A program made the translations under genes and the position numbers. Positions 1 to 64,000 of a stretch of DNA of 64,000 nt are shown here, piece after piece; within the stretch, counting starts at the first letter, position 1, and each line of letters opens with the position of its first letter. The DNA lies in contig CALFBI010000009.1 of NCBI GenBank assembly GCA_937951675.1, forward strand, positions 1 through 64,000. The letters are read 5' to 3'. The notes under the pieces were generated by a model. It did no database searches and was not told the origin of the DNA. It saw nothing but the letters and a program-made list of their open reading frames with translations. This DNA comes from an uncultured Verrucomicrobiales bacterium (lineage in GTDB: Bacteria; Verrucomicrobiota; Verrucomicrobiia; Verrucomicrobiales; Akkermansiaceae).

Positions 1-313
1 CTGCAAGCGTCTCGGTGCCATAAACATGGAGAGACGCAGGACCGCCAGACAGCGTCTCCACTACATTCGAATCCTTTCCACTACTCGCGAATGCAACCAT
101 GAATTTGTAGCCTCGATCTCCGAATTCCGACTCCAATGCCTTCTTCAAACTGTCTGAACGGCCTGTTGCTTTGATGATTGTGTCCAGTTCAGTCCGGCTA
201 ATTGTCTGACCTCCCGGGCGCTTCTCACGGCACCCAGAAAGAAAAATTGAAGAAATCACCGCGACCAACAAGACCACCAGTCGGAGCGCCGCAAATCGGT
301 AATATCGCTTCAT
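1..313 (-). CDS. Partial lipoprotein gene, first ORF after attI-like repeat copy 1
   Basis: The reading frame is open from an ATG at 313 down to the window edge, about 104 codons, so the C-terminus is missing. The N-terminus has a basic start (MKRYYRF), a hydrophobic core and a clear lipobox (LSGC, Cys near residue 28), so it should be a membrane-anchored lipoprotein. The remainder is hydrophilic, and I recognise no family. The ATG lies 9 bases after the GTT at which the adjacent 187-bp repeat ends, the same arrangement as for the cassette ORFs starting at 31085 and 33303. I therefore infer that it is an integron cassette whose attC lies off the left edge. The start is preceded by a weak purine-rich GGCGAAG. 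Confidence 0.75.
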   Translation of the reverse strand, partial: MKRYYRFAALRLVVLLVAVISSIFLSGCREKRPGGQTISRTELDTIIKATGRSDSLKKALESEFGDRGYKFMVAFASSGKDSNVVETLSGGPASLHVYGTETLA

Positions 314-321
314 TCTTCGCC

Positions 322-508
322 AACAGTCTTATTATAGGAACGAAGGAGTGATATTCGTTTCGGATATCACTTGAGAAGAATTAGACCTTGGAATCTCTCT
401 TTTCTTTAACATCCATCAAGTTATAAAAGATAAAACTGGGATATCACAAGGCTCTTTTTTTATTTAAATTCTCTTAACTTTTCACTTTTCAAAAACAATC
501 AATATTCG
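322..508 (-). repeat. 186/187-bp attI-like repeat, copy 1
   Basis: This copy is about nine-tenths identical by eye to those at 31103-31288 and 33314-33499. Identity begins abruptly at CGAATATT (minus strand) and stops at ...CTGTT; what follows differs in each copy (GGCGAAG here). It contains a hairpin, GTGATATTCG-TTT-CGGATATCAC (348-370), a direct repeat GGATATCAC at 362-370 and 439-447, and TATAAT nine bases before the GTT. The abrupt end at GTT, next to a cassette-like ORF, is what an integron attI site looks like. No integrase gene adjoins it; the neighbour on the other side is the 3' end of hrpB. The 90 bases between the repeat and hrpB hold only a weak GGCTC/GAGCC stem. Confidence 0.75.
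331..336 (-). promoter_or_regulatory. -10 box of attI-like repeat copy 1
   Basis: A perfect TATAAT lies on the minus strand, with its last base six positions before the terminal GTT of the repeat. Transcription would begin about at the GTT core, giving the lipoprotein gene a leader of only about ten bases. No clear -35 hexamer is visible 17 bases upstream. Confidence 0.5.
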
Positions 509-599
509 TTTGTTTTGGGAGTCTTAACCTTCTTCTATTAGGCTCTGTTTTAATGAGGGAGCCAAGCCACACTTACTCTTTTAGCATCGATTTTGACTT

Positions 600-3170
600 C
601 TATGACTTCTGGGGTGGATGATCTGGCCAGTGGTGTTTCGGATAACGACCGGCGAGGTCTTTCTTCATCTGTGGGTAGCCCGTTTCCCAAAAACTTGCGA
701 GGTCTGCGGTGAGCTGCCAGGGGCGCTGGTTGGGGCCCAGAATTTCAATTTTAATCGGGTGACCTCCCATCAGGGTGGGCGTTTCTTTCACTCCGAAAAG
801 CTCTTGCACTCGGAGCGAAATGGTAGCCTCGGGCTTGTAACGGACCTTTGTTTCACGGCCATTTTCTAATAGGAGTTGCTTTGGCGCATAAGTTTTGAGG
901 GTTTCTTTCTGAACCTGGGAAAGAAAGGCGTCCAAAACGGGCCACACTTCTTTATTTTTGATTTCTTTATAGCTTACCGACCCGTAAGATATTTCCGTAA
1001 ATATAGTCAGAAGCGCCTCGTCATCAATTAAAGGCATTTCATAATCCGGGAACTTTGTAGCAACCCAATTGACGCGGTTGATCCAAGATTCTACAGTTTT
1101 ATCCCAGCCATTTAAGACGAGGGTTTTACGACTCACTTGCTCTCCCAAAAGCGCCGCGGCCTGCGCGAGATCAGGAGTTCCTCCCTCTTTCTTCTCCAAC
1201 ACGAGATCCCCAAAAAGGGTTTGATCCAGATTCACAACTCGCCGGAGCTGCTCATCATAGCTGGCACCTTGTTTTTGATGCCATTGTTCGGGAAAAGTTT
1301 CTTTGAGCCATTCTATTTCGATCGAAACGGCTCGGTTCAAATACACCGTCAATTCACGCCCTTCGACCTCTGTCATCTCGGTCGCGAGGAAGAGAGAAGA
1401 GCGACGCACACAGCTGTTTTCGTCAAGCTTTCCGCGTCGACCTCCAAGCACTCGACAGGCGAGAGTTGCCTCCCCTAATCTCACTGCGGCTTGGTCTCCA
1501 TAAGCGGCCAACATGGCACGGGCAAAAGGTTCTCGTTTGGCCTCAAAATCACATTCCCCAGGGTAGATCCCCTGCTTTTCAGCAAGAGTTTCAAACTGCT
1601 CACAAGTTTTCCATAATTCACGAGCCGCGCGCCCTAAAATCCCTAGTTGCCCACAGGAACGAGGGTCAAACTTCATCTCGCGAGCCGCCGTTGCCGCCCG
1701 GAAGTCAGCTTCGAAATCGGAGGCATCTCGTCGCTCTGTGAATCCAGTTCTCCCGACCGGGCCTTTTTTCTTCAAAAAGACACTTTCACCCTGCAAAGCG
1801 GCTGCGGCGAAAAGGCATTCGGCCGCGCAGTCACCTTCCTCGCCCGCAATGAGCAGACGAGCTGCCCGAGGGTGGAGAGGGAAAACGGCAAGAGTTTGCC
1901 CAAGAGTCGTAAGTGACCCGTCCTTCTCAGTCGCTCCCAACCATTTCAATAAAGAAAGAGCCTTCTCCAAATCAGTATCCAAGGGAGCGGTTAACCAGCG
2001 GAAACTTTGCACATCGAGAACACCGCATTTTTTTAAATACAAGGCCGCCTCGGTCAGATCGATCCTTCGCACCTCTGGAGTCTCAAAGGCAGGACGACGA
2101 GCATGATCATTATCTGACCAGAGCCGCCAACAGGTCCCGGGACCCGTGCGCCCAGCTCTCCCCGCGCGTTGATCTGCGGCCGCTTGCGAGATCTTCTGAA
2201 TCGTTAAGGTATTCATCCCACGGCGCGCGTCAAAGTGGGCGACTCGGGCGAGACCCGAATCAATCACGTGCACCACCCCTTCGATCGTGATTGAAGTCTC
2301 GGCTACATTGGTCGAGACGATCACTTTGGGGCGGGAGCCTTTCGCAATCGCCTCGCGCTGTTTACCTGGCGGAAGGCTACTGTAGAGCGGGAAAACATCG
2401 CAGCCCTTGGCGGCAGAACTAGAACTCAAAAGATCGACTGTTTTACGAATCTCAAATTCCCCTGGTAGAAAAATGAGAATGCGCTCTCCCTCTCCAAGAC
2501 TAGGGCTCAACTTCCGGCACAGCTTCCCGACCCTTTCCCAAATCGGCTCTGGTGCAGGAGGTGTTCCTCGACGCGCAGGACGAGAAGCGGCCCCTTGACC
2601 TAAATATTGGATATCGACTGGATAGAGTCTTCCTCCTGCTTCCAAAACAGTGCAGGGTTCCAAATAGCGTTCTAAGCCCTCGAGCTCAAGAGTCGCGGAC
2701 ATCACACCCAGCTTTAAATCCGGACGAAGGGTTTCCTGAACCTCTAATAAGCGCGCTAGAGATAGATCGGAAGATAAACGGCGCTCATGGAACTCATCAA
2801 AAATGACCATTGCTACCCCCTTCAGCTCAGGGTCTGACTGTAAGCGACGCTGTAAAACCCCATCAGTCAGGTAAATCAAACGGCTCGCATCCGAGACCTT
2901 ACGATCAAAACGCACCGTATACCCCACTTCCGCACCCACTTGCCCACCACGCAGCGACGCCACATGCTCTGCAAGAAGCCGTGCTGCCATTCGGCGAGGT
3001 TCAACAACGAGAATCACCCCTTCCTTCACAACCTCACCTAGGAGAAAGGAAGGAACGGCTGTGGATTTACCTGATCCGGTGGGAGCTTTGAGTAAAAAAC
3101 GGGCGAATTCAGATTGGGAAGCTGCTGCGCAGAGTTCGGCTTGGATTTCGAGAACAGGTAGGTCAGGCAT
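600..3170 (-). CDS. hrpB: ATP-dependent helicase HrpB
   Basis: A DEAH/RHA-type superfamily 2 RNA/DNA helicase of 856 residues, a normal length for HrpB. Visible motifs, in order: Walker A GSGKST near residue 32, the DEFH box near 125, SATLE (motif III), NVAETSIT, and QRAGRAGR (motif VI), followed by the long HrpB-specific C-terminal region. The frame extends six codons further to a GTG at 3188, but the ATG at 3170 aligns with the usual short HrpB N-terminus, so I chose it. The gene diverges from tatA at 3289 with about 120 bp between. HrpB is non-essential and its exact substrate is poorly known. The 3' end abuts attI-like repeat copy 1. Confidence 0.95.
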   Translation of the reverse strand: MPDLPVLEIQAELCAAASQSEFARFLLKAPTGSGKSTAVPSFLLGEVVKEGVILVVEPRRMAARLLAEHVASLRGGQVGAEVGYTVRFDRKVSDASRLIYLTDGVLQRRLQSDPELKGVAMVIFDEFHERRLSSDLSLARLLEVQETLRPDLKLGVMSATLELEGLERYLEPCTVLEAGGRLYPVDIQYLGQGAASRPARRGTPPAPEPIWERVGKLCRKLSPSLGEGERILIFLPGEFEIRKTVDLLSSSSAAKGCDVFPLYSSLPPGKQREAIAKGSRPKVIVSTNVAETSITIEGVVHVIDSGLARVAHFDARRGMNTLTIQKISQAAADQRAGRAGRTGPGTCWRLWSDNDHARRPAFETPEVRRIDLTEAALYLKKCGVLDVQSFRWLTAPLDTDLEKALSLLKWLGATEKDGSLTTLGQTLAVFPLHPRAARLLIAGEEGDCAAECLFAAAALQGESVFLKKKGPVGRTGFTERRDASDFEADFRAATAAREMKFDPRSCGQLGILGRAARELWKTCEQFETLAEKQGIYPGECDFEAKREPFARAMLAAYGDQAAVRLGEATLACRVLGGRRGKLDENSCVRRSSLFLATEMTEVEGRELTVYLNRAVSIEIEWLKETFPEQWHQKQGASYDEQLRRVVNLDQTLFGDLVLEKKEGGTPDLAQAAALLGEQVSRKTLVLNGWDKTVESWINRVNWVATKFPDYEMPLIDDEALLTIFTEISYGSVSYKEIKNKEVWPVLDAFLSQVQKETLKTYAPKQLLLENGRETKVRYKPEATISLRVQELFGVKETPTLMGGHPIKIEILGPNQRPWQLTADLASFWETGYPQMKKDLAGRYPKHHWPDHPPQKS

Positions 3171-3288
3171 GAGAGTTGGAAGAGGCACCTATCACACTGC
3201 TCTTTCTTCACCCTCGCAAGCGCATTCGTCCGCTTTCAGGTCAAGATTTCCTTTGCTATTCTCGAACGAGCCCCTTAAACTTGTGTTC

Positions 3289-3519
3289 ATGAACACGTTG
3301 GCATTTTTGGGAGCTTTAGGAGGCCAAGAGATCTGGGTCATCCTTATTATCATTCTCCTTCTCTTCGGAGCAAAGAAACTTCCTGAGCTTGCTCGTGGAG
3401 TGGGTAAAAGCATGGGCGAATTCAAAAAAGCGCGCGAAGATTTCGAGGAGGAGATCATGAATGCAGAGACCGAAACTTTGAAGGAAAAGGAAGATAAGAA
3501 GAAGAAAGAAGATGCTTAA
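3289..3519 (+). CDS. tatA: Twin-arginine translocase subunit TatA
   Basis: A protein of 76 residues with one N-terminal membrane helix (about residues 12-27, WVILIIILLLFG), the hinge FGAKKLPELARGVG and an amphipathic helix KSMGEFKKAREDFEEE, then a highly charged Lys/Glu tail. This is the classic TatA/TatE layout. TatA multimers form the pore of the Tat pathway, which exports folded proteins across the inner membrane. The open frame begins earlier, at 3061, but only the ATG at 3289 gives the canonical N-terminus. Its last 8 bases overlap the next gene. TatB-like use cannot be excluded, but the FGxxKLPE hinge fits TatA. Confidence 0.93.
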   Translation: MNTLAFLGALGGQEIWVILIIILLLFGAKKLPELARGVGKSMGEFKKAREDFEEEIMNAETETLKEKEDKKKKEDA

Positions 3520-4516
3520 GGTCTTCCTTCTAATTTTTTCTTGGAGAGCCTCGATTCTAATCGGGGCTTTTTTATGCTCCCTTTCCTCTCTTCAAGCAGA
3601 AGAATGGACCTTGCTGCCAGCGAAAAGCTACCCCGTCATTCAGACCGAAACTTCCTCCGAAAAAATCACTCGTAGTCAAGAAGCTTCCCTGCGCTTCCTG
3701 TCCTACAATATCAGGAATTTTCTCTACCAAGATCTCGCCCCAAAGAACTACCATGCCCAAAAGGCAAAGCCCTTAAAAAGCCGCCAAGCTGTCATTGAAA
3801 TCATCCTCGCCAGTAAAGCCGAAGTGCTGGGCCTATCCGAAATCGGAACCTTTGCAGACCTCAAAAAGCTTCAAAAAGAACTCCAGGCGCAAGGTCAGGA
3901 ATACCCTCACCTGCACTGGATTGAAAGCCTCGACCCGATCCGGCACCTCGCTTTACTTTCCCAACACCCGATCCTCTCCGTCGATTCTCAAACAGACCTT
4001 CAATACTCGCTTGGAGACAGACAACATCGGCATCGGCGAGGGATTCTCGATGTCACCATTGCCTGGGGAGAACACCCCATTCGACTAGTCGGAGTTCACT
4101 TCAAGTCAAAGCGACCCAATCCTAAAGGAACCCAACATCTGATGCGGCAGGAAGAAGCCCGCCTGCTTCGCTCTCACCTCGACGAGATCATCACCGACTC
4201 CCCGGAGACGCCTTTGATCGTCTATGGCGACTTTAACGACACGAAAGGGTCTCGCGTTCTCAAATGGGTTAAAAAACATTCGGAACCATCTCTTAAATTA
4301 CGCCTCTTCCATCCAGCCGACTCGAATCAAGAACGATGGACTCAGTATTGGTCACAGGAAGATATCTATTCTCGCTTCGACTACCTCCTTGTCTCTCAGT
4401 CATTATCAAAGCATCCACGCTGGACTATTCAGGCCGAGATTCTCGACCCTCCGCAGTGGCTAAGAGCGAGTGATCATCGTGCGATTCTGATGACCTTAGA
4501 GCAGAAGCAAAACTAG
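3512..4516 (+). CDS. Secreted endonuclease/exonuclease/phosphatase (EEP) family protein
   Basis: A 334-residue protein with a signal peptide (hydrophobic core LIGAFLCSLSSLQA, predicted cleavage before EEW). The EEP-fold active-site blocks appear in order: SYNIRNF (Asn), GLSEI (Glu, metal), VGVHFKS (His), YGDFND (Asp/Asn), FDYLL, and the terminal SDHRA (Asp-His). All catalytic residues of the DNase I-like fold are therefore present. Substrates in this family range from DNA to phospholipids and inositol phosphates, and I cannot tell which applies. It overlaps tatA by 8 bases and is probably co-transcribed with it. Confidence 0.88.
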   Translation: MLKVFLLIFSWRASILIGAFLCSLSSLQAEEWTLLPAKSYPVIQTETSSEKITRSQEASLRFLSYNIRNFLYQDLAPKNYHAQKAKPLKSRQAVIEIILASKAEVLGLSEIGTFADLKKLQKELQAQGQEYPHLHWIESLDPIRHLALLSQHPILSVDSQTDLQYSLGDRQHRHRRGILDVTIAWGEHPIRLVGVHFKSKRPNPKGTQHLMRQEEARLLRSHLDEIITDSPETPLIVYGDFNDTKGSRVLKWVKKHSEPSLKLRLFHPADSNQERWTQYWSQEDIYSRFDYLLVSQSLSKHPRWTIQAEILDPPQWLRASDHRAILMTLEQKQN

Positions 4517-4543
4517 TAGAAAAAGACTTTGTTCTCTCCCTGC

Positions 4544-5674
4544 TTAACGAAGCACGGCCTCCAAATACTTCTGCCAGAGCTGCCACCCGCCAAAAGCCCA
4601 AGTCAGTCCTCCGAGTGCTAAAAAAGGACCGTAAGGTAGATGCTTACCAAAACCGAAGCGTCCAAAAATAGCCCCTAAGATCGCATACAAGGAAGAGGTG
4701 AATAGAGTAAAGATCACTGCGTAGGGCCCTAGGAAAGCCCCAATAAAAGCCAACAAAGGAGGATCCCCCCCCCCCATCGCTTCACGAGGAATCACAATTC
4801 TCGTCGCGCGGCCTGCAAGAGATTTCAACTCTTCAATGGTTTGAGCCCCTCCGTCCCATTCGACTTGGTTTTCCCGAATAACTATAGAGTCAACTTCTAC
4901 TGGATCTCCATTGAGTTGAAGGGAGCTGAGCTCGATTTCTAAGCGGTCCGTCGGCCGGTAAAACAAGTCTCCCCACCCCATATCTTCCCCATCGAGGACG
5001 AAACACAGCTGATCATCATCACTCTCTGGTTCCTTTAAATACCAGCTTCCTTCCGTCGCTGAAAAGTTCATCTTTTGCCTCCCGAAGACGAGTTTTCCAC
5101 CCCAAACCACAAGCTGAAGAAGAGCATACCCAAAAGCCCAACCCAGGAGACTCCACTTCAAGCCTGCTTGCCAAGTATCCACGAGTGGAGATTCCCCCAT
5201 TTGCACTAATCGTGGAGCGAAAGCGGCAATCAAGACCCCAATCACCGAAGCGACCCAGACCGTTTTGACCGGAATGATCATATGGTCCGCATCGATCATC
5301 GAGACTGCCACTAAAACGGAGATAAACAACATGAGGCCTCCTGCCAAAAGGGGTTGATCACTCCAAAGCCACCATACGGCTCCAAAAAGAAGGCAGGTGA
5401 GGAACTCAACTGCAAAATAACGAAAAGGAATCGGTGCTTTGCATTCGGCACATTTTCCTCGTTGAAGTAACCAAGTAAACAAAGGAATATTCCGATAAGC
5501 TGGGATTTCTTTGCGGCACTGCGGGCAAAAAGAACGTTTGGGTTTATTCACCGATAAACCCAATGGAAGGCGATAAATCACCACATTTAAAAACGAACCC
5601 ACACAGGCTCCAAAAGCTAGCACTCCAAACCAAAGCACTCCTGTTTGGATTTGTTCAAAAGTCTCATACGTCAT
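4544..5674 (-). CDS. Prepilin peptidase / N-methyltransferase (PilD family)
   Basis: A multi-pass membrane aspartic protease that cleaves and methylates type IV prepilins and pseudopilins. The N-terminal half shows GSFLNVVIYRLP and two zinc-type CxxC pairs (Cys50/53 and Cys75/78). Catalytic Asp 1 lies in SMIDADH (about 128-130) and Asp 2 in the GGGD motif (301-304). A soluble insert of about 90 residues (about 200-290) separates the two membrane halves, which makes it longer (376 aa) than proteobacterial PilD. The likely substrate in this window is the pilin at 26340. The GGGD codons are encoded by an 11-base G run (minus strand), a potential slippage site. Confidence 0.93.
   Translation of the reverse strand: MTYETFEQIQTGVLWFGVLAFGACVGSFLNVVIYRLPLGLSVNKPKRSFCPQCRKEIPAYRNIPLFTWLLQRGKCAECKAPIPFRYFAVEFLTCLLFGAVWWLWSDQPLLAGGLMLFISVLVAVSMIDADHMIIPVKTVWVASVIGVLIAAFAPRLVQMGESPLVDTWQAGLKWSLLGWAFGYALLQLVVWGGKLVFGRQKMNFSATEGSWYLKEPESDDDQLCFVLDGEDMGWGDLFYRPTDRLEIELSSLQLNGDPVEVDSIVIRENQVEWDGGAQTIEELKSLAGRATRIVIPREAMGGGDPPLLAFIGAFLGPYAVIFTLFTSSLYAILGAIFGRFGFGKHLPYGPFLALGGLTWAFGGWQLWQKYLEAVLR
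4765..4775 (-). repeat. Homopolymer of 11 G inside the prepilin peptidase active-site codons
   Basis: Eleven consecutive C on the plus strand encode Met-Gly-Gly-Gly-Asp on the minus strand, where the Asp is the second catalytic residue. A change of one base would remove the Asp and shift the frame. The run is at a length at which polymerase slippage and sequencing error both become likely. Confidence 0.95.
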
Positions 5675-5780
5675 CGAAAATCAGTCTAATCATTCTGCCA
5701 TCAGGCGGAAGCTCTTTTTCTACCCTTCTGCCATGGTTCGGATCCGCGTTGATATCATGAATCTCTCTCCCGAAACTATT

Positions 5781-5823
5781 AAAAAAAGCCCCGTCTCCCT
5801 TTTACAGAAGACAGGGCTTTTTT
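5781..5823. terminator. Intrinsic terminator downstream of metE
   Basis: An imperfect stem (AAAAAAAGCCC/GTCT paired with AGAC/GGGCTTTTTT) is flanked by A and T runs, so it can work in both directions. It lies directly 3' of metE (minus) and in the gap after the divergently starting prepilin peptidase gene. Confidence 0.75.
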
Positions 5824-5836
5824 GTGTTACTTCCTA

Positions 5837-8170
5837 TCAGCTGACACAAGACAACTGATGCGTTTTCGCTCGCAGAGTGGTAGCGACTTCCACCATGCGC
5901 TCAAGAGCGGGAATCACTTCATCCCATTGGCGTGTTTTCAGGCCACAATCGGGATTCACCCAGAGCCGATCTGCAGGGATTCTGAGAGCCGCTTTTTCTA
6001 GCAACTGAACCATGTGATCCACCGTCGGTAAGTTAGGTGAATGAATGTCATAAACCCCAGGCCCAATCTCATTGGGGTATTTAAAGTCATCAAAAACATC
6101 AAGGAGCTCCATGTCTGAACGAGAAGTCTCGATCGTGATCACGTCCGCATCCATCTCCGCAATCGATTCAATAATGTCATTGAACTCCGAATAACACATA
6201 TGAGTGTGGATTTGAGTCTCATCGGAAACTCCATTTGCCGCGATTCTAAAAGACTCAACCGCCCAATCCAGATACTCCTTCCACTGAGCCTGACGTAATG
6301 GCAAACCTTCACGCAGAGCCGCCTCATCAATCTGAATAATCTGAATCCCTGCCTTCTCCAGATCTAACACCTCCTCCCGAATCGCTAGAGCAAGCTGATA
6401 ACACGAAACGGACCTCGGCTGATCATCACGAACGAAAGACCAATTAAGAATCGTTACTGGACCAGTCAACATGCCCTTCAAGGGCTTCTCGGTGAGAGAT
6501 TGGGCATAAGTGGTCCAATCCACTGTCATTGGGATTGGTCGTGAAATATCACCAAAAAGAAGAGGAGGTTTCACACAGCGAGATCCATATGACTGAACCC
6601 ACCCAAAGTCAGTAAAAGCATAGCCATCAAGCTGCTCTCCGAAGTATTCTACCATGTCATTTCGCTCTGGCTCTCCATGCACGAGCACATCTAAACCTAG
6701 TGCTTCTTGCTTCTCCACACAGTCCGAAATCTCTTCTTTCATCCTTTCAAGATAGGCATCTTGGTTTACCGTTCCCTTCTTGTATTGACTGCGGATTTTA
6801 CGAATTTCTTTCGTTTGTGGAAACGAGCCGATCGTTGTAGTCGGATACTGAGGAAGCTGTAAAGACGCTCGCTGTTTCAAGCTTCGCTCAGGATAAGAGC
6901 CCTGACGCTTCCCCCATTCTGGAGATACCCCCGATAAAGCGGCCTGCACTTCTTTTTGGTGAACCCGTGAAGAATTTCGGCGAGACTCCATCGCGATAAC
7001 GTTCTCTGCTAACTCTTTTTCTACCGCAGATCGGCCGTGGTTCAACGCTCTTGATAAGACGCTAAGCTCTTGTAATTTTTGTTTTGCAAAGGACAACCAG
7101 CCACGCACTTCTTGATCGATTTTTTGCTCTGAAGCTAAGTCTACAGGAACATGCAGTAACGAGCACGATGGCGAAAGCCATAGGCGACTTCCCAATTCTT
7201 GAGCCACCGGCTCGAGCCAATCTAGAGTCGAAGTTAAATCAGTTTTCCAGACGTTCCTACCATTTATAATTCCCAAGGAAAGAACTCGAGACGCTGGTAG
7301 AGCCTTTTGCAATACCTCCACCTCGCTTCGAGCGTTAATCGCATCAAGATGAATTCCCGCTACTGGAAGCTCAGCAACTAATGAGAGGTTATCCGCCAAA
7401 GTTCCGAAGTAGGTTGCTAAGAGCACTTTCACTTCTTCCTTTGCCAGTGAATGGTAAACCTGATAAAAAGCGTCTTTCCACTCTGGGGCCAATTCTGTCA
7501 CTAGAATCGGCTCATCTATTTGAACCCACTCAACCCCAGTTTCTGCGAGGGTTTTTAAAAGTTGCTGGTAAACTGGAAGTAAGGAGGAAAGAAGCTGAAG
7601 CTTCTCGGTCTGGTCTTTCGATTTCCCTAAAGACAAATAAGTTAACGGCCCGATAATGACCGGCTTTGCTTTCACTCCTAACTCTTGCGCTTCTTTCACT
7701 TGCTCAAGCAATCTTGATGAATCTAGTTTAAAACTCGTCTCTTTCGAAAATTCCGGAACAATATAATGATAATTGGTATCAAACCATTTAGTCATTTCAC
7801 CTGCTGCAATATCACAGGAACACGGAGGTTCATCTGCCGCCAGAGCCACGGAACGCCCTCGTGCAATTCGAAAATAATTATCGAGCGTCTCTCCTTTGAA
7901 GCCCTGCGCTCGCGATGGGAGATTACCTAAAGTGAAGCTCATATCTAAAACCTGATCATAGAAGGAAAAATCCCCAACCGGAGTCAGGTCGAGTTCAGAT
8001 TGATCTTCCCAGTGCCCTTTTCTCAAGACTTGGCCCGATTGTAAAAGTTCGCTTTGATCGGACTGCCCTTTCCAATAAGATTCAAGCGCCACCTTCAGTT
8101 CTCTTTTTGCTCCGATGCGCGGATATCCTAAGGAATGTGTTTTAACCATGTCTCTGTTCTGTGATGTCAT
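5837..8170 (-). CDS. metE: Cobalamin-independent methionine synthase MetE
   Basis: Transfers a methyl group from 5-methyltetrahydropteroyl-triglutamate to homocysteine, the last step of methionine synthesis. The 777 residues match the two-barrel MetE architecture. The N-terminal [14 protein letters not shown] is conserved, and the C-terminal barrel starts with [10 protein letters not shown]. The zinc ligands are visible as HTHMC, the Glu of TIETSRSD and the Cys of NPDCGLK. The ATG at 8170 is the longest start; the ATG at 8149 (MVKTHSLG) fits the family N-terminus equally well. The divergent neighbour is a MetR-type regulator with a candidate MetR box between them, so homocysteine-responsive control is likely. 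Confidence 0.97.
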
Positions 8171-8228
8171 GGGAAGAAAGCTATCAGACTTATTTAAGTA
8201 AAAAAAATGGTGTTATCTCATCAGTTAA

Positions 8229-8241
8229 TGAATATAACTCA
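8229..8241. promoter_or_regulatory. Candidate MetR operator between metE and metR
   Basis: TGAATATAACTCA matches the published MetR consensus TGAA-N5-TTCA at seven of eight defined positions, and it sits inside a wider palindrome AATGA...TCATT. It lies 58 bases upstream of metR and 59 bases upstream of metE. Its place between divergent metE and metR is the classical arrangement. Confidence 0.6.
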
Positions 8242-8298
8242 TTGATACATATTCCAAAATAAGCCCTTTTCGAATCTAAACACTTTCACAATGAGACC

Positions 8299-9195
8299 AT
8301 GACTTTCCTTGAACGAATCCACCTCGAAATCATCTATGCGGTTCATAAGCATGGAACCATGACCGCGGCAGCAGAAGAACTTCACCTGACACAATCCGCC
8401 TTGAGTCACAGCATGCGTAAATTAGAAAGCCAACTCGAAGTTCAACTTTGGTTTCGAGAAGGCCGCCAACTTCGCCCCACTCAGGCGGGAGAACATTTAC
8501 TGGCTACAGCCAAACGATTGATTCCACAGTTCATCCACACCGAAGAAATCCTCCATCAATTTGCGCGAGGCGAACGTGGCACCTTACGGATCGGAATGGA
8601 ATGTCACCCTTGCTATCAATGGCTGCAAAAAATCTCTGCTCCTTATTTACGAGAATGGCCTTCGGTGGATCTTGATGTGAAACAAGAGTTCCAGTTCGGA
8701 GGTATTGGAGCTCTTTTTGCTCACGAAATTGATGTTCTAGTGACTCCTGACCCCCTCTTTAAAAAAGGGCTCCATTTTGAACCCGTCTTTGACTACGAAC
8801 AGGTCTTAGTGGTGAGTTCCGATCATGCTCTCACAAAACACAAACACGTCATTCCCCGCCAACTGGAAGATGAGGTGCTCCTGACTTACCCAGTTTCTAA
8901 AGAACGTCTCGACATCTATTCCCACTTTCTCACCCCTTCTGGAAGGTCCGTCAGAAAGCAAAAAACGATTGAGACCACTGATATGATTTTTCAAATGGTG
9001 GCTTGCGGCCGCGGCGTTGCGGCCTTACCTCGCTGGTTAGTCGAAGAGTATTCTCAACACTACCCGGTGCAGGCGATTCGGCTCGGAAAGAAAGGTGTTT
9101 CGAAACAAATCTTCCTCGGAATCCGAAAAGAAGATGCTGAAATGGATTACCTCAAGGCCTTCTTAGCGACCGCTAAAGGGTTGATGGAGTCATAA
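8299..9195 (+). CDS. metR: LysR-type transcriptional regulator, MetR
   Basis: A 298-residue LysR regulator with an N-terminal winged helix-turn-helix (TMTAAAEELHLTQSALSHSM, about 21-40) and a periplasmic-binding-like effector domain. Family-diagnostic segments ECHPCYQWL, GLHFEPVFDYE and LLTYPVSKERLD match MetR, the homocysteine-responsive activator of metE. It is divergent from metE with 128 bp between. Autoregulation through the shared region is likely. Confidence 0.9.
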   Translation: MTFLERIHLEIIYAVHKHGTMTAAAEELHLTQSALSHSMRKLESQLEVQLWFREGRQLRPTQAGEHLLATAKRLIPQFIHTEEILHQFARGERGTLRIGMECHPCYQWLQKISAPYLREWPSVDLDVKQEFQFGGIGALFAHEIDVLVTPDPLFKKGLHFEPVFDYEQVLVVSSDHALTKHKHVIPRQLEDEVLLTYPVSKERLDIYSHFLTPSGRSVRKQKTIETTDMIFQMVACGRGVAALPRWLVEEYSQHYPVQAIRLGKKGVSKQIFLGIRKEDAEMDYLKAFLATAKGLMES

Positions 9196-9209
9196 ATTCA
9201 CAGAAAAAA

Positions 9210-9261
9210 GCGAGAGCCCTTCTGGAGAACTCTCGCAAAAGGGGCTCTCACGGTCAGCCCC
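9210..9261 (-). terminator. Two adjacent hairpins between metR and the SulP gene
   Basis: GCGAGAG/CTCTCGC (9210-9236) is followed directly by GGGGCT/AGCCCC (9241-9261). Read on the minus strand, the second hairpin is followed by TTTT, so it can terminate the SulP transcript. The first lies just after metR and may serve that gene. Confidence 0.6.
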
Positions 9262-9299
9262 CTCTTATTCTATATTATTTTCTCCTCAAACTTTCACAC

Positions 9300-11012
9300 T
9301 TAGTGGCCTGAGCTGACCTTGGCATAGTATTGGTTTTCGACAAGGTCTCCTGCTTTGGTCAAAATATTGCTACAGCTTGCATCCAGGTTAACCAGGTGAA
9401 GACGCTTTCCGAGTGCTCTATATTTCTGGCTCACACCATGAATCGCCTCAATGGCAGAGTGATCGCAGACCTTCGACCCTGTGAAATCGAGATAAACATC
9501 AGTGGGATCTTCTGCGGGTGAGAAAAGCTCTTTAAAAGAAGCAACCGACCCAAAGAAAACATTCCCATGGAGAAGGTAATGCTTCTGATCTTTTTCCTCT
9601 TTTGTCATTTCTAATTGGATGTCTTTGGAACGCTCCCAAGCGTAAGCGAAGCATGAAATCACAATCCCGATTCCCACCGCGAGAGCGAGGTTATGGAAAA
9701 AGACCGTAATCATCGAGACCGCAAAAATGACCCATAAATCCGTAGCCGGAACTTTCCCTATCAGACGAAGACTGGACCATTCGAAAGTCGCAATCACAAC
9801 CATAAACATTACTCCAATCAGGGCACCGACTGGGATCTTTTCGATCAAAGATGGGGCAAATAAAATGAGGAGGAGGAGAATCACTGCCGCAGAAATTCCA
9901 GAAAGGCGACCTCGCCCTCCAGAGTTAATATTAATCATGCTCTGCCCGATCATCGCACAACCACCCATTCCTCCGAACAAGCCCGTCACGACATTCGCGA
10001 TTCCTTGCCCGACACATTCTCGATTACTGGACCCACGCGTTTCAGTTAATTCGTCAATTAAGGAAAGCGTCATGAGGGACTCCACCAAGCCAATACTAGC
10101 GAGAGTTAATCCAAGGAGGAGGATCATCTTCATCGCTCCAATATCACCAAAATCAATAGACGGCACATTGAATTCAGGAAGTCCTGCTTGCAGTCCTTGG
10201 CGAATTTCACCGAGCTCTTCTTTGCTCACTTCCCTTTTCGCAATTTCATTCGCTTTCGCAGTCGTTTCACTCACCACTAAGCTCTCCTTCATCTCAGCAA
10301 ATTGCTTCGTTTTAACTTCTTTTTCCTTCTGGAAAACACGCTGATCATTCACCACTTCTGCCACTGTTTTGGAAGTCACGGGAGTCAACTGCACGATCAA
10401 AGTGCATACAATAATCGCGACTAATGGGGCTGGAATCGCACGAGTTAACTTCGGTAAGAAATGCGAAATGAGCATTGTTAAAACAATCAAACCAGCCAAG
10501 ACGAGGAATTCTGGCGAGCCTAAATTCATCCATTCCCCCTTCACGACGAAGCCTTTTGCCTCATCAAAAATCACCTTGTGATTCACCTTAAACTGCCCGA
10601 ACTGAGCCAGCCCAATCACGATCGCAAGACCATTCACAAACCCAAGCATCACGGGGTGAGGTAGAATCCGAATAAAACGGCCCAGCTTAAATACCCCAGC
10701 TAAAATCTGAATGATCCCCGCAATAATAACAGCTGCAAAAAGGTATTGAATCCCGAGCAAAATCACCACCGAAGTCATCACAACAGCCATCGCCCCAGTC
10801 GCTCCAGAAATCATCCCTGGCCGACCCCCGATTGCGGAAGTAATCAAACCTACAAAAAAAGCAGCATACAGACCTACCAAAGGATCAACTCCTGCCACAA
10901 AAGCAAACGCGACGGCTTCAGGAACAAGCGCTAAGGCCACGGTGAGTCCGGATAACAAATCGTCTTTCCAGCGAATACCTTGCCCGTATTTACGGTAAAT
11001 GAGTTTGAACAT
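9300..11012 (-). CDS. SulP-family anion transporter with STAS domain
   Basis: A 570-residue inner-membrane permease. The N-terminus (LLSGLTVALALVPEAVAFA) and the multiple membrane helices are typical of SulP proteins, which move sulfate, bicarbonate or other anions. A C-terminal STAS domain (from about residue 480, DVYLDFTGSKVCDHSAIEAI) regulates such transporters. Between two helices is a hydrophilic, charge-rich insert of about 70 residues (about 222-290) with coiled-coil character that ordinary SulP proteins lack. The substrate is not decidable from sequence. A short inverted repeat TTGCGA/TCGCAA lies just upstream (11020-11037). Confidence 0.9.
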   Translation of the reverse strand: MFKLIYRKYGQGIRWKDDLLSGLTVALALVPEAVAFAFVAGVDPLVGLYAAFFVGLITSAIGGRPGMISGATGAMAVVMTSVVILLGIQYLFAAVIIAGIIQILAGVFKLGRFIRILPHPVMLGFVNGLAIVIGLAQFGQFKVNHKVIFDEAKGFVVKGEWMNLGSPEFLVLAGLIVLTMLISHFLPKLTRAIPAPLVAIIVCTLIVQLTPVTSKTVAEVVNDQRVFQKEKEVKTKQFAEMKESLVVSETTAKANEIAKREVSKEELGEIRQGLQAGLPEFNVPSIDFGDIGAMKMILLLGLTLASIGLVESLMTLSLIDELTETRGSSNRECVGQGIANVVTGLFGGMGGCAMIGQSMININSGGRGRLSGISAAVILLLLILFAPSLIEKIPVGALIGVMFMVVIATFEWSSLRLIGKVPATDLWVIFAVSMITVFFHNLALAVGIGIVISCFAYAWERSKDIQLEMTKEEKDQKHYLLHGNVFFGSVASFKELFSPAEDPTDVYLDFTGSKVCDHSAIEAIHGVSQKYRALGKRLHLVNLDASCSNILTKAGDLVENQYYAKVSSGH

Positions 11013-11226
11013 AATGGTGTTGCGAAGTCAGTCGCAAGCATCGCCATAAAGGCCTCACTGCTGATTAGCAAGGATGAACCCTTCTTTCCATAGAAGCCCG
11101 AGCTTCGTTGAGAAAGGCTTTCTCTCCCTCACCTGGAAAAGCATCTCAATTCCCTTATTAAGATAAGAACCATAAAACTCATAAAAATCCGTTGCACCAC
11201 ATAAGCTTGGCACCTTAACTCCTTTC

Positions 11227-12372
11227 ATGTCTCGCTTTGACACCATTCACCCTCGCCGTGGAACTGGCTCTCTTAAATGGGATCGTCGACCTGACCTCGA
11301 TCCCTTTTGGGTGGCGGATATGGATTTCACCTCTCCTCCAGAAGTCCTCGAAGCAATTCAACAAAGAGTGAAACATGGGATTTTTGGCTATGCCGTTCCT
11401 CATCAAGGACTTTACGAGGCTCTACAAGCTTACCTTCTTCGAGCCCATGACTACGAAGCGAAAGAAGATGAAATCGTGCACCTCGGAGGTCTCGTTCCCG
11501 CGTTATCTCTTGCCACGAAAGCTTTTGCAAAGGCGGGAGACGCTCTCATGACTTGTATGCCGGTCTATCCTCCTTTCTTAGGGGTTCACCGAGATGGTGA
11601 CCTTGAGCTCAAGGCGATTGACCACACCCTTTCGGGAAAAGACCAATGGACCTTCGACTGGGAAGCCATGGAAGCCGCCGTCACTCCCAACACGAAACTC
11701 TTTATTCTCTGTAATCCACAGAACCCACTGGGAAGAGTCTTCTCACGAGAAGAAGTGATACAACTCGCGGAATTCTGCAAACGTCACAACCTCATTCTTA
11801 TCTCAGATGAAATCCACTGTGATCTGGTTCTAGATCCAGAAGCGACTCCACATTTCTCAGTTCTTCGCCTTCCCGAAGACCTTCGTCAACGCTGTGTGAC
11901 CCTATTAGCCCCAAGTAAGACCTATAACATCGCTGGTCTCGGGTATTCCTACGCTGTCATTCCTAATGACAGCCTCCGCCGTCAGTTCAACAATGCTAAA
12001 GGCCATCTCCTGCCCGAAATCAATTGCCTTTCCTATTATGCCGCCGAAGCCGCCTACCAGCATGGAGAGTCATGGCGCCAAGAACTCATTGTTTACTTAC
12101 AAAAAAACCGAAATACTCTCGTCGACTTTATTCAACAAGAGCTTCCTCTCGTCGTTGTTCCTAAGATCGAGGCCACTTACCTCGCCTGGATGGACTGTAG
12201 AGCACTCAAGTTGGACCACCCTGCGACTCAGGTTGAAAAACAAGCTTCGCTCTTTCTTTCGGACGGGGCCTTCTTCGGTTCACCAGGGCATCTCCGACTG
12301 AATTATGGATGTTCTCACACCCGTCTTCTTGAAGGACTTGAGAAATTAAAGAAAGGGCTTCTCCCTAGTTAA
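11227..12372 (+). CDS. patB: PatB/MalY-type PLP-dependent cystathionine beta-lyase
   Basis: A fold-type I aminotransferase-like enzyme of 381 residues. The start FDTIHPRRGTGSLKWD is the hallmark of the MalY/PatB branch. The PLP lysine sits in APSKTYNIAGL, with SDEIHCDL (Asp that binds the pyridine nitrogen) and the C-terminal LRLNYGCS (carboxylate-binding Arg) also visible. PatB enzymes release homocysteine or H2S from cystathionine or cysteine, which fits with metE/metR nearby, though they are not in one operon. Some family members act mainly as regulators, so the physiological substrate is uncertain. Confidence 0.88.
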   Translation: MSRFDTIHPRRGTGSLKWDRRPDLDPFWVADMDFTSPPEVLEAIQQRVKHGIFGYAVPHQGLYEALQAYLLRAHDYEAKEDEIVHLGGLVPALSLATKAFAKAGDALMTCMPVYPPFLGVHRDGDLELKAIDHTLSGKDQWTFDWEAMEAAVTPNTKLFILCNPQNPLGRVFSREEVIQLAEFCKRHNLILISDEIHCDLVLDPEATPHFSVLRLPEDLRQRCVTLLAPSKTYNIAGLGYSYAVIPNDSLRRQFNNAKGHLLPEINCLSYYAAEAAYQHGESWRQELIVYLQKNRNTLVDFIQQELPLVVVPKIEATYLAWMDCRALKLDHPATQVEKQASLFLSDGAFFGSPGHLRLNYGCSHTRLLEGLEKLKKGLLPS

Positions 12373-12398
12373 AGAATCCGATTAAAATTCTTCACAAC

Positions 12399-13106
12399 AT
12401 GAAGTGCTCCATTTTCATTCTAGCTGTTTTTCTTCTCTCGCTATTCAGCGCACCAGCTCAGAGCTCTCGTGCTGATTCTCCCTCTCAGCATATTATTCTC
12501 TGCGGTGGGCCTTCCCTCTTGAGCTGGGAAAAGCTTCGTCGCAAGACAGAGCGGCATGATCGCTGGTGGGCCAATTTCATTCGAGCTTCTACCATTCGCT
12601 TTGGTATCATCCGTCGTGCTTATGGCGAAAACTCTAAAGTCACTTGGATTGTCTACCGTAAAGGCTACCAAATTCGGCAACAAGAAGACGGTGTTCCTTA
12701 CGTCAAATATATCAACGATCTCGCGGTAAAATACAAAGTCCGCCTCGTCTGGATCAATACTGGAGATCAAGCGATTAACGCGATTAACAAGCACCCTTCC
12801 CGTTCTGTTCGGACTTTCGATTTCTTTGGTCACTCAAACAAACACTGTTTCATGCTCGATTATGGCTCTGAAGTGCTGGGCGCTTCCAAAGCTTGGATTC
12901 ATGAAAAAAACCTCTGGAAACTCAAAGGTTCTATCTATGCCCCTGGAGCGGTTTGCCAAAGTTATGGCTGCCATACCGGAGAAAGTATGAGTGCTTTCTG
13001 GAAAAAGGCACTTGGCCACTCTCTCGTTGGTGCGCGAGGTAAAACTGATTATGCCATGGTTGGCCGGGGCAAAATGCCCCATGTCAATGGACGCTGGATT
13101 TACTAG
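12399..13106 (+). CDS. Secreted protein of unknown function, possible caspase-like fold
   Basis: A 235-residue protein with a signal peptide (cleavage near APAQSSRA). No family is recognised with certainty. Two blocks stand out: FFGHSNKHCFMLDYG and AVCQSYGCHTGESMS. A hydrophobic strand ending in GHS followed by a strand ending in CxxYGCHTG is the spacing of the His-Cys dyad in caspase/gingipain (clan CD) folds. This is inference from motif layout only. It starts 26 bases after patB and could be co-transcribed; bioB follows 43 bases later. Confidence 0.7.
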   Translation: MKCSIFILAVFLLSLFSAPAQSSRADSPSQHIILCGGPSLLSWEKLRRKTERHDRWWANFIRASTIRFGIIRRAYGENSKVTWIVYRKGYQIRQQEDGVPYVKYINDLAVKYKVRLVWINTGDQAINAINKHPSRSVRTFDFFGHSNKHCFMLDYGSEVLGASKAWIHEKNLWKLKGSIYAPGAVCQSYGCHTGESMSAFWKKALGHSLVGARGKTDYAMVGRGKMPHVNGRWIY

Positions 13107-13149
13107 GATCTCAATTACTTAACACTTTTTCTCTTTTACATTATTTTTT

Positions 13150-14154
13150 ATGAAATACGCCGATCTTTTATCTCTCTACGAACTCCCTCTCTTTGAACTT
13201 CTCAAACAAGCACGAGAAGTTCACGAAAAGCACTGGAGTGAGAATGAAGTTCAACTCTGCACCCTCCTCTCTATCAAAACAGGTGGCTGCTCGGAAGATT
13301 GCTCTTACTGCGCCCAATCCGCTCGGTATAAATCTGGAGTCGACTCTGAACGACTCATGGAAAAGTGTGATATCATGAAACGGGCCGAAGCGGCTCGAGA
13401 CAGTGGATCCACCCGCTTCTGTATGGGCGCGGCATGGCGTGGTGTTCGCTCCGGAACGAAACGCTTCGATCAAGTTCTCGAAATCATCGAAGACGTCTCT
13501 GAACTCGGAATGGAAGTCTGTGTCACTCTCGGCGAACTAGGCCCAGATGAAGCGAAAGCACTCAAAGATGCTGGTGTCACCGCTTACAATCATAACATCG
13601 ATACCTCCCCTGAGCATTATCCTAATATTGTTACCACTCACACTTTTGAAGATCGATTGAATACGATTCGAAATGTGCAGGATGCGGGAATGTCAGTCTG
13701 TTGCGGAGGAATCCTTGGTCTCGGTGAAACATATGTGGACCGACTTAAAATGTTAGAGGTTGTTTCAGAATTCAACCCTCAACCAGAAAGCGTTCCCATC
13801 AACCGGCTCATGCCAATGCCCGGAACTCCTCTCGAAGGTAACAATCCGGTCGATATCTTTGACGTGGTTCGAATGATCGCCATTGCTCGTATTTCGATCC
13901 CAGGTGCGAAAGTCCGTCTTTCGGCAGGAAGAACTCACTTTACGGAAGAAGGTCAGGCTCTCTGCTTCTTTGCAGGTGCCAACTCCATTTTCTACGGGGA
14001 TAAACTCCTCACCGCTAAAAATCCGGCCGTAGAGAAAGATCAAAACTTGCTCAGCAAACTTGGACTTACCTCACAAAAACCAAATCGAAACTTAGAGGCT
14101 CCGGAAGCTCATCCAGAAAAACCTCTCCAACCCGCTTGCTCAGACTGCGAATAA
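13150..14154 (+). CDS. bioB: Biotin synthase BioB
   Basis: A radical-SAM enzyme that inserts sulfur into dethiobiotin in the last step of biotin synthesis. The CxxxCxxC cluster motif is Cys47/51/54 in GGCSEDCSYCAQS, the BioB form with YC. Other conserved blocks: RFCMGAAWR, YNHNIDTSPE, GGILGLGE and RLMPMPGTPL. Its 334 residues include a short non-conserved Pro/Glu-rich C-terminal tail ending in Cys-Ser-Asp-Cys-Glu. No other bio genes are in the window. Confidence 0.97.
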   Translation: MKYADLLSLYELPLFELLKQAREVHEKHWSENEVQLCTLLSIKTGGCSEDCSYCAQSARYKSGVDSERLMEKCDIMKRAEAARDSGSTRFCMGAAWRGVRSGTKRFDQVLEIIEDVSELGMEVCVTLGELGPDEAKALKDAGVTAYNHNIDTSPEHYPNIVTTHTFEDRLNTIRNVQDAGMSVCCGGILGLGETYVDRLKMLEVVSEFNPQPESVPINRLMPMPGTPLEGNNPVDIFDVVRMIAIARISIPGAKVRLSAGRTHFTEEGQALCFFAGANSIFYGDKLLTAKNPAVEKDQNLLSKLGLTSQKPNRNLEAPEAHPEKPLQPACSDCE

Positions 14155-14187
14155 GCTTTTTTTGATTCTCGAGTTCCCTCTCCTGAA

Positions 14188-14217
14188 GTTCTTGAGAATC
14201 AATTTATTCTCAAGAAC
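14188..14217. repeat. Perfect 12-bp inverted repeat downstream of bioB
   Basis: GTTCTTGAGAAT and ATTCTCAAGAAC flank a six-base loop. The hairpin is strong but has no T run after it, so it is either an mRNA 3' stabiliser or a protein-binding palindrome rather than a standard terminator. Confidence 0.7.
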
Positions 14218-14259
14218 GATCGGATTCGTCTCGCAAGTCCTTCCCTAAAACACAACACC

Positions 14260-14281
14260 ACTCCTAAAGAAGGGAGTTTTC
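14260..14281 (+). terminator. Weak terminator after bioB
   Basis: A short stem ACTCC/GGAGT is followed by TTTTC, about 106 bases after the bioB stop. It is small, and support is modest. Confidence 0.35.
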
Positions 14282-14295
14282 ATTTAGCGGAGTAA

Positions 14296-14436
14296 ATGAA
14301 TCTTGAGGAAGACACCTCAAAGAAAATCCCTTGGGGTGCGATTCTCAGCCATTCCTGGAAGACCGCATCTATGATGGGCCTTCTCCAGACTCTTTACTTA
14401 CTTGCGTCTTTGACTCGTTTGAGAACTTCCTCGTAA
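14296..14436 (+). CDS. Possible small protein (46 aa) overlapping the 3' end of purC
   Basis: The ATG at 14296 is preceded by GCGGAGTAA, one of the few Shine-Dalgarno-like sites in the window. The predicted peptide begins MNLEEDTSKKIPWGAIL and has one weakly hydrophobic stretch, MMGLLQTLYLLASL, that could be a membrane segment. The last 43 bases run antisense through the end of purC, which may make the frame accidental. No relatives are recognised. Confidence 0.25.
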   Translation: MNLEEDTSKKIPWGAILSHSWKTASMMGLLQTLYLLASLTRLRTSS

Positions 14437-15107
14437 CCTTCCATCACTCCACCAAGGTCTTGGCGGAAACGATCTTTGTCCATCTTCTCACCTGTTTTAA
14501 GGTCCCAAAGACGACAAGTGTCAGGGCTCACTTCATCCGCGAGCACAATTTGACTAGGATCTTCCGCGAGACGGCCAAATTCGATTTTAAAGTCAACGAG
14601 CTTTAAGCCACATTTGGCAAAAAATTCTTTTTGGACCTCATTGATCACAAGTGCTTGCTCCTTCAAAAAAGCGCACTCGGCCGGAGTCGCTAATCCTAGT
14701 TCCCGGGCATAATCGTCATTAATGAGAGGATCTCCTAGTTCGTCGCTCTTGTAGCTAAATTCCACGATCGGAGTCTTGAATTCCAGCCCTTCTTCAACAC
14801 CCATTCGACGGCAAAAACTTCCCGCCGCGACATTACGAACGATCACTTCGACTTGGAGAATATCGACACTCTTCACGAGAAGATTAACTTCGTCTAAATC
14901 ATCAACAAGGTGGGTTGGAACCCCCTTTTTTTCGAGCATCTCATAAATCAAAAGCGTAATCGCCTTATTCAATTTACCCTTATTTTCAAAAACAGCCTTC
15001 TTTTCAGCATTAAAAGCAGTGGCCTCATCCTTATACTCCATTCGCAGAACATTAGGGGTTTCTGTTGTGTAAAGCTTCTTTGCTTTGCCTTCATAGAGCA
15101 TTTCCAT
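14394..15107 (-). CDS. purC: SAICAR synthase PurC
   Basis: Phosphoribosylaminoimidazole-succinocarboxamide synthase, a step of purine biosynthesis that joins aspartate to CAIR with ATP. Its 237 residues are the typical bacterial length. Diagnostic blocks: LYEGKAKKLY at the start, FNAEKK, VRNVAAGS, LVDFKIEFG and DEVSPDTCRLWD. It is a single gene, with bioB convergent on its 3' side and a ~250-bp gap before the tRNA gene upstream. Confidence 0.97.
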   Translation of the reverse strand: MEMLYEGKAKKLYTTETPNVLRMEYKDEATAFNAEKKAVFENKGKLNKAITLLIYEMLEKKGVPTHLVDDLDEVNLLVKSVDILQVEVIVRNVAAGSFCRRMGVEEGLEFKTPIVEFSYKSDELGDPLINDDYARELGLATPAECAFLKEQALVINEVQKEFFAKCGLKLVDFKIEFGRLAEDPSQIVLADEVSPDTCRLWDLKTGEKMDKDRFRQDLGGVMEGYEEVLKRVKDASK

Positions 15108-15356
15108 ATAGAGAAAATGAGTGACGAAACTCAGCGGGTCAAGACTTAGAAAAGAGATGTTTACTGTATCTTAAACGACTTCTCTGCGTTTCCAAAAAAT
15201 GGCTTCTAGAAACAGCCTCAGCGATGCGCTTCTGGTAAGGTTTCATTGCAAAGATTTCTCTGTTCCTAACAAATCAAAAGGTCAGGGTCAGACCAACTAA
15301 ACTCATTATTCTGTATGGAGCGCTCCTACTCTTGCTCCTCCACGAAAGAAAAAAAA

Positions 15357-15444
15357 TGGCGGAGGGACAGGGATTCGAACCCTGGGTTGCTTTCACAACG
15401 CCGGTTTTCAAGACCGGTGCATTCGACCACTCTGCCATCCCTCC
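15357..15444 (-). tRNA. tRNA-Ser (anticodon UGA)
   Basis: On the minus strand, an 88-base cloverleaf runs from acceptor GGAGGGA to TCCCTCC, with an encoded CCA. The anticodon stem CCGGT/ACCGG encloses CTTGAAA, giving anticodon TGA. A long variable arm (CGTTGTGAAAGCAAC) marks a class II tRNA, as expected for serine. The T arm is CAGGGTTCGAATCCCTG. The gap from purC (15108-15356) shows nothing else. Confidence 0.96.
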
Positions 15445-15497
15445 GCTAGGGGCGATATTTCTAAAGAGAATTTTAGACTTTGCAAGCAAAAGAAGCT

Positions 15498-18095
15498 TTA
15501 TTTTTTAGGGAGCGGGTCTCTCAAAAAGCGATAGAATTGTTGCTTAATCATGCGGTCACTCATTCCATGAATCACCGCTTTTTGTGACCAACTAATAGCG
15601 CGCGCTCGATCTCCTTGAGCAAAAAAGACTTCCGCCATCGTGTCCATATAGGCGGCTGAATGAATTTCAATTCCATTGGCCCGTTTGGCATAATTTTGAG
15701 CTCGGTCAAGACGTTGAAGCGCTCTTGAAGCTAGCCATGCTGCACTGTTCAGAGTATTAGCTGATTTTGGGTAAACCTGGATGGTTTCTTCTAAATATTG
15801 AAATGAAATATTGAAATACTCTTTCAATTCTTTTTTTAGCCCGAGCTCATGAAGCAAAGGAAAAAAGTGATCCGCTAAAATACCATCACCACGCATTCTT
15901 GAATGTGCCGTTGCTAGACGTTTCCGAGCGAGTTTAGGATCCGTAGTTAAAAGAGAGAAACCTCGGAACATTTCAGCCTCGAACCGAACTTGTTGATAGG
16001 TTGCTATATTTTTAGTCTCTCCGTCTTTGACTTTCGCAAAGACAATCGCTTCGGAGCATGCCGCGGCTTTCGCCCAATCTTTCTCCCGAATCGCTTCATC
16101 TTTGAGTAACGCAGTGCGCGTTGTAAGTGGGTCCCCTCTTCCTTTTGATAAAGCGTCGAGTAAGCAAGAACGGGTCACTAGCCCTTCAGGAACTCCGGGT
16201 AAACCTTCGTTGGTATAATCACGATGAATCCCATCAAGCACATAAGGGTCATTGAGAGCAAAATATTTTACCTTTTGGTATTTCTTTTGAGCTTGATCAT
16301 GTCGACCTGCTTGATGAAGTAAAATAGACTCTTTCAGCACTCCTTCTAAACTTTGATCCGAATGCTGATGGGTGGCTTGAAGGAGGATCGCCTTGTCCCA
16401 TTGCTGCGTGGCTTGATAAAACGAAACGAGCGCCCGGTTCCATCTCAAATCTTTTGGGTATGTTTGTTGAAAGCGCTCTACGAGAGGGAGCGTGCGATCA
16501 ATATCATTTTGAAGACTTGTTAAATAAATTAAATTAGTAAGCCAGTCTCTCGAAAGCTCAGGATTTGTTTCCGATTTCAGCACCAAACTCTTAATCACTT
16601 TTTCCTTCAATGGATGCGAATTCATCCGAAGAACTCCTTGCAACGAAGCTTTGAGCTGCCATTCATCAAGAGCTCCATCGAGCTCTTGCTCAAAAGGGGC
16701 TATTTCTTCATCAAGCCATAGTAGTAATTTTGCGAGCGAGTCATTATGCATCTTGGACTGCTCAAGATCATACACTTTCAAAAGCGGACGAGGGTCTTCT
16801 AACTGACTCAAAAAGTAAAACATTTCGTCATGAAGCCCTTCTTGAAAGAGGTCGATGAAAAACTCTTCTTTCGTTTCAGGGTCATGATTTTCAATCACCG
16901 CAAAAAGGGCCGTTCTCAGCTGAATAGCGTATTCAGGAACTCCTTTCCCTTCAAAGTAACTGATCAAATTTAAGGCTTCTTTAGATCGATTAATATGATC
17001 AAACCAATCTGTGGTAAGAGGCTCCAGAAATTCTTGGAGCCACTCTTTCGAAAGAGGCTCCCCTGGCACCAATCCATAAATTTCTAACGCTTCCGTGACA
17101 TCTTCTCTCTGTGAATAAAAATCAAAGAGTTTGAGCTTCTCAAAATGACGGGCATAGTAGTCTTTGACTTCCTTAAAATCTCCCAACCCAAGTAACGATG
17201 ACATCGCTTGATTCGATTCTTCATGAGAGTTCAGCAATGTTTTCAACACTTGCGGAGATGAAGAGTTCATACTTCCATGCCAGCGATTCTCGGCCGCTTT
17301 TAGATAATGTCTCCAAATGGTATAACCCTCTCGTTCCTTAAGAGTCCCCCATAAGTAAGACCAAGGATCTCCTTTCATGAAGGCCACTGTTTGAAGGGCT
17401 TTTTCATGGTATAATTCTTTTGCTAACTCTTCGTAACGATCTAAATCGCCTAGAAGGGCGGCATAATAAATGGCGGCTTCCAACTCTCCCATCGTCAAGA
17501 AACTTTCCAAGCGGTCTGACAGCGCCCCTTTTTTTTCATCAATGGCTCCTAAGATCGGTAAGGTGACAGGACTATAAGGAACTGATTCTAAAAATGAGAC
17601 GAGACTTTGCTCTTGTTTCGCATAGAGACGTTCTCGTGATTTCGTCACGACCATTCTAAAAACAAGCTTTTGGAGCTCTTGCCGTGAGGTCTCGTCTTCT
17701 TCGTAAGTATAGAGCCTTAGAACTTGGCCGAGAGCTTCATTCCGATAGAGCCACATGATCATCTGCCTCTTAACATCCAGCTTATTAGTTTTCAGATACT
17801 TATTTACACTCTCTGCAATCTTTGGGGGCGTCTGAGGGGTGATCTCGTATTTAAGATAGTCAATGAGAAGCTTCGCACGTTGGCTGACCTCAGGATCAGG
17901 ACTCTTTCTTAAAACAGATAATTTGGAATAAGCCGACTTTCCTTGCTTCCATAGATAAAAAGTCGCTTCTTCACGGAGTTCAAAGGAGGGGGCCTGCAAG
18001 GCCTTGAAAGCCTCTTCCTGACTCTCAATCGCAGCATAGGTGAGATGGCTTGCTAGTAACAAGCTCCCCATCATTATCCAAAAGTTTACTCTCAT
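15498..18095 (-). CDS. Secreted HEAT/TPR-repeat protein of unknown function
   Basis: An 865-residue protein with a signal peptide ([13 protein letters not shown], cleavage before AIESQEE). The N-terminal 70 residues resemble a HEAT-like repeat ([20 protein letters not shown]...[16 protein letters not shown]) seen in Planctomycetes and Verrucomicrobia. The remainder is all-helical with TPR-like pairs, for example around [20 protein letters not shown] and near the C-terminus ([21 protein letters not shown]). It is probably a periplasmic scaffold. No enzymatic motif is visible. The start lies 4 bases after the stop of hisA, so the two are likely co-transcribed. Confidence 0.8.
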
Positions 18096-18098
18096 GAT

Positions 18099-18863
18099 CT
18101 ATTCACTCCAACCATTCCAATCGCGTAATTCTTGGTAAGTCACTCCATTTCCTCCAAAAAGATCGAGCGCCGAACCAATCGTAAGATCAACTTTACCATC
18201 ACTCTGTTGATTCACAAGCTTGAGATCTTCCATTCCTTGTGCTCCTCCGGCATAGGTCATAGGGATCTTCCCCCACCCCGCAAGATGCTCTACTAATTCT
18301 AAATCAATCCCTTTGCATAATCCTTCGACATCAGCCGCATGCACCAGGTATTCATCTGTATACTCCCCTAAGCTGTCGAGTAGAGCTGGCGTGATTTCCA
18401 AAGAAGTCAAGGTCTGCCAACGGTTCATCGCCACCACCCACCCCTTCTCCCGGCGGCGGCAGCTGAGATCAATCACCAATTGCTTGGGGCCGATTTCACG
18501 TGAGAGTTCTTTGAGGCGCGATTCTAGAAACTCTCCTTCTGGAGAAAACAGCCATGAAGTGACAATGACATGCGTCGCTCCAGCCTCTAGCCATTCAACT
18601 GCATTTTGTAATGAGATCCCTCCTCCGACTTGCAGCCCCTTCGGATAAGTTTGTAATGCTTCTTTCGCGGCCTCATCATTCCCGGGGCCTAATTTAATCA
18701 CATGACCGCCCTTCATTTGGTCTTTCGCAAACGTTTCAGCAAACCAAGCTGGTTCTCGATCTGAGACAAAGTTCTCCTTGGCTCCTTCATCAGTTAAGGT
18801 GCCTCCTACAATCTGCTTCACTTTTCCTTCATGAAGATCAATGCATGGACGGAATTTGGTCAT
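18099..18863 (-). CDS. hisA: HisA isomerase, eukaryotic (yeast His6-like) type
   Basis: Converts ProFAR to PRFAR in histidine synthesis. The sequence follows yeast His6 far more closely than bacterial HisA: FRPCIDLHEGKVKQIVGGTL, HVIKLGPGNDEAAKEAL, LQVGGGIS, VIVTSWLFSPEG, VIDLSCRR, AMNRWQTLT, LVHAADVEGLC, YAGGA and KVDLTIGSALDLFGGN. This is the class described by the TIGRFAM model hisA_euk. I chose the ATG at 18863, which gives the family N-terminus and has AGGGGC before it; the longest frame starts at 18929. At 254 residues it is close to the yeast length. Transfer from or to eukaryotes is an inference. Confidence 0.92.
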   Translation of the reverse strand: MTKFRPCIDLHEGKVKQIVGGTLTDEGAKENFVSDREPAWFAETFAKDQMKGGHVIKLGPGNDEAAKEALQTYPKGLQVGGGISLQNAVEWLEAGATHVIVTSWLFSPEGEFLESRLKELSREIGPKQLVIDLSCRRREKGWVVAMNRWQTLTSLEITPALLDSLGEYTDEYLVHAADVEGLCKGIDLELVEHLAGWGKIPMTYAGGAQGMEDLKLVNQQSDGKVDLTIGSALDLFGGNGVTYQELRDWNGWSE

Positions 18864-18946
18864 GCCCCTATCCAAGCGGAAGATTACAGAATGTCCAAGA
18901 GGGAAGATTTGCAGGTTTCCATATTTCACTCTAGAATCTTCATTTC

Positions 18947-20371
18947 ATGAGCGCCTTAAAGCCGATTGTCTTTGTGCATTACCACCTTCGCACAGGAGGG
19001 GTGAGCCGCGTCATTGATTCACAAGTCGATTTGGTGAAGTCGATGGGCCGCCAAAGCCTTATTCTTTCCGGAGAAGCCGCTCCAGAAGGGTTCCCTCACC
19101 GCGTTGAAATCATTCCCGAACTCGCTTATGATCAAACTCGCGCACCATCCCACATCGACCTGTTAGGTCGTCGTTGCCAGGAAGTGGTAAAAAAGCACTT
19201 TGGGGAACAAAAACCAATTTGGCATTTTCATAATCACGCCTTAGGAAAAAATGAAACCACCCCTCTACTCGTCACTTTTTTAGCAAAGCAGCAAGCCTCA
19301 CTTGTCTTACAACTCCATGATTTTGCAGAGGACTTTCGAATAAAAAACCTAAGGCGTCTCAAGCATCTTGAATCTCTCTACCCGCTTGGTGATTCCATTT
19401 ATTACGTGACTCTAAATCAAAGGGACTCAAACTATCTCGCTCAAGCAGGTGTTTCTCCTTCTCAGCTTCGCCGTATTCCAAACCAAATCCGCCGGAAAAA
19501 GCTTCTCTCTCAACCTGAGACAAAGGAGACGAAAAAAAACGCTCTCTTTTATCCAGTGCGCGCCATTCGACGGAAAAACATCGGCGAGGTGCTACTCTGG
19601 AAAGTTCTCGCCCCTCGCGAGCTTTCCTTTTCCGTCGCCCAAGCACCTCATAACCCGCAATGGCTTCCCTTTTTCGAAAGATGGCAAGAATTCTGCAAAG
19701 AAAACAAGATCTCGATCGAGCTTAACCTCACCCAATCGGGTCAGTATCCAGAACGATTCTATGAAGCTCTTCGACAAAGCCAGCATCTTCTCACTACCTC
19801 TGTCAATGAGGGGTTCGGGCTGGCCTTTTTAGAACCTCTACTCGATCAGAAAAACCTGATCGCACGTAATATTCCTTCCATCACAAAGGATTTCGAAGAA
19901 AACGGGAAGCTTTACGGAAATTACTATCAATCTCTTTTGATCCCTCTTGAATGGGTGGACTTGAGCCAGCTTCGCCAAGCGGTGCAAGTCCACTTTCCTT
20001 TGACTCAACAAGGGGATCTTTCAACATGGTTTTTCCGAGACCATATTGACTTTGCCCGACTCCCGGAATCGCTTCAAGAGAGCGTCATTCTACAGGCTTT
20101 AAAAGATCCCCTAAAAGTCCAAGTCCTCACCCGTGACGGCCAACTTCAACCGGCCTCACAATGGTTCCAAGCGGTGCTTCAGGCGACGCCCGAGACCCCG
20201 CCTGATTCTTATCTTCAAACCTGGGGAGAACGCCGCTCTCAACAAGCATTACACGAACTTTACACTTCCTTAGAAAATTCTCCACATGGACCTCTTACGG
20301 GCGAATTGAACCGGAAAAGCCTTCTCGAATCATTTCAATCTTTCTCGGAATTTTTCTTTTTAAAGCAATGA
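18947..20371 (+). CDS. GT-B fold glycosyltransferase (GT4-like)
   Basis: A 474-residue protein. The N-terminus PIVFVHYHLRTGGVSRVI is the nucleotide-sugar transferase glycine loop after a first beta strand. LFYPVRAIRRKNIGE opens the second Rossmann domain, and NEGFGLAFLEPL carries the catalytic EX7E-like region of GT4 enzymes. No signal peptide is seen, so it should act in the cytoplasm. Its stop overlaps the start of the HAD gene by 4 bases (ATGA), which suggests coupled translation. The sugar donor and acceptor are unknown. Confidence 0.82.
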   Translation: MSALKPIVFVHYHLRTGGVSRVIDSQVDLVKSMGRQSLILSGEAAPEGFPHRVEIIPELAYDQTRAPSHIDLLGRRCQEVVKKHFGEQKPIWHFHNHALGKNETTPLLVTFLAKQQASLVLQLHDFAEDFRIKNLRRLKHLESLYPLGDSIYYVTLNQRDSNYLAQAGVSPSQLRRIPNQIRRKKLLSQPETKETKKNALFYPVRAIRRKNIGEVLLWKVLAPRELSFSVAQAPHNPQWLPFFERWQEFCKENKISIELNLTQSGQYPERFYEALRQSQHLLTTSVNEGFGLAFLEPLLDQKNLIARNIPSITKDFEENGKLYGNYYQSLLIPLEWVDLSQLRQAVQVHFPLTQQGDLSTWFFRDHIDFARLPESLQESVILQALKDPLKVQVLTRDGQLQPASQWFQAVLQATPETPPDSYLQTWGERRSQQALHELYTSLENSPHGPLTGELNRKSLLESFQSFSEFFFLKQ

Positions 20372-21222
20372 GCGCTTCTCTTCAAAAATTTCAGAACCTG
20401 ATCCAGGCTGCCTCGAATAAATTTAAGCTGCAACCGACTCCTTTTCTTCGACAAGGGAGCCTGAATCATCCGATCAAAGCAGTGGTTTTCGATGTCTATG
20501 GCACCCTTCTCCTATCTGGACAAAGCGCCACATCACCACAAGCAAAGTTCCCGCCTCTCCTTAGGGAAGTCTCAACCCTTTCCGAAGCGCTGTGGAATGA
20601 ACTCTCTCAGTTTAAAGAAAACCTCATTACACAGTCTCACCTAATAGCTAAGAAATCCGGCACCGTCTCTCCCGAAATCACTATCAACGAAATCTGGCTC
20701 GAAACCTTACGCTCTTTTCCCCTTTTCTCTCTCGACTGCTCTCTCGAAGAGTGGGTTCTACGAGAAGAGTTAAGTTTCAACCCCTGCCACCCGATTCCAG
20801 GAGTTTCGCTCTTACTTGAGCTACTTCGAAGCCAATCTATTCCCCTTGGAATTATTTCTAATGCTCAATGGTATACTCCTCTCGTTCTAGAAACTCTTTA
20901 TCAGGATGATCTCTCTACTTTAGGCTTTGATCAGGAACATTGTCTCTGGTCTTACCAAAACGGTTACTCCAAACCTAACCCCCGGCTATTCCAAGAAATG
21001 AAAGAAAGTCTCCACAAACGTCAGATCTCTCCATCACAATGCCTTTACCTAGGCAATGATGAGCACAAAGACATCTTGCCCGCTTTAGAAATGGGGTTCC
21101 AAACCGCACTCTATGTCGGAGACCAAACCAGTATTCGGCATCAGATCACAGATCAAAGCGCCGCTCATTTTGTCTTCTCTGACTACTCTGACCTTACCGC
21201 TGCCCTCAGGTTTTCCCCTTAA
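20368..21222 (+). CDS. HAD-superfamily phosphatase-like hydrolase
   Basis: A 284-residue protein with the HAD motifs in order: VVFDVYGTLL (motif I, nucleophile Asp), GIISNAQ (motif II, Ser/Asn), KPNPRLF (motif III, Lys) and YLGNDEHKDILPA (motif IV, acidic). Motif I reads DxYGT, as in haloacid-dehalogenase-like phosphatases. It is translationally coupled to the glycosyltransferase before it, so the pair may make a glycoside through a phosphorylated intermediate, as trehalose or glucosylglycerol pathways do. That role is inferred from context. The stop overlaps the lipA stop on the other strand. Confidence 0.82.
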   Translation: MSASLQKFQNLIQAASNKFKLQPTPFLRQGSLNHPIKAVVFDVYGTLLLSGQSATSPQAKFPPLLREVSTLSEALWNELSQFKENLITQSHLIAKKSGTVSPEITINEIWLETLRSFPLFSLDCSLEEWVLREELSFNPCHPIPGVSLLLELLRSQSIPLGIISNAQWYTPLVLETLYQDDLSTLGFDQEHCLWSYQNGYSKPNPRLFQEMKESLHKRQISPSQCLYLGNDEHKDILPALEMGFQTALYVGDQTSIRHQITDQSAAHFVFSDYSDLTAALRFSP

Positions 21223-22247
21223 GATTTGGGCTCTGAAGGAGTCGCCCGGATCACACCTACTTTGAGGTCAGGTAGACCGACTTGTGAAGGCGTCAATTCG
21301 ATTTGTTCGCGTTTTCCAAGGTCAGAATTAACCGCCTCAATAATATCTAATTCTGGGCGGAAATCTGCGGCGTGATAAGAAGAACGAACCAAAGGACCCG
21401 AGGCAACATGCCGAAAACCTTTCGCGAGAGCGACTTCTTTATAACGATCAAAAACCTCTGGTTTAATATAATCTACAACTGGAAGGTGACGAGGCGTAGG
21501 ACGTAGATACTGCCCTAATGTGAGAACAGTCACCCCATGCTCTAGTAGATCATCCATCGCAGTGAAAATCTCTTCTTCGCGCTCTCCAAGGCCAAGCATG
21601 ATTCCACTTTTCGTAGCGACATGACCTTGCACCATTTCCTTTGCCTTGCGCAAAACAATGAGGGACCGGTCATACTTGGCTCGGCTGCGAACAAGAGGTG
21701 TCAACCGTTCTACCGTCTCAAGGTTATGGTTAAAAATATGTGGCCTCGCTTCCATCACCATCTCAAGAGCCCAATCACGGTCATTAAAATCAGGAACTAA
21801 AACCTCAATGATAATCTCTGGATTCACCGCACGCACCGCCTCAATCGTGCGTTGAAAATGCTCAGCACCACCATCTTTGAGATCATCCCGAGCGACGGCC
21901 GTGATCACGATATGGCGCAAATTCATTCTTTTGGTCGCCTCGGCCACACGCATCGGTTCATCTTCTTCAAGAGCATCAGGCTTCGCTGTTTTCACCGCAC
22001 AAAACCCACAGGCTCGTGTGCACTTCTCCCCCGCAATCATAAAGGTCGCCGTGCCCTGTCCCCAACACTCCCACCGATTCGGGCACTGTGCTTCTTCGCA
22101 AACCGTGACCAAGTTAAGGTCTTTGATTAACGACTTTGTATCCCAGAAAACAGGATTATTAGGCAGGCGAACCTTAATCCAATCAGGTTTACGTTCCCGG
22201 TGAAGATCCGGATCCATTTTCATTTTGGGACCAAAACAAGCGCTCAT
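21219..22247 (-). CDS. lipA: Lipoyl synthase LipA
   Basis: A radical-SAM enzyme that inserts two sulfurs into protein-bound octanoyl groups. The auxiliary cluster ligands are CEEAQCPNRWEC (Cys50/55/61). The radical-SAM ligands are CTRACGFC (Cys76/80/83). RHLPVVDYIKPE and VASGPLVRSSYHA near the C-terminus are conserved in the family. At 342 residues the length is slightly above average, because of short extensions at both ends. It would serve the lipoylated E2 encoded at 55290. Nearby methionines at residues 9 and 11 are alternative starts. Confidence 0.97.
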   Translation of the reverse strand: MSACFGPKMKMDPDLHRERKPDWIKVRLPNNPVFWDTKSLIKDLNLVTVCEEAQCPNRWECWGQGTATFMIAGEKCTRACGFCAVKTAKPDALEEDEPMRVAEATKRMNLRHIVITAVARDDLKDGGAEHFQRTIEAVRAVNPEIIIEVLVPDFNDRDWALEMVMEARPHIFNHNLETVERLTPLVRSRAKYDRSLIVLRKAKEMVQGHVATKSGIMLGLGEREEEIFTAMDDLLEHGVTVLTLGQYLRPTPRHLPVVDYIKPEVFDRYKEVALAKGFRHVASGPLVRSSYHAADFRPELDIIEAVNSDLGKREQIELTPSQVGLPDLKVGVIRATPSEPKS

Positions 22248-22344
22248 GCGCGCAGCCTAAATCGGATTCTAAGAACCGTAAAGCTCGAAGAAAGCACGCC
22301 CTTTGTGTTGACCTCTAGGAGACAAATTTTACAAGATCCGTTGC

Positions 22345-22854
22345 ATGAAGTTTGTTCTACTCCCTCTCCTCTGCCTCTTATGCTGCCAATGCGGTATCTC
22401 TCCGCAAGGAAGATCTGGGGGCAGCTATATCAAAGGAGTCTTAATGGGGGGACCCACTCAAGAAGAACGAGCGACCCAAATCGCCAGCGAACCACGTGGG
22501 AATTTCTACATTGGGAGACGTTACCATATCGTCAGCACTCGGTTCTGGGGGTATCTCCGTAAACCAGGCGCTCCATGGAGCACCGCTAAATTGGTCGTCA
22601 TGAACGAAGCCAAAAAGCGAAACCCTGACCGCCTCCCTGAAGATGGACCTGCTGGGCAACGCCATGGATACGACCAAAATTATGAGTATAAGATTCAAGG
22701 CTATTACACAGGTAAAACCGTATATGATCCTAATAGTGATCAAGTATTACCTGAATTCATGCTCACCGGCTACGAATTGATTCAAAGAAAACCAGGTTGG
22801 CTTTTCCGCACCACAGATCGCTATGATCCGCGTTCTATGACTCTGATGCCCTGA
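22345..22854 (+). CDS. Putative lipoprotein of unknown function
   Basis: A 169-residue protein with a lipoprotein signal (MKFVLLPLLCLLCCQCG, lipobox near Cys16). The mature part is basic, with aromatic segments such as GRRYHIVSTRFWGYLRKPG and GYDQNYEYKIQGYYTGKTVYDPNS; a beta-rich envelope protein is plausible. I do not recognise a domain. It stands alone between lipA (divergent) and trkH (convergent). Confidence 0.75.
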   Translation: MKFVLLPLLCLLCCQCGISPQGRSGGSYIKGVLMGGPTQEERATQIASEPRGNFYIGRRYHIVSTRFWGYLRKPGAPWSTAKLVVMNEAKKRNPDRLPEDGPAGQRHGYDQNYEYKIQGYYTGKTVYDPNSDQVLPEFMLTGYELIQRKPGWLFRTTDRYDPRSMTLMP

Positions 22855-22881
22855 CATCTCAGCGAGAGCAAGCCTTTCTCC

Positions 22882-24369
22882 CTAATACTTCTTCCACGTC
22901 ACAGGCACAATCAGCACTAAGATGGCGTAAAGCTCCAGACGTCCTAGCACCATCAAAAAGGATAGGAACAAATGAGTGCTCGGCCGGAACGAAGCGTAAT
23001 TTGAAGAAGGCCCCGTCGCATCCAGACCTGGACCATACGAGGTGATACACCCTACAACAGAGCCAAACGCAGTCTGTAATGAAATACCGGTGCCTACTTC
23101 TAGAATGGTCACAGCGAAGGTCGAAACCAAAATGATCCCAAGGTAGAGCGCGATAAAAACAATCGCCTGAGCTCGACTTTCGGAACCAAGGCTTTTCCCG
23201 TTCACCTTCACTTTGAAAACTTGATGAGGACGAAAAGCTCTAATCACTTGCTGATGTGATGACTTCAAAAAGACTAAAAACCGGCTCACTTTCATGCCGC
23301 CCGAAGTCGATCCAGAGCACCCTCCTAAAAGCGAGCAACCAAGAATCAGACACACCGCTGCCCCAGGCCAATGGCTATAATCATGGCTCGTAAAGCCCGT
23401 CGTAGAAATCGCCGAACAAACCGTAAACATCCCATCGCTCAAAGCTAATGAAATAGAGGGCCCCGTCTTTGCCGCAATCAAAAGCGCCGAGCACCCTACT
23501 ATCGAAGCCAAGGTCAGCCCAAGAAGCCATTTCCCTTCCTCTTCGGCTCTCAGACGGTCCCACCGCTTCCTAAGAATAAGGACGAAAATCAGGAAGTTCA
23601 TACTTCCTAACATCATAAAGACCGCGATCCATAACTCGATCAGCTTCTCCTGAGGAAAGCCATGATAAAACCCGACACTCTCATTATGGGGGCTGAAACC
23701 ACCTGTCGCCAAGGTGGTAAAGGCATGCAAAATCGCATCATACCACTCTAAGCCTAAAAATCGTAACCCCACTGCGCAAATAAAGGTCAAAGCAACATAG
23801 ATCTTCCAGAGCAATAAAGCGGTATCACGGATCCGCGAATTACTCACTTCCCCCATTTGGAAAGAGGATTCATTCGCAAAGAGAGATTTGGAGTTCACTC
23901 CCAGTGAGGATAAAAGAGCGACGAAAAGAACCAAAATTCCCAAACCTCCTAACCACTGCGAAAGAGATCGCCATAATAAAATCGACCGAGGCCAATCATT
24001 GAGATCCTCAATCACCGTCGCGCCAGTGGTGCTTAACCCCGAAAAGCTTTCAAAAATAGCACCGGTAAAAGAGAGAAAAGGAGCTCCTAACAAATAAGGA
24101 AAGGCTCCGAAAAAACCGCAAGCGAGCCAGCCCATCCCAACGATTACGATTCCCTCCCGCCGGGGCAGACGATCCACCTTCCCCCATCCAAAAAGATAGA
24201 GTAATAAACCTACGATCAGGGTCAAAATCGAAGAAATTAAAAGCGCTCGATTCGCTTCGGGGCTCGATTCATTCGGCCAAAACACCCCAAATAAAGCGCA
24301 CGCCGCCATCGCAAAGCTTTGCAACGAGAGAAGCAAGCCGATCACCTTCGCGATAAGACGTAAATTCAT
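22882..24369 (-). CDS. trkH: Trk potassium uptake channel subunit TrkH
   Basis: A 495-residue polytopic membrane protein of the TrkH/KtrB superfamily. Four selectivity-filter-type repeats are recognisable, including SGLSTTGATV, TLATGGFSPHN, ISTTGFTSHDY and the last GCITSYGPGLD. GGCSGSTSGGMK is the conserved basic loop before the last filter. It takes up K+ together with the NAD-binding subunit TrkA, encoded 5 bases upstream in the same operon. Confidence 0.95.
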   Translation of the reverse strand: MNLRLIAKVIGLLLSLQSFAMAACALFGVFWPNESSPEANRALLISSILTLIVGLLLYLFGWGKVDRLPRREGIVIVGMGWLACGFFGAFPYLLGAPFLSFTGAIFESFSGLSTTGATVIEDLNDWPRSILLWRSLSQWLGGLGILVLFVALLSSLGVNSKSLFANESSFQMGEVSNSRIRDTALLLWKIYVALTFICAVGLRFLGLEWYDAILHAFTTLATGGFSPHNESVGFYHGFPQEKLIELWIAVFMMLGSMNFLIFVLILRKRWDRLRAEEEGKWLLGLTLASIVGCSALLIAAKTGPSISLALSDGMFTVCSAISTTGFTSHDYSHWPGAAVCLILGCSLLGGCSGSTSGGMKVSRFLVFLKSSHQQVIRAFRPHQVFKVKVNGKSLGSESRAQAIVFIALYLGIILVSTFAVTILEVGTGISLQTAFGSVVGCITSYGPGLDATGPSSNYASFRPSTHLFLSFLMVLGRLELYAILVLIVPVTWKKY

Positions 24370-24374
24370 AAATC

Positions 24375-25721
24375 TTAATGAACAAGTTTCAGTAAATCTC
24401 GTAAACTTGATGGCGCAATCACGACATAAATCTGATCACCTGATTCTAAAACATCATCAGGACCCGGAACCCAAGCTTTGAGCCCTCTCATCAACCCGAC
24501 CAGCACTGTGCTCTCTGGCCATTCGATCTCTTTAAGCATATGACCCGCCACGGCAGAACCTAGTAATATCTCCGTCTCAATAAGATTCCCCCCACTCAGA
24601 CGTTTCACCAGATGGTAAGGGTCGGAAGTAATGAAACGCTCGATCTCTCGCCGGGTCGCTTCGCGTGGAGAGATCGCCGCGATCACTCCGAAATGACGGC
24701 CACTGGCACTAATCGCCCGAGCATAATCGGTGCGGTGAATCAAGGTGAGGCAATTTTTCACCCCCATCATATTCGCCTGTAAACAAGTCATGACATTATC
24801 TTCATCACTCTGACTGGTCGCTACGAAGAAATCAGCCTGCCCTACTTGCTCGTCTTCGAGCTCAGCAATCACAGTCGCATCCGCATTGATCACGGCGGTG
24901 CGGCTTAATTCCTCCGCCAGAAGTTCGCAGCGAACGGGGTCTTTTTCAAAAATACGCACTCGGCAATCCGTATTCTCTAGCATTTGAGCAAGAGCGAGTC
25001 CGTATTCCCCTCCTCCGAAAATAATCACTCGCATCTCCTCCGAAGAAGCGTTTCCTTTCTGTAGTTTTTTTGTGAATTTTCGCAATTTCCTAGGCTCCCC
25101 AAACAAGGTCAGCACGTCCCCTTTCCGAATATAACTCTCGGCATTCGGAACAAAATGCTCTGCCTTACGAGAAATCATGGCGACTCGAATGTGCTCTGGA
25201 GTCTTTAAATCTTTTAAAGATTTCCCCAGCGCCGGAGACTGATCTCCCACCTTAATCTGCTGCAGCTCAATTTTACCTCGCGCCAGCTCCTCTACCACCA
25301 TTGAACTCGGATTTCGAATAAATTTGGCGAGCTCTAATGCCGCCAGACGCTCGGAGCTGAACAAATGGTCGATCCCAAAATGCCCTCGGTAATCAAACAG
25401 CCATTCCTCGCGTTGCAAGCCAGGATGCACCCGCGAAATTACCTTCGCAGCGCCCAAGGTCTTTGCCATCGAGCCACTCATTAAATTCACGGTATTCTCA
25501 CTCGTTAAAGCCAGAAAAAGCTCGCACTCCCCAATATTCGCCATGGCGAGGTCTGAGACACTTTCGCCCCGGCCACAAATCACCTTGGCATCAATCGATT
25601 GCTCAAGCTCGTTCGCAATTTTAGGATGACTCTCAATCACGGTGATATGATGACTCTGACGAGCAAAATCCTTGGCCAGGTAACTTCCGATTTCCCCAGC
25701 CCCAACAATGACAATATTCAT
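24375..25721 (-). CDS. trkA: Trk system regulatory subunit TrkA
   Basis: A 448-residue cytoplasmic protein with two tandem RCK units (RCK-N plus RCK-C). The first Rossmann glycine motif is IVIVGAGEIGSYLA at the very N-terminus and the second is VIIFGGGEYGLALA in mid-protein. It binds NAD(H)/nucleotides and gates TrkH, encoded directly downstream. The open frame extends to a GTG at 25745, but the ATG at 25721 (MNIVIVGAG) places the first strand correctly and was chosen. Confidence 0.95.
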   Translation of the reverse strand: MNIVIVGAGEIGSYLAKDFARQSHHITVIESHPKIANELEQSIDAKVICGRGESVSDLAMANIGECELFLALTSENTVNLMSGSMAKTLGAAKVISRVHPGLQREEWLFDYRGHFGIDHLFSSERLAALELAKFIRNPSSMVVEELARGKIELQQIKVGDQSPALGKSLKDLKTPEHIRVAMISRKAEHFVPNAESYIRKGDVLTLFGEPRKLRKFTKKLQKGNASSEEMRVIIFGGGEYGLALAQMLENTDCRVRIFEKDPVRCELLAEELSRTAVINADATVIAELEDEQVGQADFFVATSQSDEDNVMTCLQANMMGVKNCLTLIHRTDYARAISASGRHFGVIAAISPREATRREIERFITSDPYHLVKRLSGGNLIETEILLGSAVAGHMLKEIEWPESTVLVGLMRGLKAWVPGPDDVLESGDQIYVVIAPSSLRDLLKLVH

Positions 25722-25768
25722 AGGATCAATTAAAAGTCGCCTCACTAAGGCGACAAAAGGTTTTTCAA

Positions 25769-26143
25769 TTATGGTTGGCGTTGAAATCGAACCACCGATT
25801 CACCTTCTCGATAAAGGTCGAGCCGGTCTCGAGCATGAAGTTCTAAGTAAGAAGGGTCGGTCTTAAGAGACTTCAGCATTCGAGTGACACGATCTTTCTC
25901 AAGCATCACTTCTAGCTCTTCCGCTTCCCGTATTTCTAAATCCGCTCTCAGCTTCTTCACCTTCTCGTATTCAGGAATAGAAAGAACCAGTAAAGCCGCT
26001 CCTGTCACCAAAACGAGACAAACCAAGGCGACTTTATTCAGAAAAGAAAGCCCAAGGCTCAAGGCTCTCACCCTCGCTCCTTGTCGCTCTTTTTTGACCT
26101 GATCTACTTCCAAGATGCCGACATTATTAAGAAAACTAAGCAA
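25769..26143 (-). CDS. FtsB/DivIC-like septum formation protein
   Basis: A 124-residue bitopic protein with a cytoplasmic basic N-terminus, one membrane helix (VALVCLVLVTGAALLVL, about 38-54), a charged coiled coil (EYEKVKKLRADLEIREAEELEVMLEKDR) and a C-terminal DPSYLELHARDRLDLYREGESV. The last block matches the DivIC/FtsB pattern DPxYLExxARexLgl. The family works in the divisome with FtsL and FtsQ. It is upstream of trkA in the same direction (47-bp gap). In-frame Met alternatives were not examined. Confidence 0.72.
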   Translation of the reverse strand: MLSFLNNVGILEVDQVKKERQGARVRALSLGLSFLNKVALVCLVLVTGAALLVLSIPEYEKVKKLRADLEIREAEELEVMLEKDRVTRMLKSLKTDPSYLELHARDRLDLYREGESVVRFQRQP

Positions 26144-26283
26144 TCAAGCAAGAACGAGATCAAGAAAAAATGAAAAAACACTCATTATCAAAAGATTATG
26201 TTGAAAATATCTCGCTCAAAGCGGAATAACCTTGTCTTCCCTCTCCCTCAATTATTACACTAATATGATCTATAAGATATGTA

Positions 26284-26296
26284 GGCATGTCATGCC
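26284..26296. promoter_or_regulatory. Perfect palindrome upstream of the pilin gene
   Basis: GGCATG-T-CATGCC is a 13-base perfect inverted repeat, 44 bases before the pilin ATG in an AT-rich region. A transcription-factor operator is possible, but no factor can be named. The rest of the 26144-26339 gap has no ORF. Confidence 0.4.
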
Positions 26297-26339
26297 ATCT
26301 TCTAGAGATATATAAATAACATCAAAAATACATACATCT

Positions 26340-27017
26340 ATGAAAATCAACAAACAACAAATCCGTAAGGGCTTTACTCTTGTAGAGCTTCTCGTGGTCG
26401 TTGCGATTATTGCGGTTCTCGCAGGTCTCGCCACTCCCGCCACTCTCGGAGCCCTCAAAAGAGCGAACGCAGCCGAGGCCACCAGTAATTCGAAACAAAT
26501 TTGGCAATACCTCATTCAGTTTGATCAGGACATGGGGCGTTTCCCAGATGATGCCACCGCAACTCTTCTCGCTCCGCTTAATGATAAAGCCTACACTCTC
26601 ACTGGTAATTCTAATAATTATTATAAACAACTTCTTGTGAGTGTTGGTGATTCCGAAAAAATATTTTACGCCAAAGGCTCCGCTCAATCTTTGGTGAAGC
26701 CTGATGGTGATATCACCAACAATAGCGAATGCCTTAAAGCGGGCGAATGTGGTTTCGATTACGTTCTCAGGGAAGCAGGAATTGGTTTCGGGGCCGGAAG
26801 CAATAGCGCCACTATTATTGCTGGAGCTCCCACTTCAACCACCGCAGGTCAATACACTGAAGATTATGGAAACAAAGCTATTTTATTAGCGATCGATGGA
26901 AGCGCTGGCCAATACAACCTAGTAGATGGAATCCCTCAAACCACCGGAGGTAAAGAAGTTTACGCAACCGCAACTGGTATTTATGCAGCTAACCCTGTGA
27001 TTATTTCACCTGAATAA
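26340..27017 (+). CDS. Type IV pilin / type II secretion pseudopilin-like protein
   Basis: A 225-residue protein. The prepilin signal is near ideal: short basic leader, KG cleavage, then FTLVELLVVVAIIAVLAGLA with Glu at mature position 5. The mature domain is rich in Gly, Ala, Asn and Thr and has two Cys (NSECLKAGECGFDYV) that may form a disulfide. It should be processed by the prepilin peptidase at 4544. No other pilus or secretion genes are nearby, so it is an orphan. A strong terminator follows. Confidence 0.88.
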   Translation: MKINKQQIRKGFTLVELLVVVAIIAVLAGLATPATLGALKRANAAEATSNSKQIWQYLIQFDQDMGRFPDDATATLLAPLNDKAYTLTGNSNNYYKQLLVSVGDSEKIFYAKGSAQSLVKPDGDITNNSECLKAGECGFDYVLREAGIGFGAGSNSATIIAGAPTSTTAGQYTEDYGNKAILLAIDGSAGQYNLVDGIPQTTGGKEVYATATGIYAANPVIISPE

Positions 27018-27044
27018 TCAGATTCAAGCATTAGACTCATTAAT

Positions 27045-27076
27045 AAACAGAGTGGGGTTTCTCACTCTGTTTTTTT
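27045..27076 (+). terminator. Strong intrinsic terminator after the pilin gene
   Basis: The stem ACAGAGTG/CACTCTGT has an eight-base loop and is followed by a run of T, ending about 60 bases after the pilin stop. Confidence 0.9.
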
Positions 27077-27161
27077 GTCTCTTTTTTAAGCCACCTCTTT
27101 CAGAGGAATCACAGAAAGATTAAAATAATCACTTCTTTTTCTTACTGATTGCATCTTCACT

Positions 27162-27566
27162 CTACTCATTGACTACTACGGTAACAATTTCTCCACCGGT
27201 AAATCTCTCACAATCAAAAAAGACCCGGTCTACTGCACTCTTTAAATTTGAAGAAGGCTTCTTATTCGACCCGATCCCGTGCCCCTCAAGAACATAGCCA
27301 TACAGCCCGTCACCCTCTCGCTCCACAAGACAGCGATGATCAGGATAGGGATAACATTCCGTCGCCTCACCAAAGTAAATCACGACTTGAGAGCCCTCAT
27401 GTTTCATAAAAAACGCCGTGAATTCTGCTTTCTTATCTAGCGTAAAGAATAAGCGCTGAATGGATTGGGGCCCCTTTTCATGATTCCGCTTTTTCTCAAA
27501 ATCTCCCCTGCTACTAAAGCAACAAAACCGATTCAGTAAAGTTTTCAAAGTCATCAATTGATTCAC
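27162..27566 (-). CDS. Small protein of unknown function
   Basis: A 134-residue protein without a clear signal peptide or membrane helix. The central segment (QVVIYFGEATECYPYPDHRCLVE) looks like beta strands. No family is recognised. It is the last of three minus-strand genes separated by 5-12 bases, so it is probably in an operon with the two secreted orphans before it. The N-terminal 30 residues are low-complexity and basic, so the true start could be internal. Confidence 0.5.
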   Translation of the reverse strand: MNQLMTLKTLLNRFCCFSSRGDFEKKRNHEKGPQSIQRLFFTLDKKAEFTAFFMKHEGSQVVIYFGEATECYPYPDHRCLVEREGDGLYGYVLEGHGIGSNKKPSSNLKSAVDRVFFDCERFTGGEIVTVVVNE

Positions 27567-27578
27567 TTTTAGCTCGAT

Positions 27579-28016
27579 TCAAATGGAATACTTAAGCCGA
27601 CACCCAATCGTGATTCGGGGAGTAATGGACCATTTCTTATTTTGGCGTGGATCGGTGGCTTCAATAATAGCTGAGAATGTCGTCTTTAATGAACCACTCG
27701 TTTTGGAGAGCACTTTCTCCGAGCCAGGAATCATCCACATTTTGAAATGATAGTTTTCATGCTCCGCAATGAGGACATAAACCTGATTCACCTCATCTCT
27801 AATCACGGTGCTATGAGCAGGAGTAAACGTATATGATTGGCCATCGATTTTCAAAGAAACTTCTCTGATCAAGCCAGTCACATCACCTACTAAAAGCGCT
27901 ACTTCGGTTCGCTTACTCGAAGTGATGCCTGTAATGTGAGCGTCACTGCTCCCTGCCCACAAAAAAGTATGGGATACAAAGAAAAGAGCTAAGAGAAGTG
28001 TTCTTTTTCGTAGCAT
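27579..28016 (-). CDS. Secreted protein of unknown function
   Basis: A 145-residue protein with a signal peptide (TLLLALFFVSHTFLWA). The mature part is beta-strand-like (KRTEVALLVGDVTGLIREVSLKI is an example of the alternation). No domain is recognised. It lies between two other small genes with almost no spacing, so co-expression is likely. Confidence 0.62.
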   Translation of the reverse strand: MLRKRTLLLALFFVSHTFLWAGSSDAHITGITSSKRTEVALLVGDVTGLIREVSLKIDGQSYTFTPAHSTVIRDEVNQVYVLIAEHENYHFKMWMIPGSEKVLSKTSGSLKTTFSAIIEATDPRQNKKWSITPRITIGCRLKYSI

Positions 28017-28021
28017 GCTGG

Positions 28022-28510
28022 TTATTTATTTATTTTAGATAAAACGATTTTCACCAAATGGAGGTGAGAACTGCTCGTGAACTCATAAGGGCATTTTACC
28101 TCCACCCTGAAAACGGCTCCTTTTTTGAGGTTCTCAGGTATTGAAAACAACTTAGCACACTTTTCTAAACTCGAACTCGTATGATCGACCGCACCGATTA
28201 AATTCTCTTTCTGATCATACAGCTTTAACCATACCCCAGTAATCTGACGCGCCTCTTCAATTCCTAACTCCTGAGTCACTTTCAAATTGAAAACAACCCT
28301 CTTATTTGAGGAATCAGAGACGAACTGTGAAGCAACAAAATGAGGCTCTAGCTCCGAAGCATCCACAAGGATGCTCCACTGTTTCCCCCCTTCGAGAATC
28401 GGTTGCGTCTCCGTAAAAGCAGTCGCTTCTTTCATTTCTTCAGAAACTTCTTCTGATTGCGCTGTCAAAAGAAGCATGGAAAAAACGGCTATTATAAATT
28501 GAATTTTCAT
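28022..28510 (-). CDS. Secreted protein of unknown function
   Basis: A 162-residue protein with a signal peptide (FIIAVFSMLLLTAQS). The mature chain carries alternating hydrophobic segments (KRVVFNLKVTQELG, VWLKLYDQKENLIG, HLVKIVLSKI) typical of a beta sandwich. No family is recognised. It is first of the three-gene set 28510-27162. Nothing convincing is visible in the 118 bases between its start and the gene remnant at 28629. Confidence 0.62.
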   Translation of the reverse strand: MKIQFIIAVFSMLLLTAQSEEVSEEMKEATAFTETQPILEGGKQWSILVDASELEPHFVASQFVSDSSNKRVVFNLKVTQELGIEEARQITGVWLKLYDQKENLIGAVDHTSSSLEKCAKLFSIPENLKKGAVFRVEVKCPYEFTSSSHLHLVKIVLSKINK

Positions 28511-28628
28511 TTGGTTTTCAGCGAGGGCCTCACCTGCACAAGGGTATTACTTAATACCAGAAACGCGCTTCGACCAAAAGAAGAAAGGCTTTCACGATAA
28601 CAAGTGAGACTCTTGAGCCTTTGGGCCT

Positions 28629-28823
28629 CTATTCCTTTGAGTTAAGATCCTCCTCTACCCGGCCCATTGCATGGAGAAACGGCTGATCCCACACGCTCGA
28701 AGTTTCAAGATAAGCCCGACATAGCCCTTTCATTTTGTTAAGACGGACATCGAAAAAACCTGTTATTTCTCGTTCTGCAATATGGCGAGGTAAATGGTTC
28801 CAAAGCGAAACGAAACTCCGAGG
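28629..28823 (-). pseudogene. Gene remnant lacking a start codon
   Basis: An open stretch of 64 codons ends at a TAG and looks coding (for example RLNKMKGLCRAYLETSSVWD), but a TAA stands directly before its first codon and no start is available. A second frame from an ATG at 28840 gives 25 residues and then stops. This looks like the 3' part of a gene cut off at the left boundary of the cassette island. The family is not recognised. Confidence 0.35.
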
Positions 28824-28850
28824 TTAATCGCAATCGGCATCACCAGTTTG

Positions 28851-29473
28851 TTAGTTTCTTGATGGTTCTAGGTTTTCGAGTTCAGTTTTGATGTTTGATC
28901 GAGCTCGTTTTTCGAACTGCGTAAAGAACTCGGTTGTGTAGATTCGCTGAGAGAGGAAACTCTGTAAAACCGACCTCCTACCAACAACAAAATCTACTTC
29001 CGGGACAGAGATATATTCGCGTCTAATCGCGGATCGATAGAGCTCGTAATCTTCTGGCGGCGACCCAAGGATACTGAGGTCGATATCAATGATTAAGCCC
29101 TCGTCGGACACCCAGATTTAACTAGTTTAGGATCAGTAGCCAAGATCAAGCGCTCTACGTCACCTCCCATAGAGCCTCCAATGAATGAGCCGAGGGAATC
29201 CGCGAAATACTGTGCGCTCTTCGCCTCGTTATGGCTACCTAGTGGTTCATAGACGGCGGCGTGAAACCAAATCGCGAGTTCAACGGTATCATCCCCATCG
29301 GCCGATGCGTCCAGCCAAGAGAGCATCCGATCGATGTGCAACAGGTTGTGGTAACTTCGGTGCACTTCCAGATACCGCTCCTTCAGATCGTCAAAAATGC
29401 CACGAACCCTCTCGTCAGCTAATCCGAGGCGCTTGCACACCTCTGTGAATCGTTGTGCGTTCGCATGATCCAT
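28851..29473 (-). pseudogene. Frameshifted HD-superfamily phosphohydrolase-like protein (COG4339-like)
   Basis: Two frames together give one about 207-residue protein of the family annotated as predicted metal-dependent HD phosphohydrolase. The first part runs from the ATG at 29473 (MDHANAQRF) through HRSYHNLLHI and LAIWFHAAVYEP. The second, in the -1 frame from about 29110, runs through DEGLIIDIDLSILGSPPEDY and IRREYISVPE. The frame change lies close to 29105, and no slippery heptamer is visible. The usual His-Asp pair is His-Ala here, so activity would be lost even without the frameshift. The start is 8 bases after an attC-like core, so it is a cassette gene. Confidence 0.8.
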
Positions 29474-29480
29474 TTTCTTG

Positions 29481-29598
29481 AACGTCAAAGCGATGTCACT
29501 GCTACAGGCGGCTCCAGTCCGACGAAGGGGTTAAAGGTTCTTATATTCATAATAAACTACTCGGCGGTAGCGGATTGCCCAGCAGCATCTTGTTCTGC
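29481..29598. other. attC-like site a
   Basis: Outer cores are AAC at 29481 (GTTCAAG on the minus strand) and GTTCTGC at the right end, preceded by CTT as in the other sites. The inner arms GCTACAGGCGG and GGCGGTAGC pair partly. It separates the HD-family cassette from the remnant upstream. Its right arm GGTAGCGGATTG resembles the arm of site e. Confidence 0.6.
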
Positions 29599-29626
29599 CT
29601 TGTAGGCTATCGACCGCTTGGTGGTC

Positions 29627-29746
29627 TTACTTAACGGCGCGGAAAAGAATGCGTAGCTCCTCCAATCCCCTTGCCCCAAACCAGTCGTGGCTCGCTAGGT
29701 AGGCGACGACTGCTACCGCTAGAGTTGCACCACAAATCCGACCGAC
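29627..29746 (-). pseudogene. Short cassette remnant without start codon
   Basis: A 39-codon open stretch with coding character, including a hydrophobic run (ATLAVAVVAYLA) and a helical end (ARGLEELRILFRAVK). It begins inside the stem of attC-like site b directly after a TGA and has no start codon. It fills the gap between sites a and b, where a full cassette would be expected, so it is probably what is left after a deletion. The product is unknown. Confidence 0.35.
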
Positions 29747-29843
29747 TCAGCGCGCTTTTGATAGTTCTACCACGCTCCCTCCTCCAGTCAAAGCCTCAGA
29801 CCCACCAGCGCGGTCGGATTTGTGGTGCTGCGCATTGTTAGCT
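29727..29843. other. attC-like site b with an 18-bp perfect stem
   Basis: GCACCACAAATCCGACCG (29727-29744) pairs perfectly with its complement at 29811-29828. The outer core on the right is GTTAGCT, which overlaps the stop codon of the 415-aa gene. The opposite outer core is missing: where GTT should be, the minus strand reads AACTCTAGC. The half-site state fits a deletion at the junction with the neighbouring remnant. Confidence 0.65.
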
Positions 29844-31085
29844 CTCTTCAGCTTCTTTCGATCTCCTTGCCGATGTCAAACCAAGAATTCCTCCTGAAGG
29901 AGTTGCTTCATTGTGGGACTTTCCGAGTAGGCGACCAGGTTCGATTGAGAGAACTTCCACTGTTCTCGCCGAAAGCAAAGCCAGAGCATTGCCGGCATTC
30001 TCCAAGTCAACATCCTTTAGATGCGCCATATGATCACGGTATCCTATAAACGCTTTCGCGGTAGACGTCTTGAACCTGTAATCCTCTTCCAGTCTGATCG
30101 TATTGCCATATTGTAGCGCACTGAACCAGCCAAGCCATACCAATGGAGCGAGAAACGGTAGACGAGTGAAGGCGTGATGCCAGTAGTCATCTCCACTCAA
30201 GTCGACCGAGAACGCAACTCCGACCATTGCCAGAATGGTAACGATGAAAACAGTCATCCAACCACGCCGAGGTATTACTAGCTTGTTCGCTCGCTCCTCA
30301 AAAGAGGCCGCGAGACCCACACTCGCCGACCCCGGCAACAAACCCTCGATAGTAGCCCGAATCGACTCTGCCTCGCTAACTAAACCCTCCAACTTCGTCT
30401 TGGCAGTTGAAGCATCATGAGAGAGAGCCTCTGTATCGGCGTTCCTCTGAGTCAACGTTGCTATGGTTGACCCCGCTTCCGTCGCCGCTGTCTCGACGGC
30501 GTCCCGAAACCCTAAAGCTGAAGCTCGAGTTTCTGTTAGCTCAGTTAAGACAGCCTCTAGAACGGTTGCTCTACTATCAAGAGCGTCAAGACGCTCCTCT
30601 CGAATCGCAATCTCTTCCGCGCGGGTTTCTAATGCAGCCGCTTTGGCTTCCAATTCCTTTGTCGCCCTTTCTGCCCGCTCTGCCGCCTCTGCGATATCGC
30701 CAGCGAGAGATGATAGCTGTCGCCCCTCCTCTCCAGTAGATCCCGTAATGAAGAGCGTCAACGATGCACCCAGAAGTTGATTCAGTTGTGTTACAAAATT
30801 TCTAACATGATTGTATTTCTGGGCGACTAGCTGGTTGAGCTGGGCATCAATATTCGGCATAGACGCTAGTGCTGACGCCTTAGCCGCTTCATATCCTGCA
30901 CTGAATCCAGCAGGTGCCCTTACTCGACCAAAGAGTCTGCTAATCGTTCCTACGATGTCATTTACTTCATCAAGAGAAAGATCGGGATAGTGTTGCTCCC
31001 AGAGTTGCGTGTTCTGTTGGGCTGCCTCGTAAACCTCCTCCCATCGAGTGGCTAACGTTTGAATGCGTTCTTGAATATCTGCCAC
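29838..31085 (-). CDS. Cassette-encoded coiled-coil membrane protein
   Basis: A 415-residue protein of unrecognised family. The N-terminal 120 residues are helical. Residues about 125-265 form a long Ala/Glu/Arg coiled coil (AAERAERATKELEAKAAALETRAEEIAIREERLDAL shows the heptads). Two membrane helices follow (WMTVFIVTILAMVGVAFSV about 275, LPFLAPLVWLGWFSAL about 310), then a cytoplasmic tail with EDYRFKTSTAKAFIGYRDHM. This layout recurs in accessory and defence-island proteins, but no function can be assigned. The start is GTG, with an in-frame stop upstream, 18 bases after the GTT of repeat copy 2, so the message would be nearly leaderless. The stop overlaps the attC core. Confidence 0.85.
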   Translation of the reverse strand: MADIQERIQTLATRWEEVYEAAQQNTQLWEQHYPDLSLDEVNDIVGTISRLFGRVRAPAGFSAGYEAAKASALASMPNIDAQLNQLVAQKYNHVRNFVTQLNQLLGASLTLFITGSTGEEGRQLSSLAGDIAEAAERAERATKELEAKAAALETRAEEIAIREERLDALDSRATVLEAVLTELTETRASALGFRDAVETAATEAGSTIATLTQRNADTEALSHDASTAKTKLEGLVSEAESIRATIEGLLPGSASVGLAASFEERANKLVIPRRGWMTVFIVTILAMVGVAFSVDLSGDDYWHHAFTRLPFLAPLVWLGWFSALQYGNTIRLEEDYRFKTSTAKAFIGYRDHMAHLKDVDLENAGNALALLSARTVEVLSIEPGRLLGKSHNEATPSGGILGLTSARRSKEAEES

Positions 31086-31102
31086 GGCGATTTTTTTCGG
31101 CT

Positions 31103-31288
31103 AACAGTCTTATTATAGGAATGAAGGAGTGATATTCGTTTCGGATATCACTTGGGAAGGATTAGACTTTAGAATCTCTCTTTTCTTTAACATGCATCAA
31201 GTTATAAAAGATAAAACCCGGATATCACAAGGCTCTTTTTAATTTAAGATGTCTTAACCTTTCACTTTTCCGAAACAATCAATATTCG
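31103..31288 (-). repeat. 186-bp attI-like repeat, copy 2
   Basis: It matches copies 1 and 3 over the full length with scattered substitutions. Its end on the minus strand is CTGTT, then AGCCGAA. The 7-mer GTTAGCC at this junction matches GTTAGCT at the far end of the next attC-like site at six positions. The 95 bases on its other side, up to attC-like site c, hold no ORF and may be the truncated start of another cassette. Confidence 0.78.
31112..31117 (-). promoter_or_regulatory. -10 box of attI-like repeat copy 2
   Basis: A TATAAT on the minus strand, followed by AAGACTGTT. It would drive the 415-aa cassette gene from within the repeat. A clear -35 is not seen. Confidence 0.5.
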
Positions 31289-31383
31289 AGTTTTTAGCAC
31301 TCTCCTATCACAATCAAACAATCGTTTAAATCAATCCATGTGAGCCCCCCTTATTTAGCGGACCCGAAAAGACTATTGTGAGC

Positions 31384-31515
31384 AACGTTTGAGGTGTGGC
31401 TCCAGATATGGCTAACGCCGAATGACCTGCGGATACCAGATCGGTCACACCGAAGCAAGTAGACCTTCGAAAACTCTCAGCGCGTATCTGGCTGTCCCCC
31501 ACCACCTTGTTCGGC
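31384..31515. other. attC-like site c
   Basis: AAC at 31384 faces GTTCGGC at 31509-31515. Inner arms CCAGATA (31402-31408) and TATCTGG (31485-31491) pair perfectly around a loop of about 76 bases, and CTTGTT precedes the right core as in the other sites. It closes the frameshifted cassette gene that ends at 31519. Confidence 0.6.
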
Positions 31516-31518
31516 AAG

Positions 31519-31949
31519 CTAGTTTGTCCATGTGACCTCGGAAAAATCGTCCCTGTCTTCCAACATTTTTTGCATGGTTTCAGACACTCTCTCTATGGCA
31601 GAGCTTGTGTCCACCTTCCTAAAAAGCTTCTTCATAAAACTTGGCTCGGCAGTGATGAAGGCGGCAAACTCGCAGTTACCTTCCGTCTTCTGATAATAGC
31701 ATTCCCGTCTTCATCAATGTCGTCCACAGGATCACATCCAATCCAGAGCGGGAAATCACTATTCTCGATATAAGCTAACCAACCCCAATCCTCACATAGA
31801 ATATCTTCAGTAGCTACACCATATGCAGGTAGCTCATCCCGAAAATACTCAGCAAGACGCTTACCCCAACACCCGGGGTTAACCGTCTCTTCGTCTTCGT
31901 TCTCGTATTTGGGAAATGACGACGAAGTGAATTCTACGTGGGTTTTCAT
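31519..31949 (-). pseudogene. Frameshifted cassette gene of unknown function
   Basis: The first frame starts at the ATG at 31949, seven bases after the attC core, and encodes MKTHVEFTSSSFPKYENE through DWGWLAYIENSDFPLWIGC. The natural continuation lies in the -1 frame from about 31695: CEFAAFITAEPSFMKKLFRKVD through DDFSEVTWTN, ending at 31519 next to attC-like site c. Joined, they give about 143 residues of a small acidic cytoplasmic protein that resembles an uncharacterised bacterial family. Unshifted, the frame would give 105 residues with a non-native tail. The function is unknown. Confidence 0.75.
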
Positions 31950-31956
31950 TTTACCA

Positions 31957-32070
31957 AACGGCCAAAGTCATCTCACTCCTGACCGGGGGCAAGGCTTCGA
32001 TTGTGGATTAGATGGTATGGCGGATTGAACTCGCGGCGAGGCAGGTGTTGAGAGCTACGCCTTGTTCTGC
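31957..32070. other. attC-like site d
   Basis: The outer cores are AAC at 31957 (minus strand GTTTGGT) and GTTCTGC at 32064-32070, preceded by CGCCTT. The inner arms pair poorly (TCTCACTCCTG against CAGGTGTTGAGA), so the site is less regular. It begins 11 bases after the end of the PEP-CTERM cassette gene. Confidence 0.5.
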
Positions 32071-32080
32071 GTTTTACGGA

Positions 32081-32728
32081 TTAGATCCTACGACGATAAT
32101 TGATTAACGCCACACCTCCTATTCCCATAAGAAATAGTGAGGTAGCTTCAGGTATTACGCTGATTATTATCTGTTCGCCTCCAGCGGTATCGCCATTAGA
32201 ATCAAATAAGACATGCCCATCAACATATCCACTGAAATCGCCATCAATATCCAATATAGTGAAATCATAATTTTGAACTCCGGTAGTAACAGCACCGTCA
32301 TTTTGAGCCATACCTCCAACTAAATTAAAAAAATTATTGCTGTGAGATCCAATACCTCGCAGTTCTAAGCCAGCTCCATTAGAACCTAAATCAACAGAAG
32401 CACCGCTATCTAAAAATGGTAACCCTGAAAAATCATAACTAGCACCTGAAATAACGAGAGATTCAATAACGAGAGGTGTAGATGAGTTATACACTAAAAA
32501 CTCTTCAAAGTTTGATGCTGAGAAAAAAAGCTCACCATTGACTGTGCTTTCAGAAGATAACATAGCGTTTGGATTAAATGTGCTAAAATCAATACTCCCA
32601 TTTCCGTTAATCATCACGCCTCCACTAGATAAAGGAGAAACATATAATGTTAGCGTCGCAGCTTGGCTATGCAGAGAACAAAATGCCGATATAAATATTC
32701 CCATTGATACTTTATTGATCATTTTCAT
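32081..32728 (-). CDS. PEP-CTERM-like secreted protein on an integron cassette
   Basis: A 215-residue protein with a signal peptide (MGIFISAFCSLHSQA), a Ser/Gly/Asn-rich beta domain and a C-terminal sorting signal: VIPEATSLFLMGIGGVALI followed by YRRR. The motif reads PEA where the consensus has PEP. Exosortase/PEP-CTERM proteins are cut and anchored during export, usually in exopolysaccharide-making bacteria. The start lies 25 bases after the core of attC-like site e. The gene is notably AT-richer than its neighbours, which suits a transferred cassette. Confidence 0.82.
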   Translation of the reverse strand: MKMINKVSMGIFISAFCSLHSQAATLTLYVSPLSSGGVMINGNGSIDFSTFNPNAMLSSESTVNGELFFSASNFEEFLVYNSSTPLVIESLVISGASYDFSGLPFLDSGASVDLGSNGAGLELRGIGSHSNNFFNLVGGMAQNDGAVTTGVQNYDFTILDIDGDFSGYVDGHVLFDSNGDTAGGEQIIISVIPEATSLFLMGIGGVALINYRRRI

Positions 32729-32752
32729 TGTTAGTTTGAATTATTTCTGCAG

Positions 32753-32875
32753 AACGTCGAAGTCCACACATCCGCTACCGGGAGCGCGGCTTCGACTGGG
32801 GTTTAGGGTTGTAATTGTCAGTGAAAATTCGACTCATGGCGGGTAGCGGATTGTGGTGCGACGCCTTGTTCTCCG
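32753..32875. other. attC-like site e
   Basis: The best formed of the five. The left arm CCACACATCCGCTACC pairs with GGTAGCGGATTGTGG, and the outer parts are AGAACGTCG on the left and CGACGCCTTGTTCT on the right. The right core GTTCTCC is identical to the 7-mer at the platform/cassette junction at 33316-33310 on the minus strand. The left core gives GTTCTGC, identical to the right core of site d. The 3' end of the 161-aa gene runs into this site. Confidence 0.8.
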
Positions 32876-33303
32876 TTGTTTGTTTCCGGTTGGTCGGAGC
32901 GGATGAAGACGCTGTGATGGTTCTCGCAAAGAATCCAGTTCATCCCTCGATCCACCACGTAATACTCAAATCCATGCATCTCTTCGATGACTCGGATGAT
33001 CCCGCCGCCTGTGGCCTCGGCAATCCAATACTTGCCGTCTTCTTCGGTCGCGAGGAACCAATAATCGGCAGATGGATCGAGGTAGTCCCGCAGCCATTGA
33101 AGCGGATCGTCGGGCTGCTCGGATGTGATCGGATCGCGAAATGACTCCCACAGCCAGATCGACTTCAAATCCCGAGTGCCGTTGCGCAGAAACTTGTCGG
33201 CGATTCGATTCAGGATTCCTTCCCACTTCGTGAGACGCACGAACTCGAAGTCCGAAATCGACTTATCTCGGACTGCTTTCGTGATTGCGTCTCGCAGAGC
33301 CAT
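32818..33303 (-). CDS. Cassette-encoded protein of unknown function
   Basis: A 161-residue soluble protein, rich in Trp and acidic residues (WLWESFRDPITSEQPDDPLQW, ADYWFLATEEDGKYWIAEAT). It recalls small SMI1/KNR4-like or other cassette-borne proteins, but I cannot place it. The last 20 residues (from about GEQGVAPQ) are translated from attC-like site e, a common feature of integron cassette ORFs. The ATG lies 10 bases after the GTT end of repeat copy 3, so it is the first gene of its array and should be transcribed from the platform promoter. Confidence 0.82.
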   Translation of the reverse strand: MALRDAITKAVRDKSISDFEFVRLTKWEGILNRIADKFLRNGTRDLKSIWLWESFRDPITSEQPDDPLQWLRDYLDPSADYWFLATEEDGKYWIAEATGGGIIRVIEEMHGFEYYVVDRGMNWILCENHHSVFIRSDQPETNNGEQGVAPQSATRHESNFH

Positions 33304-33313
33304 TTCTTTGGAG

Positions 33314-33499
33314 AACAGTGTTATTATAGGAATGAAGGCGTGATATTCGTTTCGGATATCACTTAGGAAGGATTAGAATCTAAAATCTCTCTTTCGCTTA
33401 ACATAGATGAAGTTATAAAAGATAAAACCCGGATATCGCAAGGCTCTTTTTAATTTAAGGTCTCTTAACCTTTCACTTTTACAAAACAATCAATATTCG
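33314..33499 (-). repeat. 186-bp attI-like repeat, copy 3
   Basis: Full-length copy; the minus strand ends ACACTGTT then CTCCAAA. The 7-mer GTTCTCC at this junction is identical to the right core of attC-like site e, as predicted if the adjacent cassette was inserted here by an integron integrase. The hairpin GTGATATTCG...CGGATATCAC is intact. The second GGATATC copy has one change (CGC for CAC). Between this repeat and the yqeY start (33500-33685) there is no integrase and no convincing ORF. Confidence 0.8.
33323..33328 (-). promoter_or_regulatory. -10 box of attI-like repeat copy 3
   Basis: A TATAAT on the minus strand, six bases from the terminal GTT. It is placed to transcribe the cassette gene that starts at 33303. 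Confidence 0.5.
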
Positions 33500-33685
33500 C
33501 TAGTGAGGAGTGATGAGCCTGTAGGTTCTTCACCCGAAACAGTCGTCGTTAAAGCAATCGTTTGATTTAATGGGTTGCTTTATTTTAGATGTCGAATCAG
33601 CCCCTCTTTTTTAGCCGCTTATTTTCTTATCCTGGCTAAAAGATTCGCTCTTCCCAAAGAACAAAAAAAGGGTCAGGCTTTCGCC

Positions 33686-34138
33686 ATGTCATTTGAAGCT
33701 CAATTACTCGATGAATTAAAGACTGCAATGAAGGCCAAAGACGCCTTGAAGCTGACTGTTCTGCGCGCCCTCAAAACAGCGATCACGAATGCTAAAATCG
33801 AGAATGGAAGCATTGATTCTTCGATCTCCGAGGCTGACGCGATGAGTCTTGTCCGAAAACAAATGAAGCAGCGCCAAGATGCTTCGACCCAATTCAAGGA
33901 CGCGGGACGTTTAGACCTGGCTGAGAAGGAAGACGCGGAACTCGAAATTTTAAGTTCCTATCTCCCTACCCCTCTGACTCCAGAAGAGATCAATGTAATG
34001 GTTGCTGAAATTGTAAAGGAGACGGGCGCAAGCTCTAAAGCAGATATGGGCAAGGTGATGAAGCTGGTGCAGGAAAAAGCGGATGGCCGCGCAGATGGCA
34101 AATTATTGTCACAAGAGGTCATGAAGCACCTTTCCTAA
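33686..34138 (+). CDS. yqeY: GatB/YqeY domain protein
   Basis: A 150-residue, all-helical protein that matches the stand-alone YqeY family, related to the tail domain of GatB: LLDELKTAMKAKDALKLTVLRALKTAI, YLPTPLTPEEI and KADMGKVMKLVQEKADGRADG. The family is thought to bind tRNA or aid amidation, but the role is unclear. The open frame begins at 33575; the ATG at 33686 gives the family N-terminus. It is the first core gene to the right of the cassette island. Confidence 0.92.
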   Translation: MSFEAQLLDELKTAMKAKDALKLTVLRALKTAITNAKIENGSIDSSISEADAMSLVRKQMKQRQDASTQFKDAGRLDLAEKEDAELEILSSYLPTPLTPEEINVMVAEIVKETGASSKADMGKVMKLVQEKADGRADGKLLSQEVMKHLS

Positions 34139-34206
34139 TTAATCATTAGATCATAAGGCCACTTAAAAGGGTTCCTCCACCCTTCATTCCTTAAAGATCT
34201 CACGCT

Positions 34207-34875
34207 ATGCCTCTACAAGCTTCCGCCATTATCGTTGCTGCCGGCTCCAGTCGCCGCGCAGGGTTCGATAAGCTCATGGCGCCGCTTTGTGGTAAAAGCG
34301 TGCTTCAACATAGTGTCGATGCCTTTGTCGCATGTGAGGCCATTCGAGAAATCATTGTCGTTACCGATCAAGCTCGCTTCGAGACTCTCACCGCTCCCAT
34401 CAACTCTCCCCTGAAGCATTCTGAGGGAGGTGCTGAGCGCCATTTTTCGGTTTCTAACGGGCTTGATCTTGCTCAATTCCCTTTCGTTATGGTCCATGAT
34501 GGCGCCCGCCCGCTCATCACAGCCGAGGGAATCATGACCTGCCTCGAGACCGCGCACACGCATCAAGCTGCGGCACTTGCTCGGCCCATTACCGAAACCC
34601 TTAAAAGAGCGAATTCTGATGGATTTATTGACGAATCTGTTGATCGCGAGAAGCTCTGGGCCATGGAGACGCCGCAGACTTTTAGCACCCCCCTTTTAAA
34701 AGAAGCTTATGCTAAAATCCTGAGGGAGGAAATTTTAGTCACTGATGAAGTCTCGGCGATGGAGGTTCTTGGCATTCCTACGAAGCTTGTTTCCCATTCT
34801 GCTCCGAATCTCAAAATCACCTATGCTGAAGACCTCAGGACCGCTTCTTTCTTCTGTTCTCCCCCCAATTCTTAA
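34207..34875 (+). CDS. ispD: 2-C-methyl-D-erythritol 4-phosphate cytidylyltransferase IspD
   Basis: Makes CDP-methylerythritol in the non-mevalonate isoprenoid pathway. The 222 residues match the family. The nucleotide loop is IIVAAGSSRRAG with a downstream FDKLMAPLCGK, followed by VMVHDGARPL (metal Asp), ETLKRA and WAMETPQTF. It lies 68 bases after yqeY and 15 bases before the next operon. IspF is not in the window. Confidence 0.94.
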   Translation: MPLQASAIIVAAGSSRRAGFDKLMAPLCGKSVLQHSVDAFVACEAIREIIVVTDQARFETLTAPINSPLKHSEGGAERHFSVSNGLDLAQFPFVMVHDGARPLITAEGIMTCLETAHTHQAAALARPITETLKRANSDGFIDESVDREKLWAMETPQTFSTPLLKEAYAKILREEILVTDEVSAMEVLGIPTKLVSHSAPNLKITYAEDLRTASFFCSPPNS

Positions 34876-34890
34876 AGTATTTTTCGTGAA

Positions 34891-36267
34891 ATGAGTGAGG
34901 GGCTTAAATTTTGGGAACGCGAAGCGAAAAGCTTAACCCGCCAAATTAATTTGGGTTGGTGGCTGGACGCACTCGTCCTGCCATGGCTTTTGATAGGGCT
35001 CTGCACAGCAATCTCTATTTTATTGCTTCGTATTTTCCATCCTGATCTTGAACCCACCTTCCCGGCTTTACTAATCGGATTTGGCGCACTGAGTGCTGGA
35101 ATCTTCGCTCTTCTTTGGAGTCGGAAAAGGTTTCAAACCACCCATCAAAGCTTCGTGCGTCTCGAGTCTAAGCTCGGCCTCAATAACTCTCTCACGGCCG
35201 CTCGATTAGGACACTGTGATTGGCCTGCTCCGATCCCCCAGGAGTCTTTAAAGAAATTTATCACTTGGCAATGGTGGCGCTTCATCACTCCTATTTTTAT
35301 CGTCGCGGGACTCCTCGCTGCCGCCTTCTGGATGCCAACTCGCTATTTCCACCAGCAATCACTCCCCCCTCAAGAGCCACCCGCATGGGAAGAGCTCGCA
35401 GCCCAGATCGAACAGCTTGAAGAAGACAAAACCGTCTCTGAAGATTATCTCGAGGAGTTAGAGGAACGTCTTCAGGAACTCCGAAATCAAAAAAGAGAAG
35501 ATTGGTTCAAGCACTCTTCGATGGAAGCTACCGATTATCTCGAGCGCAACCATCGCAAAGAACTCACCGAATTAGAGAAAAACATGAGGCGGATGGAACG
35601 TGGGATCAATGCCCTCCAGAATCATTCTAATCAAATGTCTTCGGATACCAAAAAGCGCCTCCAACAAGAATTGCGCGAGACCTTTGATCAGATGAAATCT
35701 AATCAAATGAAGCCGAATCAAGAACTCATGGATTCCCTTCAAAAAATGGACCTCCAAGAACTGGGAGATCTCAGTGAGGAGGAGATCAATCAAATCCGTA
35801 AAAGTCTCAAAGAGCGAGCAGAAGAACTGCGACAACAGCAAGGAGGCAAAGGCGCTGAACAACAAACTCAAGAGTGGATTGAAAATCAGCTCAACCAACA
35901 AAACACGCCTTCAGGACAAGGAGGAAACCCAGGAGGCCAACAAAGCCCTGACGGCGAAGGAAACCAGCCAGGAACAGGCGGAGTTCAGCGTGGGCCTGGA
36001 ACCTCTCCTGGCGTGCTCGGCCCTGACGGAAAACCTCTCTCTCTAGGAGATCTCGAAAGACTTCAGTCTCGCGATCCAAAAAACCTTACGCCCGGTGATC
36101 TACTAAACGTCACCGAAGGTGAGCATCAAATCGATCAAACAACGGTGGCTCCACGTGAGGGTGGCGGCATTCAACATCAAGGCCAAGGAGGCCGCATCCT
36201 CTGGGAGGAAAACCTCACTCCGAACGAGCGCAAAGTACTACAAGAATTTTACCAATCTCAACCATGA
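34891..36267 (+). CDS. Coiled-coil membrane protein, first gene of the MoxR/vWA operon
   Basis: A 458-residue protein with three or four hydrophobic helices in the first 155 residues (WWLDALVLPWLLIGLCTAI, LLIGFGALSAGIFALLW, FITPIFIVAGLLAAAFW). A long charged coiled coil (about 165-320) follows, and then a Gly/Gln/Pro-rich tail with GQGGNPGGQQSPDG. The layout resembles the DUF4175-type proteins found with MoxR ATPases in other phyla; this link is inferred from context. Its stop overlaps the MoxR start by 4 bases. Confidence 0.72.
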   Translation: MSEGLKFWEREAKSLTRQINLGWWLDALVLPWLLIGLCTAISILLLRIFHPDLEPTFPALLIGFGALSAGIFALLWSRKRFQTTHQSFVRLESKLGLNNSLTAARLGHCDWPAPIPQESLKKFITWQWWRFITPIFIVAGLLAAAFWMPTRYFHQQSLPPQEPPAWEELAAQIEQLEEDKTVSEDYLEELEERLQELRNQKREDWFKHSSMEATDYLERNHRKELTELEKNMRRMERGINALQNHSNQMSSDTKKRLQQELRETFDQMKSNQMKPNQELMDSLQKMDLQELGDLSEEEINQIRKSLKERAEELRQQQGGKGAEQQTQEWIENQLNQQNTPSGQGGNPGGQQSPDGEGNQPGTGGVQRGPGTSPGVLGPDGKPLSLGDLERLQSRDPKNLTPGDLLNVTEGEHQIDQTTVAPREGGGIQHQGQGGRILWEENLTPNERKVLQEFYQSQP

Positions 36268-37280
36268 CATCTACTTCCTACGCCAGTGATCAAGAAGTTT
36301 CTCTTGTTCAAGAAAAACTCAAACAACTTCGCCATCATTTACAGCAAGTGCTCTTTGGAAAAGAAGAGCTCATCGACCTTGTCATCGCCGGACTTCTGGC
36401 GAGAGGGCACCTTCTCCTCGAGGGTCTTCCTGGGCTGGGGAAAACCGAACTGGTTAAGGGAGTTTCAAAAGCACTGTCCCTCGAAACAAAAAGAATTCAG
36501 TTCACTCCGGACCTTCTCCCTGGTGATATCACTGGAAACCCAGTCCTTCAAGAAGTCGATGGAAACCGCGAGTTCGTTTTCCAGAAAGGTCCGCTTTTCT
36601 CTAACATTGTTCTAGCAGATGAGATTAACCGGGCTTCACCTAAAACTCAGTCCGCCCTTCTCGAAGCGATGCAAGAGAGGCAAGTGACCGTCATTGGTGA
36701 AAGCCATACTCTCCCCCACCCTTTCTTCGTCCTCGCAACCCAAAACCCGATCGAATTAGAAGGAACTTACCCCCTGCCAGAAGCACAACTCGATCGCTTC
36801 CTCTTTAAGCTCCATCTCAAAAAAAATACTGCCGGAGTCTTAGAGAAAATCGTTCTAAATCGAGAACTCGGAACCGAACCTGAAGTCCCTACTGTGATGA
36901 GCGCGGAAGAGCTTCTCGATCTCACGAATCTCGTTCGCCGTATCTATCTCCCCGAGGTGGTTGCCAACTTCATTGCTCGACTTGTTGATGCCACTCACCA
37001 AGACGTTAAAGGGCTTCCTTCCGGAGCGATTCAATTCGGAGCAAGCCCACGGGCGGCACTTGCGATGGCTTCTGCAGCCAAGGCAACTGCTGTTTTACAA
37101 AACCGTAGTAATACCAGCTTCGAAGATGTGCGCTCGATTGCCGCGGCGGTGCTGCGTCATAGAATCATTCTCTCTTACGAAGCTAAAATGGACCAGTTCA
37201 CCGTCGAGCAAGTCATTGACTCACTTCTTGAGCAAACGCCGAACCAAGATCTAGCATCACCACAATCTTTAAAAGCATGA
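36264..37280 (+). CDS. MoxR-family AAA+ ATPase
   Basis: A 338-residue protein. Walker A is EGLPGLGKT (about 53-61) and Walker B is VLADEINRASPKTQSALLEAM, with sensor 1 in FFVLATQNPIELEGTYPLPEAQLDRF. MoxR ATPases act as chaperones that work with vWA proteins to load metals or assemble membrane complexes. It overlaps both neighbours by 4 bases and is followed in the operon by DUF58 and two vWA genes, the standard MoxR partners. Confidence 0.95.
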   Translation: MTSTSYASDQEVSLVQEKLKQLRHHLQQVLFGKEELIDLVIAGLLARGHLLLEGLPGLGKTELVKGVSKALSLETKRIQFTPDLLPGDITGNPVLQEVDGNREFVFQKGPLFSNIVLADEINRASPKTQSALLEAMQERQVTVIGESHTLPHPFFVLATQNPIELEGTYPLPEAQLDRFLFKLHLKKNTAGVLEKIVLNRELGTEPEVPTVMSAEELLDLTNLVRRIYLPEVVANFIARLVDATHQDVKGLPSGAIQFGASPRAALAMASAAKATAVLQNRSNTSFEDVRSIAAAVLRHRIILSYEAKMDQFTVEQVIDSLLEQTPNQDLASPQSLKA

Positions 37281-39055
37281 GACTTTTCATCCTCACTCTT
37301 CTATACTCGCTCCTCCTCGGAGCGATTCCACTTCAGGCCCAACACACCATTGGGACTTTCAACATGGGAGTTGCGATTAAAGGGCAAAATCCTTTCACGG
37401 TCAAAGTGGAGTCTCTTCATTCCCGTCTCACGGCGGTTGGGTATATTCCCTTACGTATCACGGTGCAAAACCGGGTCACACTCGATAAAACATTTACGAT
37501 CTCTACGCTCTTTAAAGATCAATCTTACGGATCAGACTTCAACTCGGCCCAAGCTCAATTCCAAATTCAAAGTTCTTCGGGCCAAACCACGATCACTGAC
37601 ATTCTGGTCCCTACTGTTTATGGTGAGTCTCGTTATGGCAACTTGAGCTCAAACCTCGAAGTCACGGTTTCTACCACAGGGCTCCCGAGTGAAAATAGTT
37701 CCATGTCAACTTCTTATGATGAGAATTGGCCCAACATTCTCATCAGTGATAAGCTGTCGACCTTACACGCTTCTTCGCTGAATAAACAAGTGGAAACCCA
37801 CCTGGGTTCTCATCGTTCCGGAAACATCGAATTTGGAAGTTCTTTCGATCCGCAAGCTGCCGCCCAAGACTGGCGCGCTTACCTCGCATACCAGAGCCTT
37901 CTCACGACAAGTGAAGAATGGAAAAAAATCAACCCTACCGCAAAAAACGCGATTCACGAATGGATCCGATTTGGGGGTGAAATTTACATCTACGATAAAA
38001 CCGGAACTGCCACCATCGAACAGCTTGGCCTAGCTCAACTTCCTGCAAATTCGGTTCACATCTATCCTACAGGTCAAAAGTATGACTTAGCACAAAACCA
38101 ACTAGTGAAGGAGTTGAGCAAAAGATTTGATCACCCCGTCACTAACCTTAATGACTTTGATCAAAGCAAATGGAGTCTCTCTAAAAAACTAGGCGAGAAA
38201 GCGTTCCAACCTACTTTATTCATCATCTTTCTCATTGCGTTCGGAATCATTGTAGGACCTATTAATCTTTTCGTGTGGGCGAAAGCGGGACGAAGACACC
38301 GTCTTTTCATCACGACTCCTCTCATTTCGATCATTGCGAGCTTACTTCTTCTATTCGTAATTATCATCCAAGATGGTTTTGGAGGAAAAGGTTTCTATCG
38401 CAGTATTATTAATGTCCACGCTCTCGAAGAAGAGAACCAGCTCTATATCACGCAGGAACAAATCTCCCGAACCGGGATTCTTCTTGGCCAAGGATTTCAA
38501 GAAAAAAACTCACAAGTCATGACTCCTATCCCTCTCAACGATAGTCGCTGGGCACGAGTCTCAAAAACTCAAAATCAAAACAACCGATATCAAATAAGGA
38601 ACCGAAAGCCTGATGGGAAATCTTACTCCGGTAACTGGTTCCAAAGCCGGAGTGAACAGGCGCATCTCCTTCAAGCCATTGTTCCTAGTCGAGAACGTAT
38701 TGAGATTCTCACTACTACTTCCGGAGCACCACAGGCCTTGTCTTCTTTTCAGTTCCCGATTGGCACCTTTTTCTATCAAGATGCGAAGGGTGTCTTTTGG
38801 ACCGCTCCTTCTCTTCAACAAGGGCAGAAAGTGACCCTCCAACGAAGCTCTTTCGCAGACTGCCGAGCCTGGAGCGAACCCACTGATTTCAAAAAAATAG
38901 CCCGACTGATCACTCCTCCCCGAGAGGTCTACCTGATCCCTTCTAAAAAACATTTCATTGCCGAGCTGCCTTCTCCCCCGCAGATCGACACCCTCAAAAG
39001 TATCCGCTGGACGGCGCTTCCATCCCTCCTTCAAGGATCAGCTCTTATCCGATAA
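37277..39055 (+). CDS. Membrane protein with large periplasmic domain, MoxR/vWA operon
   Basis: A 592-residue protein with a signal peptide (LTLLYSLLLGAIPLQA), a periplasmic beta-rich region of about 300 residues, and two membrane helices near the middle (PTLFIIFLIAFGIIVGPINLFVWA and PLISIIASLLLLFVIIIQ). A second soluble domain follows. The region before the helices includes a DUF4159-like or glutamine-amidotransferase-like segment, but it is not clear enough to name. The gene is embedded between MoxR and the ABC transporter genes. Confidence 0.75.
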   Translation: MRLFILTLLYSLLLGAIPLQAQHTIGTFNMGVAIKGQNPFTVKVESLHSRLTAVGYIPLRITVQNRVTLDKTFTISTLFKDQSYGSDFNSAQAQFQIQSSSGQTTITDILVPTVYGESRYGNLSSNLEVTVSTTGLPSENSSMSTSYDENWPNILISDKLSTLHASSLNKQVETHLGSHRSGNIEFGSSFDPQAAAQDWRAYLAYQSLLTTSEEWKKINPTAKNAIHEWIRFGGEIYIYDKTGTATIEQLGLAQLPANSVHIYPTGQKYDLAQNQLVKELSKRFDHPVTNLNDFDQSKWSLSKKLGEKAFQPTLFIIFLIAFGIIVGPINLFVWAKAGRRHRLFITTPLISIIASLLLLFVIIIQDGFGGKGFYRSIINVHALEEENQLYITQEQISRTGILLGQGFQEKNSQVMTPIPLNDSRWARVSKTQNQNNRYQIRNRKPDGKSYSGNWFQSRSEQAHLLQAIVPSRERIEILTTTSGAPQALSSFQFPIGTFFYQDAKGVFWTAPSLQQGQKVTLQRSSFADCRAWSEPTDFKKIARLITPPREVYLIPSKKHFIAELPSPPQIDTLKSIRWTALPSLLQGSALIR

Positions 39056-39062
39056 TCTAGTC

Positions 39063-40079
39063 ATGTCTGAACACGCTATTTCAGTTCACAATATCTATCG
39101 TTCTTTTGGCGCCTTAAAAGCGGTTAACGGAGTGAGTTTCGATGTTCCTCACGGATCCGTCTGTGGCTTTGTCGGTGCCAATGGTGCCGGAAAAACAACG
39201 ACGATGCGGATTTTAGCCTCCTTGGATTACCCCTCCTTTGGCAGCGCCGAGATTTGCGGGATCAATGTGATCCACCATCCTGAAGAAGCTCGTCGCCTGA
39301 TCGGTTGGATGCCAGATCACTTTGGGAATTATGATAACATGACTGTGCTCGAGTATCTCGACTTCTATGCTCGTGCGCTTGGCTACAAGGGAGCTGAACG
39401 AAGAAGCCGCATCGAAGAGGTAATGGACTTTACCGATCTCACTGAGCTCTCTGACCGTCTTTCGAACAAACTCTCTAAGGGACTCACTCAACGGTTAGGA
39501 CTTGGTCGGGCTCTCCTCCATGACCCTCAAGTTCTCATTATGGACGAGCCCGCGGCGGGCCTGGATCCTAAAGCTCGAGTTGAACTCAAGCATCTCATCC
39601 GCGTGCTCGCTGAAGAGGGCAAAACCATTTTCATCTCTTCTCACATTCTTTCAGAACTGGGAGAGATGTGCGATAGCCTCCTCTTTATTAACCAAGGGAA
39701 AATCGTGCATCATGGCGATGCCGAGACTTTACGTGAAGGACACGAACAGTCTGACGCCGTTTATTATGATGTGAAACTGGCCCACCAAGAACGCACACTT
39801 GAAGACTGGGTCGTCACGACGCCACATGTCGAGTTAATCGAAACTCGGAAACGAGGAGGTCGTATCCTCCTCGAGCAATCAAGTCCTGAATCTCGGGCGG
39901 CGATTCTTGCTAAAATGGTGCGAGACGGACTCCCCGTCATCGAGTTTCACAAAGAAGAGCGAAACTTGGAAGATGCCTTTATCGACATTCTCGGGAACTT
40001 AGAGGAAGGCAAAGAAGCCATTCCTTCCAAAGCAGCCACTCCTCCACCCATTCCAACTTCTACTGAAACTGCTGTATGA
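39063..40079 (+). CDS. ABC transporter ATP-binding protein
   Basis: A 338-residue ATPase. Walker A is GANGAGKTTT, the signature motif is LSKGLTQRLGLGRAL and Walker B is VLIMDEPAAGLDP, with a His switch in ISSHILSE. The form GLTQR is typical of the ABC-2/CcmA type. The open frame runs back to 38958 within the preceding gene, but the ATG at 39063 (MSEHAISVHNIY) places the first ABC strand correctly. It ends in a Pro/Thr-rich tail and overlaps the permease by 4 bases. Confidence 0.93.
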   Translation: MSEHAISVHNIYRSFGALKAVNGVSFDVPHGSVCGFVGANGAGKTTTMRILASLDYPSFGSAEICGINVIHHPEEARRLIGWMPDHFGNYDNMTVLEYLDFYARALGYKGAERRSRIEEVMDFTDLTELSDRLSNKLSKGLTQRLGLGRALLHDPQVLIMDEPAAGLDPKARVELKHLIRVLAEEGKTIFISSHILSELGEMCDSLLFINQGKIVHHGDAETLREGHEQSDAVYYDVKLAHQERTLEDWVVTTPHVELIETRKRGGRILLEQSSPESRAAILAKMVRDGLPVIEFHKEERNLEDAFIDILGNLEEGKEAIPSKAATPPPIPTSTETAV

Positions 40080-41557
40080 GTGAACCAAGCACAACTTCAG
40101 CTTTGGAGCCGGAACCTGCTATTAAAGCACCCAAGAAGGCCTTATCTAAAACCTCCGACTTTTCGGACCGGATTAGCCCGATGTTGGTTAAAGAGCTACG
40201 ACAAGGATTGCGCACGAATATTTTCACGATTGTTTTTCTTTCTCTCCACATTTTGCTATGCCTGATTTTGATGGGAGCATCTGGAGCGAGTAATTTCACT
40301 CAGACTGGGCCATTCATCTCTAAAATTCTGTTTTTCTTTTTCACTCTCGTCACTCTTTTCATTCAACCTCTGCGTGGAATGAATGCTGTTTCCTCTGAGC
40401 TCAAAGGGGAAACGATTGATGTTCTAAAGATCTCAGGAATGACTACAGGACGTATTCTCTGGGGAAAATGGGCCGCACTCATGAGCCAAAGTAGTCTCAT
40501 CCTAGTGACACTTTTGCCTTATCTCTTCTTCAGGTATTTCTTTGGAGATATGCAGCTTTTTTCAGAGATTATCCTTTATTCCAGTATGCTTTTAGCATCC
40601 GGGTTATTAACGGCAATGACCGTCGGTTTTTCTGGTGTGACCTCTGTCATCATTCGCAGCTTGGTGCCCCTACTGCTATTAATCATCGTATTCCTCTCAC
40701 TCTTCACTCTTTCATTTAGAGTCTTCGATCATTTAATTGATTTTCTGAGTTTCCAAACCAGAGACAATCTCTTGGTTTATACTGGCCTCGTCTTTCTTAC
40801 CTTGTGCGGAACTTATTATTTCATCGAAATTGGAGCATCCGCGATTCGAGGGCTTTCGGAAAACCGAGCGACCAAAAAACGGATTTTAATGCTTTTTACC
40901 TTTATCGTAACAGGTTTCACCCTTTCCCAAAGCTCCATTCAATTTGCGACCTTCACTCTCTTTTTCATGCTACTCATCGCGGCGTGCGATCTCTTTACAG
41001 AAAGCGCTCTCTTTCCTAAGAGCCTGTTAGCACCCTTCCAGCGAAAAGGCTTCATCGGAAAATTCTTGGCTTATTTCTTGGCCCCTGGATATGCGACGGG
41101 GACTTTGTTTTACCTTGTCCTGGTGGGGGTCGTTTGTTCTTTCTTTTTTTCTTTTAGAAATGAAATGCCCTCACATATGCGTGATGAGAGCTTACCAATA
41201 ATCTTCTTATTCATTGCGACCGGTATTTTCCCTGCCTTCTTAAGCCGAATTTTCCGGAGAAATCATCCTGATCATATGAGTAGTTATATCATGTTCATGC
41301 TCATTTCTTGGGGCATTAGTATTGCCTCAATCTTGATGATTGAAATCTCCAGTTCCTATTTGATCGCCACTCTTTTTTGTTGGGTTCCCTCGAACTTCAT
41401 CATGATCGATGATCGCGAAACTCAGAAAATGGGATTCAGTTCTGACGCACGTCTAATCTTTAGTATCGCCCTCGCTTTCCTATTCTCGATCGGGCACCTC
41501 CTTCTTTGCTTTAAAAAACTCTTCCCTCTCGGGGGTGATTTCTTGAAAGAAAAATAA
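40076..41557 (+). CDS. ABC-2 type permease
   Basis: A 493-residue protein with about twelve hydrophobic helices. The N-terminal cytoplasmic segment RISPMLVKELRQGLRTNIF is typical of permeases of this type in Planctomycetes and Verrucomicrobia. GEPxD-like motifs are weak, but GMNAVSSELKGETIDVLKISGMTTGRILWGKW is the conserved coupling loop. It pairs with the ATPase just before it. The substrate is unknown; the operon context suggests an envelope-related export function. Confidence 0.9.
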   Translation: MSEPSTTSALEPEPAIKAPKKALSKTSDFSDRISPMLVKELRQGLRTNIFTIVFLSLHILLCLILMGASGASNFTQTGPFISKILFFFFTLVTLFIQPLRGMNAVSSELKGETIDVLKISGMTTGRILWGKWAALMSQSSLILVTLLPYLFFRYFFGDMQLFSEIILYSSMLLASGLLTAMTVGFSGVTSVIIRSLVPLLLLIIVFLSLFTLSFRVFDHLIDFLSFQTRDNLLVYTGLVFLTLCGTYYFIEIGASAIRGLSENRATKKRILMLFTFIVTGFTLSQSSIQFATFTLFFMLLIAACDLFTESALFPKSLLAPFQRKGFIGKFLAYFLAPGYATGTLFYLVLVGVVCSFFFSFRNEMPSHMRDESLPIIFLFIATGIFPAFLSRIFRRNHPDHMSSYIMFMLISWGISIASILMIEISSSYLIATLFCWVPSNFIMIDDRETQKMGFSSDARLIFSIALAFLFSIGHLLLCFKKLFPLGGDFLKEK

Positions 41558-42435
41558 TGACACTTTCGGAACTGCAAGACATCCAGCAGCAAGCTCGACA
41601 AGCTGCAGATCAAATCCGGCTTCCTTTTTCTTCTCAGATCTGGAAAGGGCAAGCAGGTGAATTTCAAGGAGCGGGAGTGGGATCTTCTCTCGACTTCCAA
41701 GATCACCGCGCCTACATGGCGGGAGATGACCCTCGGCATATTAACTGGCAGGCTTATGCTCGAACAGGGCAATACTCGATGAAGCTTTACCGTGAAGAAG
41801 TCCAACCAGTTCTGGATCTCGTTCTCGACCTATCTCCTTCTATGTTTGCTTATCCGGAAAAAAAGCGACGCACTTTGGAGCTCTTTTACTTCTGTGTGCA
41901 TGCGGCGCGGCAAGCCACAGCCTCTCTCCGGATTCATGGTCTCCGAGGTGCTTTATTAAAACCTTATTCATTTGATGAAATTCAGCACCCTAAGTGGCTT
42001 GAACAGGTAAACGATTTTTCAGGTCAAGACAGCAACCTCATTCCCGCTCTCCGCAAGGTTCCTCTCCGTGCCCAAGCGATGCGTATTTTTATATCGGATC
42101 TTCTTTTTGAATGCTCTCCAACCGAGATTTTACTGCCTCTTGCTTCCCGCCAAGGCCGAGCCCTTCTTTTCGTCCCTTTTTCTAAAGAAGAAGCCAGTCC
42201 TGAATGGGAGGGTAATTATCATTTTGTTGATGCCGAATCTGGAAAAGAACATTCACATCGGGTCAATGACGCCATCCTTACTCGTTACCAAGAGTCTTAT
42301 AACAGCCACTTTAAACTCTGGCACGAACAGGCACAAAAATATCAAAGCCCATTCATCCGTATTCCTTCGGAACCTCCTTTCCTCCACGCTCTTAAATCCC
42401 ATGCTCTCCAGCGAGGAGCCTTGCACTTAGCATGA
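41557..42435 (+). CDS. DUF58 domain protein
   Basis: A 292-residue protein whose core motif is SSLDFQDHRAYMAGDDPRHINWQAYARTG, matching the DUF58 signature around DxRxYxxGDDxRxIdW. A vWA-like half follows, with LDLVLDLSPSM near residue 90. Members are membrane-proximal partners of MoxR. It shares one base with the ABC permease stop and overlaps the next gene by 4 bases. Confidence 0.92.
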   Translation: MTLSELQDIQQQARQAADQIRLPFSSQIWKGQAGEFQGAGVGSSLDFQDHRAYMAGDDPRHINWQAYARTGQYSMKLYREEVQPVLDLVLDLSPSMFAYPEKKRRTLELFYFCVHAARQATASLRIHGLRGALLKPYSFDEIQHPKWLEQVNDFSGQDSNLIPALRKVPLRAQAMRIFISDLLFECSPTEILLPLASRQGRALLFVPFSKEEASPEWEGNYHFVDAESGKEHSHRVNDAILTRYQESYNSHFKLWHEQAQKYQSPFIRIPSEPPFLHALKSHALQRGALHLA

Positions 42436-44252
42436 CTTTCTTCCTTAATGAACCAAGTGGCTTATGGGCTCTACTAGGAGTCCCTGCGATTTTATTGATC
42501 CATTTTTTACAAAGGAAATCGCAAACCTTTTCGAGCACGACCCTTTTCTTACTCAAAAGGGCTCAACCCCAATCCTCTTCTGGCAAGCGGTTCGAACGCC
42601 TTACTCCTAGTATTCCTCTCTGGCTACAGCTTCTCTTAGTCTTATTTATTAGCTGGATCCTGACCGATCCTAAGTTCCAATCTGAAAAAACGATCTTGCC
42701 CGTTGCGATCGTGCTCGATAGTTCCGCCTCGATGCAGGTGCACCATAACGAAGCCCTCATTACCTTAAAAAAGAAGTTAGAAAAAATCGACCGACGCGAA
42801 CAAGAGTTCGATCTTCAAATTAGTGAATCTTCCCTTCAAAAAGACATCATCTATCGCGGAAACTCTTTAGAAGAAGCTCTGATTTACATTCAAAATTGGC
42901 AACCTACGATGGGCGCAACGGATCCTACTGATGCCCTAATGCTCGCCCGGAGCCGCTTACAAAATGAGGGTCTTTTGATTTACCTCACCGATCACTTAAT
43001 TGAAAACCTTCCTTATCAAGCTCAGCTCCTCGCGGTGGGAGCACCCACTAGCAACGTTGGATTTACTGGTGTCAGTAGTGATTCCTCGGCAAAACGTTGG
43101 GAAGTTCTCATCCGAAACTACAGTGATGAAGAGCAAGTTCGCACTTGGACGCTGCGCTACCCAGATGGAAGCTCCTCGCCAACACAGGAAATCACCCTTT
43201 CCCCTCGTGAGATTAAAACCATTTCGGCCGAATTCCCGACCCAAGTGGAGACCGCTATTTTAACCCTTAGTGGGGATCTTTTTTCGCTTGATGACCACAT
43301 TCCTCTTTTGCTTCCTCAGCCCAAGGCACTCTCCATCACTAATGAGTTGAGCTCTAAAATGGATTCTTTCTATAAACGCCTTACCAGCGCCATCCCCCAT
43401 TTAAAAGCCCAAGAAAAGACAGACCTCCGCTTCCTTTCTTATGATCCTCTCATGCCTTTTCTGATCGAAGGCGATGCTCTGGTTTTTATCGACGAAACGA
43501 GCCCTGGGCAGACTTATTTAAAGGGTGGAATTCTTGCCGCTTCCCATCCTTTAATGGAAGGGCTCAACTGGCAATCACTCAGCGCACGTGAAACCATCTC
43601 TATTCCAGTAGAGAACTCCGATCAGGTCCTCCTCTGGCAGGGAGAAGTGCCCCTCATTTTTCTCCGTGAAGGAGTCAAACAAATCCAACTTGCCGAAACC
43701 AATTCTGAGGGAGAACCCGTTTACCTCGAAAGCCCTTACCGGCAACTTATTTTTAATTTTGATCCGGCTCTTTCCAATGCGGAGCGTCTTCCTGCGATGA
43801 TTATCTTAATCCAAAGATTTATTGAAACTGTGCGCCTCGATAAAGTGCGTTACGAAGCCACGCTGACTGAAACACAACAAGCGATCTCGATTCCTCTCCC
43901 AGAGGAAGCTCAACAATGCCGTGTGATCTCGACCAACTTTTCTTTTGAATCAGAAACAGAAACCTTTCCTCTTGAAAAAAGCTCTTATGAAATGATGAAC
44001 GAAAGTCCCCGTTTCACAAAAGTGTTTATAGACGAGCAATTGCTTTACCAAACCGCTTCCTATTTTGCCGATTGCCGAGAAGCTGACCTTTCTCAATGCG
44101 CTTCTAACCCGGAAACCGACCTTGCTCCAGGTAAAGTGCGCCGCCTTGATGTTCAGCTGCAACAACATTGGGTGCTTTTCGCTCTTATCTTATTCTTAAT
44201 CCTCTTTCTGAATTGGTATTTCTTAAGACCTAAACGCGCCCATGACCTTTAA
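42432..44252 (+). CDS. BatA-like vWA membrane protein
   Basis: A 606-residue protein. The N-terminus LNEPSGLWALLGVPAILLIHFL is the BatA N-terminal domain, with two membrane helices; a vWA domain follows (IVLDSSASM, the MIDAS DxSxS motif near residue 96, and LIYLTD). A large periplasmic segment and a final helix (HWVLFALILFLILFLNWYFL) close the protein. BatA-type proteins work with MoxR. It overlaps the next gene by 11 bases. Confidence 0.9.
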   Translation: MTFFLNEPSGLWALLGVPAILLIHFLQRKSQTFSSTTLFLLKRAQPQSSSGKRFERLTPSIPLWLQLLLVLFISWILTDPKFQSEKTILPVAIVLDSSASMQVHHNEALITLKKKLEKIDRREQEFDLQISESSLQKDIIYRGNSLEEALIYIQNWQPTMGATDPTDALMLARSRLQNEGLLIYLTDHLIENLPYQAQLLAVGAPTSNVGFTGVSSDSSAKRWEVLIRNYSDEEQVRTWTLRYPDGSSSPTQEITLSPREIKTISAEFPTQVETAILTLSGDLFSLDDHIPLLLPQPKALSITNELSSKMDSFYKRLTSAIPHLKAQEKTDLRFLSYDPLMPFLIEGDALVFIDETSPGQTYLKGGILAASHPLMEGLNWQSLSARETISIPVENSDQVLLWQGEVPLIFLREGVKQIQLAETNSEGEPVYLESPYRQLIFNFDPALSNAERLPAMIILIQRFIETVRLDKVRYEATLTETQQAISIPLPEEAQQCRVISTNFSFESETETFPLEKSSYEMMNESPRFTKVFIDEQLLYQTASYFADCREADLSQCASNPETDLAPGKVRRLDVQLQQHWVLFALILFLILFLNWYFLRPKRAHDL

Positions 44253-46983
44253 CACTCCAGGCTGGTTTCTCCTCATTCCATTCTTTCTCCTTCTGATGTG
44301 GTGGAAGAAAGAGTGGCAACTATGGTCCCCGATTCGATTTCTCATTCTATTACTCATCACCTTGATCTTATGCCAACCAAGTTGGGATCAAAAAGCGAGA
44401 GGGCTAAATCTTTGGGTTTTTTGGGATCGATCAGCATCCACTGAAGACCTCGTCGATAAAGACATTCAGGAATGGAAAAAACTCCTGCAAAACTCTAAGC
44501 CATCTCGTAAAGACCAGCTCCATTTTCTTAATTACGCCAGTGACCTTTCTCCGGAAGGGCCCGGAGAGCTCTCCACTTATCATGGCAATAGAGACCTTAG
44601 CCGGACCAGGCTCGCAATCGAGAATGCGCTCGCGATGCGTAACCCCAAAGAAGCGTATCGTTTCCTGATTTTCAGTGATGGGTATTCCACCGAACCGCTG
44701 CAAGGACTTCCTCGTAAACTTGAGGAGCTTCAAATCCCGCTTGATTACCGAATCCTCAAAAAGTCCTTAAACGAAGACTACCAGCTCAGCCGTTTCCAGG
44801 TTCCTTCCCAAGTGCAATTTGGAGAACCCTTTTTACTCAAGATTACGATCCGAGGGCATGAAGATGGAATGGTTCCCCTTCTCATCTACCGCGGTGACCA
44901 ACTCATTCTCAAAACCGAAGCCGAGCTTAAAAACGGGCTGTGCCAAGTGGACTACGCAGACCGTCTCTCCCAAGCAGGATCTCATGAATACCGGGCTGAA
45001 ATCGCACCCACTCTCGATGCTCACCCTGGGAATAACTCCATCAAACAATGGGTAGAAGTCTCAAGTGGGCCTCGCCTTTTACTCCTTACAAAATACCTCA
45101 AGGATCCCCTTGCTCAAAACCTCCTAGCACAGGGGTTCTCCGTCGAAACCATTCTTGACCATCAAAAGCTTCATCCTGGAATGCTCTCTGGAGCAAAAGC
45201 AGTCATTCTCAATAACGTCCCTGCTTATGAAATCCCACGAGACTTTTTGGAAGCCATTCCATTCTATGTCGAGCAGCAAGGTGGAGGGCTTCTCATCACA
45301 GGAGGGAAACAGTCCTATGGAGCAGGAGGTTATTTTGAATCTGCGATTGACCCTCTTTTACCCATCTCGATGGAGCTTAAAAATGAACATCGAAAACTCG
45401 CACTGACCATGGCTATTGTCCTCGATCGTTCGGGATCGATGGCCGCTTCAGTCTCAGGAGGAACGAAGATGGATCTCGCTAATAATGGTTCCGCAAGAGC
45501 CATCGAACTTCTCGGACAGCTCGATGAAATTTGCCTCTTTGCCGTCGACAGTGAACCTCATTCTATTATTAAAAAAACACTGATTAGTAATAAAAAGAAG
45601 GCTCTGATCAAAAAGGCCCTTAGCGTGCAATCAGCAGGAGGAGGCATCTATGTTTATAATGGTCTCAAGGCAGGATGGGAGGCGATCCGAGATTCTAAAA
45701 ACGGAACGAAACATATCATTCTCTTTTCTGATGCGGCTGATTCTGAACAACCTGGACGTTACAAAGAGCTCCTCAAAAAAATCACTGACAATAATGGAAC
45801 CGTCTCTGTGATTGGACTCGGAACGGAACAGGATGCAGATGCGGATTTTCTCAAAGACATCGCCAAACTTGGGAAAGGTCGTATTTTCTTTACTGAAAAC
45901 GCCGTTGAGCTCCCGCAACTATTTGCTCAAGAAACGGTCGCTGTTGCTCGCTCGGCCTTTATCCAAGAACCGGTTGAGACACAAGCCACCGGAGACTGGA
46001 ATGAGATATCCCAAACTGAACTCGAATGGCTTCCTCTCGTCGACTCCTACAACATCTCCTATGCTCGCGAAGAAGCCGCGATCTCCCTCATCGCGAAAGA
46101 CGAATACCTTTCCCCTCTCATCGCAAATGTGCAGCGTGGCCTCGGTAGAGTCAGCGCCGTTTCCTTCCCTCTTGGTGGAGAATTAAGCTCACGAATTCGA
46201 GGTTGGGAAAGCTATCAAGACTTCTGTCAAACACTTGGACGCTGGGTCATGGGAGATGAACTCCCTTCTGGGATCGGAATCCAATCTCACCTTGAAGGAA
46301 CCCGTCTCTCTCTTCGCCTTCTTTATGATAGTGAAAGATGGAACCAAAAGCTGTCACGAACCCCACCTCAACTCATTCTCACTTCTAAGATGACAGAGCA
46401 GAAGCTCCAAAAAATTCCATGGGAACGAGTCCAGCCAGGAGAATTCCAAGCCAGCCGAGATCTTGACCCTGGAGATGTCGTGCGAGGAGTGGTGCAAGTA
46501 GGTAGTCATGCCCTCCCTTTTGGCCCACTCACTGTAGGGACTTCTGCCGAATGGGCTTTTGATCAAGAACGTCTTCAAGAGCTCAAAGACCTTTCTGTAA
46601 AATCGGGAGGAAAAGAGATTTTTGACCTTTCAGAGGCCTGGGTTCGTCCCCTCCAGAAGCACACATTCTCGTTACAAATCCCCTTATTAATCGCGATTTT
46701 AGTTCTCATGATTCTGGACGCACTCATTTCCAGAACCGGATGGCAATTCCCTGAACTTACTTGGAGCAAGGGGCTCTTTTCAATCCCTCAAAATAAAAAA
46801 GCGACTCGGGAAAAGCAGCTTCAAGAAAAAGCCTCCTCCGAGCAAATTTCAGAAGCAGCTCCTGCTGTCACGGTGCAGAGTCCTTCATCAAAGGCCACCC
46901 CATCTCCCCCAAGCCCTCCTAAGCAAACTCCTACTCAAGAGTCTCGACAACAGCGCTATCAACGCGCGAAACGTCGGAGATAA
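44242..46983 (+). CDS. Large vWA membrane protein with amidotransferase-like segment
   Basis: A 913-residue protein. Two N-terminal membrane helices (WFLLIPFFLLLMWW and FLILLLITLILCQP) are followed by a degenerate vWA-like domain (FWDRSAS). Next comes a class-I glutamine-amidotransferase-like fold (GLLITGGKQSYGAGGYFES), then a complete vWA domain with intact MIDAS (IVLDRSGSM near residue 395; IILFSDAADS). A C-terminal helix (LLIAILVLMILDALI) and a Pro/Ser/Lys tail end the protein. It is the last member of the MoxR operon. The family is common in Planctomycetes and Verrucomicrobia, but its function is unknown. Confidence 0.9.
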   Translation: MTFNTPGWFLLIPFFLLLMWWKKEWQLWSPIRFLILLLITLILCQPSWDQKARGLNLWVFWDRSASTEDLVDKDIQEWKKLLQNSKPSRKDQLHFLNYASDLSPEGPGELSTYHGNRDLSRTRLAIENALAMRNPKEAYRFLIFSDGYSTEPLQGLPRKLEELQIPLDYRILKKSLNEDYQLSRFQVPSQVQFGEPFLLKITIRGHEDGMVPLLIYRGDQLILKTEAELKNGLCQVDYADRLSQAGSHEYRAEIAPTLDAHPGNNSIKQWVEVSSGPRLLLLTKYLKDPLAQNLLAQGFSVETILDHQKLHPGMLSGAKAVILNNVPAYEIPRDFLEAIPFYVEQQGGGLLITGGKQSYGAGGYFESAIDPLLPISMELKNEHRKLALTMAIVLDRSGSMAASVSGGTKMDLANNGSARAIELLGQLDEICLFAVDSEPHSIIKKTLISNKKKALIKKALSVQSAGGGIYVYNGLKAGWEAIRDSKNGTKHIILFSDAADSEQPGRYKELLKKITDNNGTVSVIGLGTEQDADADFLKDIAKLGKGRIFFTENAVELPQLFAQETVAVARSAFIQEPVETQATGDWNEISQTELEWLPLVDSYNISYAREEAAISLIAKDEYLSPLIANVQRGLGRVSAVSFPLGGELSSRIRGWESYQDFCQTLGRWVMGDELPSGIGIQSHLEGTRLSLRLLYDSERWNQKLSRTPPQLILTSKMTEQKLQKIPWERVQPGEFQASRDLDPGDVVRGVVQVGSHALPFGPLTVGTSAEWAFDQERLQELKDLSVKSGGKEIFDLSEAWVRPLQKHTFSLQIPLLIAILVLMILDALISRTGWQFPELTWSKGLFSIPQNKKATREKQLQEKASSEQISEAAPAVTVQSPSSKATPSPPSPPKQTPTQESRQQRYQRAKRRR

Positions 46984-47004
46984 GCTTTTACCCCTCTCAT
47001 TTTC

Positions 47005-48927
47005 ATGAAAGATCTCTGGCAACCTGCTCTTAATAAACATTTCGGTTTTGAAAATCTCCGAGCAGGTCAACAGGAGGTGATCGAAGCGATTCTCAATGAC
47101 CACTCAGCCCTAGCTGTTTTCCCTACAGGAGGAGGGAAAAGCCTCTGTTATCAACTTCCCGCTATTTTGTTAGAGGGCCTCACTTTGGTCGTCTCTCCCT
47201 TAATTGCCTTGATGAAAGACCAGGTCGAATCTCTTCAAAAGCGCGGGATTGCCGCGGAACGAATTGATTCCACCCGTAGTGCGGAAGAGGTCGCTGCAAT
47301 CACAGCTTCGATGCGTGAAGGAAAGCTCAAACTCCTCTATGTAGCTCCTGAACGGCTGAGTAATGAAAGATTCAAAACTCTTCTAAAAAAGACCCCTCTT
47401 GCTCTCATTGCGATCGACGAAGCTCACTGTATTTCAGAATGGGGACATAATTTTCGACCTGATTACATGAAGCTTGCCAACCTGGTTCAGGAGCTGTCGA
47501 TCCCTCGTGTGATTGCGCTGACTGCCACGGCGACCCCTCAAGTCGCTCTTAATATTTGTTCCGTTTTTAATATTGAGGCCTCTCATCACTTCCAAACAGG
47601 GTTTCACCGCGCCAATCTTACGCTCAAAGTCACTCCTTGTGCCAAGAGTGACAAAAACGAAGCTCTTCTTTCCATTCTCCCTCGTGATCAAAGCTCCATC
47701 TCTTACGTCACTCAGCAATTCACCGCTGAATCAGTTGCTCGGTTCTTAAAAGAACAAGGATATGCCGTGCGCGCTTATCATGCAGGGATGAATGCCGATA
47801 CACGCACCGAAGTGCAGAATCAATTTATGAACGGTGAAATCAAAGCCGTTGTTGCTACCATCGCGTTCGGCATGGGTATCGATAAAAGTGATATTCGCAC
47901 CGTCGTTCATTACAATTTACCAAAGAGTTTAGAAAACTACACTCAGGAGATTGGTCGCGCCGGGCGTGATGGCGAAGCTTCTCATTGCGAATTACTCGCT
48001 TGTGAAGATGATCTCACCATCTTAGCGAATTTTCATTTTGGAGACACTCCTAGTCAAGATGCTCTGCATTCATTCGTTCAGCACCTCCTCCGACAGCCTG
48101 ATGAATTTCACCTCTCGCTCTACGACCTTGGTGTGATTTTTGATATTCGGCAGTTGGTTACCTCCACGATTCTGACTTACCTAGAACTTGATGGTTACAT
48201 TGAAGCAACTCGTCCTTTCTACGATCGATATCAAGTTCGTTTTTTAAAAGAACAAGAACGTATCCTTCATGGTTACGCCCCAGAGCAAAAAGGCTTTCTC
48301 AAGCGCCTCTTTGCACAAGGAAAAGAAGCGCGCTCTTGGACCACTTTTGAAACCTGCCTGATTGCTGATGAAATCAATGTTGACCGAGATCGCATTGCGC
48401 GAGCCTTTCAGCACCTCGAGTCCATGGATGAGGTGCAGCTCAAGGTCAGTAAGATCCAAAAAGGATACCGTTTCCTCAAACGACCCGCAAAAGCGAAAGA
48501 ACTCATCGCCTCTCTTCACCAAAGATTCTCGGAGCGAGAAAAGCGAGATTCAGCCCGCTTAGATCAGGTTCGCGATTATACCCTTTCCTCTACTTGCCTC
48601 ACACAAGGACTCCTCCAGTATTTTGGAGAAAGACTTACCGAGACATGCCAACACTGCTCGGTCTGTGCAGGGCAGCTTCCTCCTCCCGCTCTCCCCTCTG
48701 AGCGGAGTGATCATATTTCTCTCGAGCAACTTGCTAAGATCCAGCAACTCATCTCTGAAAGACATTCGTCGCTGCGGACCCCCCGACAACTTTCGCGATT
48801 TCTTTGTGGGCTTTCTAGCCCTGCAACGACGAGGGCTCGCCTCACCCGGGATGACCGCTTTGGAATGCTTGCGGAGGCTTCATTCCAGACCGTTGATGCT
48901 ACGACTCAGACTCTGATCTTAACTTGA
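47005..48927 (+). CDS. recQ: ATP-dependent DNA helicase RecQ
   Basis: A 640-residue SF2 3'-5' helicase. Motif I is FPTGGGKSLCYQLPA (about 39-53), motif II DEAHCISEWGHNFRPDY, motif III TATAT and motif VI QEIGRAGRDGE. A Cys-rich zinc element near the C-terminus (CQHCSVC) and a helical region follow; the usual mid-protein RecQ-Ct zinc motif appears rearranged, and no clear HRDC domain is seen. It functions in recombinational repair. It lies 21 bases after the MoxR operon and may be co-transcribed. Confidence 0.93.
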   Translation: MKDLWQPALNKHFGFENLRAGQQEVIEAILNDHSALAVFPTGGGKSLCYQLPAILLEGLTLVVSPLIALMKDQVESLQKRGIAAERIDSTRSAEEVAAITASMREGKLKLLYVAPERLSNERFKTLLKKTPLALIAIDEAHCISEWGHNFRPDYMKLANLVQELSIPRVIALTATATPQVALNICSVFNIEASHHFQTGFHRANLTLKVTPCAKSDKNEALLSILPRDQSSISYVTQQFTAESVARFLKEQGYAVRAYHAGMNADTRTEVQNQFMNGEIKAVVATIAFGMGIDKSDIRTVVHYNLPKSLENYTQEIGRAGRDGEASHCELLACEDDLTILANFHFGDTPSQDALHSFVQHLLRQPDEFHLSLYDLGVIFDIRQLVTSTILTYLELDGYIEATRPFYDRYQVRFLKEQERILHGYAPEQKGFLKRLFAQGKEARSWTTFETCLIADEINVDRDRIARAFQHLESMDEVQLKVSKIQKGYRFLKRPAKAKELIASLHQRFSEREKRDSARLDQVRDYTLSSTCLTQGLLQYFGERLTETCQHCSVCAGQLPPPALPSERSDHISLEQLAKIQQLISERHSSLRTPRQLSRFLCGLSSPATTRARLTRDDRFGMLAEASFQTVDATTQTLILT

Positions 48928-48954
48928 TTCGCTACTACAAGTTCCCGAACATAC

Positions 48955-49290
48955 TCATGATCGCAGGTATTCATAAATAATACTTTCAAGTTCTCGCCCG
49001 TCTTCAAGAGTCACTGTTGTCACCACTCTCCTATATTCAGAGCCTTCGTAACGATCAAGAATAGGCCAATGGTCTTCCAACTGTGGCGACTCTAACATAA
49101 AACCAGGAACCTCGTCTCCTTCTTGATCGAGAACAACCCCAGGATAAGGAACGCCTTGCACAAGCCCGACCTCGGGGAAGAAAAAACCTCTCACTTTCCC
49201 CCGACTCCAACGCCCTTTGAGAGGCGCCAAATAGTGTTCTTGTGAAGCTCCAGGAGCAAGAGAACCATAGACAAAGAGACGGTTTAGCAT
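48955..49290 (-). CDS. Gamma-glutamylcyclotransferase-like (AIG2/GGCT fold) protein
   Basis: A 111-residue protein with the substrate loop FVYGSLAPGA and LDRYEGSEYRRVVVT-type region (here LDRYEGSEYRRVV) that define the YtfP/AIG2/GGCT family. A catalytic Glu is present in the second block. Members cyclise gamma-glutamyl amines or act on related peptides. The protein is short but complete. It converges on recQ. Confidence 0.88.
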   Translation of the reverse strand: MLNRLFVYGSLAPGASQEHYLAPLKGRWSRGKVRGFFFPEVGLVQGVPYPGVVLDQEGDEVPGFMLESPQLEDHWPILDRYEGSEYRRVVTTVTLEDGRELESIIYEYLRS

Positions 49291-49338
49291 TTCTTTTCGG
49301 CTTGCGCTCGGACTTTAGAAAATAGAAAGCTTTCGGTT

Positions 49339-51573
49339 TTACTCAGACCTCTTTACCTCAATCCCATCCGCAAAAGAAATCGTTTCCGAATCCGTGCCCC
49401 AGTCCACTTTCGCCGTATCGGTTGCTTCGTCATAACTGATTTTTTTCGGTAAGACTCCGCCATCATAGTAAGGAAGTAGCAGCACTCGAAAGCGAGGCTC
49501 CACAGCTTGTTTACTAAAAATGAGACGTTTCATTGGGTGTGATTTTTTTCGGTATGTTGCCTTATAAGATTCAAAATAAGGTTCGGCATTTTGAGGAGAA
49601 AGCACTTTCACCATTAAACGGCGAGCCCCTAAGCGCTCTTTGAGAATCACCATATTAGGTTGTTCGACATCAAGCTCGACATCAGAGGCGATCTGGCAAT
49701 ACCACTCATATTTACGCTCATTATCATCTTTCTTAATATCATCCCGAATCAGCGCGTAGGGCATTTTCGCACGAACCAGTGCCGTATCTCGAAAGGCTCT
49801 TTCCACTTCGTTGAAAGGCTTCCGCCACATATACATTCCAGTATACCCGATCTTATCACTTCCGTGAAGACTACTAGGCATCCAGTCAAGTTTATCTGGC
49901 CAACCGAGATCCATCGGATCTGAGCGTTCTTTCTCCCACGGAGACGGGAATTTTTTATCATCCCCTTTCCGAGGCCAAGGCTTGGACCACTCCCAGTCGT
50001 AGGCGTATTTAAGGTCGGCTCGGCCTTTAGCTACAAACCCGTCATCAGAATACTCTAAAAACTTCACGCTTGGTGCTTTATACGCCTGCGCTTTCCCGTC
50101 GATATGCACAATACTCGCTGTTTGGCTTTTCACAAAGGCTCTGAAATTACCATGATCTACCCAAGTCTTACCTAAAGCACTCATCATGAAAGTTCCGCGT
50201 TCGACTTTATCATGACCAATGAAAAAAGCGTCTGGACGAGCATCAAAGTGGAAACTCATTGCTTTCTCCGACCAATCACTTCGTGCAATCAGCTTCCCTC
50301 GACGTGGAGAAAAGAAATGAAGTGGGATTCCACCCGATTCCAGCATTTGTTGGCGACTTTCATCTCCTTTCCAGTCATTCCCATAAATCATCATATCCAG
50401 CCACCCCTGCCAGCGGAAATTACGTTTATAATCATCCCCAAAGTAATGACGAAAAACATAGTTCGCGACGGGGTCCTTTGGCATCATATAACGACAAACA
50501 ATCGCAAAAGTCGGATACGGGCTGTAAGGACCTCCTGAAGCACCACCGACATACTCGCCGTCTGGCTGTGGTGGAAATTCATAGGCGGTATTGTAGATAA
50601 TATTTTTGAATTTCTGGCTCGAAAGGAGCTTTTTCCCACGACGCTCCATGACCATAAAACCACGAGCTCCTGCTCTTAATCCTAAGTCCGGACCGTAAGC
50701 ATCTTCATGACAGGCCCCTTCTGGCGTAAACCCTACTTCGAAATAATCTTCTAAAACTTGGCAGATATTTTGGTAAGTTTTTTTATCATAGCCTTCCTCC
50801 CCTTCAATCGCGGCTAACATCACCGCCAAATCGCCATGATATCCATAATGGTTACTGATCCCCTGACCTTTAGGGAATCCCATCCCATGAGCTTTTCGGC
50901 CTTTCGTTGCGGCGGCTAAGGCCTTGCGAATCGTTTTTCGCTGTTTTGGTGAGAGACTATTGTAAAGCACGTCGTAAGAAAGTGGAAAACCACAGCCTCC
51001 GATCGTCCAACTCACACTCACATCAAAACTATCACTTTCCCAGAAATTAAAATTCTTCCCGAGTTCGTAACCAGTTCCGCCTTTAACGTTTCCTCCCACT
51101 TTTCTCTTTTTGGAGATCAAAAGGATTTCGGCGTGGTTATTAATCACCTTCCCCATGAATTTTTGGAGTTCACGATCTTTTGTTAAGACCGAATAAAGTG
51201 ACACCATTCCCCATTTGATATTCCGCCCTTCATTAGGTTTCACATGATTTACTAATTCCTCATTAGTAGGCTTATCGCGGCGGAAATCTCGTTCTGCAAA
51301 GGGTCCCCATACTCGTTTGACTTCCGCTACAATCTTTTTGACGAGGATTTCATAATGAGCCCAAAAGTTTCCATCCATTCTGGCCCGCATCGCAGGAAGG
51401 TCTTTTTCGGTGAAGAAAATACGAGGGTGTTTACCAAAAGGGGGGGTCTTAGACATGACCCGCATTCCCTTTTCATCGACTTTCACGGTGGGCTCTTCTT
51501 TCGCCTGAACCACTGATGCTGTAAAATACACCATCCCAATTAAGGCTAAGATTAGTTTAAAAGAATTCATCAT
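49339..51573 (-). CDS. Secreted heparinase II/III-like polysaccharide lyase candidate
   Basis: A 744-residue protein with a signal peptide (LILALIGMVYFTASVVQA). The N-terminal 400 residues are an alpha-toroid (HPRIFFTEKDLPAMRARM is the usual opening) and carry ISNHYGYHGDL and the Tyr/His-bearing EGACHEDAYGPDLG. The C-terminal half is a beta sandwich that starts near GKLIARSDWSEKAMSFHFD and contains the RGTFMMSALGKTWVDHG block of heparinase II/III domains. It probably degrades an acidic polysaccharide in the periplasm or outside the cell. The substrate is unknown, and no sulfatases are adjacent. Confidence 0.8.
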   Translation of the reverse strand: MMNSFKLILALIGMVYFTASVVQAKEEPTVKVDEKGMRVMSKTPPFGKHPRIFFTEKDLPAMRARMDGNFWAHYEILVKKIVAEVKRVWGPFAERDFRRDKPTNEELVNHVKPNEGRNIKWGMVSLYSVLTKDRELQKFMGKVINNHAEILLISKKRKVGGNVKGGTGYELGKNFNFWESDSFDVSVSWTIGGCGFPLSYDVLYNSLSPKQRKTIRKALAAATKGRKAHGMGFPKGQGISNHYGYHGDLAVMLAAIEGEEGYDKKTYQNICQVLEDYFEVGFTPEGACHEDAYGPDLGLRAGARGFMVMERRGKKLLSSQKFKNIIYNTAYEFPPQPDGEYVGGASGGPYSPYPTFAIVCRYMMPKDPVANYVFRHYFGDDYKRNFRWQGWLDMMIYGNDWKGDESRQQMLESGGIPLHFFSPRRGKLIARSDWSEKAMSFHFDARPDAFFIGHDKVERGTFMMSALGKTWVDHGNFRAFVKSQTASIVHIDGKAQAYKAPSVKFLEYSDDGFVAKGRADLKYAYDWEWSKPWPRKGDDKKFPSPWEKERSDPMDLGWPDKLDWMPSSLHGSDKIGYTGMYMWRKPFNEVERAFRDTALVRAKMPYALIRDDIKKDDNERKYEWYCQIASDVELDVEQPNMVILKERLGARRLMVKVLSPQNAEPYFESYKATYRKKSHPMKRLIFSKQAVEPRFRVLLLPYYDGGVLPKKISYDEATDTAKVDWGTDSETISFADGIEVKRSE

Positions 51574-51649
51574 TATCTAATCATACGAACGAATAGATTA
51601 AAATCTGACAATTCTTTTCGCAAAAATCTCCTGAAATCGAAATGACTCT

Positions 51650-52006
51650 TCAAAACAATTCCAGCCCAAACTTTTTACCAATCCAAACCGTTAAATAAAA
51701 TAAGCCAATCGTAATGAGGCAATTCAGCCCCAAAGCAGACCAAAATCCCATCCCTTGCCGAAGCATCCATGGTAACAGTAAAAACATCGGCATGGTGGGA
51801 AGCACAAACCAAAACGTCATTTCGGCGTGATTCGCGATTCGGGTCGGTTCTTGTTTTTCATAATGCATCCAAACCATTGCAATCAGGGAGGTGATCGGAA
51901 GGGCAATGAGTAAGGCTGAAAGACGATCATTCACTTTCTGAACTTCGGTCACGGCGACAATGATTCCGGCCGTAATGAGGTATTTGAGAATAATTTGTGC
52001 TGTCAT
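51650..52006 (-). CDS. DUF3147-like small membrane protein
   Basis: A 118-residue protein with four hydrophobic helices (AQIILKYLITAGIIVAVTEV, LSALLIALPITSLIAMVWM, MTFWFVLPTMPMFLLLPW, ALGLNCLITIGLFYLTVWI). It matches the DUF3147 pattern in size and layout. The open frame runs back to 52156 through the divergent gene, but the ATG at 52006 gives the expected N-terminus. The role is unknown. It is divergent from the lipoprotein gene at 52057. Confidence 0.82.
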   Translation of the reverse strand: MTAQIILKYLITAGIIVAVTEVQKVNDRLSALLIALPITSLIAMVWMHYEKQEPTRIANHAEMTFWFVLPTMPMFLLLPWMLRQGMGFWSALGLNCLITIGLFYLTVWIGKKFGLELF

Positions 52007-52056
52007 AATCGTTGTATCCTTGTCGACCATCATAGCTTGGCTCAAGCTCTTTAACG

Positions 52057-52893
52057 ATGAAAGGTATGAATTTGATCTTTTGGTCCGCCATTTTTTTAAC
52101 AAGTTGCGGACCTTCCCTCCCCTCGACCCAAGCCCAAGCGAACTCGGCGGCCTCACGCTCTACAGCTTCTTCCTTGAGTGCTGCTCAGAAAGCAAAGCTG
52201 GGGCACCAAATCTGGAAAAATGAATCCGGAGGCACCATCAACGGGCTCACCGCCTGGAATGTTGGAGAAGAGTTCCCCTCTCTCGGAATCGGCCATTTCA
52301 TTTGGTATCCAAAAAATTACCAAGGACCTTTTAACGAAAGTTTCCCCTCTTTTATCCACTTTGCGCAGGCAAGAGGGGTCAGAAACATTCCTCGAGTGGC
52401 ACTCCAAGCGGACTGCCCATGGAATAGCCGGGCCAACTTTCAACAACACTTTCAAAGCACCTCAATGAAGGAACTTCGGACTTGGCTTTCACGCACCGTG
52501 CCGCTTCAAACTGATTTCATCATCGCGAAATCACGCGCTTCTTTTCAGAAAATCCTCCAAATCGCTCCGACGTCAGCGCGGGCTTCTATTAGCCGTCATT
52601 ATCAGCTCCTTTCTCAAAGCAGTAATGGCACCTACGCCTTAATTGATTACGTCAACTTCAAGGGAGAAGGAACCAGCCCCAAAGAACAGTATAAAGGTCA
52701 AGGATGGGGCCTTCTCCAAGTTCTCTCTGAAATGCGCTCTCCCGCTCATGCTGGCACCGCGCCACAAGAGTTTGCAAAAGCTGCCAAACGAGTGCTCGAC
52801 CGGCGGATTTCAAACTCCCCAAGAGCGCGAGGTGAAGCTCGGTGGCGAACGGGTTGGCATCGACGCTGCGATACCTACGCCGCCCCTTTCTAA
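52057..52893 (+). CDS. Lipoprotein of a conserved unknown family
   Basis: A 278-residue protein with a lipobox (LTSCG, Cys near residue 17) followed by a Ser/Ala-rich linker. The folded part contains KLGHQIWKNESGGTINGLTAW, ASLGIGHFIWYP-like sequence (here SLGIGHFIWYPKNY) and IDYVNFKGEGTSPKEQYKGQGWGL. These blocks recall a widespread uncharacterised family whose GIGHF segment suggests a lysozyme-like fold; that is inference. There is no operon partner. It converges on the HIT gene. Confidence 0.78.
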   Translation: MKGMNLIFWSAIFLTSCGPSLPSTQAQANSAASRSTASSLSAAQKAKLGHQIWKNESGGTINGLTAWNVGEEFPSLGIGHFIWYPKNYQGPFNESFPSFIHFAQARGVRNIPRVALQADCPWNSRANFQQHFQSTSMKELRTWLSRTVPLQTDFIIAKSRASFQKILQIAPTSARASISRHYQLLSQSSNGTYALIDYVNFKGEGTSPKEQYKGQGWGLLQVLSEMRSPAHAGTAPQEFAKAAKRVLDRRISNSPRARGEARWRTGWHRRCDTYAAPF

Positions 52894-52907
52894 AGGGAAG
52901 CGAAGCA

Positions 52908-53330
52908 CTATCTCAAACTCGACTCTAGAAAAAGAGAGAAGCCGTTTTGAATCTCATGAATCTTCTCATCTGAGTAAGCTTTCTTTTCAAAATCAGATCC
53001 CCATACCACTCCTGGCCAAGCCACGTCTTGGAGGCGACGGGCAATCACATGCAGGTGCATTTGTCGGACTTGATTTCCAATACACCCGACATTGAGTTTT
53101 TCCGGTTTAAAAAAAGAATCGACGAAAAGAGAGGTCGTTCGCACGACTTTCATCACTTCCTCAAAGCGCGACTCTTCTAGGTGATGCAAGTCTTCGCTCT
53201 CAGTTTCAGCCTCTGGAACAACGATGAACCAAGGAAAATTCACTTCATTTTTCAAAAGCACATGGCAGCGAGAAATTTCCGCGAGATGAATCCCACTTTT
53301 AAGAAGCCGAGGATGAATTTCAAAGTTCAT
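52908..53330 (-). CDS. HIT-family hydrolase
   Basis: A 140-residue protein. The catalytic triad region reads RQMHLHVIAR, the QxHxH variant of the histidine triad in which the first His is Gln. The upstream strand (FPWFIVVPEAE) fits the fold. Members of this subfamily hydrolyse dinucleoside polyphosphates or AMP-linked substrates. It is complete in length. Confidence 0.88.
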   Translation of the reverse strand: MNFEIHPRLLKSGIHLAEISRCHVLLKNEVNFPWFIVVPEAETESEDLHHLEESRFEEVMKVVRTTSLFVDSFFKPEKLNVGCIGNQVRQMHLHVIARRLQDVAWPGVVWGSDFEKKAYSDEKIHEIQNGFSLFLESSLR

Positions 53331-53405
53331 GCCGGATCCTAGATCTCAGTCCAAGCTCTTGGCAACGATTCTTGTTTAATTTCATCACCCTCTAATGACT
53401 CAAAA

Positions 53406-53433
53406 AAACAGCACTCAATTATGAGTGCTGTTT
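53406..53433 (-). terminator. Terminator after the redoxin gene
   Basis: A perfect 12-bp stem AAACAGCACTCA/TGAGTGCTGTTT, followed on the minus strand by more T. It lies 31 bases downstream of the gene ending at 53465. Confidence 0.88.
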
Positions 53434-53464
53434 GAAATGCGTTATGAATTGAAAGCTTTAAGCT

Positions 53465-54046
53465 TCACCCAAAGTAAGGAGGCTCGTTTCCAGCCTTCCA
53501 TTTGATATTACAACCACTACTTGGGTAAGGGTTTTCGATCGCAGATTCCCCGGCGACGAGAGCTTGCACTGCGGCACGAAGATCATCCCCGGTGATCGGC
53601 TGATCAAGCTTTGGACGAGAGGAGTCAAACTGCCCTGCATAAAAAATCTCAAGTTGATCGTTCACAAGAAAGAAGTCTGGGGTGCACGCCGCTGAATAAG
53701 CATGAGCCACTTTCTGGGATTCATCGAGAAGGTATGGAAAATCCCAATCACTTGCCGCTGCAAACTCGACCATTTTTTCAGGAGCGTCTGCTGGGTAATT
53801 AGCAATATCATTAGAATTAATGGCAACAGTGTTCACACCGTGCTCTGCAATTTCTTTAGAAAAGGCTCCTAATGCTTTCGCAAGATGAACCACGAAAGGA
53901 CAATGATTACATGTGAAAAAGATAAGAGTTCCCTTAGTCCCCTTCACTGCATCGAGTGAAAACTCTTTACCAGCTCCATCGGGTAAAGTGAATGAAGGAA
54001 CTTGGTCTCCATTTACGAGTCGGAATGTTGATTTTACTTCGGCCAT
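53465..54046 (-). CDS. Thioredoxin-fold peroxiredoxin-like protein
   Basis: A 193-residue protein whose active site is FFTCNHCPFV (CxxC) in an AhpC/TSA-type fold: VPSFTLPDGAGKEFSLDAVKGTKGTLI at the start and the cis-Pro loop AACTPDFFLV. There is no signal peptide, so it should be cytoplasmic. The family is described as PRX-like with a thioredoxin CxxC and probably acts as a thiol reductase. It ends in a distinctive PSSGCNIKWKAGNEP tail. Confidence 0.9.
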   Translation of the reverse strand: MAEVKSTFRLVNGDQVPSFTLPDGAGKEFSLDAVKGTKGTLIFFTCNHCPFVVHLAKALGAFSKEIAEHGVNTVAINSNDIANYPADAPEKMVEFAAASDWDFPYLLDESQKVAHAYSAACTPDFFLVNDQLEIFYAGQFDSSRPKLDQPITGDDLRAAVQALVAGESAIENPYPSSGCNIKWKAGNEPPYFG

Positions 54047-54157
54047 ATCAAGGTCAATGTGGCCTAATCCTAACGATCAGCAACTGATTATTTTCATTTT
54101 TTTTTGAAAGCAGGGTCGAGCTTGATTCTTGAGGTTCTGTCCGTCATTGTCATACCC

Positions 54158-55267
54158 ATGCTTCCCACCGAATTATCCTCTCTTGAAAAGGAACGGTATT
54201 CACGTCACCTGATGCTTCCTCAGGTCGGGATCGAGGGGCAACGAAAGCTTAAGGGAGCGAAAGTGCTCTGTCTCGGAGCAGGAGGACTAGGCTCTCCCGC
54301 CCTTCTTTATCTCGCGGCAGCTGGAATTGGAACGCTGGGCTTAATGGACGATGACGAAGTTGCTCTGAGTAATTTACAGCGTCAGGTTTTATTTAAAACT
54401 TCTCAAATTCGTGAGGGCAAAGTAGCCGCCGCCAGCCAAAGTCTCCAGGAGCTCAATCCCGAAATTGAACTCATCCCCATCGCGGAGCGCCTCACCGCTC
54501 TTAATGCGCTCGAGATCGTGAAAGATTATGATATTGTAATCGATGGCTCTGACAACTTTACGACTCGTTACCTCACCAATGACGCCTGTTTTTTTCTAAA
54601 AAAACCGCTTGTTTACGGTGCTATTTTTCAATTCGAAGGACAACTCAGCGTCTTCGCCCCTCACCTTGGCGGGCCTTGTTTTCGCTGTCTTTTGCCGACT
54701 CCTCCTGACGCGGGATCTGTCCCAAGTTGTAATGAAGCAGGGGTGATCGGGGTCCTCCCCGGGATGATTGGCACCATGCAAGCAACTGAGGCGGTTAAGC
54801 TCGCCCTAGGGATTGGAGAATCTGCTCTGGGCAGACTCATTCATTACGATGCTCTTCGCATGAAATTTCGTGAACTCCAGCTAAAACCTTCTCCTCAATG
54901 CCGTCTTTGTGGTGAGCACCCTGAAATCACTTCCCTTATTACTGAAACCGAACCTACATGCCCTATGGACTCCTCTATTGAATCAATCACCGCAACTGAA
55001 CTCCGTGAACTCATCCAGCAAGAGCAAGGCCTCGACGGCGAACTGATCGATGTCCGAGAAGAACCCGAATACCTCGCTGGGCATATTTCAGAAAGCAAAC
55101 TGATGCCCCTCTCTCGTTTCGGCGAAGAATTCACACAACTTGACGCTAGTAAGAAATACTATATTCACTGTGCTGCAGGGATTCGCAGTATGAAAGCCAT
55201 TGAATTTCTCCAAACTCAAGGCTTCACCCAATTAGTCAATATTTCTGACGGATACAAAGGCTGGTAA
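54158..55267 (+). CDS. moeB: MoeB/ThiF adenylyltransferase with C-terminal rhodanese domain
   Basis: A 369-residue fusion. The E1-like domain carries GAGGLGSPALLYLAAAGIG (nucleotide loop), DDDEVALSNLQRQVLF, and the Cys pairs CFRCLLP and CRLCG for zinc. A rhodanese domain (about 275-369) has the catalytic loop HCAAGIRSMKA. It activates the C-terminal glycine of a ubiquitin-like sulfur carrier (MoaD or ThiS) and may pass sulfur on. The frame extends to a TTG at 54104; the ATG at 54158 (MLPTELSSLEKERYSRH) fits the family. Thiamine or molybdopterin partners are not in the window. Confidence 0.93.
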   Translation: MLPTELSSLEKERYSRHLMLPQVGIEGQRKLKGAKVLCLGAGGLGSPALLYLAAAGIGTLGLMDDDEVALSNLQRQVLFKTSQIREGKVAAASQSLQELNPEIELIPIAERLTALNALEIVKDYDIVIDGSDNFTTRYLTNDACFFLKKPLVYGAIFQFEGQLSVFAPHLGGPCFRCLLPTPPDAGSVPSCNEAGVIGVLPGMIGTMQATEAVKLALGIGESALGRLIHYDALRMKFRELQLKPSPQCRLCGEHPEITSLITETEPTCPMDSSIESITATELRELIQQEQGLDGELIDVREEPEYLAGHISESKLMPLSRFGEEFTQLDASKKYYIHCAAGIRSMKAIEFLQTQGFTQLVNISDGYKGW

Positions 55268-55289
55268 AAGCGGCCTTCCCTAGAAAAGC

Positions 55290-56519
55290 CTAGAGATCTT
55301 GAGGTCTCTGTAACAGCTCTGCAACACGGTTAAGAAGCATTCCCGCTCCTCCCCCATCCACAACCCGGTGATCAAAGGTGAGAACGAGATCCATCTCGGT
55401 AACAGGAAGGAAGCTTTCAACCTCTTCACTCCAAATTAACTGCTTCGTTCCCGCACCCATTCCGAGAATGAGAGTTTCATTAGGAAGAGGGATAGGAGTC
55501 CCCCATTTTAGACCAAAAGTTCCGAAATTCGTTACCGTGGCAATTCCCCCTTGCGTGAGATCTGAAGTCACTCTGCGGGTCCGCGCTTTGTCAACTAGAG
55601 CCACATATTCATCAAGAAGGTCTGCGATTGATTTCTCGTTCACATTACGAATGACGGGGACTAAAACTCCATCATCAACCTGCACTGCGACTCCAATATC
55701 ATAGGCCCGGGGATGAACGATTTTATCCCCAATGAGAAAACCTGCCGATTCTGGATTCTCTTGTAAAGCAGTCGTAAAAGCTTTCAGCACATATAGTGTC
55801 AAACTCGGCTTCGGCATCTGCTGCTTCCGGTAGTCAAGTAAGCGGTCAATATAAACCGGAAGCCCAACGGTTGCGAGAGGGCGCGTCCAGCTTCTTCGCA
55901 TCGCATCAGCGACTGCCATTCGCATTGGAGACGCTTTGGTCGAAGGCCACTCACTGATGTATTCTAAGAAATATTCTAAATCCTCAATCGTGACTCTTCC
56001 TCCCGCTCCACTCCCTGCAATCGCGGAAATATCGGCGCCTTGTAGCCCTAGCTCATTCATTCGAGCCCGCAAACGAGGCGAAATATACTGAGCTGAATTC
56101 CCCGCTGGCACTGGTAATCCTTGCACATGCGGCTCAATTGCAGTCGGTTCGACATACTCGGAATCTGTCGCAAAATGAACATTGGAATCGGAGGCGGCGG
56201 AAGTATCTGAGGCACTTTCGTCAGAATTTTTCGGTCGTGATAAATGATCACCTACTCCGGTCCGAATGATCTCTTCTTCAGTCACTTCGAGATAACCTAA
56301 GATTGTGCCTACGGCATAACTCACCTCTTCTTCAGCCATCACCCGCGAAATCACCCCGGAGCAAAGGGTGGTCACTCCCATCGTCGCTTTATTGGTTTCC
56401 ACCTCGATCACTTCTTGATCACTGACCACTCGGTCACCTTGGGATACAAGTAAGCGCACGACTTTTGCTTCGGCAATCGACTCACCAAGCTGTGGCATCA
56501 GAATAGGAACTTCAGGCAT
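55290..56519 (-). CDS. 2-oxo acid dehydrogenase E2 (dihydrolipoamide acyltransferase)
   Basis: A 409-residue protein with three parts: a lipoyl domain (Lys44 in VETNKATMGV), a peripheral subunit-binding domain (YISPRLRARMNELG to VTIEDLEYFLE, about 145-185), and the catalytic core ending in LTFDHRVVDGGGAG with the His and Asp of the active site. It would be lipoylated by LipA (21219). It is last in the operon E1alpha-E1beta-E2, so either pyruvate or a branched-chain/acetoin complex is possible. No E3 gene is visible here. Confidence 0.93.
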   Translation of the reverse strand: MPEVPILMPQLGESIAEAKVVRLLVSQGDRVVSDQEVIEVETNKATMGVTTLCSGVISRVMAEEEVSYAVGTILGYLEVTEEEIIRTGVGDHLSRPKNSDESASDTSAASDSNVHFATDSEYVEPTAIEPHVQGLPVPAGNSAQYISPRLRARMNELGLQGADISAIAGSGAGGRVTIEDLEYFLEYISEWPSTKASPMRMAVADAMRRSWTRPLATVGLPVYIDRLLDYRKQQMPKPSLTLYVLKAFTTALQENPESAGFLIGDKIVHPRAYDIGVAVQVDDGVLVPVIRNVNEKSIADLLDEYVALVDKARTRRVTSDLTQGGIATVTNFGTFGLKWGTPIPLPNETLILGMGAGTKQLIWSEEVESFLPVTEMDLVLTFDHRVVDGGGAGMLLNRVAELLQRPQDL

Positions 56520-56532
56520 ATTTCAAAAAAAG

Positions 56533-57510
56533 TTAGAGTGTGAGCAATTGACGAAGTTTATCGCAAATAGATTCAGGAGTCGGTCGATGTGCGGCCCAGA
56601 GGTTCGGGTGGTAAGGAACCGGAGTATCTCTGGAATTCAAACGCTGCGGCGGAGCATCAAGAAGGTGAAACCCATCTTGAACGACTCGTGCCACGACTTC
56701 TGCCGTAACACCACCCCAAGGAAATGCTTCTCCAAGAGCTAAAAGTCGACCTGTGCGAGCCACTGAGGCCATCACAGTATCAGTATCGAGAGGTTTTACC
56801 GTTCGTAAATCCACCACTTCGATCTCCCACCCTTCTTCGGAAAGACGGTCTGCAGCGCGCACTGCTTCATGCACCATCGCACTATAAGTAACGACTGTCG
56901 CATGTTTTCCAGGGCGAGTGATTCGAGCTTTCCCAATAGGCAAATCATCCCCTCGGTAATTCTCAGCCTTCAACCATCTGTATAAAAACTTATGCTCACA
57001 GTAGATGACCGGATCTTTCGCTAAAACCGCCTCTTTCAGTAAACAATAGGCATCTGCGACCGTAGCCGGAGTGACAACAACTAAGCCCGGGTAGTGCGAG
57101 TAAATCGACTCGACCATTTGGCTATGAAATGGACCTGATCCTGGAGTGCCCCCACAAGGCATTCTCACCGTCAGCGGAATCGGAACCCCTGTCCGGTAGT
57201 AGTGAGTCGCAGCTTGATTAACGATTTGGTTAAAGGCGACTGAAGAAAAATCCGCAAACTGCATCTCAACAATCGGGTGCATTCCCTCGATCGCCGCCCC
57301 AATCGCAAGACCTATCATCGCATCTTCGCTAATGGGAGAATCGTAAACTTGACTTGGAAAAGCCTCTTGAAGCCCTTGAGTCGCCTTAAACGCTCCTCCG
57401 AACTTGCCGACATCTTGCCCGTAGACAAAGACCTCGGGATGCTCAGCAAGAAGATCGCGCTGAGCGTCGCGGATCGCGTCGATGTAAGTAATAGAAGGAG
57501 CTGCTGGCAT
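56533..57510 (-). CDS. 2-oxo acid dehydrogenase E1 component, beta subunit
   Basis: A 325-residue protein. Typical blocks are YIDAIRDAQRDLLAEHPEVFVYGQDVG at the start, PISEDAMIGLAIGAA, VVVTPATVADAYCLLKEA and the C-terminal VDLRTVKPLDTDTV. It forms the alpha2beta2 E1 heterotetramer with the gene upstream and hands acyl groups to E2. Spacing to its neighbours is 13 and 33 bases. Confidence 0.95.
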   Translation of the reverse strand: MPAAPSITYIDAIRDAQRDLLAEHPEVFVYGQDVGKFGGAFKATQGLQEAFPSQVYDSPISEDAMIGLAIGAAIEGMHPIVEMQFADFSSVAFNQIVNQAATHYYRTGVPIPLTVRMPCGGTPGSGPFHSQMVESIYSHYPGLVVVTPATVADAYCLLKEAVLAKDPVIYCEHKFLYRWLKAENYRGDDLPIGKARITRPGKHATVVTYSAMVHEAVRAADRLSEEGWEIEVVDLRTVKPLDTDTVMASVARTGRLLALGEAFPWGGVTAEVVARVVQDGFHLLDAPPQRLNSRDTPVPYHPNLWAAHRPTPESICDKLRQLLTL

Positions 57511-57543
57511 ACCGGATTTAGAAAGAATCGTTCAAAAGAAAGG

Positions 57544-58575
57544 TTAAACAGGGCGGTTACGGTAATCTTGATTGGCTAAAGCAGACCACTCCTCTTTGTA
57601 AGGATCTGGTTTCGGTTCCATCTGGGCAGTCGTGACAGCTTGTTGCACTTCTTCTCGAGCCTCTTCCCACCAACGGTCGATTTCTTCCTCCGTCGCAAGT
57701 TGAGTTGAGACAAGTTGCTCTCGTCCGACATCGAGACAATCTCTTCCAAGCTTTGAATGCCGAATCTGATCCGGAACATAAGCTCCATCATCATGCTCTC
57801 CATGACCATTGAGTCGGAGCAGGTCTGCAACCACAAGCTGGGGCCCACCTCCCTGACGAGCCTGTTCTACCGCATGGCATAAAGTTTCTACCGACGCGAG
57901 GAAATCAGAACCTTCCACGTAATGTCCGGCCACTCCATACCCTATTGCTTTATCGAGAAGGTTATCACAAGCAAACTGACGATCATTGGGAGTCGAGTAA
58001 GCGAATTGATTATTCGCGACGAGCACCACGAGTGGCAACTTCTCAACTGCAGCCGTATTGAGCCCTTCATGAAAGGCCCCGGTCGAAGTTCCTCCATCAC
58101 CAATACAAGTAGCACCCACTTTTCCGGCGAGTTCCCCCTTCATCCGTTTTGCAAAAAGCATCCCGGTCACGACCGATAATGAAGTGCCGAGATGGCTAAT
58201 CATGGCAGGGTTCCCTTCTAGAGGTCGACCACGATGAATATTCCCATCTCGCCCTCGCATCGGTCCCAAAGCAGAGCCTAAATAAGTGCGGGTGGTATCT
58301 AAAAGACTCTCGCCAAAGGCAATTCGGCCGGCCTGATCTCGGATCAAAGGAGCAAAAACATCCTGTCCACGTTGTAGACAAGAGCCCAAAGAGGCACTGA
58401 TCGCCTCTTGCCCTTTGCCTAAATAAACCCCTCCTACGATTTTACCGGCCTTATACAGACTCGAAAGCTTCATCTCCATCACGCGCGACATGACCATCTG
58501 ACGATAGACAAGTCTCACGTGCTCAGAGTTCTCTGGCATAGTCGGGTTCGGGTGATGAGAGTCGTGTGAATGCAA
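57544..58575 (-). CDS. 2-oxo acid dehydrogenase E1 component, alpha subunit
   Basis: A 343-residue protein. The thiamine-pyrophosphate motif is GDGGTSTGAFHEGLN...VANN, and the phosphorylation-loop-like region near PMRGRDGNIHRG is also conserved. The N-terminus has a His-rich extension (MHSHDSHHPNP); an ATG 12 residues later (58539) is an equally good start. It is the first gene of the operon and is divergent from the PEP-CTERM gene at 58695, with ~120 bp shared upstream. Confidence 0.94.
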   Translation of the reverse strand: MHSHDSHHPNPTMPENSEHVRLVYRQMVMSRVMEMKLSSLYKAGKIVGGVYLGKGQEAISASLGSCLQRGQDVFAPLIRDQAGRIAFGESLLDTTRTYLGSALGPMRGRDGNIHRGRPLEGNPAMISHLGTSLSVVTGMLFAKRMKGELAGKVGATCIGDGGTSTGAFHEGLNTAAVEKLPLVVLVANNQFAYSTPNDRQFACDNLLDKAIGYGVAGHYVEGSDFLASVETLCHAVEQARQGGGPQLVVADLLRLNGHGEHDDGAYVPDQIRHSKLGRDCLDVGREQLVSTQLATEEEIDRWWEEAREEVQQAVTTAQMEPKPDPYKEEWSALANQDYRNRPV

Positions 58576-58694
58576 GTCGGGAAAGGTTAGCTAGAGCTAG
58601 CGTTCGGATCAAACCAAGTTTTACTAAAAATGCTCCGCCTTCTCTTCAATTATTCTTTTCACACCCAAACCTATAACATAAGATATGTTTTTAT

Positions 58695-59312
58695 ATGAAA
58701 CTTATAAACTCTCTTTATCTGGGTGCGTTTTTCGTTTTTTCAACTCAAAGCCATGCTTCTCTTTGGGCTGGCACAATCACAACCTCTGCAGGTTTCCGGC
58801 TAGTAGGCTCTGCTGACTTTGAGGTAAACACCTTCACAGACACGATGACTTTATCGAATCTCACCGGAGATTGGGCCACTGAATTAGGCACTTCCATGAC
58901 AACAACTCTCTATGCTCTGGATGACACCACCACTCCAGCAGCATCGATCCCCGCCCCCACAGCATCGACCACAGACATCACTGATGCCATGTTCACAACC
59001 AGTGCCGAAACGGGCCTCGGACTCATCGCTAACGACGGCTTTTTTTGGGTATCAACGACGAGCGACTCTTTTTTTCATCTCATCATTGGAGGAGACACAA
59101 ATAGCTCTGCGAATCCGCTCCTTGATTATGACGGAACCCCTCCAAGTAGAGCTTTAAGCTGGGCTACTTCCCCTAATTCAGCTGACGACCTTGCAATCAA
59201 CCTCATCAGCGTTACAGCCACTCAAATCCCAGAGCCTGCAACCCTTGCTTTACCCTCTCTTGCTTTACTCGTCATATTGGGACGTCGTCAACGGGGAGAG
59301 TTTACTTTGTAA
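58695..59312 (+). CDS. PEP-CTERM sorting domain protein
   Basis: A 205-residue protein with a signal peptide (LYLGAFFVFSTQSHA) and a Thr/Ser-rich beta domain that contains no Cys. The C-terminus is a standard PEP-CTERM signal: QIPEPATLALPSLALLVIL followed by GRRQRG. It is exported and processed by exosortase, probably for the cell surface. Unlike the PEP-CTERM protein at 32081, it is not on a cassette. Confidence 0.9.
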   Translation: MKLINSLYLGAFFVFSTQSHASLWAGTITTSAGFRLVGSADFEVNTFTDTMTLSNLTGDWATELGTSMTTTLYALDDTTTPAASIPAPTASTTDITDAMFTTSAETGLGLIANDGFFWVSTTSDSFFHLIIGGDTNSSANPLLDYDGTPPSRALSWATSPNSADDLAINLISVTATQIPEPATLALPSLALLVILGRRQRGEFTL

Positions 59313-59477
59313 GAGTCACAAACAGGAGAGTAAAATCCCCATCACCTCTCTCAAGGCCAACGATTGATTAGCTTCTTAAAGGTTCATTGATCAAAGAAAA
59401 AATCGCTCATCTGCTCATAAACATAGTAGAGCCCGTTTAAAAAAAGCTTAACGATTGCACCTATAGCCGGATTCGTT

Positions 59478-60392
59478 ATGAATAAAGACATGGCAATCTC
59501 TTTAGTGGTTTTAGCAGCTGGAATGGGAAGTCGTTATGGCGGCTTAAAACAAATGGACCCGATGGGCCCTCATGGGGAAACCGTTCTTGATTATTCGCTC
59601 TTTGATGCGATTCGAGCTGGTTTCGATAAAGTCATTTTTGTCATCCGCAAAGATTTTGAAGACGCTTTTCGCCGCGAGATCGGGGCTCGTCTTGAGGGAA
59701 AGATCGAGGTCTGCTACGCTTTCCAAGATCTCAAAGATCTTCCCACTCCTCATCTTTGTCCTGAAGGTAGGGAAAAACCTTGGGGCACAGCTCATGCGAT
59801 TCATGCCGCACGCGAGGAAATCAAAGAGGCTTTTGCGGTGATCAATGCCGATGATTTTTACGGAGCCCATTCGTATGAAATTGCAGCCAAATACCTTCGC
59901 TCTCTTCAATCTGAAACGAAGTGCGCGATGGTGGCCTTCGAGCTTGAAAAGACGCTTTCATTGCACGGAGGAGTCAACCGAGGAGTGACCACTTCTCAAA
60001 ACGGGATACTTACCGGAGTCGAAGAAATGATTGGGATTCACAAGAACAGTGCAGGAGTGATCACTGGCAACGACTCTCAAGGCCGCCCGCAGACTTTGAA
60101 CTCAACCGACCTCGTTTCGATGAACTTCTGGGCTTTTCACCCTCAGTTTCTTTCTCTAGTAGAGTCTTCTTTTCTCGCCTTCCTCGACGAGCACGGAAAG
60201 GAGCTCAAGTCAGAGTCTTACCTTCCTGCGGTCGTAGACGAAGCGATCAAGCAAGAAAAGCTCCACTGTGAAGTGCTCACCTGCCATTCACAGTGGTTCG
60301 GAGTCACTTACCCTGCAGATAAAAATCATGTCGTTGGAGCGATCCAGGCACTCATTGAAAACGGCGATTACCCAGCTACTCTTTTCGCGTAA
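59478..60392 (+). CDS. Sugar-phosphate nucleotidyltransferase-like protein
   Basis: A 304-residue protein with a Rossmann-like GT-A fold. The nucleotide loop is VVLAAGMGSRYGGLKQM, followed by the acidic metal site in AVINADDFYGAHSY. The central GREKPWGTAHAIHAA fits the NTP transferase family. The substrate (sugar-1-phosphate or cholinephosphate-like) cannot be fixed. It converges on the DUF5703-like gene. Confidence 0.86.
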   Translation: MNKDMAISLVVLAAGMGSRYGGLKQMDPMGPHGETVLDYSLFDAIRAGFDKVIFVIRKDFEDAFRREIGARLEGKIEVCYAFQDLKDLPTPHLCPEGREKPWGTAHAIHAAREEIKEAFAVINADDFYGAHSYEIAAKYLRSLQSETKCAMVAFELEKTLSLHGGVNRGVTTSQNGILTGVEEMIGIHKNSAGVITGNDSQGRPQTLNSTDLVSMNFWAFHPQFLSLVESSFLAFLDEHGKELKSESYLPAVVDEAIKQEKLHCEVLTCHSQWFGVTYPADKNHVVGAIQALIENGDYPATLFA

Positions 60393-60413
60393 AAAAGAAC
60401 CTTTAAAACTCTT

Positions 60414-62720
60414 TTATAGTAAGTTAACAACATCCCTCTCGCGAGAAGAGGGTGTCACTACTAGCTTTTCAAGATTTCCGTTTCGATAAACTCCTTCTAC
60501 GACTGTATTCTGTGGGGCGTGAAGTTTGAAGTCGACCTCCCATTCTTTTGGCCAAGTTGGAAAGAGCTTAATTTTTCCGTCATCACACTGCATGAGCATT
60601 TCTTGCAGCCCGATCATCCCACTCCCGCCGTGATCAATATCCGGAACCCAATCAGGCCCGGCTCCCCAGAAGGCTGGATAACGACGTGGGGCATTGGCCA
60701 TTTTATCAATCGCTAACTCCTTTGCTTCTTCAAGCAACCCCATCCGTGCCACCCAGAGAAAAGACTGTCCCCAGCAACATTTGAAACGCCGGAGAGAGTC
60801 ATCAATTTGCCAAGTTCTTTTCGCCATTTCTAATTCAGGCGAGCCAAGTCTTGCGATCCGGTAAGGAAAGACCAAATACATTTGAGGATCTTCATTATTA
60901 ATCGGCTCAGGAAGATAACTTTCTGCAGGAGAATAAACTTCCTGCCCTTTCACTTGCCTTGTGGGTAAAGGAGGGAGCGCTTTTTGAATCCGTTCCCAAC
61001 GCGCTCGTTCTCCCGAGGAAAAGAGGTCTTCGGGAACCGCCAGCAATCGTTCAGTTAAATACTGAAGCGCCGCAATAATAGGAAGCGGGTTAACGGCATC
61101 TTCGTAAGTCTCGAGTGACTTTGCTGGCGCAAAAATGTATTTTCCATTTCCATCAAACTCTTGTCCGGTCGACTGCTTGCAACGAAACCTGAAATGAGCA
61201 TCAAAGAACGCGACAGATTCCTCCATGAATGGGATCCAGCGAGAAATATCTTCTCTCGTGTATTCCAAATACTCGACTAACATTAAGGTGAACTCCAATT
61301 GAGTCTCGTAGTAATAGCGAACCCAGCGGCCTGCTTCCGCAGTCGGATCCAGCCCTTCGAAGCGAGTGTGACTTTCATCCTCTGCACCTTCCCAACCCCA
61401 ACCCCAGCCGATCGGAAGGCCAAAGTTCTCTAATTGCTCGGCAAAGCAAGCCCCTTCATGACCCCAATACTCCTGACAACGAGCCTTTGCTGCAGGTAAT
61501 GTTCGAAGATAATAATCAAACTGAGAGGGCATCAGTTCATGATCGCCACTTTTGAGCATCGGCCAGTAAACGAGACGTTGATTTTGCCCCGTGAAACTTC
61601 CTCCTCCCCACTGTCGGTAGTCAGGAGTTTCATCCGAAAGGTCTTCTCCAGCTTCCCAGCCGATGAGGTTATCGACGTGGCAAGGATCCGTAATAAAGAA
61701 ACCTCCATTAAATTTGGTCGGGTAATCACCTTTGGAATTACATCCCAACATGTGACGGAAAAGCTGGTAATTGCGGCCCACTTGCCAGGCTTGGTCATCA
61801 GTCTCCCCCCCTGGATTAATCATGATTCGGCTCTTATCTTGAAAAGCACGCCACCATGCTTTGACTGCAGCCCAAGTTTGAGCTGAAGCCGCATCGACTT
61901 TATTTAATTCTGTCAGCCAATCCTCAAGAGTTTCCGTTTGAGCAGTATGAAAGACCCACTCTAATTCATGACGAGTGCGTTTCTCATCACTTTGTAGTGC
62001 CCATGCACGGTAAGGAGTCTTTATATAGATTCCCTCACTTCCTCCTGCAGCGCGAAATCCAACCCCTTTTAACTTCCCGCCAAAGGTGCGGTTTCTTTGC
62101 GTATCTGGAATTTTATCTTTAACAGAATCTAAGTTTTGCTGAGTAATGAGTCGGTCTCGTAAAAGGTTTTGAGATTCGTTCCGATGATAAAACTGCACTT
62201 CATCTCCAGTGAAATCAACTTGATCGGGCCGTGTGATGACCTCTCCCTGATACTGCATGTAGCTTAATGATGGATGACGACGATGCTTCGGCATTTCACG
62301 GTCATTCAGCCTCCATGCTTCATAAGACGCTTTCGTATGGATCGGGCGAGCACTCTCGATCACCACATGGGCTACCGGACGCTCGATTTCACACCAAAAT
62401 TGCACGATGACCCGTTCCTCACCTTTTCCAACGGACACTTCGACCCACCCTTCTTCCAGGTGAAGGTGTTGGCAGAAATGGTTCTGGGTAAGGAAGACTC
62501 CCTCTTCAAATTGAATTCTCCCCCGACCTAGAGTCAGCATTTGATTGTTCTCATCAAAGCTCCCCCCTTTCCCTAGATAAAAAAGGATCTCGTTTTTCTC
62601 GACCCAAATCGTCAAAGCTAAGTCATGACCTCCACAGGGCATCACATCTTTGCTCGATTCACTGGGACTCTCCCAGATCACATCATATTCTTGTAATAAG
62701 GATTTCATACTTTCACTCAA
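60414..62720 (-). CDS. DUF5703-like carbohydrate-active protein
   Basis: A 768-residue protein without a visible signal peptide. An N-terminal beta sandwich (YDVIWESPSESSKDVMPCGGHDLALTIWV) is followed by an (alpha/alpha)6-type barrel (NPGGETDDQAWQVGRNYQLFRHMLGCNSKGD, YPTKFNGGFF). The pattern MPxGNGD-like at the start (here MPCGGHD) recalls fucosidase GH95 and DUF5703 proteins, and I infer a glycosidase. The catalytic acids are not certain. It overlaps the gene before it by 4 bases (ATGA), so the two are co-translated. Confidence 0.78.
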   Translation of the reverse strand: MSESMKSLLQEYDVIWESPSESSKDVMPCGGHDLALTIWVEKNEILFYLGKGGSFDENNQMLTLGRGRIQFEEGVFLTQNHFCQHLHLEEGWVEVSVGKGEERVIVQFWCEIERPVAHVVIESARPIHTKASYEAWRLNDREMPKHRRHPSLSYMQYQGEVITRPDQVDFTGDEVQFYHRNESQNLLRDRLITQQNLDSVKDKIPDTQRNRTFGGKLKGVGFRAAGGSEGIYIKTPYRAWALQSDEKRTRHELEWVFHTAQTETLEDWLTELNKVDAASAQTWAAVKAWWRAFQDKSRIMINPGGETDDQAWQVGRNYQLFRHMLGCNSKGDYPTKFNGGFFITDPCHVDNLIGWEAGEDLSDETPDYRQWGGGSFTGQNQRLVYWPMLKSGDHELMPSQFDYYLRTLPAAKARCQEYWGHEGACFAEQLENFGLPIGWGWGWEGAEDESHTRFEGLDPTAEAGRWVRYYYETQLEFTLMLVEYLEYTREDISRWIPFMEESVAFFDAHFRFRCKQSTGQEFDGNGKYIFAPAKSLETYEDAVNPLPIIAALQYLTERLLAVPEDLFSSGERARWERIQKALPPLPTRQVKGQEVYSPAESYLPEPINNEDPQMYLVFPYRIARLGSPELEMAKRTWQIDDSLRRFKCCWGQSFLWVARMGLLEEAKELAIDKMANAPRRYPAFWGAGPDWVPDIDHGGSGMIGLQEMLMQCDDGKIKLFPTWPKEWEVDFKLHAPQNTVVEGVYRNGNLEKLVVTPSSRERDVVNLL

Positions 62721-63388
62721 AAATTAATAAGGTCACCCATCCGGTTTCGAAAAAGACGTTCTGTCTGTAAAAAAAGATCACTCTCTTCCACGTCTTTTCG
62801 CGCTTGTTTCAAGAGCTGTTTCAAGGCTCTTTCTTGATCTTTCGGAGTCAATTTATTGAGCATACCATTCTCGGAGTGATAAACTTCATAGTCTTTCAGC
62901 TCCAGGCTCAATATTTTCACCGGAGGGAGTTTTTCTGGGAAAGACTGCCCGGCAAGAAACTGTAAGGAAGAAAACTCCTTGAGATCATAACCCGTTTTCA
63001 CCTGGAATTTTCCTTTTAAGATCAGCAGGTTATCACTCCCCATCCAGCGAGTTTTATACTTAATAATCGAGATCGAGGTCTGATTCATCAACGCCAATTC
63101 AGCAATTTCTTCATTCTCCAAAAGGAGGCTCTCTCCTTCCACTCTCACCTCTGAATGCGTGAGTTGCGAAAGCGCTTTTGAAAACTTCTCCAGAGGAGAG
63201 CTGAAAAGGTCAATCCCTCGCCACATCACAAAGCCCAGCACCATTAAAAAAATAAAAAAAAGCCCCTTTAATAGCCACTTTGCTAAGCCAGAAGCGCCCT
63301 TTTGAGCCTCTTTGTTACGTTCCCCTTTCTTCATCTTCTTGTTTACTCTTGCTTGATGCTGCGAATTTCGTTCACTCCCTTGCAACAA
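62717..63388 (-). CDS. DUF4230-like membrane-anchored protein
   Basis: A 223-residue protein with a basic cytoplasmic N-terminus, a single membrane helix (WLLKGLFFIFLMVLGFVMW, about residues 38-56), and a periplasmic domain with LELALMNQTSISIIKYKTRWMG-like sequence, then KVKTGYDL and a helical C-terminus (ALKQLLKQARKDVEESDL). This matches the DUF4230 plan. The function is unknown. It is translationally coupled to the carbohydrate-active gene. Met19 (63334) is an alternative start. Confidence 0.75.
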   Translation of the reverse strand: MLQGSERNSQHQARVNKKMKKGERNKEAQKGASGLAKWLLKGLFFIFLMVLGFVMWRGIDLFSSPLEKFSKALSQLTHSEVRVEGESLLLENEEIAELALMNQTSISIIKYKTRWMGSDNLLILKGKFQVKTGYDLKEFSSLQFLAGQSFPEKLPPVKILSLELKDYEVYHSENGMLNKLTPKDQERALKQLLKQARKDVEESDLFLQTERLFRNRMGDLINF

Positions 63389-63404
63389 ATCATTTTATTT
63401 ATTC

Positions 63405-63908
63405 GTGCAAGCTTACCAAATCTACCAACAACTCCCTTCGGAAATCGTCAACGAAATGCTTCAGTTCTTTCGAGATGAAGAACGTGACCTTTATAAAAGC
63501 GCGCTGACGAGCCTCGCTCAAGACCGGAAATTGCGTCCTGTCTTCATTCAGAAAAAACCGCTTCCGGCTCAGTTTGAATGGTTCCATAAGAGTCTCAAAG
63601 TCAAAAGCTGTAATATGATTGGAGAGCACCTCCTTCAGATGTGGCTCATGAAGGGGAAACAAGCCCTCTTAACCTCTTTCTGCGATGGAGTTGGTATCGA
63701 ACACGATGGCGAAGGTTCGGTAGACGAACTTCCTGAAACGATTGATGCTTCTAAGCTTAAAACCACGGTGGATCAACTTCTTGAGAAAGAGCACTCCATT
63801 GTGGTCGCTCTTTACCTGCAGGTCTTCAATATGCAGCAAACAGGTGGCTGGGATAGCCTCACTGAGTTACTTGCTCAAGACGAGCGCTTAAAGCTCGAAG
63901 TCGCCTGA
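63405..63908 (+). CDS. Conserved protein of unknown function
   Basis: A 167-residue helical, soluble protein. Its segments EEMLQFFRDEER-like (here NEMLQFFRDEERDLYKSAL), KLRPVFIQKKPL, IGEHLLQMWLMKGKQALL and GIEHDGEGSVDELPETI are conserved across Verrucomicrobiota as I recall, but no function is known. The start is GTG at 63405; the ATG at 63456 would drop 17 residues that look like a normal helix, so I kept the GTG. It is divergent from the DUF4230-like gene. Confidence 0.75.
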   Translation: MQAYQIYQQLPSEIVNEMLQFFRDEERDLYKSALTSLAQDRKLRPVFIQKKPLPAQFEWFHKSLKVKSCNMIGEHLLQMWLMKGKQALLTSFCDGVGIEHDGEGSVDELPETIDASKLKTTVDQLLEKEHSIVVALYLQVFNMQQTGGWDSLTELLAQDERLKLEVA

Positions 63909-63935
63909 GTTTTTTCTCAGCTCTCTTAACATCAA

Positions 63936-63974
63936 AATCCCGTAGGATTCTCTTCCCCGCGGGATTCTTTTGTG
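63936..63974 (+). terminator. Intrinsic terminator after the last gene
   Basis: AATCCCG pairs with CGGGATT (7-bp stem) and is followed by CTTTT. It lies 28 bases after the stop at 63908. Confidence 0.8.
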
Positions 63975-64000
63975 CCCTTTTCTCTTTCCCCCTAAATGGC

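Follow-up and report, generated by a model that had tools for sequence, protein, structure and literature searches.

The window (the whole 64,000-nucleotide stretch of DNA analysed, which is the start of contig C9 of genome G000, a 2.05-Mb draft in 28 contigs that is 97% complete) contains a minus-strand gene cluster that is best explained as two integron arrays in tandem. Both begin at a copy of a repeat that the first-pass annotation had called a platform and that, judged by homology, is an attI site with an adjoining promoter region. Taking the genome as a whole, we consider it very likely that these are integrase-less arrays led by six scattered heads, each an attI with a putative promoter (Pc), behind which cassettes were inserted as circles by a past integrase or by one acting in trans, and that the arrays are probably static now.

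Read on the minus strand, the order is platform P3, gene e, attC e, gene d, attC d, gene c, attC c and platform P2; P2 is followed by gene b, attC b, attC a and a broken last gene. The array of platform P1 runs off the contig start. The features are as follows.

33303..33499, minus strand: platform P3, attI and Pc region in the short form, a 197-bp repeat that heads the e-d-c array
33340..33362 (also 31129-31151), minus strand: inverted repeat GTGATATCCG/CGAATATCAC (GTGATAT...ATATCAC), directly upstream of the -10 box
33323..33328, minus strand: -10 box TATAAT of the putative Pc, 6 nt ahead of the crossover GTT
33316-33314, minus strand: crossover GTT of P3; the alignment of platforms stops at ACTGTT and divergence follows
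32818..33303, minus strand: cassette e gene, 161 aa, DUF6756 (Pfam PF20541, E 3.8e-22)
32749..32874, minus strand: attC e, 126 nt, far core GGAGAAC, near core GTTCTGC; independent model E 2.8e-20
32081..32728, minus strand: cassette d gene, 215 aa, PEP-CTERM-type secreted protein, with a weak PEP-CTERM match below cut-off
31953..32070, minus strand: attC d, 118 nt; independent model E 1.9e-11
31632..31949, minus strand: cassette c gene, 105 aa, no family
31380..31515, minus strand: attC c, 136 nt; independent model E 0.0014; aligns with the C53_1 site
31092..31385, minus strand: platform P2, attI and Pc in the long form, starting a few nt from the attC c crossover
31105-31103, minus strand: crossover GTT of P2
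29838..31085, minus strand: cassette b gene, 415 aa, coiled-coil membrane protein
29718..29843, minus strand: attC b, far core AGCTAAC, near core lost
29477..29598, minus strand: attC a, 122 nt, preceded by a cassette without an ORF; independent model E 9.1e-15
28851..29488, minus strand: last cassette gene, two overlapping ORFs of 131 and 86 aa, with no clear attC behind
322..508, minus strand: platform P1, attI and Pc in the short form, downstream of an HrpB-type helicase gene

The cassette d protein has a signal peptide and a C-terminal motif, both read from its sequence, and the last cassette gene, being split into two overlapping frames, appears broken. Site c has GTTGCTC (31386-31380) as its near core, and the GTTAGCC within this site is part of the stem. 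The arms of attC b form a perfect 18-nt inverted repeat (29727-29744/29811-29828).

Complementarity at cassette boundaries is textbook integron biology, and the first-pass annotation had reported it for four cassettes, with scores that we reproduced exactly. The P3 boundary GTTCTCC (33316-33310) matches the far core of site e (32874-32868) at 7/7 positions, as does the near core of site e, GTTCTGC (32755-32749), with the far core of site d (32070-32064). The near core of site d, GTTTGGT (31959-31953), agrees at 5/7 with the far core of site c, GTTCGGC (31515-31509), both mismatches being transitions, and the P2 boundary GTTAGCC (31105-31099) agrees at 6/7 with the far core of site b, GTTAGCT (29843-29837); the boundary of the cassette of site a, which has no ORF, was left unscored. 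Because GTT is fixed by definition, only four variable bases count per link, and the four links match at 13 of 16 (binomial P = 3.8e-6 at equal base frequencies). As the cores resemble one another, the fair control is to re-pair them, and 13/16 is the top score of the 24 possible pairings (approximately 0.04). The matches are thus real, but the claim that four agreements are hard to get by chance was somewhat overstated (about 1 in 24 under re-pairing), and taken alone the four links in the window are modest evidence.

Further links come from arrays elsewhere in the genome and from contig C53 (1-5683), which is binned with another genome (G057). The right end of C9 (L016:9830-9936) overlaps C53 by exactly 107 bp, and C53 agrees with G000, not with G057, in GC content and in attC type; we therefore treat it as a misbinned neighbour of C9 that likely belongs to the organism of the window. 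Its platform had been considered as evidence of a second genus, which was dropped given the exact overlap. G057 itself (C8, C41 and C45) encodes three full-length integron integrases and has a second, different attC family with the core GTCCTAGCATAGCC.

The boundary rule holds in these arrays, which lay outside the view of the first-pass annotation. Across 13 links in G000, 41 of 52 variable bases match (shuffle mean 25.2; 5 of 200,000 shuffles as good), and across 20 links in G000 and C53 the count is 69 of 80 (40.3 when shuffled; 0 of 200,000 as good); both counts take in two decayed-looking terminal links, C20_2 and C18_4 (4/7 and 3/7). Perfect 7/7 matches were found at four consecutive links of C18, at the link at the right end of C9 and at all seven links of C53, and the links of C20 scored 6/7 and 7/7.

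Which sequence the far core pairs with separates a cassette from a hairpin. On a circular cassette, the far core complements the first bases of the cassette that carries it and the near core belongs to the next one, whereas in a static palindrome the two cores would stay complementary to each other. In a set that omits site b and both decayed terminal links, the far core agrees with the start of the cassette to which it belongs at 65 of 68 variable bases, against 39 of 68 for the near core of that site (sign-flip P ~1e-4), a preference that we take for the trace left by recombination at G|TT. The original proposal of site-specific recombination at the repeat's GTT is the best reading of this comparison, of the matches in the other arrays and of independent model calls, and the data support the repeats as integron attC recombination sites in a real cassette array. 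Palindromic intergenic repeats that merely resemble attC would also give stem-loops between same-strand genes, and sites b and c are weak in the models; however, the far core tracks its own cassette start and not its partner in the same repeat, and the sites are absent outside platform-headed arrays, which makes this explanation extremely improbable.

The arrays have the composition of integron cassette arrays, namely cores with GTT, inner arms L'' and L', and complementarity between cassette start and far core. Common to seventeen sites, 118-136 nt long, are the core GTT, an AAGGCG-type spacer and inverted arms (R and L). We searched the window with a sequence-only model built from the 13 sites that lie outside it. 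Of the five sites in the first-pass annotation, this model called four (e, a, d and c), and it had no other hit in the 64 kb; site b was called by neither of our attC models. The first attC model, run on all of G000, returned 11 sites, all of them within platform-headed arrays and none outside. Folding energies were mixed, some sites being strongly stable and several no stabler than shuffles. RNAalifold gave no consensus structure on a MAFFT alignment of the attC sites, as sites of two length classes had their stem arms misaligned in it, and the models were therefore restricted to sequence. An Rfam search returned tRNA only. On the reverse strand of C53, two attC sites are unusually short (1433-1375 and 966-926; 59 and 41 nt), and their core match to their own cassettes is still perfect.

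Seven occurrences of the 197-bp repeat are present in the assembly, two of which are one copy: the ends of contigs C11 and C18 share exactly 108 bp of platform sequence, and the two contigs are therefore probably adjacent. Six platforms remain. They are approximately 190-290 bp long and come in a short form (P1, P3 and C20) and a long form with approximately 100 bp more upstream (P2, C11 and C53). P2 is 89% identical to P3, and 90% and 88% identical to the C53 and C11 copies, respectively, over 240-250 bp. The sequence TTCCTATAATAANACTGTT is exact in 6/6 platforms, and the constant end, ACTG|TT, is followed by cassette-specific divergence. All six platforms stand at the head of an array, and every array found begins at a platform, with the crossover at the identical base.

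The platform core recurs as TTCCTATAATAAAACTGTT in 'Verrucomicrobia bacterium MAG-135' (G253), a genome of the same order as G000, where 263 bp separate it from a divergent integron-integrase gene on JAHDCN010000106.1. The integrase scores 354.7 bits against a cut-off of 265, and the recurrence of the core beside this gene identifies the platform as attI. The MAG-135 integrase (L044:311-1573) carries approximately 110 additional residues ahead of the part that matches the family profile. Integrase-less arrays at multiple loci have elsewhere been attributed in part to insertion at attG sites (PMC12444791), and by analogy the cassettes here could sit at unrelated sites of this type, with the platforms as mere chromosomal repeats. 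This is very unlikely, as the heads form one repeat family in place of unrelated insertion sites, the same platform and crossover base are present at every array, and the core lies next to an integron integrase in another genome.

Within the platform, TATAAT is kept in all heads; there is no convincing -35 box, and a promoter scan found no sigma-70 site at the platform. The inverted repeat is the best conserved block (mean pairwise identity of 0.98), and a second GTGATATCC lies approximately 80 bp further upstream in most platform copies; the inverted repeats are possible operator or integrase-binding sites. Identity is 0.967 over the last 47 columns versus 0.880 upstream (permutation P = 0.004), and the low variation of these 47 nt, which hold the -10 box and the inverted repeat, is as expected if they are functional.

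Outside this organism, the platform is rare in the collections searched. Among 387 genomes of the order, platform DNA was found only in G000, in C53 and as a 47-bp core in G253, apart from two 25-bp matches that we took as chance. The attI core pattern (at most one mismatch) occurred in G000 only, of 117 family genomes. A platform 26-mer had no match in 84,980 GTDB genomes, a search in which records very close to the genome of the window may be missing and C53, which ends inside the 26-mer, is undetectable; a 20-mer had none in IMG/VR. The attI regions that belong to the G057 integrases were considered as platform relatives and bear no resemblance to it. Searches of the family found no second genome of the genus, and so no empty site was seen.

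We inspected the upstream neighbour of each platform and found intI at none of the six.

Platform P1: HrpB-type helicase gene
Platform P3: YqeY gene
Platform on C11: radical-SAM/BATS gene
Platform P2: attC c, without an ORF between
Platform on C20: half an attC and an ORF
Platform on C53: an ORF, its own attC seemingly cut to approximately 16 nt

Three heads thus lie behind chromosomal genes and three inside arrays, which yields tandem arrays with two heads, at three places. Neither ORF ahead of the C20 and C53 platforms has a complete attC of its own. Across G000 (97% complete) no intI was found above the TIGR02249 cut-off, and with it no complete integron; 38 of 97 family genomes encode an integron integrase above the cut-off. 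The tyrosine recombinases of G000 comprise two Xer-like genes and a 99-aa fragment (C10:5436-5735), which was examined as a candidate intI and is an XerC/D-type remnant. With no intI at the heads and none found in the genome, the arrays would be classified as attI-headed CALINs (CALIN, cluster of attC sites lacking an integron integrase).

An ordinary complete integron would account for the same arrays if its intI were in a missing or misbinned contig and the six platforms were duplicates served in trans. As G000 is a draft, in 28 contigs, and one contig, C53, is seemingly binned with another genome, an intI could lie elsewhere, and the many perfectly matching attC cores fit recent activity. 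However, all six upstream neighbours were read and none is intI, so that such a gene would have to lie at a distance from them or next to a seventh head, and we hold this arrangement to be possible but rather doubtful.

In the reading that we prefer, of integrase-less arrays headed by attI, promoterless cassettes of one ORF and one attC were inserted as circles between the G and TT of attI or of the preceding attC, and the sequences show the resulting complementarity between the first bases of a cassette and the far core of the attC that it carries; transcription from Pc would then read the first cassettes. Three heads are within arrays at positions where an attC is expected, and, more tentatively, attI-terminated cassettes may have spread the attI-Pc unit as their last part. 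Those heads that follow chromosomal genes could instead be old integrons from which intI was lost. That the attI-Pc module is itself mobile, with attI-ended cassettes taking a docking site and promoter elsewhere and one genome holding a network of heads that depends on an integrase acting in trans and encoded beside none of them, seems to us unlikely.

The arrays resemble sedentary chromosomal integrons in their attC sites with both R and L arms, crossover at G|TT, circular cassettes and a first cassette directly behind the attI core, and the relative G253 shows the intI-attI layout in full; they differ in having six heads versus one, with intI beside none. They share with CALINs the lack of a nearby intI, but the same attI-Pc module heads the array at every locus here. 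The closest precedents concern displaced attI copies. In Shewanella prophage M16-3, a second, intI-less array starts with its own copy of attI (PMC9892861), as the arrays here do; in that case a complete integron is present and one extra attI copy is reported, whereas G000 has six heads with a promoter region and no intI that we found. In class 1 and 2 integrons, delta-attI cassettes carry a piece of attI of up to 244 nt in place of attC, and IntI1 recombines such units (PMC12901181). This matches the attI in the place of attC within the arrays of C20, C53 and perhaps P2, but those cassettes belong to mobile resistance integrons with intI, and the platforms here also head separate chromosomal arrays. 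In the literature on multiple, orphan or additional attI sites, of which our coverage was partial, we found no many-headed genome with dispersed attI-Pc copies and no intI; apart from the Shewanella precedent, the six copies look new.

Integrase-less arrays are common (PMC12444791; PMC3607928), and their origin is debated between intI loss, rearrangement and insertion at secondary sites. A genome in which all such arrays are led by one attI-promoter module offers direct comparative material for this debate. It also indicates that the label CALIN alone can overlook an attI head. In the usual picture there is one attI per integron (PMC3607928); by contrast, these arrays suggest that attI can multiply apart from the integrase, with its crossover end conserved.
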